Positions 1 through 34,895 of a stretch of DNA of 34,895 nt are shown here, one piece after another. The notes under the pieces were generated by a model. The model made no database searches. It was given only the letters and a program-made list of their open reading frames with translations, and was not told where the DNA came from. A program made the translations under genes and the position numbers. The stretch's first letter is position 1. The number at the start of each line of letters is the position of its first letter. This DNA is from Saliphagus infecundisoli (lineage in GTDB: Archaea; Halobacteriota; Halobacteria; Halobacteriales; Natrialbaceae): NCBI RefSeq assembly GCF_020177375.1, contig NZ_JAIWHV010000031.1, forward strand, positions 1 to 34,895, written 5' to 3'.

Positions 1-195
1 TACGGATCGCGGAATCTATCGATTCCGGCGATCCGCCAATCCCCAGCGCCACAGTTGGTTCACCATTGAGAGACCACTCATGAGACTGCTACGAAATCGG
101 TCTGACGGAAGGTCGCTATCCAACTACGATGGGAGTTTACTTGGTATTCTATCGCCAAGAGAACGGATGCGACGTCACCGTTTCGTGACAGGCAA

Positions 196-1311
196 TTATG
201 GTTTCCACGCCCGAGACGAGTCGTTCAGCCGGATGCACCCGCTCTGGGTGACTGCAACGAGGTCCTCGATGCGAACCCCCCACTCGCCTTCGAAGTAGAC
301 GCCCGGTTCGACACTGAACACCATACCCTCCTCGAGCGTCGTCGTCGCCCCGGGGCCGATTACGAGGTCCTCGTGGGCGGCCAGGCCGACGCCGTGGCCC
401 GTACCATGGGTGAACCGCTCCGCGTAACCGTACTCCTCGAGGGTGTCGCGTGCCGCACGATCCACGTCGCCGGCGCTTACGCCGGGTTCGACGGCGGCGA
501 TGCCGGCCTCGAGTGCGGCATGCACCGCCTCGTGAACGGAATCGAACTCCGCCGGGGTCGTCGGAGGCTCATCGTCGAACACGACGGTTCGCGTCTGATC
601 GCTGGCGTACCCCTCACGGAAACAGCCGAAATCGATGACGACCGGGTCGCCGGTTCGGATCTCCCGGTCGGAGTGGCGCAGTGCCGGATCCGCACCGTTA
701 GGGCCGGCGCCCACGACGACGTCGAAGGAGACGGCCGTCGCCCCGTACGAGTGGAGTTTCGTCCGGATCTTCGTGGCGAGTTCGGCTTCGGTCAGTCCAA
801 TCGCGCTCGCGCCGAGCAATCGGATCTCCTCGCTGACGGCATCGGCGATATCGGCCGATCGCTGGAGGGCTGCGAGCTCGTCGTCGTCCTTGCGGCGACG
901 CATCGCCTCACAGACGGGCGCTGCCGATCCGATCGTCCCGCTCTCGAGGGCGTCGTATAGATGTGCTGTCAGCGCATGGGGGGTGCGGTCGTCGACGAGG
1001 AGTCCCTCGGGCGCGGACGGAAGCAACGAGACGATCGCGTCGCCAACGGTCGCCGGATCGTTTCCATCGACCCGACAGAACGCGTCCGCCGTGACGTTGC
1101 GCCGTGCCTGTGTCAGATACTGGGCCGGCGTGATGAGCGTCACGTCGCCGTCCGTGGGCAGATAGAGGGCATGAAACCGGTCGACCGGTTCCCCGCGAAA
1201 ACCCGTGAAGTATTGCAGGTTCGGACCGGGATAAACGATCGCCGCGTCGGCACCTCTGTCCTTGAGTCGCTGCTGTGCTCGTCGTTGTCGCTCCTCGTAT
1301 CGTCCCTTCAT
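196..1311 (-). CDS. Xaa-Pro aminopeptidase-type M24 metallopeptidase
   Basis: This 371-residue protein is a likely cytoplasmic M24 peptidase that removes N-terminal residues before proline. The first ~130 residues form a creatinase-type N-terminal domain (YPGPNLQYFTGFRGE near residue 27). The pita-bread catalytic domain follows and keeps all five metal ligands: D227 (VIDFG), D238 (SDQTRTVVF), H306 (THGTGHGVG), E335 (SVEPGVYF) and E349 (VRIEDLV). H302 is the usual second histidine of the motif. Length matches the family. The ATG at 1311 directly precedes the conserved N-terminus. The gene stands alone, with AT-rich DNA upstream. The ligand set makes an active enzyme likely; the exact substrate (Xaa-Pro dipeptides or longer peptides) cannot be read from the sequence. 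Confidence 0.92.
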   Translation of the reverse strand: MKGRYEERQRRAQQRLKDRGADAAIVYPGPNLQYFTGFRGEPVDRFHALYLPTDGDVTLITPAQYLTQARRNVTADAFCRVDGNDPATVGDAIVSLLPSAPEGLLVDDRTPHALTAHLYDALESGTIGSAAPVCEAMRRRKDDDELAALQRSADIADAVSEEIRLLGASAIGLTEAELATKIRTKLHSYGATAVSFDVVVGAGPNGADPALRHSDREIRTGDPVVIDFGCFREGYASDQTRTVVFDDEPPTTPAEFDSVHEAVHAALEAGIAAVEPGVSAGDVDRAARDTLEEYGYAERFTHGTGHGVGLAAHEDLVIGPGATTTLEEGMVFSVEPGVYFEGEWGVRIEDLVAVTQSGCIRLNDSSRAWKP

Positions 1312-2118
1312 ATCACCGTCTCTGCTTCAGGCGTACTAAATGTACCTCCACTTTGTGATGCGCTCGTAAGATATGATGGAACCGAAGCCACGAGTCGAAC
1401 AAGCCATTCATGAGTAGGGTTATCACAAATTGGAACTGGTGATTCATGATATAGTATGTTAGAAACTGATATGCGATATTGGTACTCTAGCAACTACTAG
1501 TTAATATTAACTCCTCCGTGGCTTAGTGTTCGTTCAACCATGATAGCCCTACTAATAAGCTATAAAGGTATATATCATCCCTGGTATTTGGGAAGACTCC
1601 GACACCATATTTCCCCCAGCTGTCACGACTAAACTCCTCTAACAACGTTGTACTGGATTCAGATCTGATCTCCGGGCCGGCCGTCGCGGAAGCTAGAACG
1701 ATCTTGAAGGTTCGATTTATATATGTCTCTAATAACTTATCGCACAGAAAAAATACCCATACATGTCCATCTGATGGCTACTAACACTCACCAAAAACTC
1801 TGGTGTAGATGTCGGCGGAGGATTCCCCGACGACGTTACGTGGCGAGGCCGGGTTACGTACAGCGATGAATCGGGGGTTCGGCGTCCGTGTCCGCGAAAT
1901 CCGTTACCCCGGATGCACATAGGGGGTGGGGCGGGGCAACGGACGCGTTCTGCGATAGTCGGCCTCCGTGAGACGGGACCGACACCCTCTCTTGGTTACG
2001 AAGGGCAATTAGTAATGGTGCCAAACACGAAGTAAGGAGGGATTATTTCTCGGCACTCGAGAGCGTACGCAGGGGATCCAGCGGAGAGCCGGCACCGAAT
2101 CTACAGGCGGAGCAGGCA
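1312..2118. other. Intergenic region, AT-rich, no gene seen
   Basis: About 800 bases without a convincing coding region. Roughly 1430-1770 is AT-rich with many in-frame stops. The remainder is GC-rich but its short frames show no recognisable protein. It lies between the peptidase promoter side and a cluster of mobile-element-like hairpins that starts near 2119, so it may be decayed insertion DNA. Confidence 0.5.
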
Positions 2119-2155
2119 GAGTGCATCGGGGCTTGACCCCGAGGCGGTTTACTTT
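2119..2155 (+). repeat. Solo GC-rich hairpin, family 3
   Basis: The stem TCGGGG (2126-2131), loop CTTGA and stem CCCCGA (2137-2142) form a strong hairpin followed by a TTTAC tail. A near copy occurs at 15931-15969 (CCTCGGGG, loop CTTGT, CCCCGAGG, then TACTTCAC). Both are preceded by GAGTGC. Two copies with the same flanks but slightly different stems suggest end hairpins of an IS200/IS605-like element; that assignment is inference. Confidence 0.45.
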
Positions 2156-2222
2156 TCTCGTCGCTACGGACGTGGTCGCAACACGGGTGAGCAACGAGAG
2201 CCCGCCCGTAGGTGGTGTACCT

Positions 2223-2706
2223 GTAAACTACCCCGCCCTACTCGCTCCCTCCCGCCTTGGGGCGGTCGGTCACTCCTTGGGGGCGGGGTTTTATCGAAGC
2301 GACATTGTGCCCCGCGACCCATGCATGGACGTGGCTCGGCTTCCTCTTCCCGTCCACGCTTCGGGCGGGGGCTTTCAGGCCCGCCTTCGACCGTCCGCGT
2401 GGATTGTTCCCGCCGATTCAATTCCCGGTGTTCTCACGCTTTCCCCTCAAATGAGGGACGGGAGTCGAACCCGTTCGCGGTCGTCGTTCCCGAGTATAGG
2501 GTGCGAGGACGCGTCCTCGCACCACGGGAGCCAGTTTACTGGTGGCTCCTCCCCTCCCGGACTTGTGCCGGGAGAGAAGTACCTGGCATATAGGGCGGAA
2601 AGTGTCTAAAACTTGTGATTTCGCCCAACTTCGCAACGCGCTCCTCCCCTCCCTACTCGCGGCTTCACCGCTCGGTGAGGAAGGGGGCGCCGCGCTATCC
2701 GCCAAA
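2223..2706 (-). mobile_element. Block A: hairpin-bounded non-coding element, possible structured RNA
   Basis: Read on the minus strand, this ~485-bp block is a diverged copy of block B (20512-21014, plus strand). It has no convincing ORF. At its 3' end, arms CCCCGCCC (2231-2238) and GGGCGGGG (2281-2288) enclose an inner stem CCGCC/GGCGG. The 5' end (near 2640-2700) has a related hairpin with the same GAGTAGGG motif. Between them are a stem CCACGC/GCGTGG (2354-2359 with 2397-2402), a 5-bp hairpin at 2443-2458, a tRNA-T-arm-like stem-loop at 2458-2474, a perfect 24-bp palindrome at 2500-2523, and a 7-bp hairpin at 2527-2549. Several stems differ from block B by paired changes. The architecture resembles non-autonomous IS200/IS605 derivatives (PATE-like), with a cargo that looks like structured RNA. 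No transposase is encoded. Confidence 0.55.
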
Positions 2707-2954
2707 GCTGACGGGCAGCACGACCCCGAACTGATGTGCCTTCAGATTGGGTCGTGCGATCGGGAGAACTCACTGTAGCTCAATAGATGTATGGGTTGCA
2801 GGACATGCGAGCCCCACTCCGGTCTCGTCCCGTAGCGTTCCCTACCGACGGCCACACCATGCCGAGGCACGGGCCCGAGAGCGCACTCCCGTAGAATCGG
2901 GGCCGGTACGCCGGTTTGGAAGGCGGTCGCTGGATAGCGGTGGGAAGGCGTTCG

Positions 2955-3629
2955 TCAGTGAACGATGTCGTTCTGACTCGGCTCGTCGATCCGTTCGCTC
3001 GCGAGGACCTTGTTCGCCCGGCGAAGTCGTTCGGACAACGCCTGGTGAGAGATCTCGAGTTCGGTCGCGAGATCCTCGAGGGAGATCCGACGCGGGACGT
3101 CGTAGTAGCCCAACTCGTAGGCCGCGCGGATCGCTTCCTCTTGGGCCTCGGTCAGCGTCGTCGTCATGAGATCGATCTTGCGCTCGGCCTCCATCAGTCG
3201 TGTGATATCGACGCGCAGCCCCTGGGATTCGAGCGTGGGGACGGTTTCTGAAAGGAGGGATCGGTCGGGAAACAGGAGTCGGAACGTCCAGTTGCTCGCC
3301 GAACACGCCGCGTCGAGGATCGTCCCGTCGTTGGCGAAGATCGTCGAGAACAGCGTTTCGCTGTCGGCCCCGTACTCGAGGTGGTAGAGCCACTCCGAGT
3401 CCTCGTCGCCCTGAAGCAGACACCTGAACCCCTCGACCGACGTGTCGTCGGTCAGTGCGGCTTCGATCTCCCGTTTGGAGCCACCGGTGAGCCAGACGAG
3501 CGGCAGAATCCGGGTGGAGCCGTCGGCAACGATGCGTTTGACTCGGATCTGAAGGTCGGGGAGTCGCGAAAACGTCTCCGAGAGCATCACGTCTTCGATG
3601 GGAACGCTGAACTTGGTCACCATTGTCAT
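2955..3629 (-). CDS. Bacterio-opsin activator (Bat)-type HTH regulator
   Basis: This 224-residue protein has the two-part layout of the haloarchaeal Bat-like regulators. Residues ~1-150 match the bacterioopsin-activator N-terminal region, presumably sensory. Residues ~159-212 are an HTH-10 DNA-binding domain, visible as LTEAQEEAIRAAYELGYYDV followed by LEDLATELEISHQALSERLR. No PAS or GAF domain precedes it, so this is one of the short family members. The start is placed at the first ATG (3629); an ATG two codons in (3623) is equally possible. It is monocistronic, with ~780 bp of non-coding DNA upstream. Its targets are unknown; the family includes regulators of retinal-protein, carotenoid and stress genes. 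Confidence 0.85.
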   Translation of the reverse strand: MTMVTKFSVPIEDVMLSETFSRLPDLQIRVKRIVADGSTRILPLVWLTGGSKREIEAALTDDTSVEGFRCLLQGDEDSEWLYHLEYGADSETLFSTIFANDGTILDAACSASNWTFRLLFPDRSLLSETVPTLESQGLRVDITRLMEAERKIDLMTTTLTEAQEEAIRAAYELGYYDVPRRISLEDLATELEISHQALSERLRRANKVLASERIDEPSQNDIVH

Positions 3630-4412
3630 ACGATCTCTCCTCCCGTTCCGACGGATGGGACGTATGCACGCGAGGGAGCATGTCGCCGTTCGGCCACAGG
3701 GACCCTGGGACCGGAGGGGAGCGACCGGATCATCGTTGCACAGCCACTCGGATCACGGGTACTCATTGATACGATCGTCCTCTGGGTAGTGTGGTCCTGA
3801 CTGTCTCCGAAGTTTATAGGGCGGGATCGTTCACGGCGACGAACCGGTTCTGACGCGAGAGGCCCAAAGAGCCGACGAGCGCCCCATCCACGGTGAGGGG
3901 AGGGAATATTCATCCCGGTTCAAACGCACTTTCAGCGAATTAGGACACACATTTCGGTCTAGATTCGGCTCGATTCGGTGAACGATGAGCGGTGACTTTA
4001 TTCGCTTCCTCGGTATGCCAACTCGCCGGTCGCATGGCTGGATCGCCAGCCACACTGGCACCCACCTCGGGACCGTTCCCCTTCCCCCACTTCCGTCACC
4101 TCGTGTGACACGGGGCGTCGGTCCCATAGCCCTGTTCGGACGGCCCCCCATCCGTCCGAACCGTCGGATGGCGCCATCGGACCCACGTCTCCGTCGCGTC
4201 CGGAACGAATCCTATCGGTGATCGATGATCGGCGAGAGGCGGGTCGTCGTGACCGCAGTATGATCCGGTTTCTCCCGGTCACTCGAGCATCCCGACGGTC
4301 ACGATATCGTGCCCGTACGGAACGCCGTGAAATCCTCACGAATCCGCGTTAACGACCGCGGAGCGTCGGTGTTCTTAGGGCGGGGCATGTTCGAGCCACG
4401 GACGAGAGCACC
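3630..4412. other. Intergenic region with a small hairpin
   Basis: About 780 bases between the divergently transcribed Bat-type gene and the unknown gene at 4413. I see no convincing gene. A hairpin with 7-bp arms, CCATCCG (4148-4154) and CGGATGG (4165-4171), is followed by the palindrome TGGCGCCA. A TTTATA box at about 3812-3817 could be a promoter element. Short frames here have no recognisable product. Confidence 0.45.
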
Positions 4413-5006
4413 ATGACTGACGAACCCATCCGCTCGTTGGAACCCCGGACGATCGGGGGGACGGAGGTCCTCGTAAGCACGGAAGCCGACGAGATCTTCC
4501 TCGATATTCCGGCCACGGGCCAGGACTACATTCGGGTCGTTGAAGGGGAACTCGTTCGCGAAGGTGATATCCGAACGCGTGACGGCAGCGATCTCGACTC
4601 GCCGACACTCCGGGCGTGGCGAGTCGATGAGATCACGGCCGAGCGCGTCCGCGGATCGAACGTCGACACGGACGATCCGAACGAATGGGACCGCGAATCG
4701 CTCGAGCAGGAACTCGCCGACGGCACGCTCAGTACGGATCTCACCGATTTCGAGCGTGCCGACGTCCCTCAACGGGCAGAGATCGACTCCGGGAACGCCC
4801 CATCGGAGGTATCCGTGACGATATACGGCAACAACGGCCAGCGGTTCCAGCAAACGTTTGCTCCGGCCGACGACGGCGAGACGTCGGACCGACGACTCAA
4901 GCTCGCTCGCTCCGATCCGAAAGTCGAGACGTTCGACGACGACCTCCGGGAGAAGTTCACGCGCGCAGTCGAAATCGCGTTACGGAGCGAGGGATACGCG
5001 GTCTGA
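4413..5006 (+). CDS. Haloarchaeal hypothetical acidic protein
   Basis: This 197-residue, highly acidic protein has no signal peptide or membrane segment. I do not recognise its family. Residues ~1-80 look like a beta-rich domain (RTIGGTEVLVSTEADEIFLD). The middle (~85-125) is rich in D and E, and the C-terminal part (VEIALRSEGYAV at the end) is predicted helical. The composition is typical of a real haloarchaeal cytoplasmic protein, and its frame has the third-position GC bias of a coding region. It converges on mscS with only 23 bases between the stop codons, which gives no functional hint. Confidence 0.7.
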   Translation: MTDEPIRSLEPRTIGGTEVLVSTEADEIFLDIPATGQDYIRVVEGELVREGDIRTRDGSDLDSPTLRAWRVDEITAERVRGSNVDTDDPNEWDRESLEQELADGTLSTDLTDFERADVPQRAEIDSGNAPSEVSVTIYGNNGQRFQQTFAPADDGETSDRRLKLARSDPKVETFDDDLREKFTRAVEIALRSEGYAV

Positions 5007-5029
5007 GCCGTGGAGCCGGGAACGGTACT

Positions 5030-6148
5030 TCACCCGCGATCCCGATCCTCGACGTACTCGGCCACCCGGTCTCCATCCTGGAGCGGGGGCTCGTCCGTCC
5101 GTTCGTCCTCCGCCGAGAGATAACTGATCTCGCGCTGGGGGAACGGGATGGTGATATCGGCGTCGTCGAACCGCTCGTAGACCCGCCGGTTGATGTGATC
5201 GGCCGCGCGTGGCTCGCTGAACGGATGCCCGACGTACGCCCAAAGTTCGAAGCGGAGGGCGGAATCACCGAACTCCTGGAACATCACCTGGGGTCTCGGA
5301 CTCTCCAAGACCAGCGGAATGTCCTCACAGAGCTCGAGCAGGATCGCTTCGACCTCCTCGTGATCGGTTCCGTAGGCGACAGTGATCGGAACTCTGATTC
5401 GTTTCCGACGCTGTGGGGCGGATTCGTTGATTACGGATGCCGAGTTGAGCACCGAGTTAGGAACCGTAACAACGATGTTGTCCCGCGTGAGGATCGTCGT
5501 ACTCCTGATTCCGATGTCGGTGACGGCGCCGCGTTGTCCGTCCTCGAGCACGATGACGTCTCCCGTATTGTACGTATCATCAAAGTAGAGTGAGATGCCA
5601 CCGATCAGATTTCCGATAGCATCCTGTGCGGCCAGCCCCAGGACGATACTGAGCACCCCGGCGGAGGCCAGAATCGGCGTGATGTCGACCTCCCAGATGA
5701 CGAGCAGCATGCTGACGGTGACGAGGACGAGCAGGATCGTCCAGGAGTTCTTGAAGATCGGCGAGAACTCGTACTCGTTGTCGGCCGCGTTCACGACGTC
5801 GATCCACTCGCCGCCGAGCCGGACGAGTGCCCGCATCCAGAGGACGACGACCAGAGACGAGAGGACCTTCACGAGAATAGGGGTCGACGAAATGCTCTCG
5901 AGGACGGTCAAACTGAGCAGGATCCCACCGACGACGATCGACACGTGCAGCGGGATCCGTATCTCGTCGATGAAGACGTGGCTGATCGACGTCTCCGACC
6001 ATCGCGGGGAGCGACCGAGGAGGTAGGCCCCACCCCACTCGAGGGCTCGAGAGAGGAGCACCGATCCGAGCAGGATTCCCGCAACGAGTACCCACGGCTG
6101 GTCACTCAGCGGGATGCTGACTTCAGTGAGGGGTCCGATGTCGACCAT
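5030..6148 (-). CDS. MscS-family small-conductance mechanosensitive channel
   Basis: This 372-residue membrane channel should release solutes on hypo-osmotic shock. Membrane segments lie at about residues 18-40, 66-86, 94-112 and 134-153. The pore-lining helix (~157-188) carries the family pattern GVLSIVLGLAAQDAIGNLIG, followed by the beta domain (DDTYNTGDVIVLEDGQRGAV) and a C-terminal alpha/beta domain with PNSVLNSASVINES. The frame is open upstream to 6532, but the added ~128 residues are low-complexity and not MscS-like. The start is therefore set at the ATG giving MVDIGPLTEV (6148), just before the first membrane segment. A tail of ~30 acidic residues follows the last domain. Confidence 0.9.
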   Translation of the reverse strand: MVDIGPLTEVSIPLSDQPWVLVAGILLGSVLLSRALEWGGAYLLGRSPRWSETSISHVFIDEIRIPLHVSIVVGGILLSLTVLESISSTPILVKVLSSLVVVLWMRALVRLGGEWIDVVNAADNEYEFSPIFKNSWTILLVLVTVSMLLVIWEVDITPILASAGVLSIVLGLAAQDAIGNLIGGISLYFDDTYNTGDVIVLEDGQRGAVTDIGIRSTTILTRDNIVVTVPNSVLNSASVINESAPQRRKRIRVPITVAYGTDHEEVEAILLELCEDIPLVLESPRPQVMFQEFGDSALRFELWAYVGHPFSEPRAADHINRRVYERFDDADITIPFPQREISYLSAEDERTDEPPLQDGDRVAEYVEDRDRG

Positions 6149-6360
6149 GAGAGTGGGGTACAGGGATACCGATGGGTGGCGTGGCGAGACGGAGTAGTAG
6201 TGACCACCGGGGGGCGCGATATGAATCTTGATATCCCCGCTCGAGCCGACCGAGAGTGTGCCTGTGGGGATCGCGATCGGTGATCTCGTCATCGTTCGGT
6301 CGAGAGCGGGCGAGAGCATACGGCCACCGTTTACTGCAAAGCGCGTCGTGGAAACAGGAA

Positions 6361-6424
6361 GCCCCACCCTCATGGAGCGAACGGCGTCTGCCGTGAGCGA
6401 GTAGGGTGGGGAAGAAGTCACTAC
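6361..6424 (+). repeat. Solo hairpin C, related to the ends of blocks A and B
   Basis: Arms CCCCACCCT (6362-6370) and AGGGTGGGG (6404-6412) enclose an inner ACGGC/GCCGT stem and the words GGAGCGA and GAGCGAGT. The element is followed by AAGAAGTCAC. Blocks A and B end in hairpins with the same layout (GAGTGA/GAGCGAGTAGGGCGGGG). A third solo relative on the minus strand near 28676-28740 also ends in AGAAGTCAC. It lies between mscS and the DUF1508 gene, so it may be a leftover transposon end or a bidirectional terminator. Confidence 0.5.
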
Positions 6425-6440
6425 CTCTCGGTTCCAACTG

Positions 6441-6635
6441 ATGGCTATGTCGCGCAAGGCGAGGTTCGAACTGTATCGGGACACGGCCGACGAGTGGCGG
6501 TGGCGACTCGTCGTCTCGAACGGCAACATCATTGCGGACAGCGGGGAGGGATACGCCTCGAAACAGGGGGCTCAGCGGGGGATTCGGAGCGTGAAAGCCA
6601 GCGCTCCGGATGCGGAGATCGTCGTATCGGAGTGA
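6441..6635 (+). CDS. YegP/DUF1508 (HVO_2922-like) small protein
   Basis: This 64-residue protein matches the DUF1508/YegP repeat: ARFELYRDTADEWRWRLV, then NGNIIADSGEGYASKQGA and the closing IRSVKASAPDAEIV. This is one repeat unit of the fold; Escherichia coli YegP carries two, while haloarchaeal members often have one. A second ATG at 6447 (MSRKARFEL) is a plausible alternative start. Function is unestablished; structures of the family show a small alpha/beta domain. It stands alone downstream of hairpin C. Confidence 0.88.
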   Translation: MAMSRKARFELYRDTADEWRWRLVVSNGNIIADSGEGYASKQGAQRGIRSVKASAPDAEIVVSE

Positions 6636-6933
6636 TCCGGCCGGAGTGATGCCGTTCCCGCCCACCACGGCGTGGTCGGGTCCGGTCTGCGTCCGATCCG
6701 GTACAGGCGATCCCGCTTCGAGTGCTCGTCGCCGACGGCGTCGGACGTCGTCGAACACCTCGTTACCCCGCTACCCGCTCGAAACGCGTTCGTCAGGCGA
6801 TCTCGGGCCCGATCTCGCCTCTCCCCGCCGAATCGTGTAGACGACCGACACGGCGCTCCTCGCCGGCAGTCTGGGCGGGTTGTGCGTTATCTTGTGCTTT
6901 TTGGGTGGGCGTCGGATGTGTTCGAACACCACT
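6636..6933. other. Intergenic region, no gene seen
   Basis: About 300 bases between the DUF1508 gene and the 381-bp element. Frames are open by GC content but none resembles a protein I recognise, and no strong hairpin is visible. Confidence 0.4.
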
Positions 6934-7314
6934 GATGACACGAATTAAGCGGAAGCCCACGACTTCAGTCGTGGGTCTAAGCGGTAGGCAGAGACTCGAA
7001 AACGCAAGACTTAGGCACTCTGGGGCCGTTTATGTGTCTAACTCGACTGGGAAAACTGGGGTTGGATTGGGGTCCCCATCAACAAAAAGCAACCCTGCCC
7101 GATTGAGTGTGGCTGATGGCACCGCCCGTAGGGTGTTAGCGAGGCAGTCCGAACGCGTTCGGACTGACGTTGCCATGCGTTCATCGCCTCGACGCACTGC
7201 CTCCAAACCGGGACCAACCACTGGGGTTGGGAAGTTGCCTCCGTCGGGGTGGTCAGCGTGACCGGCCCCGAGCGCGAGGAATCCCACGACTTCACTCGTG
7301 TGGAGGATGTCAAG
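6934..7314 (+). mobile_element. 381-bp hairpin-ended non-autonomous element, copy 1 (PATE-like)
   Basis: This element is about 98% identical, with no gaps, to 19532-19912; the flanks of the two copies are unrelated. The left end has a hairpin with arms CCCACGACT/AGTCGTGGG near 6956-6974. The right end has GAATCCCACGACTTCA and GAGGATGTCAAG near 7278-7314. Inside lie a perfect 22-bp palindrome CAGTCCGAAC/GTTCGGACTG (7144-7165) and a CCAACC/GGTTGG stem. There is no ORF worth calling. Subterminal palindromes at both ends and lack of terminal inverted repeats fit palindrome-associated elements mobilised in trans by IS200/IS605-type TnpA, known from haloarchaea. It ends 64 bp before the exchanger gene. 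Confidence 0.8.
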
Positions 7315-7378
7315 CCCTCTCTCTGGCCCCGGGCCGACCCGACCGAGCTCATGGCCGATCCCCTTCCTTGGAGGAGCG

Positions 7379-8734
7379 ATGTCTGAGCGGCTCCGTCACC
7401 CGCTCGTCGCGGTCGCTGGCGCCTGTCTGCTGACGCTTCCGTTCATTGCGCTGTTCGTCACCCGCGGCTTGCATCTCGATCCGACGGCGAACGTCGTCCC
7501 GCTCACTGCCGTTCTCGTCGGTGGGCTCGCGATTCTCGGCGCGGCGTTTCTGCTCGCATGGGGTGCGGAAACAGCGGAGAAGGACGTCCCGACGGCGTTC
7601 GCGATCGCCGTCCTCGCCGTCCTCGCCGTCGCACCGGAGTACGCCGTCGACGCCCTCTACGCGTGGGAGGCCGGGGCGTTCGAGGGAACCGAGCGCGGAG
7701 TCGAGGCGGCCAACCTCGCGATCGCGAACATGACCGGCGCAAATCGGATCCTTATCGGGATCGGCTGGGCCGGGATCGCGCTGCTGACGATCTACCGAGC
7801 GAACCAGGTGCGCGACTCGGCCGTGGTTCAACGTCCCGGACTCCTCGCGGATGCAGTCCGGATCGACCGCGACATCTCCCTCGAAATCGTCTTCCTGCTC
7901 GCCGCGACGGTCTACGCGCTGTTCATCCCGCTGGGGGGCGGGATCGGGGTCGTCGATACGGTCGTCCTCGTGGGCCTCTATGTGCTCTATCTCGGCATCG
8001 TCGTTCGTGGTGACGTCGAGGAGGGCGACGCCCACGTCGGCGTCCCGGCGTACTTCCAGACGTACCCGAAGGCGCCCCGGATCGCGGTCGTACTGGGTCT
8101 ATTTGCCTTTTCGGGGCTGGTGATCTTCGAGGCGGTCCACCCGTTTGCACTGGGCCTCGAGGAGCTGGGAACGGGCCTCGGGATCCCGCCGTTTTTCATG
8201 ATCCAGTGGCTCGCGCCCCTGGCCAGTGAGAGCCCCGAGCTCATCGTCGTCATCTATCTCGTCAACAAGGCGCGCTCGACCGCCGGCTTCAACGCGCTCA
8301 TCTCCTCGAAGCTCAACCAGTGGACACTCCTGATCGGGACGCTCGCCGTCGTCTATTCGCTCGCGGTGGGTCATATCGGGACGCTCTCGTTCGATCAGAA
8401 GCAAGCCGCCGAGATCTGGATCACCGCCGCACAGAGCTTCTTCGCCATCGCCATCCTGATGAATTTCGAGATCAGCGCCCGTGAAGCGGTGGTGTTGCTC
8501 GTCCTGTTCGTCTCGCAGGTCGCCGCCGAGTTCTACGTCATCCAGGCGTACGCCGGCGCGACTGAAGCAACGCTCAGCCTGTTTCTCCTGTATGCGTTCA
8601 CGGCCGTCTACATCGTCCTCGGACTCGGGCTGTTCGCCTCTCGCTCGGGAAGTCTTCGCGAACTCTTGGGGCATACGGCCGTAACCGTTAAAGACGCGTT
8701 CGGGACGTCACCGACGCCCGAACGAGCCGATTGA
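7379..8734 (+). CDS. Sodium/calcium exchanger-family (CaCA) membrane antiporter
   Basis: This 451-residue polytopic membrane protein belongs to the Ca2+/cation antiporter superfamily and should exchange Na+ or H+ for Ca2+ across the cell membrane. The two alpha repeats are visible: the first spans GAETAEKDV, VAPEYAVDALYAWEAG and ANMTGANRILIGIGWA; the second contains LASESPELIVVIYLVNKA and ALISSKLNQWTLLIG. The acidic residues of APEY and SPEL sit where the ion-binding glutamates occur in the family. The frame is open back to 7298, but the start is placed at 7379 because TTGGAGGAG just upstream is a good ribosome-binding site and the extra codons look random. The 381-bp element lies 64 bp upstream and may affect its promoter. 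Confidence 0.9.
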   Translation: MSERLRHPLVAVAGACLLTLPFIALFVTRGLHLDPTANVVPLTAVLVGGLAILGAAFLLAWGAETAEKDVPTAFAIAVLAVLAVAPEYAVDALYAWEAGAFEGTERGVEAANLAIANMTGANRILIGIGWAGIALLTIYRANQVRDSAVVQRPGLLADAVRIDRDISLEIVFLLAATVYALFIPLGGGIGVVDTVVLVGLYVLYLGIVVRGDVEEGDAHVGVPAYFQTYPKAPRIAVVLGLFAFSGLVIFEAVHPFALGLEELGTGLGIPPFFMIQWLAPLASESPELIVVIYLVNKARSTAGFNALISSKLNQWTLLIGTLAVVYSLAVGHIGTLSFDQKQAAEIWITAAQSFFAIAILMNFEISAREAVVLLVLFVSQVAAEFYVIQAYAGATEATLSLFLLYAFTAVYIVLGLGLFASRSGSLRELLGHTAVTVKDAFGTSPTPERAD

Positions 8735-9031
8735 TCGACGAACTCGTCCTGGAGTGGTCGTGGCCGTGCCGGCGTCGGTCCTCGTCTCGACGCGATTCGT
8801 CAGACGCCTGGCTGTCGCCCGTCAGACGGTCCGTTTCGAGTGGGACGACTGGAGATCACGGTTCCCGTGGAACACGTGGAGAAACTGCCAAATCGAGAAC
8901 CGTCTGACGCCCGTGCGACGTGTTTCGAGTGGAGACCAACAGAGGGAACAGGTGTCGGTCCCGACTCGCGTCTCCTTGGGACTCCGGGATAGGGGTCGGG
9001 GGCGGTCTCGATCCCGTTCGCTGTCGCCGAC
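8735..9031. other. Intergenic region with direct and inverted repeats
   Basis: About 300 bases with no gene. It holds an 11-bp inverted repeat, CGTCAGACGGT (8820-8830) and ACCGTCTGACG (8899-8909). An 11-bp direct repeat GTTTCGAGTGG (8833-8843 and 8922-8932) follows each arm. The arrangement could be a regulator site pair or a decayed repeat. Confidence 0.45.
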
Positions 9032-9829
9032 TCACCGCCGGTCGTCGAGCTCCTCGAGTGCCCCTCGGAACTGCTCGGCGTTGACCGACGGCTCCACCGA
9101 GGCCTGCTCCGCGAGGACCCCTGCGTACTCGTCGATCGTGTCGGGATCGGGGTCGGCCGCCAGCACGCAGTCGACGTAGCCCTCGAGTGCACCCCGAAGG
9201 CGCTGGGCGTAGTGGTCGTAGGCGGCATCGATGCGATACTCGTTGTCGTCGATCCCTTCGAAGACCGCACGATAGACGGTTGCAGCAGCTAGGTAGCGCT
9301 CGCGCTCGCGGTACTGGTCGGCCAGCTCGAAGAGGTGCGAGAAGTCGATGGCCTCCGTGACGACGGGGTACTCCCGGGTGTGCTCGTCGAACAGTGCTTC
9401 GACCGCCTCGCGGTGCTCCTCGACCGACGGGCTGTCGTCGCCGAACCGAGCACGAAACCGCTCGCGTATCTCCGGGTTCGCTGCAAGCACGTCGTCGAGG
9501 AACGCCCGCAGGTCGTCGGCCGGGACGGTCATCAGGAGGGTCTCGATCCCCTCGCTCTCGTCGGCGGGCGGGTCGGCGATGACCTCGAGCAGGGTCGCGA
9601 CGACGTGTTTGCACGCGCCCGCACCCTCGTAAGGGCAGGTACACCGCGTCTCGATCGGTTCCTCGAGGTCGACGCGAACGTCGTAGGCACTCGACCCCCG
9701 GACGACGGCGGTGACGACGTCCTCGAACCGCTCGCAGCGCTGGATCCGCCCTTCCGTCCGGTAGTTCCGGCCGCGCTCGAAGACGGCGTCGGTACACCGC
9801 TCCCGAACGGTGGCTTCGTCGAGATCCAT
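9032..9829 (-). CDS. SWIM zinc-finger domain protein
   Basis: This 265-residue protein carries a SWIM zinc finger of the form CxC...CxH: C63, C65, C73 and H75 within TRCTCPYEGAGACKHVVATL. SWIM domains bind zinc and take part in DNA or protein binding. The ~190 residues after the finger are acidic and helical and contain TPR-like stretches (YRERERYLAAATVYRAVFEG). The start is set at the ATG giving MDLDEATVRERC (9829); the open frame continues to 9922 without family resemblance. It shares the strand with the next gene upstream, 77 bp away, and the two may be co-transcribed. The biological role is unknown. Confidence 0.85.
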   Translation of the reverse strand: MDLDEATVRERCTDAVFERGRNYRTEGRIQRCERFEDVVTAVVRGSSAYDVRVDLEEPIETRCTCPYEGAGACKHVVATLLEVIADPPADESEGIETLLMTVPADDLRAFLDDVLAANPEIRERFRARFGDDSPSVEEHREAVEALFDEHTREYPVVTEAIDFSHLFELADQYRERERYLAAATVYRAVFEGIDDNEYRIDAAYDHYAQRLRGALEGYVDCVLAADPDPDTIDEYAGVLAEQASVEPSVNAEQFRGALEELDDRR

Positions 9830-9906
9830 ATGCGGATGGACGTGTTCGAGCGTTTTGTGTGTCGGGTTCTGTCGGTTCTCGACTCTGGCGGGTGCCCGCA
9901 GGCCGT

Positions 9907-10506
9907 CTAGATGCCGAGCCACTCGTCGTTTCGGATCTCGTACCCGTTCGTCCGGCAGAACTTCGCCGCTTCCCGGCGTACCGATCGGGACCCCGGGAGT
10001 TGTTCTTTGTCACGGATTCGCTCGACGATCCAGTCGCTGATGACGTGGACTCCCTCATCGTCGTCATCGGCGTCGATCGCTTTGAGTTCCCGAAACGTCT
10101 TCTCGTAGGCTTCACGCTGTGACTCACTGAGATCTGCGTCCGGAAGCGTCTCGCTGGCTTCCACGACTCGTTTCATGGCCGCGGCGACCGTCGGCCGCTG
10201 GACTCGCGCTCGGACGGCAGACGGAGAGTCGAACATCACTGCATCCGTCTCCGGAACCAGTTCCTCGACAGTGTAGCCCCTATCGCCCGAATTGACTTCG
10301 CGGTCGCCGATCACCGCGACGACCTCCGACCCCGCTGCCGGGAATGTCAGCGATTCGAGTTCCGAACCGAGATCGGCGAACTCGTCCGAGTCAACCGGCG
10401 GCTCTGTTTCGTCTCCTCGTTCCAGGTCCGCGGCAATGTCGCGCTGTCGCTGGCGTCTGTCAGCGTCGCGCGCTTGCTTCTCTCGGCCACGCTTGTCGTC
10501 TGCCAT
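9907..10506 (-). CDS. Conserved haloarchaeal hypothetical protein
   Basis: This 199-residue soluble acidic protein begins with a charged KRGREKQARDADRRQRQRD stretch that is probably helical. The centre is beta-rich (EVVAVIGDREV), and the C-terminal ~60 residues (VHVISDWIVERIRDKEQLPG, then RREAAKFCRTNGYEIRNDEW) form a small helical domain. The layout recalls small haloarchaeal DUF5789-like proteins, but I am not certain of that family. No catalytic motif is visible. It is probably the first gene of a two-gene unit with the SWIM protein. Confidence 0.75.
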   Translation of the reverse strand: MADDKRGREKQARDADRRQRQRDIAADLERGDETEPPVDSDEFADLGSELESLTFPAAGSEVVAVIGDREVNSGDRGYTVEELVPETDAVMFDSPSAVRARVQRPTVAAAMKRVVEASETLPDADLSESQREAYEKTFRELKAIDADDDDEGVHVISDWIVERIRDKEQLPGSRSVRREAAKFCRTNGYEIRNDEWLGI

Positions 10507-10571
10507 CTCTGAATGGTGGCTTCCCAGCGGGATAGTTCTGTGGTTGATCGGCTCCGGAGCGGTTCTTCATC

Positions 10572-11489
10572 TTACCGGTAGGGTGCACAGACTCGTTCGA
10601 GACCCTCTTCGAGGCGGATCTGGGGTTCCCAGCCGGTGTCGTCGCGAATTTTCTCGATATCCGCACAGGTGTCGTGGACGTAGACGTCCTCGGGGATTGG
10701 ATTCTCGACGTACTCGGGCTCGACATTCGTGTCGAGGTGGTCGTTCAGCCGGTCGACGAGCTCGTTGAAGCTGTAGGGCTCTTCGGTGCCGAGGTTGTAG
10801 ACACCAGTGAGTCGGTTCTCGGCGGCGGCCTCGAGCCCGCGGACGATATCTGTGATGTAGGTGAAATCGCGTGTCTGGGTGCCGTCGCCATACAGCTCTG
10901 GGGAGCGCCCGTGAGCGATGTCGTCGGCGAACTGGGCGATGACGTTCGCATACTCGCCCTTGTGGCCCTCGGCGCCGTCGTAGCCCTGATACACCGAAAA
11001 GAAGCGCATGCCGGCGGTGGCGATGTCGTAGTGATTGTGGAAGTACTCGGCGTATCGTTCTCGGGCAAGTTTCGAGGCCTCGTAGCCCGTGTTCACGGCG
11101 ACGGGCATCTCCTCGGGGGAGGGCTCCGTTCGGCTGCCGTAGATCGAGGAGGTCGAGGCATACACGACCGTGTCACAGCCGTCTTGTCTCGCCTGGTCGA
11201 CAGTGTTGACGAACCCCTCGACGTTGACGCGGGCACCCCGCGTGGGATCTTCCTCGTGCATTGCATACGAGGAGAGCGCGGCGAGGTGAAAGACCACGTC
11301 GACATCGGTGGGAAGGTCGTCGTCGAGGACGCCCACCGGGCGGTAGTCGACGTCGCTCGTGAGATTGTCGGGGGTGCCGAGGTACTCGTCATCGATGGCG
11401 ATGACGTCGTTGTCCGTGGCGAGATGGGTCGCGAGGTTCGAGCCGATGAAGCCCGCGCCGCCCGTGACGAGCACGCGTTGGTCCTGCAT
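10572..11489 (-). CDS. NAD-dependent nucleotide-sugar epimerase/dehydratase (extended SDR)
   Basis: This 305-residue enzyme is of the UDP-glucose 4-epimerase type. The N-terminal Rossmann motif GGAGFIGSNLA (10-20) binds NAD. The catalytic triad region has S113/S114 (YASTSSIYGS) and Y136/K140 (YEASK). The sugar-binding half contains GDGTQTRDFTYITD and YNLGTEEPYSFNEL. Family length is 300-330, so it is complete. It probably makes an activated sugar for surface glycans or protein N-glycosylation; the substrate cannot be assigned. The start ATG at 11489 directly precedes the Rossmann strand. It is transcribed toward the hypothetical gene at 10506, and a decayed xylanase gene lies upstream on the other strand. 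Confidence 0.9.
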   Translation of the reverse strand: MQDQRVLVTGGAGFIGSNLATHLATDNDVIAIDDEYLGTPDNLTSDVDYRPVGVLDDDLPTDVDVVFHLAALSSYAMHEEDPTRGARVNVEGFVNTVDQARQDGCDTVVYASTSSIYGSRTEPSPEEMPVAVNTGYEASKLARERYAEYFHNHYDIATAGMRFFSVYQGYDGAEGHKGEYANVIAQFADDIAHGRSPELYGDGTQTRDFTYITDIVRGLEAAAENRLTGVYNLGTEEPYSFNELVDRLNDHLDTNVEPEYVENPIPEDVYVHDTCADIEKIRDDTGWEPQIRLEEGLERVCAPYR

Positions 11490-11534
11490 ACGCGGGTACT
11501 GTCCATCGGCTGGGATAGTAATATCGCTGTCCGC

Positions 11535-12003
11535 TCGAGCACAGTGCTCGATCGCTTTGCCGCCCTCGTCCCCTCAATCGTGATCACCGAGTACGACACC
11601 TGGGGCGAGGGGTGGACCGAGGCCATGGAGCCGGCGTACCTCCGTCGGTTTCTGTAGACCGTATTCAGCCACCCCGTGCCTCAGTCATGTGTAGAATTTG
11701 AAACGAGGTCCGCTGGCACGAGAACGCGCCGCTGTTCCGGGCCGACCGGTCGCCCAAACCGGCGTCTGGCGTCTCCGCCGACCTCGTCTTCGGGGAGTGG
11801 TGGACCGACGGGGCGGGTAACGCGGACGGTGTGGGGCGGTATACGGCCGACTTGACATCCTCGGGACTTACGACCTGACGGCGCGGGCCAACGGGTGGAC
11901 AGCGACTGGTTCTCGAACGGGTCGTACGTCGTCGAGGGCGGCACCTTCTCGAGCACAGACTGTTTTCACGATGACTCCGATCGCTCTCTCCAGACAACCC
12001 CGT
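11535..12003 (+). pseudogene. Decayed 3' part of a GH10 endo-1,4-beta-xylanase gene
   Basis: Three overlapping frames together read as the C-terminal part of a GH10 xylanase. Frame one (to the TAG at 11655) gives SIVITEYDTWGEGW and YLRRFL; the glutamate of ITEYD (codon 11589-11591) matches the family's catalytic nucleophile. After the stop the frame continues TVFSHP, as in GH10 proteins. Frame two (11708-11878) gives WHENAPLFRADRSPKPA and LVFGEWWTDGAGNADG. Frame three (from about 11854) gives DILGTYDLTARANGW. The breaks are one stop and at least two frameshifts, and the N-terminal two thirds of the barrel are missing. Such a protein would have been secreted and degraded plant xylan. The match is from memory of the family motif order, not a search. 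Confidence 0.75.
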
Positions 12004-12134
12004 GACGGATGGGTGGGGACTGGCGAACGGTACCCCTGTTGAGTAGTATTCTCCGCCTAGAGGAGTAATATGCGTCGCTGACAGCGTATTTGCTAGTACA
12101 TAACAATATCTCGACAGCGGGACAACAGCGTATC

Positions 12135-12410
12135 ATGCACGATCTCACCGGCTTCCAACGCGATCTCCTGTACGTCATCAACGGATTCGACCAGCCTTCC
12201 GGCCAATCGATCGGCGAGGAACTCCAGGAGTACTACGAGACGGAGATCAATCACGGACGCCTCTATCCGAATCTCGATACGGTCGTCAACAAAGACCTCG
12301 TCGAGAAAGGCCAACTCGACCGACGGACGAACTACTACACCATCACGGAGGCAGGCGAAGAGGCGATCCAGGAACGGCGACAGTGGGAAGAGCAGTACGT
12401 TGAGATGTGA
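12135..12410 (+). CDS. PadR-family winged-helix transcriptional regulator
   Basis: This 91-residue protein is a minimal PadR-type regulator. The motif order is LTGFQRDLLYVINGF, IGEELQEYYETEINHGRLYP, LDTVVNKDLVEKGQ, and DRRTNYYTITEAGEEAI as the winged helix and wing. The ATG at 12135 is chosen because the family begins just before the F-x-R-D-L motif; an upstream ATG at 12090 adds unrelated residues. There is no C-terminal dimerisation domain beyond the last helix, as usual for the short haloarchaeal class. The region before the start (12040-12110) is AT-rich and probably holds the promoter. Targets are unknown; the next gene, 93 bp downstream, may be co-transcribed. Confidence 0.88.
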   Translation: MHDLTGFQRDLLYVINGFDQPSGQSIGEELQEYYETEINHGRLYPNLDTVVNKDLVEKGQLDRRTNYYTITEAGEEAIQERRQWEEQYVEM

Positions 12411-12503
12411 CGGAGCCGCAGATTCACCCGCTCGATACCGTCCTCTCATTCAACTAATCTGTCAACAGGAAGCATTATGGTGGCGGGGTGGGCTCGTCGG
12501 AGC

Positions 12504-12809
12504 ATGGCATCCAATAGCAAGCTTCCAAATCAGGTTACAATCATCGGTCGCGGAGTCCCAGCAAACTACGAAATTAGCATCGATGGAGCCATCGAGGAGA
12601 TCGACACCGAATCCCGTAAAGACGGAACGATCGTCTCCGGACGGGCGGCCGAAGGAGTGATCGAGACTGGCGTCCAGCGATTCCGCTTCTCGGGAGAGAT
12701 GGCGAACGTACATCTCGTCGATTGGAACGGGACTCCAGCACCAGAGTCACCGAGTACACCCTTCGTTCATGTCGATTACGGGGTCTCCGATCGAAACGAT
12801 CACCGCTGA
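12504..12809 (+). CDS. Small conserved haloarchaeal hypothetical protein
   Basis: This 101-residue protein appears beta-rich: PNQVTIIGRGVPANYEISID near the start, then GTIVSGRAAEGVIETG and VQRFRFSGEMANVHLVDWNG. I recall similar small haloarchaeal proteins without a known function. The start is placed at the ATG at 12504 (MASNSKLPNQV); an in-frame ATG at 12477 is less likely. There is no signal peptide or catalytic motif. It follows the PadR gene on the same strand. Confidence 0.75.
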   Translation: MASNSKLPNQVTIIGRGVPANYEISIDGAIEEIDTESRKDGTIVSGRAAEGVIETGVQRFRFSGEMANVHLVDWNGTPAPESPSTPFVHVDYGVSDRNDHR

Positions 12810-12886
12810 CTCGGCCGCAATCTCTCAGTCTCTGCTCATGCGGGTCGCGGTTCGACCGAGGTATCGCCTGGTTCGCATGCGCTCGT

Positions 12887-14155
12887 TCACTCCGGAGGCG
12901 GTTCGTCCCGATACAACGTGGCGAACAGCACGCCGGCACAGAGCGCGAGGGTAGCCGCGGCCCAGAACGCGGCCGTATACGAGAGGACGTCCGTCATCAC
13001 GCCGACGGCGACCGGGCCGATCGTGGCCCCGATCTGCCAGGAGAGGCTCCGCAGCGAGATGCTGCTCCCGACGGCGTCCTGATACTCGCCTTCCCGAACG
13101 AACATCGTCACGCTCGTCGGGATCCGCAGGCTGTCCGCGATACCGAGCAGCACGTAACAGAAGAAGAGCACGAAAAAGGCGCCGGGGATGGTTTCCTCGC
13201 GTCCGGCGACCGTCAGCGCCACCGGGTCGATGAACTCGTCGGCGTGGACGGCCAGCGGGATCATCGCCGTTCCGATCGCATACAGCACGATCCCCACCAG
13301 GATGAACCAGTGGAGCCGGCCGACCCGATCCCCGAGTTGGCCGATGTAGCCCTGTGAGATCGACTTCGTGAACCGTCCCCCGGCGAGGATGCCCCCGATC
13401 AGGAGCGCGTTCATCCCGAACTCGAGGCGCGCGAAGACCGGGAGAAAGATGAGTACAGCCTCCTTGCAGAAGCTGAACGAGAACCGAAACGCGACCAGCG
13501 CCATGATTGCCCGCCGTTTCAGGAGTCCGAGGAGTTTCCCGGCAGTGGAACTCGAGTCGTCGCTCGGAACCGGCTCCGCGGGCAGATGTTTGAGCACGTA
13601 GCCGACCGACAGCGTCGAGAGGACCACGAAGATCGCCCACGTCGACTCGAAGCCGACGAAAAACAGGAGGCCGGCCCCGAGCAGGTCGCCCGACAGCTTC
13701 GAGAACGCGGTGACGTTCTGGTAGGTGCCGACCCAGAGTCCCCGGTCGCCCTCGGGGCCGAGACTCCCCACGATCGCCGTCCCGGCGAGATAGACCGTGA
13801 TCGAACTGACCCCCTGGAAGGCCCGAACGCCCACGAGCTGGAGCGCCGACTCGACGAACACGTAGCCGGCCAGCACGACGACCTGGAGAACCAACCCGAT
13901 CACGAGGAGCCGTTTGGCGTCTCGCACGTCGATCCAGCGCCCGACGGGGACGACGAGAACGAGCCGAACGAACGCGTAGGCGGTGCCGAAAAGTCCCGCG
14001 ACGAACCCGGACGTCTCGAAGAGATCGGCGTAGAGCGCGAGTGCGACGATGATCGTCGCGAACGCCATCCCCCGTACGAAGTTCATCACCGCGAGCGCGG
14101 CAAACCCTGGATTCCGAAACAGCCGGAGCTGGGACTGTGTCCCTCCAGCACCCAT
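12887..14155 (-). CDS. Major facilitator superfamily transporter
   Basis: This 422-residue polytopic protein has about 12 membrane segments in two halves joined by a charged loop near residues 190-210 (EPVPSDDSSSTAGKLLGL). The loop between helices 2 and 3 carries a form of the MFS signature (VGRWIDVRDAKRLL), and the second half repeats it (IGQLGDRVGRLHW). It is probably a proton-driven exporter or uptake system at the cell membrane; substrate unknown. Length is normal for the family. The start at 14155 leads into a short hydrophilic N-terminus before the first helix. Confidence 0.88.
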   Translation of the reverse strand: MGAGGTQSQLRLFRNPGFAALAVMNFVRGMAFATIIVALALYADLFETSGFVAGLFGTAYAFVRLVLVVPVGRWIDVRDAKRLLVIGLVLQVVVLAGYVFVESALQLVGVRAFQGVSSITVYLAGTAIVGSLGPEGDRGLWVGTYQNVTAFSKLSGDLLGAGLLFFVGFESTWAIFVVLSTLSVGYVLKHLPAEPVPSDDSSSTAGKLLGLLKRRAIMALVAFRFSFSFCKEAVLIFLPVFARLEFGMNALLIGGILAGGRFTKSISQGYIGQLGDRVGRLHWFILVGIVLYAIGTAMIPLAVHADEFIDPVALTVAGREETIPGAFFVLFFCYVLLGIADSLRIPTSVTMFVREGEYQDAVGSSISLRSLSWQIGATIGPVAVGVMTDVLSYTAAFWAAATLALCAGVLFATLYRDEPPPE

Positions 14156-14764
14156 GCTATCGGTTCCTCCAGCTCGACAGCCTGTGGGGTAGTCGGGGTT
14201 CGTCGAAAGCGTCGCCTGCCGCGTCCGGGCGTTCGGAGCCGCCGTTGGACCCTCTCACTCGTGGCTCACGGACGCGGTCGGCCGTCGGTCGAACGCGGTC
14301 CGGACCCGGGCCACTGGCGATCCGATTCGTCTGCTGTCCATATCCGGGAGCGCGCTCGGCGACCGAGATAAAGAGCCGGGTAGGAGTAGTGATCGCCGGT
14401 GATCGGATGCTCTCCTCGTTCGACACCCACGAGGGATGCCTTGAGCGCCACGATCGCTCCGTGGACGAGAAACGCCGGCTCCACGGGCTCGCCGAGCAGG
14501 GCCGCGGAGAACGGCTGGCCCTGACTACGGCGACCGTTCGGTCACGTGCGTTCCGAGGCCTGATAGGGTCGGTTACGAGTCATTGCACCGTCGATCGCAA
14601 TACAGCACTGCGATCGAACGGTAAATCGTTGTAACCGTCCCTATGATACCAGGCGGACGCGATGTTCAGTCTCTCGAGGAAGCTCACGACAGCGACGCTC
14701 GGGGACGCGAGAAGGGACCCGTGACGGGAGTATCGGGCTCGCGCCCGCGGCTAGCGGCCGTTCG
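14156..14764. other. Intergenic region, no gene seen
   Basis: About 600 bases between the MFS gene and the end of the SDR gene. Several open frames exist only because GC is high; none resembles a known protein. The one structured signal is the inverted repeat at 14592-14616. Confidence 0.4.
14591..14617. repeat. 9-bp inverted repeat, possible operator or terminator
   Basis: TCGATCGCA and TGCGATCGA are perfect arms around a 9-base spacer (ATACAGCAC), flanked by CCG and CGG. The spacing of about one and a half helical turns would suit a dimeric regulator. It is also downstream of the SDR gene, so a terminator role is possible. No run of T follows. Confidence 0.4.
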
Positions 14765-15751
14765 TCATCGACGGAGGGCGCCGAGTCCCGGCACGCTCCA
14801 GCCCTCCGTTCGGGGCGGGATCTCGATCTCGACGCCGGTAAGCTCCTCGGAGACGGTCCAGAGGGCGCGTGCGGTCTCCCGGTCGTGAGAGCGCTCCGTC
14901 GACTCCTGGCGTTCGGGCGCCCCGCGCATCCCGAAGAGTCCACCGGGGCCGTAGTAGGCGCCGCCCTCGACCTCCGGGTGAGTCGCGGCGTACAGCGTCG
15001 GGAGCGCCCCGTCGGCGGCCGACTGGGCGACGAGAGCGTTGATCGCGCCCATCGCGGCCAGCCGGAGCTTCGAGCCGGCCGCTTTCGGGCCGCGGGCCTG
15101 GAGGTTCGTGTCGGCATACCCCGGGTGACAGGCGACGCTCGTGACGTCCATCCCCGCGGCCTCGAGCCGACGGTCGAGTTCGTACGCAAAGAGGAGGTTC
15201 GCGAGCTTCGACTGGGCGTACGCGCCCCACTTGTCGTAGGAGTCCTCGTGATTGAGGTCCGCGAAGTCGATCTCGCCGCCCTCGTGGGCCTTGCTCGAGA
15301 CGGTCACGACGCGGGCGTCCGCGGCGAGATGGCCGAGGAGCACTCCCGTGAGCGCGAAGTGACCGAGATGGTTGACCCCGAACTGCGTCTCGAAACCGTC
15401 CGCGGTCTCCGAGCGGGGGATCGCCATCACGCCCGCGTTGTTGATCAGACAGTCGATCGTGGGGACGGACGCGCCACCGATCGAGGCGTCGGCGAGTCGA
15501 TCCGGGAACGTCCGGACCGATTCGAGGTCCGCGAGGTCGAGGCCGGCGACGACGAGCGTGCCGGGGACGTCCGTCGACTGAACTCGTTTGGCGGCTTCCC
15601 GACCCCGGTCGGTGCTTCGACACGCCATGATCACGGTCGCGCCGCGCTCGGCGAGGACTCGCGCCGTCTCGTAGCCGATCCCGCTGTTGGCCCCGGTGAC
15701 GACGACCGTGCGGTCATGTTGGGCGGGGACGTCCGCTTCGGTCCAGCTCAT
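14765..15751 (-). CDS. Short-chain dehydrogenase/reductase (retinol dehydrogenase-like)
   Basis: This 328-residue NAD(P)-dependent oxidoreductase has the classical SDR motifs: TGANSGIG (19-26), NNAG (104-107), the catalytic serine in VSSKAHEGG (S152/S153) and YAQSK (Y178, K182). CRS after the second strand (MACRST) suggests NADP(H) preference, by analogy with the light-dependent-protochlorophyllide/retinol dehydrogenase branch. The C-terminal extension with PEVEGGAYYGPGGLFG fits that branch. The substrate is probably a lipophilic or small alcohol/ketone, not determinable here. The start is the ATG at 15751 just before the Rossmann fold. The gene stands alone. Confidence 0.9.
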   Translation of the reverse strand: MSWTEADVPAQHDRTVVVTGANSGIGYETARVLAERGATVIMACRSTDRGREAAKRVQSTDVPGTLVVAGLDLADLESVRTFPDRLADASIGGASVPTIDCLINNAGVMAIPRSETADGFETQFGVNHLGHFALTGVLLGHLAADARVVTVSSKAHEGGEIDFADLNHEDSYDKWGAYAQSKLANLLFAYELDRRLEAAGMDVTSVACHPGYADTNLQARGPKAAGSKLRLAAMGAINALVAQSAADGALPTLYAATHPEVEGGAYYGPGGLFGMRGAPERQESTERSHDRETARALWTVSEELTGVEIEIPPRTEGWSVPGLGALRR

Positions 15752-15930
15752 GGCCTCCCTCGGGGAGTCGGCTACTTGGGTTCGTTGGCTGCAGTCGGTC
15801 CGTGGCGTTCGGAGCGGTCTCTCCGGAGGTCTGGGAAGTAATTGAGACCGCTATATACGGAAAAGGGCAGTGTTTCGTGTGGAACGCCTGGAGCGCAGGG
15901 CCGTTCGACCGACTCTACAGTATCACAGCG

Positions 15931-15969
15931 AGAGTGCCTCGGGGCTTGTCCCCGAGGTACTTCACGTGG
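15931..15969 (+). repeat. Solo GC-rich hairpin, family 3, second copy
   Basis: An 8-bp stem CCTCGGGG (15937-15944) and CCCCGAGG (15950-15957) encloses loop CTTGT and is followed by TACTTCACG. It resembles the hairpin at 2119-2155 in stem, loop and flanking bases. It lies ~100 bp upstream of the promoter of the exported repeat-protein gene at 16069. Confidence 0.45.
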
Positions 15970-16028
15970 GGTTATTCAAGCGCATATTATTTATTAAGAG
16001 GCGTGATTAAACAAGCGAGTGCAAAAGG

Positions 16029-16068
16029 GAATTAAATACGTGCTCGAGGTGGATGGTCGTGCGGATCC
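16029..16068 (+). promoter_or_regulatory. Probable promoter of the exported repeat-protein gene
   Basis: TTAAATA (16032-16038) lies about 33 bases before the ATG at 16069, with purine-rich AAAGGGAA just upstream as a candidate BRE. GAGGTGGATGG follows, which contains a possible ribosome-binding site. A short leader of a few bases is predicted. Confidence 0.5.
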
Positions 16069-16419
16069 ATGAAACGAACATTCACCGCACTCCTGACCCT
16101 TGCACTGCTCGGGACCCTCGTGTTCGGGGGCCTGGCCGGCACGGCGGCTGCCCACGATCACCACGACAAAGACGACGAAAAACAGGAGTCCGAGCAGGGT
16201 GCTGCGGTCTTTCAGCAGTCCAATGCTGAAGTGACCCAGACCCAGTATAGCGCACAGGCTAACGTAAACGATGGCGACCAGACCGCCGTCGCGCTGAGCT
16301 ACCAGGGCTTCGCGGACGCTTCGAACAGCGTGACGCAAATCAACGCCAACTCCCAGAGTGCAACCGCCGTCAGCACGAACATCGCTGACGTCGACCAGGA
16401 CAGCAACCAGAAGCAGTAA
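16069..16419 (+). CDS. Exported curlin-like Q/N-rich repeat protein, small
   Basis: This 116-residue protein has a Sec-type signal peptide (positive start MKR, hydrophobic core 5-24, likely cleavage after TAAA at 25-28). A short histidine/acidic linker (HDHHDKDDEKQE) follows. The mature part has two related units at about 49-75 and 78-104, with regularly spaced Q, N, S and A: QQSNAEVTQTQYSAQANVN and SNSVTQINANSQSATAVS. The spacing resembles curlin repeats, which stack as beta strands in bacterial curli fibres; that comparison is inference. The convergent gene at 16507-18171 encodes a much longer protein with the same type of unit. No CsgG- or CsgE-like gene is visible in the window. Confidence 0.8.
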   Translation: MKRTFTALLTLALLGTLVFGGLAGTAAAHDHHDKDDEKQESEQGAAVFQQSNAEVTQTQYSAQANVNDGDQTAVALSYQGFADASNSVTQINANSQSATAVSTNIADVDQDSNQKQ

Positions 16420-16423
16420 GTCG

Positions 16424-16446
16424 CCCGACCGGTTGCCCTTTTTTTA
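16424..16446 (+). terminator. T-run terminator
   Basis: A run of seven T (16439-16445) follows CGACCGGTTGCCC just after the stop of the small repeat-protein gene. Archaeal termination on T-runs makes this a likely 3' end for that transcript. The region to the convergent gene is only 87 bases. Confidence 0.55.
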
Positions 16447-16506
16447 CCGAGAACCAACCATACTAACAAGTATGTGAAAGCTATGGCTGGTTGCGTCGAG
16501 TGTCTG

Positions 16507-18171
16507 TCACCTCATTGAGTGATAGGGCATGTTTCTCCCGGCCGTCTGTCGAACCCAGCTCTTCGCATCGTTTTCACTCTTGTTGTTCTCTCCGTTCTTG
16601 TCTTTCCCGTTCTTACCTTTCCCATCTTTCCCATCCTTGTCTTTGTCCTTCTTATCCTTCCCGTCCTTGCCTTTCCCGTTATTATTCTTGTCACAGCCGC
16701 TGTCACCGCTCCCGACGCTGGCTGCCCGTGCCTCGGCGAGCTGGATGTTCTCGTTGGTCTCGTAGCTCACTTGTTCTGCGGTCGCCTCGCCGGAATCGCC
16801 GGCGATCGCGATTGCCGTGAGCTGTTCGTTGACGTTCAGCTGCTGGACGAACTGGAGTTGGGAGATCTCGGCAGCAGCGGTCTGCTGGTCGACGTCCCCG
16901 TTCTCGTAGGCGAGGGCCCAGGCCTGATCCTCGCTGGCGTTCGCCCCGTTGAGCACCGCGCGGCCGTTGGCGCTGCCCTCTTCGACGGTGAGGGCCTCGG
17001 CTGACGCGACCTGCGCGTTGAAGTTGGCCTGGTAGCTCACCTGCCGGGCCGTCGCGGAGCTGTCGTCGGTGGCAGCCGCGACCGCCGCGTTCTGCAGGTT
17101 GATGTTCTCCTGGCCGACCTGCTGGCCCTGAACGATATCAGCGGACGCCTCCTGTGTGTTCGACTGGTTCTTACAGGTGTCCGACCGCGAGAGCACGTCC
17201 TCCGGCAGCTCACCGACCATATCGCCACAGTCGAGAACGTCGGTGATCGATCTCGCATCGAAGGCGATCGCCGCTGCTTCGGCGACCTGTTCGTTCAGGT
17301 TGGTCTGTGAACTCTGCTGATAGGCCTCGGCGACGCTGTCTTTCCCGACGGCGATCGCGATGGCGACGCCCTGTTCGCTGACGTTGAGCTGTCCGACCTC
17401 CTGGGCCTGTTCGACCTCGGCATCGGCCGTCTGTTCGTCGGCGTCGCCGATGGCGGCGGCAACGGCGTCGGCGTGCTGGTAGTTCTCGTTGGTCTGCCAG
17501 CTCTGCTGGTAGGCCTGTGCGTGGCTACAGTCTTCGGCGAGCGCAACCGCAGCGCTTTGGCTGCTGTAATTCAGCTGGTCGACCTTCTGATCCTGGTCGA
17601 TCGTCGCCCGAGCGGACTGTTCGTTCTGGTAGCTGTCCTCCTTGGCGACCCAGCCGGTGAACGTTCGGGTCCCCGTCTCTTCGGCGAAGACGACGTATAC
17701 GGTGGTCGGATCGGTGAACGTCTCGTCTCGGGTCTCTTCGTCGATCGCGATCGATTCTGCAGTGCCCTCCTGTGTGTTGACGTTGCTCTGTTCGGCCTCC
17801 TGGATCGCCGTCGCCTCGCCGCCGTCGATCGCGATACTGACGGCGTAGCCCTGCTGGGTGACGTTGAGCTGGGAGACGTCCTGATACTGGATGACGCTCG
17901 CGAGCGACTCCTGACCGTTCCCGTTGATCTCCGCACAGTGATCGTCGACCCAGCCGTCGAGATCTCGTTCGGATGAGTCGGCACCGAAGACCAGGTATAG
18001 TTCGTCGCCGTCGAGGTCGTGTGTGTCCTCCGCTGATTGTTCATCGTCCGAGCCCGCACGTGCGCTGCCGGTCGCGACCGACAGTGCGCCAGCGCCAGCG
18101 CTGCTTGCTGCGAGCCCTTTGAGATAGCCCCGTCGATTCATCGTGACATAGTCCGCGTCTTTCTCTACCAT
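16507..18171 (-). CDS. Tat-exported large Q/N/A-repeat (curlin-like) protein
   Basis: This 554-residue protein begins with a Tat signal (MNRRGYLKGLAASSAGAGAL at 11-30), so it is exported folded. Two short motifs follow, YLVFGADSSERDLDGWV (59-75) and YVVFAEETGTRTFTGWV (159-175). Five long modules, at about 98-142, 192-243, 245-303, 343-395 and 428-486, share the pattern QLNV..Q..A.A.A, then Q.S.QTN.N.Q.A.A.A. Examples are VGQLNVSEQGVAIAIA and AYQQSSQTNLNEQVAEA. The spacing of Q, N and A every few residues suggests a stacked beta solenoid like curlin repeats. A lysine/glycine/aspartate-rich tail (~494-535) ends the protein. The Tat ATG at 18141 is an alternative start. It is convergent with the small protein of the same repeat type; the two may form one extracellular structure. 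Confidence 0.82.
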   Translation of the reverse strand: MVEKDADYVTMNRRGYLKGLAASSAGAGALSVATGSARAGSDDEQSAEDTHDLDGDELYLVFGADSSERDLDGWVDDHCAEINGNGQESLASVIQYQDVSQLNVTQQGYAVSIAIDGGEATAIQEAEQSNVNTQEGTAESIAIDEETRDETFTDPTTVYVVFAEETGTRTFTGWVAKEDSYQNEQSARATIDQDQKVDQLNYSSQSAAVALAEDCSHAQAYQQSWQTNENYQHADAVAAAIGDADEQTADAEVEQAQEVGQLNVSEQGVAIAIAVGKDSVAEAYQQSSQTNLNEQVAEAAAIAFDARSITDVLDCGDMVGELPEDVLSRSDTCKNQSNTQEASADIVQGQQVGQENINLQNAAVAAATDDSSATARQVSYQANFNAQVASAEALTVEEGSANGRAVLNGANASEDQAWALAYENGDVDQQTAAAEISQLQFVQQLNVNEQLTAIAIAGDSGEATAEQVSYETNENIQLAEARAASVGSGDSGCDKNNNGKGKDGKDKKDKDKDGKDGKGKNGKDKNGENNKSENDAKSWVRQTAGRNMPYHSMR

Positions 18172-18351
18172 GACGCACTCGGCCCGACGAGAATGTCTTA
18201 CCTTGTAATGGATAGACTGACAGGAATAAGTGACCATTTAATCGGCGGATGGCAGGACCTACGCCGTCGTGGAGAGGTCTGTGTCACTTCTGAACGTTGG
18301 GTACCGAGCAGCTCTACACACCGATTTAGGCATCCCAAAAATGTGCAGTAC

Positions 18352-18366
18352 CTGAAAGGTATAAGA
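18352..18366 (+). promoter_or_regulatory. TATA box of dpsA, leaderless start
   Basis: GGTATAAGA centred near 18362 is preceded by purines (CTGAAA) suitable as a BRE. It lies about 28 bases before the GTG at 18390, the spacing expected of a leaderless haloarchaeal transcript. This favours GTG 18390 over the ATG at 18369, which is too close to the box. Confidence 0.55.
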
Positions 18367-18389
18367 CGGTGGAGCGACCACTTCCGTCC

Positions 18390-18941
18390 GTGATACATTC
18401 TCAACAGACGACCGTCCGTCAGCAGGCCGGCAGCGTCGAGGAGAACGAACTGCGGCTCGATCAGGAGAAAGCCGAACAGGTCGTCGACGCGCTCAACACC
18501 GAGCTCGCGAACTCGTACGTGCTCTACCACCAGCTCAAGAAACACCACTGGGTGGTCGAGGGCTCGGAGTTCCTTCCCCTTCACGAGTTCCTCGAGGAGT
18601 CCTACGAGCACGTCGAGGAGGACGCGGACGTCATCGCCGAGCGCGCCCAGGCGCTGGGCGGCGTCCCCGTCTCGGGGCCCTCGAACCAGGAGGACCGGGC
18701 AACGGTGGAGTTCGAGGGCGAGGACGTCTACGACGTCCGGACGATGTTCCAGAACGACCTCGAAATGTACGGCGACATCATCGAATCGCTGCGCGGGAGC
18801 ATCGAACTCGCCGAGAACCTCGGCGACTACGCCACCGCCGAGATCCTCCGGGAGATCCTCGTCACCCTCGAAGAGGACGGCCACCACTTCGAACACTACC
18901 TCGAGGACGACACGCTCACCCTCGAGGAAGCGACCCACTAA
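18390..18941 (+). CDS. dpsA: DpsA, DNA-protecting ferritin-like protein
   Basis: This 183-residue Dps-family protein should assemble into a 12-subunit shell that oxidises and stores iron and limits oxidative damage. The inter-subunit ferroxidase ligands are all present and correctly spaced: H53 (KKHHW), H65 (LPLHEF), D80 and E84 (ADVIAERAQALGG). That is the 12/15/4 spacing of Escherichia coli H51, H63, D78 and E82. The ending HHFEHYLEDDTL matches the Halobacterium DpsA C-terminus as I recall it, and the length is nearly the same (182). The GTG start is chosen from the upstream TATA box; the ATG at 18369 would add seven residues. It is followed 13 bp later by a second, diverged dps gene, probably in one operon. 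Confidence 0.9.
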   Translation: MIHSQQTTVRQQAGSVEENELRLDQEKAEQVVDALNTELANSYVLYHQLKKHHWVVEGSEFLPLHEFLEESYEHVEEDADVIAERAQALGGVPVSGPSNQEDRATVEFEGEDVYDVRTMFQNDLEMYGDIIESLRGSIELAENLGDYATAEILREILVTLEEDGHHFEHYLEDDTLTLEEATH

Positions 18942-18954
18942 ACGGGTGAGTTGA

Positions 18955-19536
18955 ATGCCACAGAAACACGGCCCGCTCGTCCGGGAGACCGGTGCGAGCG
19001 GGCGCCGTCAGGAGTGGGGCACTATCGTGGAGAACCCGCTCCGGATCGAACCCGCCGTCGCCGAAGCGCTCATCGAGGCGTTGAGCGTCGACCACACCGG
19101 ATCGTTCAACCTGTTCTACCTGCTTCGCAAGCATTACTGGACTGCTGCGGGCGCCGAACACGAGGCGGTCGCCGACTTCCTCGAAGAGGCCTACAAACGT
19201 GTGCGGGAGATCAACGACGACCTCGCGATTCGAATCGTCCAACTCGGAGGGATTCCGCCGAACACGCCGCCGACGATTCAGGAACGGGCCGACGTCCATC
19301 TCGAGGCCGAGAACCTCTACGACCTTCGTGCGTCGTTGGACGGCGATCTCCTGGGGTATGCGACCCTGATCGTCAGTCTGCGCGACCACATTGCGCTCGC
19401 CGAACGACGGGGCGATCCGGGCACGGCCGAACTACTCCGTGACCACCTCGAAGCCCTCGAAGCGGACGCCCACGTCATCGAGCAACTACTCGAGGCCGAT
19501 ACTCTCGTTCGGGCGGAGGTGCTGGCTGACCGATGA
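18955..19536 (+). CDS. Dps-like protein lacking most ferroxidase residues (paralogue 2)
   Basis: This 193-residue protein has the Dps four-helix fold (NLFYLLRKHYW, ADFLEEAYKRV, LAIRIVQLGG, ADAHVIEQLLEADTLV) but an altered iron site. Aligned on the invariant tryptophan, the residue at H53 of DpsA is Y61, H65 is A73, E84 is I92, and only the aspartate (D88) remains. Ferroxidase activity is therefore unlikely, although shell formation or DNA binding could persist. A ribosome-binding GGTGA precedes the ATG by 7 bases, and the gene lies 13 bp after dpsA. Its TGA stop falls at the left edge of the 381-bp element, so its last few residues may differ from the ancestral protein. Confidence 0.88.
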   Translation: MPQKHGPLVRETGASGRRQEWGTIVENPLRIEPAVAEALIEALSVDHTGSFNLFYLLRKHYWTAAGAEHEAVADFLEEAYKRVREINDDLAIRIVQLGGIPPNTPPTIQERADVHLEAENLYDLRASLDGDLLGYATLIVSLRDHIALAERRGDPGTAELLRDHLEALEADAHVIEQLLEADTLVRAEVLADR

Positions 19537-19912
19537 CACGAATTAAGCGGAAGCCCACGACTTCAGTCGTGGGTCTAAGCGGTAGGCAGAGACTCGAAAC
19601 CGCAAGACTTAGGCACTCTGGGGCTGTTTATGTGTCTAACTCGACTGGGAAAACTGGGGTTGGATTGGGGTCCCCATCAACAAAAAGCAACCCTGCCCGA
19701 TTGAGTGTGGCTGATGGCACCGCCCGTAGGGTGTTAGCGAGGCAGTCCGAACGCGTTCGGACTGACGTTGCCATGCGTTCATCGCCTCGACGCACTGCCT
19801 ACAAACCGGAACCAACCACTGGGGTTGGGAAGTTGCCTCCGTCGGGGTGGTCAGCGTGACCGGCCCCGAGCGCGAGGAATCCCACGACTTTAGTCGTGTG
19901 GGGGATGTCAAG
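19532..19912 (+). mobile_element. 381-bp hairpin-ended non-autonomous element, copy 2 (PATE-like)
   Basis: This copy has the same length as 6934-7314, with a handful of substitutions and no gaps. Left hairpin arms CCCACGACT and AGTCGTGGG lie near 19554-19572. The right-end hairpin region is at 19878-19900 and ends GGGGATGTCAAG. Identity stops abruptly on both sides: T versus C before GATGAC, and CC versus AG after CAAG. It is inserted between two tandem dps genes, with the upstream stop codon at its left edge. The downstream gene has no start codon of its own outside it. High similarity of the copies argues for recent movement. Confidence 0.82.
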
Positions 19913-20476
19913 AGTAGCCCACATCTCCGCCGACCCGACTCGTCTCATCTCCGCCAGGAGTGGAACACGGTCGCCGACAACGCGCTCCGTCTCGATGAGG
20001 ACGTGGCCGAACGGCTGGTCACAGCCCTGAACACCGACGTCTCGGGGCTGTATATCCTCTTCAATCAGGTGCGAAAGCACTACTGGCTCGTCGAGGGGGC
20101 CGAATCGAGACCACTTGGGGAGTTCCTCGAGGGCGCTGCCGACCGGCTCTCGGAGATGACCGACGACATCGCGATTCGAATCACCGCGCTCGGCGGTGTT
20201 CCGGCCTGTGGGCCGATGGGGATCCGCCAACACGCGCCCCTATTCATCGAGGAAGCCCACCACTACGATGTCCGCACATCCCTCGCACGGGACCTCGATG
20301 GGTACGCGACGCTCGCGGTGTTGTGGCGCGACCACATCGAGCTGGCGGACCGGCTCGGCGATCAGGCGACGAGCGAACTCCTGCGGGCCCATCTGCAAAC
20401 GCTCGAAGCTGACGCACACGTCCTCGATCGCTACCTTGCCGACGAGACGCTCGTTCGTCACGACGCGCTCGAGTGA
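19898..20476 (+). CDS. Dps-like protein lacking most ferroxidase residues (paralogue 3), start replaced
   Basis: About 192 residues with the Dps fold. It is closest to paralogue 2: both have RQEW(G/N)T and RKHYW, and both end the second helix in AIRI..LGG. Compared with DpsA, H53 is Y62, H65 is G74 and E84 is I93; D89 remains. No ATG, GTG or TTG lies in frame between the right end of the 381-bp element and the conserved N-terminal region. The only usable starts are GTG at 19898, inside the element's end hairpin, and GTG at 19847, further inside. The native start was apparently lost on insertion, so expression is doubtful or depends on the element. The coding part is otherwise undamaged. Confidence 0.75.
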   Translation: MGDVKSSPHLRRPDSSHLRQEWNTVADNALRLDEDVAERLVTALNTDVSGLYILFNQVRKHYWLVEGAESRPLGEFLEGAADRLSEMTDDIAIRITALGGVPACGPMGIRQHAPLFIEEAHHYDVRTSLARDLDGYATLAVLWRDHIELADRLGDQATSELLRAHLQTLEADAHVLDRYLADETLVRHDALE

Positions 20477-20511
20477 CTCGCCTCGACGGCAACTCCATGG
20501 GGCTTCACGTT

Positions 20512-21014
20512 TTCAGCAAACGGTAGCGAGGAGCCTCCTTCCTCAACGAGCGATCGACGGGAGCGAGTAGGGTGGAGAGGAATCGCGTTGCGAAGCTGGA
20601 CGAAACCGCAAGGCTTAGGCCGTCTCCGCCCGTTATGTGAGATACTGCCGTCCTCGCACAAGCCGGGGTCGGTAGGAGCCACGAGTAAACTGGCTCCCGT
20701 GGTGCGACGGCGTGGCCGTCGCACCCTATACTCGGGAACGACGACCGCGAACGGGTTCGATCCCCGTCCCCAGTGTTGGGGTAGAGTGAGAGAACACCGG
20801 GAATTAAATCGGCGGGACAATCCACGGAACGGATCCGGTAGGCGGGTCGCAGCAACAACTCCGACCCGCCGTCCGCCCGTGGACGGGAAGAGGAAGCCGG
20901 GCCGCGCCCTTGCATGGGGTTGCGGGGTACAATGTCGTTGCGGTAAAGCCCCGCCCTCAAGGAGTGACCGACCGCCGCAAGGCGGGAGGGAGCGAGTAGG
21001 GCGGGGTAGTTTAC
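20512..21014 (+). mobile_element. Block B: hairpin-bounded non-coding element, possible structured RNA
   Basis: This block is the inverted, diverged copy of block A (2223-2706). The 5' hairpin region (20536-20575) and the 3' hairpin (arms CCCCGCCC near 20949 and GGGCGGGG near 21007, inner CCGCC/GGCGG with GCAA loop) bracket ~400 bp without a convincing gene. Internal stems are GGAGCCA/TGGCTCC, GGTGCGACGGC/GCCGTCGCACC (20701-20725), a T-arm-like ACGGG/CCCGT (20751-20767), CCCCA/TGGGG (20768-20781), and CCACGG/CCGTGG (20822-20827 with 20877-20882). They match block A in position but differ by paired substitutions. The block follows the third dps gene by 35 bp. Whether it is transcribed is unknown. 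Confidence 0.55.
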
Positions 21015-21065
21015 GGGATGGTGGCCCTCAATCGTGATTGCCGACCTGTGCGCGCTCTTCTGTCG

Positions 21066-21629
21066 TTATTTCTGCTGAAGGTGCTGTTCGACCGTCCGGA
21101 CGTTCCACTTGTTGGCCTTCCAGACCGCGTCGAACAGCGTGCCGAGCACCGGAATCGAGCCCGTAACCCCATCGATGGCGACCCGGGCGACCATCTTCGC
21201 GAGCGTCCCCCTGGAGACGCCGAGCCGGTAGGCCTCGAGGACCGGATACAGCGAGAGGACCGTGGTGACGGCGTCGCCAGCACCGGGGAGGATGCCGATG
21301 AGCGGGTCGATCCCGATCCGATAGTTGGTCCCCGGGACCCGGAAGGCCTCGTCCAGAAGCGTGCTGACCCGCCGGACACGCTGCAGGGCGGCCTCCTCTT
21401 TGGCCGACGCGTTCACCGCTTGGTCTTCGGTCTCTCCGCCCACGAACGGGTCGTCATCGTCGGCGTCCGTGGGATCCGTCGAATCGCTCGATGAGCGATC
21501 GTCTTCGTTGGTGACCACGGCTGGCGGAGGGGGTCCGGAGGAATAGGTGTGCTCCTCTCGTGTGCCGGCCGCGGTTGTGGTATTCGTGTTCACTGCAGAT
21601 GGAGACTTCCTCGCGAGTGGTGACGGCAT
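21066..21629 (-). CDS. DUF4112 family protein
   Basis: This 187-residue protein has a low-complexity acidic/serine-rich first half (~1-75) and a DUF4112 domain after it. The domain shows YRIGIDPLIGILPGAGD near residue 102, a hydrophobic helix TTVLSLYPVLEAYRLGV, and GSIPVLGTLFDAVWKANKWN near the end. The family has one or two hydrophobic segments and is probably membrane-associated, with no known activity. The true start may be later than 21629, because the N-terminal 60 residues are not conserved in the family. It converges on block B. Confidence 0.85.
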   Translation of the reverse strand: MPSPLARKSPSAVNTNTTTAAGTREEHTYSSGPPPPAVVTNEDDRSSSDSTDPTDADDDDPFVGGETEDQAVNASAKEEAALQRVRRVSTLLDEAFRVPGTNYRIGIDPLIGILPGAGDAVTTVLSLYPVLEAYRLGVSRGTLAKMVARVAIDGVTGSIPVLGTLFDAVWKANKWNVRTVEQHLQQK

Positions 21630-21680
21630 GAGTTACCCCCATACCCTGAGAAACCCAAGTGTGAAACCGTTCCATGCGTT

Positions 21681-21857
21681 ATGTCCTCACGGGGAAGGAT
21701 GTATCAGACGTGTCCGTTCTGTGACCGCGTGTTCGAGATCGGGGAATCCGACTACCGGCCGATGAAACACCATATCCGAGCGTTCCACGCTGACTCGGAC
21801 TCGGATGAGGGTGCCGTTGATCGGTCGTCACCGACGCCGCCAGTCGCACCGCTTTAG
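21681..21857 (+). CDS. Small CxxC/HxxxxH zinc-finger protein
   Basis: This 58-residue protein has a single zinc-binding module: CPFCDRVFEI followed by MKHHIRAFH, giving C-x2-C and H-x4-H ligands. The remaining tail is acidic and proline-rich. Haloarchaea encode many such micro-proteins, some of which act as regulators. The ATG at 21699 (MYQTCPFC) is an alternative start. It is divergent from the DUF4112 gene, with 51 bp between the two start codons. Confidence 0.7.
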   Translation: MSSRGRMYQTCPFCDRVFEIGESDYRPMKHHIRAFHADSDSDEGAVDRSSPTPPVAPL

Positions 21858-22650
21858 GCTAGCGTGGCGCAACTTTCGACCGGCTACCCGAGAACGAGAT
21901 AGTCACTTCTTTCGCCTCAATAGTCGACATCTGTTGCCGTGTTTAAGAAGCCATCGAGTATAATGACATATTAAATTTGATTTATTTGTGTGGTGGTAAG
22001 AGAATTTTTATATCGTCGGTTATGTGTTCTTCGAACTGGGGGAACAAGCACTCACCGAGGACGGTGATCGTGCGTCAGGGGCACCTCTAGTTCTGGTGAC
22101 CGAATAATTCAACAGACGGCCGTATGCCACGCGGCACGCAATGCACGCTACTGTGGCATCCGTCTCCCGCAGCGGTTTTTTGCGGTTCTTCTAGACAGTC
22201 TCTTGGTCCTGTGAATCGGGTTCGATGGCTGTTCGGCATGGCTTTTGATGGCTCAATCCCGCTTCGTTGAGCAACTATCGACAACTCGGGACCGAGTACT
22301 CGACATCTACGTGTCGGTACGATATTGCTGGACGAGTGCCGGCGTCCACGCCGGTGCGTTGATCCTGGCTTTGTTCGGTGGTTCGTGCACTGTTTCTTTG
22401 GGATCTAATTAGTCTTTTCTGGTACTTCCTACTTCATCTCAGTTTTATTATATCTATAACGGTATGTCCAAGCGATTGGGCGGTATCGAGTCGCGTGGGT
22501 CGGGTATGGCTCGTCTGCCATTGAATTGTGGTTCGGGTTCACCTCAGATCTTCTCACCCAGACTAACTCCTACGGTAAGGATTGGATGACACCAATCTGA
22601 GACAATCGATAAGTGACCCACGCTAGTGAAGCATCTGCGCCGATGCGCTA
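21858..22650. other. AT-rich intergenic region, no gene identified
   Basis: About 790 bases. Its composition differs from the flanks (AT-rich near 21900-22030 and 22380-22460). An open stretch at roughly 22000-22110 reads as the end of a protein (FFELGEQALTEDGDRA) without a start, perhaps a fragment. A minus frame at 22087-22284 has no recognisable similarity. The region separates the dps/mobile-element part from the sugar island and looks like decayed insertion DNA. Confidence 0.4.
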
Positions 22651-23532
22651 TTATTGGTAGGCCAGGTTCTGTTCCTCCAAAATGTCGACGAACGCGTTCG
22701 CTGCGAGTTTGAATGCCTTGGGACCAGAGTACCCGCCTGTCTCGAAGGCCTCTGCGAGGTGAGGTTCCAGCGACGTATAGCCAACGAATCCACGTTTGGC
22801 CAGAGCTTCGACCGTCGCCGGAATTTCGCCGTCGCCCTCACCGGCGGGCCTGATATTGCCACGCTCGCCGTAGACTGCGTCTTTGATGTGGAGGGCCTCC
22901 ACGTGCTCGACGAGCTGAACGAACGCCTCCGGATATGGTCGCACGCCGATTTCAAGGAAGTTGGCGGGATCGAAGATGAGCCCGAAGGCCGACGAATCGA
23001 CTGTCTCGACAAGGTCCCGACACCTCTCGGGTGTATCTCCGTAGATGTCCTTTTCGTTCTCATGGAGGATCGTTACTCCCGCCGCCTCGGCGCGATCTGC
23101 TTTCCAACGCATACGATACATGACTTCATCGCGGTACTCAGTAGGGTCGTTGTCCTCTGGCATCCAGTATGAGAACAACCTAATGTAGTCGGCCCCGAAA
23201 AACTCGGACAGCTCTAGCGCGCGCTCGAACCGGTCCTTGTGGGGCTCAAAGTCGTCTTCAATGCCGATTTTCCCGATCGGTGACCCGATGGCGGCCACAG
23301 AAAACCCCCGTTTCTCAAGCGACCTCCGGATCAATTCCGCTTCGTCGTCGTCGAAGTCGAGCACGTTCGTCCCGTCGACACTCCGGAGGTCGAGGTGATC
23401 GATTCCCACCTCGTTGAGAACGTCGAGTTGCGTCTCAAGATCGTCGGCGATTTCGTCTGCAAACCCGCTGAGCGTGTACACAGACGTGTGATCCCGGGCA
23501 TCCTTGTTAACTCCTCTGCATCGATCATCCAT
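22651..23532 (-). CDS. Sugar phosphate isomerase/epimerase (xylose isomerase-like TIM barrel), 1
   Basis: This 293-residue protein has the AP-endonuclease-2 type barrel. The four metal ligands are visible: glutamate in ILHENEKDIYGD, aspartate in IFDPANF, histidine in LHIKDAV and glutamate in SLEPH. The barrel begins at YTLSGFADEIADDL near residue 19. The ATG at 23532 lies about 20 bases after a TTAAATTT box and suits a leaderless transcript. A GTG at 23481 would remove the non-conserved first 17 residues. It probably isomerises or epimerises a sugar, keto-sugar or sugar-derived acid. It is divergent from a second TIM-barrel gene with a 51-bp gap, so the two are likely co-regulated. Confidence 0.87.
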   Translation of the reverse strand: MDDRCRGVNKDARDHTSVYTLSGFADEIADDLETQLDVLNEVGIDHLDLRSVDGTNVLDFDDDEAELIRRSLEKRGFSVAAIGSPIGKIGIEDDFEPHKDRFERALELSEFFGADYIRLFSYWMPEDNDPTEYRDEVMYRMRWKADRAEAAGVTILHENEKDIYGDTPERCRDLVETVDSSAFGLIFDPANFLEIGVRPYPEAFVQLVEHVEALHIKDAVYGERGNIRPAGEGDGEIPATVEALAKRGFVGYTSLEPHLAEAFETGGYSGPKAFKLAANAFVDILEEQNLAYQ

Positions 23533-23583
23533 ACTACTGTCGGGTAGGCAAATTTAACAATTGAGTCGTTCAACCGACCTAAT
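23533..23583. promoter_or_regulatory. Shared 51-bp divergent promoter
   Basis: Only 51 bases separate the start codons of two divergent TIM-barrel genes. The AT tract GCAAATTTAACAATTGAG (23548-23565) is close to the middle and could supply TATA elements on both strands. Each is ~20-30 bases from its start, so the two transcription complexes would overlap. Confidence 0.5.
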
Positions 23584-24366
23584 ATGGACTACGGCCTCTG
23601 TACAATTTCCAACAAGGAGTGGTCGATTGAGGACGTGCTTGGACTTGCCGCCAATGTGGGCTTCGATGGCGTCGAAGTGTGGGGCGGCAATCACGTGGGC
23701 AACGCCGGGGGTCCCGAATCACCTAATATGAGCATCTGTCGAACGATCGCCGACTTGGCAGCGGATCTGGGTCTGGCAGTGCCGGTATACGGGTCATATC
23801 TTCGACCGGGGAAGAACGGCTTCCGCGAGAACCTGACTGCCGAACTCGATGCGGCGACGGCCCTCCACGCGAATCTCGTCCGAGTCTGGCCTGGCGACCA
23901 AGAGTACGGTGACCACGATACCGATCACTGGGACACCGTCGTCACGGATCTACAACTCGCTGGCCAGCGTGCCGCCGACCGGGATCTTGCCATTACTGTT
24001 GAGAAACACGAGGGCACGCTCACGAACCGGACCGAAGGTGCACGCCAGCTTATCCAGGCCGTCGATTCGCCGGCGGTCGGACTCAACTGGCAACCCCTAT
24101 TCTTCATGGACGGTGAGGAAATCCTCGCTGAAGCGGAAACGCTCGCGCCACTGTCGAACAACGTCCATTTGCAGGCGACGCGCGAACAAGGTGGTACGAC
24201 GCGGTGTCGACTCTCGGAAGCGTATTTCGATGTCAGTACGGTGCTTGAAGTGTTCGACGATGTTGGCTTCGAGGGTTACGCCGAGGTCGAGTTCGTTGAC
24301 CAAGAGCTGCCGTACGAAGCGGCCGTCCGCGCAGATGCAACGTATCTCGCCACGGTCGGCCCGTAA
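23584..24366 (+). CDS. Sugar phosphate isomerase/epimerase (xylose isomerase-like TIM barrel), 2
   Basis: This 260-residue TIM-barrel protein begins MDYGLCTISNKEWSIEDVLG. Metal or substrate residues are in VEKHEGTLT (E), GLNWQPLFF (N replaces the usual D), NVHLQATRE (H) and AEVEFVDQE (E). The Asp-to-Asn change at the second ligand occurs in some subfamilies, so the enzyme may still be active. The substrate is unknown. It is followed by the remnant of a hydroxyacid dehydrogenase gene, then a hydroxypyruvate isomerase-like gene, all on the same strand. This suggests an ancestral multi-gene transcription unit. Confidence 0.87.
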   Translation: MDYGLCTISNKEWSIEDVLGLAANVGFDGVEVWGGNHVGNAGGPESPNMSICRTIADLAADLGLAVPVYGSYLRPGKNGFRENLTAELDAATALHANLVRVWPGDQEYGDHDTDHWDTVVTDLQLAGQRAADRDLAITVEKHEGTLTNRTEGARQLIQAVDSPAVGLNWQPLFFMDGEEILAEAETLAPLSNNVHLQATREQGGTTRCRLSEAYFDVSTVLEVFDDVGFEGYAEVEFVDQELPYEAAVRADATYLATVGP

Positions 24367-24441
24367 TCGCCGTCTGTGCTCGTTTGAGAACCTGATTCAT
24401 AAGAAGATATGTTTATTCTTCTCGATGCTGGATGGGATAAT

Positions 24442-24669
24442 ATGGAGATATTAGTAACTATGCCAGACGACGAGACGAGGGATGACTTCTTTCCGCCGTG
24501 ACTCCATGAGCGTATTGAGTCAATAGGGACGGTTACCTGGAATGATCAGATAAACTGCTTCAGAGAGGTATTTGTCGTCGAAACGACGTTCTCGATGAAC
24601 GGGGAGAACGATTCGAATCACCTGATCCGGACAATTTATGCCAAGGGAAGAAAACCGATCATAATATAA
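24442..24669 (+). pseudogene. Remnant of a D-2-hydroxyacid dehydrogenase gene (N-terminal part)
   Basis: The ATG at 24442 opens MEILVTMPDDETRDDFFPP, then a TGA stop, then LHERIESIGTVTWND in the same frame. This is the typical N-terminus of haloarchaeal D-isomer-specific 2-hydroxyacid dehydrogenases, as I recall them. After NCFRE the similarity fades and no Rossmann domain remains, so only about 45 codons of a ~320-codon gene survive. Such enzymes reduce glyoxylate or hydroxypyruvate, which would suit the hydroxypyruvate isomerase-like gene 100 bp downstream. The call rests on the motif order and the premature stop. Confidence 0.55.
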
Positions 24670-24772
24670 TGGCACACAGTGGAGTGTGTAGAAGTGTACC
24701 AACCCGATATGTGTGTATGGTCACCATTCCAGTCGCCTGGAATTGGTGCAACGAGGGGGTAGATCGATAACG

Positions 24773-25543
24773 ATGCATGGGCTCTCGGTCTATCTTAACC
24801 CAACCTACGAGGAAGGAACGCTCGTCGAGCAGGTCGAACGGGCTGCGTCCGCGGGTGCCGATGCGATAGAGTACCGCCCTTGGCACGGCGACGAACTTGA
24901 GAAGATCGCCGGTGCTTGTACGGACCATGGGCTCGATCTCGCCTATCTTTCCGGGAGCAAGACCCCACTCACAGATCCAGGCCGGACCGCAGAGGCGATC
25001 AAGGAAGGGAACCGCTCGGTCGAGCGTGCTGCGGCAGTCGGCTGTCCGACCATCAATCTCTCGCCGGGGCCCGCACAGGCGGGACTGGGTCGGGAGGCCC
25101 AACTCGAGAATACTATCGAGGTCATCGAGGCAGTCGCGCCGACCGCCGAGGAGGCAGGCGTCACACTCGCCATAGAACCGTTGAACACTGCTGTTGACCA
25201 CCCGGACGCCTTCTTGAGTTCCTCCTACGAGGGCTACGAGATCATACGGGAAGTCGGTAGCGACCACGTCAAACTCCTATTCGACATCTACCACCAGCAG
25301 ATCACGGAGGGCAATATTACCGCCAACCTGACCGAACACGTCGACCTGATCGGTCACGTTCACGTCGCCGACGTCCCGGGTCGCCACGAGCCCGGGACCG
25401 GCGAACTGAACTACGAGAACGTCCTCACGGCGCTTGGAGAGGCTGGCTACGACGGCTACGTTGGCTGCGAGTTCACCCCATCGCCGGACGCAGACCCCGA
25501 CGACTGCGTCCGCCGAGTCGCTAACATGCTGAAACCAAATTAG
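24773..25543 (+). CDS. Hydroxypyruvate isomerase-like TIM-barrel protein
   Basis: This 256-residue TIM barrel resembles Hyi/OtnI-type isomerases, which interconvert hydroxypyruvate and tartronate semialdehyde or act on related acids. The ligands appear as LAIEPLN (E), LLFDIYHQQI (D), GHVHVADVPGRHEPGTGEL (H with the family's R-H-E-P) and GCEFTP (E). The P-G-R-H-E-P-G-T-G-E-L motif is the strongest pointer to this branch. The ATG at 24773 is preferred to an upstream in-frame start at 24713, which adds residues without family resemblance. It is the last gene of the plus-strand run before the convergent DUF2264 gene. Confidence 0.88.
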   Translation: MHGLSVYLNPTYEEGTLVEQVERAASAGADAIEYRPWHGDELEKIAGACTDHGLDLAYLSGSKTPLTDPGRTAEAIKEGNRSVERAAAVGCPTINLSPGPAQAGLGREAQLENTIEVIEAVAPTAEEAGVTLAIEPLNTAVDHPDAFLSSSYEGYEIIREVGSDHVKLLFDIYHQQITEGNITANLTEHVDLIGHVHVADVPGRHEPGTGELNYENVLTALGEAGYDGYVGCEFTPSPDADPDDCVRRVANMLKPN

Positions 25544-25654
25544 GACATTCTGAGGAGTTGTACTCGCCGTAGACATGGACTGTTCTCATACAGTAACCCA
25601 TCCTCAGGATTGCTACCGATTCAGAATGCATGAATGGGTGTCTCCTGGCACCGT

Positions 25655-27505
25655 TCATTCCCGCTCAAAGAGAACCTTGCCATCGGCGGATTTGATCTGA
25701 AGGCCGTCATCGATGAGAACCGGCGGCCGATCCCGGACGGAGTCCTCGAGCTCCGTAGCCCCGAGAACGGCCGTGACGAGCCAGGAGGTGCCCGACTCGT
25801 GTCTCCCTCGGAGAACCGGGACGGCCGTCCGGGGATGGAGGACGTTCGTGTTCGGGTCCTGGTCGATCACCTCGCCCTCGCGGTCCCCGGAGAGGTCACG
25901 AATCACGCTGTGGCCAGCTGGATATCGCACGACTGCGGCGGCTTCCTCCTCGCGGCGTCCGGCGTCGGCCTCGCCGGGTCGAGCGACCGGGAATCCGCCC
26001 TCGACGCTGTGGAGCGGGCGGTCGGTCTCGAGGCGATGAACCCGGACGTGCCAGGGCGTCGCCGGGACGAGCCAGCTCTCGACGCTCACGTCCGGCCAGG
26101 GCTCCCATCGCGAGCGGGGGAGGCCGTCTTCGAGCCAGCCCTCGACGTTCCCGCGGACTCGGAGGTGTTCTCCGTCCTCGCCGAGCCCGAGCGTGCCGTC
26201 GATGCCCGCACTTGCGACTCCTCGCAGGTCGCTGCCGACGCCGAAGCCGAACGCCGTCGAGTACGCGAACTTGTCGTACTTGTGGGAATAATGGGTATCC
26301 GTGCCGGCGACCAGCGCCGTCACCTCGCCCGCAGAGCGGGTGACGACCATCGCCGGCGTCTCCATCGTCCGTTCGTGGTCGAGATCTCGGCCGAGCACTG
26401 ATTCCTTCTTATCGGCAGGCGAGAGGTCCGGCTCGGCCCGCCAGAACGGATGGCTCTCGGGGAGGGCGAGCGGGAGAAAGGCCTTCATCGCCCAGTAGGG
26501 CGAACTCGGGGAGTTGTAGGTCTCGGTCGTCTTCAGTGTCGGGTAGCGGTAGCCAAGCGAGAGGACGCCGCCGTCGGTGAAAATCGGCTGGTCGAGCCAC
26601 CACCGGAGGGTGCGCTCCCAGAGCTCGCGGATCTCGGCCCAGGGGAGGGGATTCCGACCGGCGACGGCAAGACCGCCCCAGAAGGCAGCCTGGGCGAACC
26701 GGTAAGTCAGGCTCCGGCCGTAGGGCAGCGCCGAGCCGTCGTCGGCGAACCAGTGGCGAAAGTCCTCGGCGAAGCGGTCCGCGCGATCGGAGAATCCCGC
26801 GAGTCGATCCTCGTTGGGGGCGTCCACGACTCCCCGTTCGCCGGCGAGGGTCGCGTACAACAACGCGTCCGTGTGAAGTTCCCAGGCCGCGTAGTAGTCA
26901 CACGCGCCGTCGGGGCCGTCGACGTACCAGCCGTCCGCGCGCCCGAACGATTCGAGCCGGTCCAGATCGGTTTGGGCGACGCTCCACTTGACTTCGACGC
27001 CGACCGATCGGAGCCCCGCAAGCGCGAGCACCCGGAACCATCTCCAGTTCGAATCGGGTATCTCGACGTCCTCGACCCCGCGGATCCAGTCCGTGATCCG
27101 ATCACGATCGTCCGCAGAAAGGGGCTCCCACAGTTTGTCGGGGGCGAGCGCGAGCGCGACCCCGATCGGGGCGAGCTCGACGACCGCTTGGGAATAATCC
27201 GAAATCGGTTCCCAGTACTCGGAATGGGTGGGATCGGTCCCGTGACGCAGTCCCTCGCGATAGCGATCCCAGTGCTCGAACTCACCTCCGCCGGCGGCCA
27301 GCGGTGCAAGCCCCCATAGCGGCCTGGCGAAGCCCTCGAGCTCCGCGTCCCGGTCGGGAAACGATGCGCCGGTCTCGCCGGGGCGAACCCGGGCGCCGCC
27401 GGGGCTCGCGTGTGCTTCGAGTGGCGCGACGAGCCGGCGAACCAGCTCCCGGACATCGCTTCGTGTCCAGGGCATCTCGGGGTCGGTTTCGGGGATCGGG
27501 TTCAT
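25655..27505 (-). CDS. DUF2264 family protein, putative carbohydrate-active enzyme
   Basis: This 616-residue protein matches DUF2264: an N-terminal alpha/alpha-barrel half (EFEHWDRYREGLRHGTDPTH, YWEPISDYSQAVVELAPIGV, IPDSNWRWFRVLALAGL, CDYYAAWELHTDALLYA) and a C-terminal beta half (SPSSPYWAMKAFLPLALP, then HYSHKYDKFAYSTAFGFGVG). There is no signal peptide, so it should act on imported sugars. The family lies near polysaccharide-utilisation genes in bacteria and, as I recall, some members are classed with glycoside hydrolases, but no activity can be read here. The start is set at 27505 (MNPIPETDPEMPWTR), because further upstream the frame overlaps the next gene. It follows that gene by 31 bp, suggesting an operon. 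Confidence 0.87.
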   Translation of the reverse strand: MNPIPETDPEMPWTRSDVRELVRRLVAPLEAHASPGGARVRPGETGASFPDRDAELEGFARPLWGLAPLAAGGGEFEHWDRYREGLRHGTDPTHSEYWEPISDYSQAVVELAPIGVALALAPDKLWEPLSADDRDRITDWIRGVEDVEIPDSNWRWFRVLALAGLRSVGVEVKWSVAQTDLDRLESFGRADGWYVDGPDGACDYYAAWELHTDALLYATLAGERGVVDAPNEDRLAGFSDRADRFAEDFRHWFADDGSALPYGRSLTYRFAQAAFWGGLAVAGRNPLPWAEIRELWERTLRWWLDQPIFTDGGVLSLGYRYPTLKTTETYNSPSSPYWAMKAFLPLALPESHPFWRAEPDLSPADKKESVLGRDLDHERTMETPAMVVTRSAGEVTALVAGTDTHYSHKYDKFAYSTAFGFGVGSDLRGVASAGIDGTLGLGEDGEHLRVRGNVEGWLEDGLPRSRWEPWPDVSVESWLVPATPWHVRVHRLETDRPLHSVEGGFPVARPGEADAGRREEEAAAVVRYPAGHSVIRDLSGDREGEVIDQDPNTNVLHPRTAVPVLRGRHESGTSWLVTAVLGATELEDSVRDRPPVLIDDGLQIKSADGKVLFERE

Positions 27506-27536
27506 ATGAGATGTCTGGAATCCTCGGTCGCGGCAG

Positions 27537-28616
27537 TCAGCTCGGCGAGACGGGTTCGCCGCGCTCGGCGGAGTCGTATATCGCCTCGATGATCGCGACG
27601 GACTTGCGAGCCTCGCTCGCGTCCAGCGGGTAGGGATCGTCACTCTTGAGGGAGGCGAGAAAGGCCTCGATGTTCCGGCGGTGGTCGGTGTAGTCGATGT
27701 CCATCGGATCGGCGGCGCCGCCGCTGGCCTCTCCCTCGCCGAAGCGCTCGCGGATCGTCTCGTCGTCCTCGCGTTCGTCGCGAAAGTGCCAGGTGACGAG
27801 TTCGTCCTCGAGGACCTCGGCGGTGCCGTCCCGGCCGGCAAGCTGGACCCGCCGGAGGGAGCCGGGATACATCGACGTCGCACCCAGGAGCTGGCCGAGC
27901 GTGCCGTCGCGATAGCGAACAACGGCGACGGCGGTGTCCTCGACCTCCATCAGGTCCTCGTCGTGGGCCAGCCGGTCCGTATACGCGAAGACCTCGCCCA
28001 CGGGATTCTCGTCGCGGTCGGTGCCGATAGCGGTCCCGGCGAGCCACTGAACGGCGTCGATCGCGTGGATCGACTGGTTCATGGTCGCACCGCCGCCGTC
28101 GAGTTCCTCGGTCCCCTGCCAGGCGCCCTCGTAGTAGCCGTCGTCGCGCCACCAGGGGACGTAGGCGTTTGCGACCGAGAGGTTACCGAAGCGGCCCGCC
28201 TCCGCGGCGCTGTGGACCTCCCGAAAGATATCGGTAAAGCGCTGCTGGAAGACCCCGCCCAGTGTGACGCCGGCGTCCTCGCAGGCCGCGGCCATGCGGT
28301 CGATCCGCTCGGTCGTGATCTCGAGGGGTTTCTCACAGAGCACGTCGATCCCGCGCTCGGCGGCCGCCAGCGTCGGCTCGAGATGGGCGCCGCTGGGCGT
28401 ACAGACGATCAAGACGTCGGACTCAGTCTCATCGAGCATCGTCTCCGTGTCGGAAAACCACGCACAGCCGTACTCGTCGGCGAACGCCCGGCCGCGGGAG
28501 TCGGTCCGACAGGAACCCGCAACGAGCGTCGTCTCCTCGATGTCGCCAATCGAGAGGGCGTGCATCTCGGCGACCGACCCGATTCCCGCAATCGCGATCC
28601 GGTGGTTCTCGGTCAT
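27537..28616 (-). CDS. Gfo/Idh/MocA-family NAD(P)-dependent oxidoreductase, 1
   Basis: This 359-residue oxidoreductase has a Rossmann N-terminus (IAIAGIGSVAEMHALSI), the family lysine motif LCEKPLEI at ~98, and the C-terminal substrate motif GGGATMNQSIHAIDAVQWL near 176. Family members oxidise or reduce sugars, inositols and pyranosides. The start is the ATG at 28616 (MTENHRIAI), with the conserved Rossmann strand directly after it. It is the first gene of a unit with the DUF2264 gene and is divergent from a second, unrelated Gfo/Idh/MocA gene. Substrate unknown. Confidence 0.9.
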   Translation of the reverse strand: MTENHRIAIAGIGSVAEMHALSIGDIEETTLVAGSCRTDSRGRAFADEYGCAWFSDTETMLDETESDVLIVCTPSGAHLEPTLAAAERGIDVLCEKPLEITTERIDRMAAACEDAGVTLGGVFQQRFTDIFREVHSAAEAGRFGNLSVANAYVPWWRDDGYYEGAWQGTEELDGGGATMNQSIHAIDAVQWLAGTAIGTDRDENPVGEVFAYTDRLAHDEDLMEVEDTAVAVVRYRDGTLGQLLGATSMYPGSLRRVQLAGRDGTAEVLEDELVTWHFRDEREDDETIRERFGEGEASGGAADPMDIDYTDHRRNIEAFLASLKSDDPYPLDASEARKSVAIIEAIYDSAERGEPVSPS

Positions 28617-28675
28617 ACCTCCTCCAGGCCGCTTCGGCGCCAAATAGCTACCGACCGACTGGACTGCCGGTGACG

Positions 28676-28743
28676 AACGGTGTGACTTCTCCCCGCCCGA
28701 CTTCGCGCTGACGCGCCCGGTGAGGAAGGGGAATTAGCGCCTG
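28676..28743 (-). repeat. Solo hairpin D, related to hairpin C
   Basis: Read on the minus strand this has CCCCTTCCTCACCGGG, an inner GCGC/GCGC stem, then GTCGGGCGGGGAGAAGTCAC. The ending AGAAGTCAC after GGGG matches hairpin C (6361-6424), and the start CCTTCCTCACCG matches the left end of blocks A and B. It lies in the divergent promoter region of two oxidoreductase genes, so it could affect their expression. Confidence 0.45.
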
Positions 28744-28782
28744 CGTTAAGGTTAATCCCCTCCGGGGTAAATTCCGGACCGG

Positions 28783-29883
28783 ATGACACGTGTTACCGCA
28801 GCCGTGATCGGCACGGGACCAGAACCGGACAACATCGTCTGGGGCGAGAGCGCAGCGATGGCCTACCGACACGGCGAAGCCTACCGCGAGATCGAAGGCT
28901 GCGAGTTGGTCGCCTGTGCGGACATCGTCCGCGAGAACGCCGAGGCGTTCGCCGACGAGTTCGAGATCGACGACGGCCGGGTGTTCGAGGAGTTCGAGGA
29001 AATGCTTTTCGAGACCGAACCCGATATCGTCAGCGTCTGTACGCCCGTGCCGACCCACGCCGACCTGGTGGTCGGGGCCGCCGAGACCGAGGTACCGGGC
29101 GCGATCCACTGCGAGAAGCCGATGGCCGACACCTGGGAGGGATCGAAACGGATGGCCCGTGCCGCAGAGGAAAACGACGTTCAACTCACCTTCAACCACC
29201 AGCGTCGCTTCGACCCGACCTGGCAGGAGGCTTCCAGGCTCGTCTCCGATGGCGTGATCGGCGAGGTCGAGCGTGTCGAGATGGGTGGGAAGAACCTCTA
29301 CGACTTCGGTTCGCACCTGATCGACCTCTGCAACCACTTCGTCGGCGAACGCGAGGCGGAGTGGGTGCTCGGACAGGTCCACTACGACGAGGAGGACGTC
29401 CGCTACGGCGTCCACAACGAGAACCAGGGGCTGGCGATGTGGTCGTACGGCGAGGGCGTCTTCGGACTGGCCTCGACAGGCTACGGCTCGGGCGCGGATG
29501 CCATCGGCGCCCACCACCGAATCCTCGGCACCGAGGGTGTCATCGAAGTCGCCTCCGACGAGAACGAAGCCGACGTTCGGTACAAGACCGATACGGGCGG
29601 GGGTTGGGAGGAGATCGATACGGAGGGCGCCCCCGCGATCGAGCGCGCGATCTCCCATGCGATCGACTGTCTCGAGTCGGGCGAGGAGCCAGTCATCTCC
29701 GCCGATCACGCGCTTCGGGCGACCGAGATCATCTTCGCGGCCTGGGCGTCCGCACGCCGCCGGGGCCGGATTGAGCTTCCCCTCGAGGAGGGCGGAAACG
29801 CGCTCACCGAAATGGTCGAAACAGGAGAGCTCGCGCCGGTCGCAAGCGAGGACGACAATGAGAGCGGGGACGAGGAAGAATGA
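28783..29883 (+). CDS. Gfo/Idh/MocA-family NAD(P)-dependent oxidoreductase, 2
   Basis: This 366-residue oxidoreductase has a Rossmann start TAAVIGTGPEPDNIVWGES whose loop after the glycines is longer than usual. The lysine motif is HCEKPMAD near residue 109, and the substrate region has LYDFGSHLIDLCNHF. The C-terminus ends in an acidic tail (SEDDNESGDEEE), typical of salt adaptation. It is followed 50 bp later by a TIM-barrel isomerase gene on the same strand. TTAAGGTTAA at about 28745-28754 is a candidate TATA region ~30 bases before the start. A role in oxidising a sugar or polyol is likely; the substrate is not determinable. Confidence 0.9.
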   Translation: MTRVTAAVIGTGPEPDNIVWGESAAMAYRHGEAYREIEGCELVACADIVRENAEAFADEFEIDDGRVFEEFEEMLFETEPDIVSVCTPVPTHADLVVGAAETEVPGAIHCEKPMADTWEGSKRMARAAEENDVQLTFNHQRRFDPTWQEASRLVSDGVIGEVERVEMGGKNLYDFGSHLIDLCNHFVGEREAEWVLGQVHYDEEDVRYGVHNENQGLAMWSYGEGVFGLASTGYGSGADAIGAHHRILGTEGVIEVASDENEADVRYKTDTGGGWEEIDTEGAPAIERAISHAIDCLESGEEPVISADHALRATEIIFAAWASARRRGRIELPLEEGGNALTEMVETGELAPVASEDDNESGDEEE

Positions 29884-29933
29884 TCTCGATCCGGCACCAC
29901 AACACAAATATGGGAGGGGTGTGACCCCGACCC

Positions 29934-30671
29934 ATGGCACGAACCGCGATCAACCTCTACAGCGTGCGCGAGCTCGACGAACCGATGCTCGACATCCTCG
30001 ATCGGGTCGCCGACGCGGGCTACGACGGCGTCCAGTTCTCCGGCGGGCTCCGCGATGCAGAACCCGAGGATGTCGTCGAGAAACTCGCCGAGACGGGCCT
30101 GGAGACGACCGGTGCCCACGTCGGCATCGACGACCTCGAGTCCGACCTTGCAGGGAGCTACGGCCTCTACGGCGACCGGTTGGGATGTGCGAGCGCGGTC
30201 GTTCCCTACCTCGGCGACGAACACTTCGAGAGCGAGGCGGCCGTCGGCGAGACCGCAGAGCGGCTGAGTGATCTCGCCGACGATGCTGAGGAGTACGGTT
30301 GGCCGATCCACTACCACAACCATGCCCACGAGTTCGTCGATGTCGGCGGGGAGACTTCCTTCGAGCGGCTGGCCGACCTCGCTCCGGAGGTCGGACTCGA
30401 ACTCGACGTCGGCTGGGCGCTCGTCGGGGGCGAGGATCCCGTGGAGCTAATCGAGCGCTACGGCGATCGGATCGACCTCCTGCACATGAAGGATATGGTC
30501 GCCGACGAGAAACGGGGCTTCCGGGAGATCGGCGAGGGCGACGTCGACATGGCGGCGTGTGCGGAGGCTGCAAGCGAGGTGGACGTCGAGTGGCTCATCT
30601 ACGAACACGACGAGCCCGAGGACCCCGCGGCATCGATCGAGACCGGCGCAGAAGTTCTCCGGTCGATCTAA
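29934..30671 (+). CDS. Sugar phosphate isomerase/epimerase (IolE-like TIM barrel), 3
   Basis: This 245-residue barrel begins MARTAINLYSVRELDEPMLD. Functional residues appear in IHYHNHAHEFVDVGG (the N-H-x-H-E motif found in inosose dehydratase-like proteins), LELDVGWALVGGEDP (D), DLLHMKDMV (H) and WLIYEHDEPEDP (E). The YHNH..EF and DVGWALVGG motifs point toward the inosose dehydratase or 3-keto-sugar branch more than to xylose isomerase proper. Together with the preceding Gfo/Idh/MocA gene it makes a pair of the kind that oxidises a sugar or inositol and then eliminates or isomerises. There is no further gene in the unit; an insertion-sequence relic follows. Confidence 0.88.
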   Translation: MARTAINLYSVRELDEPMLDILDRVADAGYDGVQFSGGLRDAEPEDVVEKLAETGLETTGAHVGIDDLESDLAGSYGLYGDRLGCASAVVPYLGDEHFESEAAVGETAERLSDLADDAEEYGWPIHYHNHAHEFVDVGGETSFERLADLAPEVGLELDVGWALVGGEDPVELIERYGDRIDLLHMKDMVADEKRGFREIGEGDVDMAACAEAASEVDVEWLIYEHDEPEDPAASIETGAEVLRSI

Positions 30672-30703
30672 TTTATCATCCACCTTTTGCGCGTTGAAAA
30701 CCG

Positions 30704-31085
30704 TTGTGGCAGCGGCAGAACCCCGTTTTCGGATCATTCGCTGATCGCGCCACCGATGACTGCTCTGTGGTGCCAGCGAAAGCCACCGACGAATCGACGA
30801 TTCGACCCTTGTTCGCTGACTGTAGAGAGAAGTCGCTGATCGTCTACACCGACGGCTCTTGGGCGTACGAACCGCTCGACGAGGACGACGCATTCGACCA
30901 TGAATACGCCGTCTACGATGATGACGAATACGCAGGCGGAGGCGATCACGTCAATACCTGCGAACGCCGATCGTTGGCGCAATCCTGGCTCCCGCCCCAT
31001 CGAGGCGTTTCCAAGGCCAGCTCACACCGTATCTCAGTGTGTTTCAGCTTTATTGTCGCAGCGTGTCATAGAATCCGTTTCACAC
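30704..31085 (+). pseudogene. Relic of an IS1595-type (ISH4-like) transposase
   Basis: One frame reads NPVFGSFADRATDD, VVPAKATDESTIRPLFADC, SLIVYTDGSWAYEPLDEDDA, HVNTCERRSLAQSW and LPPHRGVSK. This is the order seen in IS1595-family DDE transposases (TDG.xAY around the second catalytic aspartate, VNT.E with the final glutamate). After VSK the frame breaks, and LTPYLSVFQLY continues in another frame up to a stop near 31080. The N-terminal part is missing. It is therefore a dead fragment that marks past insertion next to the sugar operon. Confidence 0.7.
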
Positions 31086-31477
31086 CCTCTACCCGGCGAT
31101 TATACGGTCTCCATATCGTGTCTGACTCCGCTAATCTCGGCAGTTGGGAGTTCTATTCACACCACACCTTGTGAATGATAGGTGTTGAGAACCCTTGTAT
31201 GACACGTTCTTGTCGTGCTATCGAAAATCGGGACAAGAAACACTCAAAACTGCGCTTTAACTCACCAACACTCTACGCCACAAGTGCCTCGTTTAACGTA
31301 GAGGCGAAGGAATTGAATTGGCGTTCGGCCTAGTTGAGGTAGCGACCGATAGCGAACTGATATTCAGGCGACCGTAACAGACGCCCCAATCCATCCGCGT
31401 CTAATATTATTATACTACATTATCTGTACACAACTGGAGAGGGTACTATTAAGAGTGTGCACCCAAAACAACCTCCT
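31086..31477. other. AT-rich region with the probable IclR promoter
   Basis: No gene is seen. Composition is AT-rich, especially 31395-31450. TACTATTAAG (31444-31453) lies ~27 bases before the ATG at 31478, fitting a leaderless start. Upstream inverted words such as AACACTC/GAGTGTT are weak. The first part may be the remainder of the insertion-sequence relic. Confidence 0.4.
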
Positions 31478-32263
31478 ATGAATAATAATGGAAATGGTTC
31501 CGATTCATCTTCAAAAAATCGAATTAGCGCCGTTGAACGCGCATTTAAAATCATTAACGTGCTCAGAAACGAGGGGCCACACACTGCTACCGATCTCTCG
31601 GACCACCTTGATATTCCGAAAAGCACAGCATACATCTATCTCAGGACGCTTCAGGATTTAGGATATGTCATTAATGAGGATGGAACATATAGGCTTAGTT
31701 TACGATTTCTTGAAGTCGGTGGAAATATTCGACGAGAAATGGACATATATAACGTAGCTCGAGGAGAGATCGATGAATTGTCTCACAAAACTGGTGAGAT
31801 AGGGACTATCGGGTATGAAGAAAATGGTCAGAGGGTATTGCTTTATATCTCAGAACCTCATGACGCTGTTGCAGACAACGCCACTACTGGTGAGTTCACC
31901 GAAATGCATTGGACAGCAGTGGGGAAGGCATTATTATCCCAGCGATCAGATGACGAAATCCGCGCTATCGTTGAGGAATCGGGCCTACCTAAAGGAACTG
32001 AGCAGACAATCACCGAGATCGAGGAACTTCTCCAAGAAATAGATACGATCCGTTCTCAGGGATATTCACTAGAAGATGAGGAGCGAACAAGCGGGGTCCG
32101 AGCTCTCTCTATTCCGATCGAGAGCGGCGAACAATTGAAAAATATAGCTATCTCTGTTGCAGGACCCAAACATCGATTCAGTGACGATAGGATCCAGGAT
32201 GAGTTACTTCCCGAACTGCGGAACACGGCAAACGTCATTGAACTTCAGTACAAGCACTACTGA
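31478..32263 (+). CDS. IclR-family transcriptional regulator
   Basis: This 261-residue regulator has an N-terminal winged helix (SAVERAFKIINVLRNEGPH, ATDLSDHLDIPKSTAYIYL, TLQDLGYVIN) and a C-terminal effector domain with the IclR pattern (EMHWTAVGKALLSQ, IRSQGYSLEDEERTSGVRAL, AISVAGPKHRFSDDRI). In haloarchaea such proteins control sugar and sugar-acid catabolism. The ATG at 31478 is preferred; a GTG at 31457 is in frame. The gene uses many more A/T-ending codons than its neighbours, which suggests separate origin. It faces the convergent enolase-superfamily gene across ~630 bp. Confidence 0.9.
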   Translation: MNNNGNGSDSSSKNRISAVERAFKIINVLRNEGPHTATDLSDHLDIPKSTAYIYLRTLQDLGYVINEDGTYRLSLRFLEVGGNIRREMDIYNVARGEIDELSHKTGEIGTIGYEENGQRVLLYISEPHDAVADNATTGEFTEMHWTAVGKALLSQRSDDEIRAIVEESGLPKGTEQTITEIEELLQEIDTIRSQGYSLEDEERTSGVRALSIPIESGEQLKNIAISVAGPKHRFSDDRIQDELLPELRNTANVIELQYKHY

Positions 32264-32894
32264 CGGCCACTTGGTACAGCCGTCTTTAAGGATTACGACC
32301 ATATGATTGTAACACAGGGTATGCTAGCGCTATTCTTCAGTCTTACAATATCGTTAGAACGGAGCAGCCGTTGGATCGGCGCCTCAAAATCAGCGGCAAT
32401 CAACATTTAATAATCCAAATATGATTTGAAACGTCCGAATAAGAACATCGGTGGCAGATTTTTCCGTCTGATGTGGGTTGAAAGGTTCGCCGCATAGCGA
32501 TTCGCGATATGCTGAATGACTTCCCTATTCCATGTCGGTGTGATCGTTGACGGGGGATTCACCTTATTTTCTTGCCGTCGTTGGGAGTATCCACTACTGA
32601 ACGTCTCTATGGATCGACCAACAATGTTAGTCCCAGCTGAGGAGCTTGCCCTGACCCCATAGGGAAGTCTGTACGCACAAATCATAGAGTTAGAAGCGAT
32701 CTCTCCAGAGCTACGTCTACACTCTTGATGGCTAGCTAATATCTATACACATCTCTTGGTCTCCGAATGCCAGAAGCCACGATCATAATTCATCCACACG
32801 ATTCATAGCGATGCCATACCGAATCACATCGAGAGAAGAGAATCCATCATGTGTAACGCAATCGGTTGTAATTCGCAACGTTTAGGCCCTATCT
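32264..32894. other. AT-rich intergenic region, no gene identified
   Basis: About 630 bases with low GC. A minus-strand open frame of ~90 codons (32407-32685) has a plausible composition (NREVIQHIANRYAANL) but no family that I recognise; it could be a transposase fragment. No other convincing gene is visible. Confidence 0.4.
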
Positions 32895-34043
32895 TCAATA
32901 ATCAACAGCGAATCGTTCTACGGCTGATTCGTCGATTTCGATACCAAGCCCAGGTTCGGTCGGAACCGATAGCGTTCCATCGGACGGATCAAGCGAATCC
33001 GTGAGCAGCTCGTCTCGAAGGGGGTTTTCACTGCGATCGAACTCGAAAAGTGTTGCCTCATTAGCCAGGTCCGCTCGTTGAGGATAGTCTGGTACCGTTG
33101 CAGTGAACTGGAGTGCCGCTGCAACGCCGACTGCGCTGTTCCAGACATGAGGCCGTACTTTAACATTGTTCGTCGTCGCGACCTGTGCGATGTACTCAGC
33201 CTGAGCGAACCCGCCACAGCGGCCGAGGTTCGGCTGGACCACGTCGATCGCTCCGCTCCGAATCAGGTCTGTAAACTCGAAACGACCGAAATGCGCTTCG
33301 CCGGCAGCTAACGGCACATCGATTTTTTGGCCGAGTTCCCGGTATCCCTCCGTGTCTTCTGGAGGGAGGGGTTCCTCAACCCATGTGATGTCGAACTCGC
33401 TGATAGCCCGGATCGATTCAAGCGCCCCTGAAACGGTGTAGTTCCCGTTGTAGTCGACCATGAGCGGAGCGTCGTCGCCCAGTATTTCGCGAGCAATCCG
33501 GACCCGTTCACGATCATCTTCGACGGAACGACCGATTTTGATTTTCGCTGCGGTGAATTCCTCCTCGACAGCCTCCTGCATCGGAGAAGCTGGATCTTGA
33601 TCCCACTCAGTGATATACATCGTTGAGGCGTACGGTGTGACAGACGATCTCGATCGACCACCAAGGAGTTCGTGAATCGGTTTCCCTAAGAGCTTTCCTC
33701 GGAGATCCCAGAGCGCGACTTCGATTCCCGTGAGGGCAGACTGGACAAACGGGCCCCGTCCGAAATGGTACCCACCGATCGTTCCGGTGTACACGTCATC
33801 AGCGAGCGATTCGGCATCCCACGGAGTCAACCCGATGACAGCCTCGGCAAACTCTTCGTCTATCAGTTGTGCCACCGTTCGCGGCGGTGCGAACGCTTCT
33901 CCCCACCCGACGGTCCCATCATCTGATACGAGCTTAATTAGCGTCGCGGTTCGTGTCTCCGTCACGCCGCGGGTCCCACCGAAAGCGCTACCTGGACTTA
34001 GTGAGTGCTCTAGCGGAATCGCTCTAATCGATTGGACTTCCAT
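32895..34043 (-). CDS. Mandelate racemase/enolase-superfamily sugar-acid dehydratase
   Basis: This 382-residue protein has an N-terminal capping domain (~1-120) and a modified TIM barrel. The catalytic set of the mandelate racemase subgroup is present: the KxK base K167/K169 (AAKIKIG), metal ligands D197 (VDYNG), E223 (WVEEPL) and E249 (AAGEAH), and the His-Asp dyad H299 (RPHVWNS) with D267 (AIDVVQPN). This makes a dehydratase or racemase of an aldonic or aldaric acid likely. The substrate (for example xylonate, arabinonate or galactonate) is uncertain. The start is the ATG at 34043 (MEVQSIRAIPLEH); the longer open frame adds non-conserved residues. The neighbouring IclR genes are candidate regulators. 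Confidence 0.9.
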   Translation of the reverse strand: MEVQSIRAIPLEHSLSPGSAFGGTRGVTETRTATLIKLVSDDGTVGWGEAFAPPRTVAQLIDEEFAEAVIGLTPWDAESLADDVYTGTIGGYHFGRGPFVQSALTGIEVALWDLRGKLLGKPIHELLGGRSRSSVTPYASTMYITEWDQDPASPMQEAVEEEFTAAKIKIGRSVEDDRERVRIAREILGDDAPLMVDYNGNYTVSGALESIRAISEFDITWVEEPLPPEDTEGYRELGQKIDVPLAAGEAHFGRFEFTDLIRSGAIDVVQPNLGRCGGFAQAEYIAQVATTNNVKVRPHVWNSAVGVAAALQFTATVPDYPQRADLANEATLFEFDRSENPLRDELLTDSLDPSDGTLSVPTEPGLGIEIDESAVERFAVDY

Positions 34044-34208
34044 ACCAGTTCTTCTCCTACCTAAACAAAATACTTTTTCTCTTCGAAGAATATAATAGTT
34101 CTCTGAAACCCAAGAATGCTGGTGAGGTCGAGTGACTGACACTGGTGGCATGAACCCCTTGCTAAGTCCCGTCTCGATCTATCACCTAACCCACTTGACG
34201 GCCAGTTA

Positions 34209-34772
34209 CTAGTGGCGAAGCCGGTCTTCGATTACATTTGCGCGGTCCTCGAGGGCGGCGACCAGCTCGGCTCCGATTCGGGCGTCCGAAAAGCGCGAGA
34301 CGGGACCCGAGACCGAGATCGAGCCGGCGACCGCGCCGTCGGTGAAGACCGGCACGGCAACCGCCCGGATGTTCTCCCGGCGCTCCTCGTCCTCGATCGC
34401 GTAGCCGCTCTCCCGGATCGACTCGAGCTCGGCGAACAATTCGTCGCGATCGGTGATCGTCCGCTCGGTCGCCCCCGGCAGGCCGTGATCGTCGACGATC
34501 CCGTGGACGCGCTCTTCGGGGAGGTGGGCGAGGATCGTCTTCCCCAGCGAGGTCCAGTGCATGCGGGTGAACTCGCCCGTCGGCGCCTTGTCGTAGACCG
34601 CGTTCTCCCCCTCGACCTTGTCGAGGAGGACCCGCTCGCCGCCCTCCTCGATCCCGAGGCTCGCGACCTCGCCGGTCGCCTCCGCGAGCGAAGCGAGTTC
34701 GGGGCCGGCGACCTCGTAGATCTCGAACTCCCGGCGCAGATGGGTGCCGTGGGAGAGAAACCGCAGACTCAT
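34209..34772 (-). pseudogene. IclR-family regulator lacking its DNA-binding domain (5'-truncated)
   Basis: The 187 residues match only the effector domain of IclR (RMHWTSLGKTILAH, IRESGYAIEDEERRENIRAV, ISVSGPVSRFSDARI). The first residues, MSLRFLSHGTHLRREFEIY, align with RLSLRFLEVGGNIRREMDIY of the intact IclR gene at 31478 at about residue 75, so the winged helix is absent. Upstream DNA on this strand has no in-frame HTH codons. Instead, a probable insertion-sequence end and transposase start lie within 50 bp. The gene was most likely cut by insertion at the TA next to the ATG. A stand-alone effector domain could still be made. Confidence 0.7.
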
Positions 34773-34818
34773 AGGGTCGGCTAAAGATACTTACCGACCA
34801 AGATAGAAGTCCGATGAA

Positions 34819-34895
34819 ATGGGTCGGTTCGACGATATTACTCTAGAAGAACTCCACGAAGTGCGTGAGCAAACGGAAGGGGAGAAGCCGCGAGA
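34819..34895 (+). CDS. Probable transposase N-terminus (IS630-like), runs off the window
   Basis: The ATG at 34819 opens MGRFDDITLEELHEVREQ followed by TEGEKPR before the window ends. The pattern (short acidic helix, then E-G-x-K-P) resembles the start of haloarchaeal IS630-type or related HTH transposase proteins. IS630 elements insert at TA, and a TA lies at the point where the IclR homology stops (34771-34772). Only 25 codons are visible, so the family is tentative. Confidence 0.45.
   Translation, partial: MGRFDDITLEELHEVREQTEGEKPR

Follow-up and report, generated by a model that had tools for sequence, protein, structure and literature searches.

A protein-free IS200/IS605-type element of haloarchaea encodes a standalone, structured homologue of the TnpB ωRNA

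The window analysed here is a stretch of 34,895 nucleotides of the haloarchaeon Saliphagus infecundisoli. It contains two inverted blocks that share a series of hairpins. What kind of element are these blocks, and what is the nature of the RNA that they might encode? The first-pass annotation described them as diverged copies of a non-autonomous element with a candidate structured RNA as cargo. Both blocks are present as described, and they are 80% identical. Sequence comparison placed element A at 2223-2707 (minus strand) and element B, of 498 bp, at 20517-21014 (plus strand). B was classified as a non-autonomous IS200/IS605-type element, a palindrome-associated transposable element (PATE), encoding a standalone ωRNA-like RNA, and A is a second copy of it.

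All copies have the same layout: a TCA(G) target, a left palindrome, a TATA-like box, a non-coding RNA of about 370 nt, and a right-end hairpin. The TCAG target is located at the left junction (20513-20516 in B, plus strand; 2708-2711 in A, minus strand), and nearly every copy has TCA(G) at this place. The left junction comes after this sequence, and the right junction after TAGTTTAC. There are no terminal inverted repeats: the left end (LE) starts with CAAACGG/CTTTGGCGG, and the right end (RE) finishes with TAGTTTAC. The imperfect palindromes at both ends resemble the ends of TnpB elements in the same genome. The left palindrome of B (CCTCCTTCCTC...GGGTGGAGAGG, 20534-20580, plus strand) is common to the LE of TnpB element L024/L076; the right hairpin P9/P10 (20949-21006, plus strand), with a GNRA-like GCAA loop, is common to TnpB elements L026/L071. 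An RNase P RNA gene (RF00373, E 6.7e-25) lies near the latter (L026 309-701; contig C55 of this genome). In all copies the RNA would continue from the RE hairpin into the flanking DNA. The flank directly after the RE (21015-21030 in B, plus strand; 2207-2222 in A, minus strand) is the potential guide position if the RNA acts as an ωRNA. TnpB guides are about 16 nt in length, and the flanks were marked to this extent.

No tnpB is present inside A, B or the other full-length elements (463-602 bp). None of the ORFs in blocks A and B matched Pfam, and the longest one is not conserved between copies; the blocks thus have no conserved protein. The S. infecundisoli genome (4.5 Mb, 76 contigs) contains 11 full-length copies and several fragments. 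Besides B, seven full-length copies have 99% identity to B, indicating that the element moved recently. The flanking DNA is different at every copy. One copy (L004, C55:99823-100324) is inserted within a tnpB gene. When this single copy (CAAACGG...GTTTAC after TCAG) was removed, a 404-aa tnpB ORF was restored with no target duplication, and the intact paralogue L076 has an uninterrupted TGTCAGAAGTGC at the matching site. By its C-terminus (LALKSGTLNVNG), the interrupted gene belongs to the tnpB lineage in which the related ωRNA is formed by the 3' end. Counting this genome, relatives were found in 11 of the 125 genomes of the family; in the order, they were found in 35 of 392 genomes and 26 of 96 genera. 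Haladaptatus halobius PSR5 and Natrinema gelatinilyticum BND6 are among the strains with full copies. An exact search of viral contigs with a core pattern gave no match. The earlier description of a non-autonomous, hairpin-bounded element therefore holds, since the element is repetitive, mobile and protein-free.

The RNA of B (about 372 nt, 20643-21014, plus strand) is supported by covariation and by two covariance models, R1 and R2; that of A (359 nt, 2223-2581, minus strand) is supported by R2 and by its fold. As single sequences, both fold better than their dinucleotide shuffles (z = -4.3 for B and -6.2 for A). On the plus strand of B, helices P1 (20645-20675) and P2 (20676-20696) come first. 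They are followed by P3 (20701-20725), P5 (20751-20767), P6 (20768-20781), the variable arm P7 (20822-20882), and the conserved arm P8 (20902-20925), which lies between the core and the right end. The three covarying stems of the annotation are all real helices. The first (GGTGCGAGGAC/GTCCTCGCACC in A, GGTGCGACGGC/GCCGTCGCACC in B) is P3; the second (CCACGC/GCGTGG in A, CCACGG/CCGTGG in B) is the base of P7; the third (CCCTC/GAGGG in A, CCCCA/TGGGG in B) is P6. On the minus strand, these helices of A are located at 2500-2523, 2354-2402 and 2444-2457, respectively. The structure extends beyond these stems and spans about 370 nt, including the right-end hairpin.

Covariation was analysed in an alignment of 31 diverged full-length homologues from many genera. 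A manual drawing on this alignment gave a structure with 61 pairs, which were then counted. Among the 31 copies, 94.8% of the cells in the drawn pairs are paired (shuffled mean, 87.3%), and 27 pairs show two-sided changes (shuffled mean, 16.0). None of the 500 shuffles equalled the observed value on any of five measures. When the partners were slid by 1-3 columns, pairing dropped to 39-52%. Since the structure was drawn on the counted alignment, a second control that preserves sequence relatedness was made: the inferred substitutions of each column were re-placed randomly on the tree branches in 1000 runs. The summed covariation was 5.18, compared with -5.66 +/- 0.61 (maximum -3.67) under this tree-aware null, which approximates R-scape by a home-made procedure and used 31 sequences. 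The test gave p < 0.01 for 22 of the 61 pairs. The annotation had named covariation no higher than its phylogenetic background as grounds for refutation, and this result answers that objection. An unrestricted scan of all pairs (APC plus the tree-aware null) is underpowered, with about 66,000 pairs and 31 sequences, and returned one structure pair at E < 0.05; the structure-restricted test was therefore used instead. P4 is outside the 61 counted pairs because it is nearly invariant in the elements; the tnpB-linked ωRNAs have one variable P4 pair, in which both partners change, from A-U to G-C. G-T cells (97) are more frequent than A-C cells (29), which indicates that the LE-to-RE strand is the folding strand. 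The mean pairwise identity is highest in the RE (0.90), the P8 arm (0.86) and the RNA core (0.78); the LE (0.70), the variable P7 arm (0.49) and the spacer (0.44) are less conserved. Selection on the RNA fold had been put forward from two copies. With covariation above the shuffled, slid and tree-aware backgrounds in 31 copies, it is now supported that the hairpin-bounded, non-autonomous element carries a structured RNA under selection.

The identity of this RNA was approached by covariance model searches in both directions. Model R1 represents the 5' core of the element RNA (175 positions) and was used to search 391 genomes of the class. B scored 206.6 bits against R1, which was built from the same element family. 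Beyond the elements, R1 found many weaker matches (E 1e-12 to 1e-4), including one in the S. infecundisoli genome, in the interval that separates a TnpB gene from its right end. Forty of the weak matches were inspected, and 34 are located at the 3' end of a same-strand tnpB. The tnpB-linked matches mostly overlap the coding end, usually by about 80-140 nt. This is the place of the haloarchaeal ωRNA, earlier named sotRNA, at the tnpB 3' end (PMC12558985). The remaining six include L190, L194, L195 and L206, which have no nearby TnpB and look like more tnpB-less elements; L198 and L208 have a strong R2 match, yet the search found no upstream tnpB.

Model R2 was built from tnpB-linked ωRNAs only and was run over 49 sources. 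It matched A at 2420-2581 (E 2.9e-15), B at 20643-20805 (E 1.2e-14), and nearly all of the elements (E 1e-6 to 1e-21), as well as the ωRNA of the TnpB element L076 from the same genome (E 6.5e-20). Nine other TnpB loci among these sources gave no R2 match in their ωRNA regions. Helices P1, P2, P4, P5 and P6 are common to the elements and the tnpB-linked ωRNAs. The elements add P3, inserted in the core, and P7 and P8 between the core and the RE; all three are absent from the TnpB ωRNAs. The element RNA is therefore a homologue of the ωRNA of one tnpB clade, by sequence and by structure, in both search directions. The matches partly reflect shared DNA descent from tnpB, besides constraint on the RNA. 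In position and orientation the element RNA resembles the ωRNA: it occupies the right end of IS200/IS605-type elements and points into the flank. Because the RNA is homologous to an ωRNA of the tnpB 3' end, it is not arbitrary cargo. It has no physical linkage to tnpB, and for this reason it was categorized as an ωRNA homologue and not as a canonical tnpB-linked ωRNA.

Searches of Rfam at the gathering score gave no match in the window. The sotRNA families RF02656 and RF02657 were unmatched, and they were also unmatched up to E 1 in the loci with A, B and L030 and in the TnpB loci. Group I/II intron, RNase P and box C/D identities were dropped, as Rfam gave them no support. The sole Rfam match on the element up to E 1 is the DUF3800-X RNA (RF02984), with 32.6 and 29.4 bits, below the gathering score of 38.2. 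The likeness covers only the terminal 70 nt (20944-21013 and 2224-2293), that is, the RE hairpin with GGGAGC(A/G)AGUAGGG. No DUF3800 gene (PF12686) is present in the genome. With this absence and the sub-threshold score, the DUF3800-X identity was rejected. The DUF3800-X RNAs may themselves be right ends of the IS200/IS605 type.

Several further loci were observed. In L116 (1300-1720) and L117 (1300-1680), the transposon ends that enclose the same RNA core are of another type (CCCACGACT..AGTCGTGGGTAGCTTAC), and P3 is missing. The core and the ends are thus separable, exchangeable modules. A second PATE-like family has related left and right ends and a diverged ωRNA-like core. It includes L017, L018, L019 and L020 in this genome (C22, C76, C75 and C44), and also L194 and L206 elsewhere, near which TnpB was not found. 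This family was matched by R1 at E 4e-8 and weaker and, in this genome, by R2 at E 6e-6 to 5e-5. L190 and L195, a near-identical pair at two places of genome G253, form a further tnpB-less ωRNA-like locus (R2 E 1e-11 and 2e-10) with a long additional arm around P5/P6. In L135, L143, L144, L145 and L138 and in the TnpB loci L204, L212 and L220, the RNA or RE contains hairpin-rich insertions of tens to >100 bp (GTTCGAGAGAG..CTCTCTCGAACC and similar). These insertions are reminiscent of the SMR-A elements of Haloquadratum, whose targets are PATE palindromes.

The element core also retains a trace of TnpB. One frame reads SHKSGSVGATSKLA...SGTTTANG, compared with LKSGSGRATSQLALKSGTVNANG at the C-termini of TnpB proteins. 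Stops are present in this frame in 15 of 28 copies, and the codon-position entropy in the elements is flat (0.54, 0.51, 0.51); on both grounds, a coding role of the frame was rejected. The tnpB-linked copies have the entropy pattern of coding sequence (0.52, 0.42, 0.71). In the simplest history, most of tnpB was deleted and the ωRNA segment was kept.

A promoter signature lies upstream of the RNA. In B it is the BRE/TATA-like sequence CGCAAGGCTTAGGC (20607-20620, plus strand), about 28 nt upstream of the RNA start, and in A it is CACAAGTTTTAG (2606-2617, minus strand). An ungapped TATA-like box (TTTA/TTAA/TTAG) was found within -32..-24 of the RNA start in 24 of 31 copies, and almost nowhere else between -60 and -12. 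None of 34 tnpB-linked ωRNAs has such a box in the same window. This distance is as expected of an archaeal promoter, with transcription predicted to begin on or beside the first conserved nucleotide; a conserved TACTG stands about 28 nt after the box.

Taken together, the best explanation, which we regard as fairly probable, is a tnpB-deleted element that has kept and elaborated its ωRNA under its own promoter and that uses TnpA and TnpB in trans. Such an element would have arisen when a tnpB gene lost most of its length but not the 3' segment, which also serves as ωRNA; the promoter and the arms P3, P7 and P8 would have been gained later. It would move by a borrowed Y1 transposase (TnpA) that recognises the palindromic ends and the TCA(G) target. 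The RNA would be transcribed from the LE to the RE and into the flank, so that every copy has its own guide, and it might then be loaded into TnpB provided by other elements. At the empty donor site, made up of TCA plus guide, this TnpB would cleave the DNA, and repair would restore the element. Cutting of the donor site by TnpB has been proposed for transposon retention (summarised in PMC11870625). Homology and structure are observations; transcription, binding of TnpB in trans, guided cutting and retention are what we infer for the element. It probably borrows both TnpB and the transposase; if so, it would be parasitic on an RNA-guided nuclease system.

Candidate helpers are encoded in the same genome. 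Three intact Y1 TnpA are present and could serve the element in trans. The candidate TnpB is L076, which has the same LE and RE type as the elements and the TnpB domains PF07282 and PF01385. L076-like TnpB was found in all 31 tested element-bearing genomes. It is so common in the order (320 of 392 genomes, 82%) that the co-occurrence is only consistent with borrowing, and not strong evidence for it; as proof it was rejected, since 31 of 31 is only mildly above this background. For the comparison of targets, left ends of the tnpB-linked loci were searched with a regular expression, and none was found.

The main rival is a decoy or antagonist. The RNA might be an ωRNA mimic that binds and titrates the TnpB of rival or parent elements, so that TnpB spares the element's own excision sites or stops favouring competitors. 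The ωRNA fold with the extra arms, the element's own promoter signature, and the copy inside an L076-like tnpB gene would all suit such a role. P3, P7 and P8 might block TnpB or imply another partner, and they leave room for a decoy. However, the RE hairpin and the exact flank-adjoining position have been kept, and these are needless for a pure decoy beyond transposition. The RE is also the most conserved part of the element, although recognition by TnpA could also explain this. The decoy is considered unlikely.

The element could also be a decaying remnant of the tnpB 3' end with no RNA function, conserved only through the need of transposition for its ends. It does have a clear trace of the TnpB C-terminus in one frame, and a PATE with a disrupted tnpB end has been seen earlier (PMC3119063). 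However, compensatory changes occur in the internal helices P1-P6, far from the ends, and the core is more conserved (0.78) than the LE (0.70) or the spacer (0.44). Moreover, the distance of the promoter box is fixed, and the core has been kept with quite different ends in L116/L117. A relic without function is strongly disfavoured.

A further possibility is selection on single-stranded DNA, in which the structure would serve peel-and-paste transposition or the control of folding. The TnpA of IS200/IS605 elements acts on single-stranded ends with hairpins, and the folding strand would be the top strand under either reading. However, TnpA needs only subterminal hairpins, yet about 300 internal nucleotides covary; the upstream promoter signature and the match of the internal fold to the tnpB-linked ωRNA also argue against selection on DNA, which we consider highly improbable. 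It is scarcely credible that the RNA works with a non-TnpB protein such as DUF3800: the RE of B resembles RF02984 (32.6 bits, E 0.002), as do 12 places in the genome, but the score is below the gathering value, the internal RNA matches the tnpB-linked ωRNA, and the DUF3800 gene is absent from this genome despite the recently mobile copies.

If the reading as a tnpB-deleted element with a retained ωRNA is correct, TnpB would be sharable between elements, and the ωRNA, not the protein, would be the unit retained when an element is stripped down. This would also give a reason for the strong conservation of the element interior. TnpB is the ancestor of CRISPR-Cas12. The element would be a natural case of a guide RNA and a nuclease becoming separate genes, a step that is usually invoked for the origin of CRISPR-Cas12, and which could be tested in genetically tractable haloarchaea. 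It would also provide natural trans-acting ωRNA scaffolds with their own promoters. We are slightly inclined towards a more general reading, in which widespread haloarchaeal protein-free elements, consisting of ends and a promoter-driven, elaborated guide RNA, hijack TnpB in trans: each inserted copy would programme another element's nuclease to hold it in place, as a parasite of RNA-guided transposon retention. The families of this class would then include the A/B, L116/L117, L017/L194/L206 and L190/L195 types.

The element was finally compared with known systems. Standalone ωRNA loci have been noted in surveys of OMEGA (IscB/TnpB) systems. They share with the element a guide RNA without an adjacent nuclease gene; here, in contrast, a multi-copy transposable element that occurs across many genera carries the RNA as its only cargo. 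The ωRNA/reRNA of TnpB (sotRNA) also adjoins the RE, has the flank as potential guide, and shares the P1-P2-P4-P5-P6 fold and homologous sequence. The known ωRNA overlaps and is linked to the tnpB 3' end, whereas the element here has no tnpB, and its RNA has its own promoter signature and the arms P3, P7 and P8. The PATEs of Haloquadratum walsbyi are short, with no transposase gene, no terminal inverted repeats and homogeneous copies; they have near-terminal palindromes like IS605-type ends and make no target duplication (PMC3119063). For one of them, HqIRS71, the description includes a disrupted C-terminal region of tnpB (PMC3119063). The present element is similarly too short for a transposase, with no conserved protein, no terminal inverted repeats, IS605-type near-terminal palindromes and no target duplication (in one copy, L004). 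The assignment to the PATEs rests on these described traits and not on sequence identity to the HqIRS elements. The PATEs were described in 2011, before ωRNA was known, as non-coding and degenerate (PMC3119063), and have so far been treated as debris of the IS605 type. In contrast to that description, a covarying ωRNA homologue is present in the element here, together with a promoter signature and extra arms. A literature search, mostly without subscription journals, found no report of tnpB-less mobile elements carrying an ωRNA. PATEs and ωRNA are each known; their union as a promoter-bearing, elaborated and mobile guide-RNA gene appears to be new.

Follow-up and report, generated by a model that had tools for sequence, protein, structure and literature searches.

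A conserved pair of glutamine- and asparagine-rich repeat proteins in haloarchaea: a candidate functional amyloid

Introduction

Do two adjoining genes for exported repeat proteins in a haloarchaeon encode the parts of a surface fibre, and would such a fibre belong with curli? The question is raised by a 34,895-nucleotide stretch of the genome of Saliphagus infecundisoli (contig NZ_JAIWHV010000031.1; hereafter the window), for which a reading of the bare sequence, the original prediction, had proposed a pair of exported curlin-like proteins as a possible archaeal amyloid. Haloarchaeal biofilms do stain for amyloid. In the available excerpt of one report, the biofilm matrix of Haloferax volcanii is stained by Congo red and thioflavin T and a putative amyloid is described (PMC4180959); the accessible part of a 2025 review lists in its table only one suggested Haloferax amyloid gene, HVO_1403, as unconfirmed (PMC12520557). 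The family analysed here, which is also haloarchaeal and is set beside HVO_1403 by description only, occurs in genera that are in culture, for example Natrinema, Natrialba, and Haladaptatus, and offers a concrete candidate.

Two repeat proteins at one locus

The smaller protein, P0001, is encoded by an open reading frame of 116 aa on the plus strand (16069-16419). It begins with a Sec-like leader of about 28 residues, judged by eye (MKRTFTALLTLALLGTLVFGGLAGTAAA; 16069-16152, +), which ends in AGTAAA and is of a type that recurs in the small partners of relatives. The larger protein is encoded on the minus strand (16507-18171) and comprises 554 aa if counted from the ATG at 18171. An internal ATG at 18141 yields a product of 544 aa (MNRRGYLKG...), named P0002, on which the P0002 analyses reported below are based. 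The ATG at 18171 probably is the real start, because relatives possess a stretch of comparable length N-terminal to the twin-arginine (RR) motif. The two genes lie tail to tail, and 87 bp (16420-16506) separate their stop codons.

The Tat-type leader of the large protein, also judged by eye (MNRRGYLKGLAASSAGAGALSVATGSARAG; 18052-18141, -), carries an RR motif that is kept in 13 relatives. It is followed by a conserved segment outside the repeats (GDELYLVFGAD...GWV; 17944-18009, -), where G45, Y49, F52, and G53 are invariant in a 21-row alignment of relatives. Alignment and motif then delimit five modules of 53-54 aa with linkers between them, at P0002 residues 80-132 (17746-17904, -), 178-230 (17452-17610, -), 240-293 (17263-17424, -), 333-385 (16987-17145, -), and 423-475 (16717-16875, -). 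The protein closes with a tail rich in Lys, Asp, Gly, and Asn (16510-16701, -), whose net charge by residue count is +7 versus -71 for the body. The last ~19 residues (16510-16566, -), past the Lys-rich part, are missing from the aligned relatives and possibly reflect a shifted or lost stop codon. Three ferritin-like genes (PF00210), which we take to be Dps-like, adjoin the large repeat gene in a row (18369-18941, 18955-19536, and 19847-20476, all +).

A shared module with one conserved face

Each module of P0002 consists of two half-repeats of the pattern Q-x3-Q-x-N-x-(N/S/T)-x-Q. This motif occurs ten times in P0002, and among 2000 shuffled versions of the body 1983 contained none and 17 a single copy. 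The two half-repeats of a module are spaced by 27, 27, 28, 27, and 27 residues in the five modules, a series found without exception in 30 of 42 large proteins compared (those with exactly 10 matches), and successive motifs of neighbouring modules are 35-108 residues apart. The 42 proteins form alignment A2, which unites the window protein with 41 of 52 large proteins from relatives and leaves out 11, mostly close relatives. A module HMM built from the 210 modules of this set matched P0001 across its whole length with 20.5 bits, compared with 8.1 bits for the best of 2000 shuffles, and placed one module at residues 52-104 (16222-16380, +). A profile of modules 2-3 (A3, which is A2 minus one further protein with a long insert) retrieved P0001 from its own genome with an E value of 3.8e-4. 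The strict half-repeat pattern has no match in P0001, so the kinship of the two proteins rests on the HMM; judged by it, both share the same repeat and are homologous. The original prediction was thus right about two exported proteins with related Gln/Asn repeats and about five modules in the large one; the small protein, credited there with about two repeat units, has one module of two half-repeats.

Within the 210 modules, alternate alignment columns are nearly invariant. Their mean entropy is 0.57 bits (21 columns) versus 3.02 bits for the 19 columns in between, and the two sets of values do not overlap; any p-value for this difference is descriptive, since the column sets were picked after viewing the alignment. 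Such alternating conservation is, at the level of sequence, a beta-strand pattern, and the almost invariant face would read A, V, Q, Q, V, Q, N, N, Q ... A, A, Q, S, Q, N, N, Q, G, A, A, N.

Distribution, export classes, and tails

Relatives of P0002 were found in 99 of the 125 genomes searched from its own family, the Natrialbaceae. With an alignment (A1) as query, an order-level sample yielded relatives in 87 of 392 genomes, which belong to the Natrialbaceae and three other families, and a phylum-level sample searched with A3 yielded 15 of 392, every one in the Natrialbaceae. The named loci, from Natrialbaceae, Haladaptatus, Halomicrococcus, and Halegenticoccus, number 53, of which 52 contain the large gene and one contains small genes only. 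When both window proteins and the 42 large proteins were scanned against Pfam and NCBIfam, only chance matches and the PGF-CTERM signal came back, and no known function emerged for the family; open-licence PMC papers yielded no account of it. On these searches the large protein represents an undescribed haloarchaeal family. Identities as a DARPin (for P0002) or as PhoQ (for profile A3) were discarded, both being weak matches in PDB sequence searches. A viral origin was rejected, since no relative is encoded in any of the 206 candidate stretches from viral contigs.

Large proteins were classed as Tat- or Sec-type by the presence of an RR motif within the first 60 residues. Among 53 large proteins placed in a tree, the 14 with this motif, including that of the window, cluster with two Sec-type rows (L060 and L064), and the remaining 37 Sec-type proteins, all from Natrialbaceae, stand apart. 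The tree requires two changes of the Sec/Tat label, and by this topology the family comprises one clade that is mainly Tat and one that is Sec. The rows nearest to the window protein are from Natronococcus, and its closest relatives are 64-68% identical. The export routes that the original prediction had called unusual for related proteins do differ in the window, with a Sec-like leader on the small and a Tat-like leader on the large protein, but the large family is itself divided between both routes.

The tails differ as well. A PGF-CTERM signal (TIGR04126) is present in 4 of the 42 large proteins; P0002, scanned to its end, gave no match to it. Most other Sec-type large proteins end straight after the last half-repeat. 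The window protein and 11 of 13 Tat-type relatives have an acidic body that ends in a tail of net positive charge, mostly rich in Lys. These sequence differences suggest differing ways in which the large protein may be attached to the surface.

Pairing of small and large genes

At 36 of 39 Sec-type (class I) loci, one to four small repeat genes with Sec leaders, homologous to P0001, lie upstream of the large gene on the opposite strand, the nearest at a median distance of 629 bp (range 272-3788). The exceptions are L067, L102, and L090, and at the last the contig ends <500 bp upstream of the large gene. Because the small-protein HMM was seeded with P0001 and 22 small proteins of the same loci, matches there are partly circular; a looser screen without the HMM, by leader shape and Gln/Asn content only, found a small gene at 35 of the 39. 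Among Tat-type loci, a small gene is adjacent in 1 of 13 (L062), and the other 12 have none nearby. Sec-class loci thus typically have the pair in divergent orientation, and Tat-class loci only exceptionally have the two genes side by side. One such exception is the window, where a Tat-type large gene adjoins the sole small gene of its genome, which gave one match for each protein.

Within the Natrialbaceae sample, a small gene was detected in 76 of the 99 genomes with a large gene versus 1 of the 26 without (Fisher p 5e-12, kinship among genomes ignored). These numbers were counted by hand, with six unlisted negatives obtained by elimination; among the positives, G048 was dropped, its only match lying inside a large gene, and the marginal G105 was kept. 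The partnership proposed for the pair is supported by its recurrence in many genomes. The tail-to-tail arrangement is real but local to the window genome, as relatives usually carry the pair head to head.

Several further features of these loci were observed. The divergent small and large genes of class I loci enclose a spacer of several hundred bases (for example at L072 and L080). The small proteins of L065-L103 appear much more similar in their leaders (MKRxLTxxLTVALIGSLMFMGFAGTAAA type) than in their mature parts. In Natronorubrum bangense, the large proteins of L080 and L082 are identical on chromosome and plasmid, and the small genes match. At L104 of Haladaptatus salinisoli, five small repeat proteins are encoded in tandem (9109-11065), and no large gene was found in this locus. 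Dedicated neighbours at class I loci were considered and dismissed, since the surroundings look like housekeeping genes, presumably CDC48-like and LarC-like. At Tat loci no common neighbour stood out, recurring matches being found at differing distances.

Predicted structure

AlphaFold2, run on residues 31-480 of P0002 with the 42-row alignment, placed long strands on every module. A pLDDT of at least 90 was reached by 140 of 450 residues, the high-confidence blocks lying in those strands, and the linkers between modules were of low confidence. Within the modules, this prediction favours strands over disorder. Global confidence was low: the best full model had a mean pLDDT of 70.8 and a pTM of 0.59, the other four models ranged from 61.3 to 41.2, and a construct of modules 2-3 alone reached 61.6 with a pTM of 0.43. 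In these models the local strands appear well predicted, and the packing of strands and the global fold are not trustworthy. Parallel solenoid and antiparallel hairpin stacking are moreover indistinguishable by sequence, because QxNxNxQ is identical when read in either direction.

The stacked solenoid envisaged originally gained no significant fold match. In Foldseek, the three top matches of the full model were FapC (E 0.66), CsgA (1.4), and FapC (2.6), and modules 2-3 gave FapC first (E 0.036) and CsgA in 21st place; none of these matches reaches significance, and the superpositions were poor (rmsd >20 A). Ice-binding beta-helices and an adhesin were also among the weak matches. VIA-align returned for the full model a single row, one CsgA chain (Z 3.0, rmsd 2.8 across 97 residues), and for the model of modules 2-3 nothing at Z of at least 2; that FapC is missing from its rows is no evidence against a FapC likeness. 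We treat the FapC and CsgA matches, which depend on these models, as a hint only, also with regard to the Greek-key cross-beta layer of each FapC repeat and to the beta-solenoid fold of curlin.

Comparison with known fibre systems

The closest parallel may be the Fap system. According to the accessible text on FapC, the imperfect repeats each give one cross-beta layer of about 50 residues, whose shape is held by conserved Asn/Gln networks, and the linkers vary from ~30 to ~260 residues (PMC12392863). The haloarchaeal family likewise has long imperfect repeats (53-54 residues against ~50) with conserved Asn and Gln, variable linkers, and, as with FapB, a partner with a related repeat (PMC12392863, as excerpted). 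It differs from FapC/FapB in having five modules instead of three, in being archaeal, in its usually divergent genes, and, at the level of sequence, in showing no relation to the FapC chains of the PDB. By analogy, the rigid Gln/Asn modules with their elastic linkers and small related partner are closer to FapC/FapB than to CsgA, and the pair may at most work like FapC or curli; membership of neither is claimed. Among archaea, the sheath proteins MspA and SH of Methanospirillum are, in the portion of the source at hand, also extracellular and have an amyloid-like cross-beta structure, a kind of structure that is proposed for the haloarchaeal pair (PMC10593813). As described there, they are set apart by their occurrence in methanogens and, for SH, by a cap domain, two six-stranded sheets, and the formation of rings.

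A possible two-component surface fibre

The pair constitutes a conserved, undescribed two-component repeat system with predicted export and predicted strands, for which an amyloid reading is plausible on sequence grounds. We give a probability of about one half to the interpretation that it forms a stacked-beta surface fibre or scaffold of haloarchaea, and hence a candidate functional amyloid. Each 53-aa module would fold into two long beta strands that present one nearly invariant face. Gln/Asn contacts would stack these modules both inside one large protein, with its five modules and elastic linkers, and across molecules, and the stack would grow at the cell surface as a cross-beta fibre or sheet, with a conceivable role in adhesion or in the biofilm matrix. 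The large protein would act as scaffold or nucleator, held at the surface by the PGF-CTERM tail in some lineages and perhaps by the Lys-rich tail in the Tat lineage. The one-module small proteins, sometimes encoded in tandem arrays, would add on as the bulk subunit. We infer this division of roles because the large protein has surface signals and the small one tandem copies. The rigid modules, the one-sided Gln/Asn/Ala face, the conserved one-module partner, and the FapC plan argue for a fibre. Against it stand the lack of a significant fold match, full models of which one in five is good, the 12 of 13 Tat-type loci without a nearby small gene, the absence of a FapC or CsgA sequence match, and a co-occurrence confounded by genome kinship. 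Tat export is also hard to reconcile with a subunit whose folding takes place at the fibre end alone, because the Tat system carries folded proteins.

A bolder version of this interpretation is possible, though less likely than not. The pair would be an independently evolved haloarchaeal functional amyloid, in which a five-layer scaffold and one-layer subunits share a Gln/Asn-ladder module and the scaffold has switched between Sec and Tat; the Tat lineage would export a pre-folded seed that is grown outside by Sec-exported subunits. Confirmation of the candidate amyloid would mean that archaea, at high salt, apparently evolved an Asn/Gln-ladder repeat fibre anew, with neither curli nor Fap machinery, and would make the Sec/Tat split a test of whether an amyloid seed can leave the cell in folded form.

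Alternative interpretations

Possible, though we doubt it, is a monomeric beta-solenoid or beta-sandwich surface protein (an adhesin, a ligand-binding or an S-layer-associated protein) that stacks only within itself, with the small protein as a one-module regulator, cap, or decoy and no polymer. Five modules could complete an intramolecular stack, one end of which the conserved N-terminal segment could cap, and the Tat clade suggests that folding precedes export. The PGF-CTERM signals and, among the weak Foldseek matches, the ice-binding beta-helices and the adhesin are also in line with a monomeric surface protein. However, the single module of the small protein is unlikely to form a stable monomeric stack, and the tandem arrays of small genes, as at L104, suggest a product made in bulk.

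It is rather improbable that the Gln/Asn-rich modules bind metal, polysaccharide, or DNA through their conserved face and that the pair serves in uptake or matrix binding. The extreme conservation of one module face, the Lys-rich tails of the Tat clade, and the ferritin-like genes next to the large gene of the window would suit such a function. Yet the conserved face consists of Ala, Gln, Asn, and Val, residues not typical of metal or sugar sites; neither a binding domain nor a transport gene was recognised in the pair; and the ferritin neighbours were not seen conserved at Tat-class relatives.

The fibre reading does not imply kinship with curli. Like CsgA and CsgB, the haloarchaeal proteins are exported, Gln/Asn-rich, and paired, with five repeats or modules, but their 27-aa half-repeat follows another pattern. 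The curlin repeat PF07012 had no match in the window's genome at E <=0.001, with a positive E. coli control, and none in the 42 large proteins at E <=1. The minimal curli motif X6QXGX2NX10 occurs once in P0002 and not in P0001, versus four times in CsgA and five times in CsgB; at least one copy is present in 23 of the 42 members, and neither CsgA nor CsgB contains the archaeal half-repeat motif. The secretion protein CsgG (PF03783) was not found in the window's genome, as had been anticipated from the window, and archaea lack the outer membrane that CsgG serves. A PDB sequence search with profile A3 returned no FapC or CsgA chain, and none of FapC at E <=10. The label "curlin-like", taken as membership, has to be abandoned in the absence of PF07012, of serial curli motifs, and of CsgG; and true but distant membership of the curli or Fap families, through acquisition by archaea and later divergence, is very improbable on the same grounds, even though FapC and CsgA lead the non-significant structure matches and, in the excerpt available, Dueholm et al. 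(2012) report one archaeal protein with curli-like repeats matched by their repeat HMM (PMC3521004).

Three large genes of Haladaptatus and Halomicrococcus (L059, L060, and L064) are located on plasmids, and the Tat-containing clade may therefore have spread horizontally.
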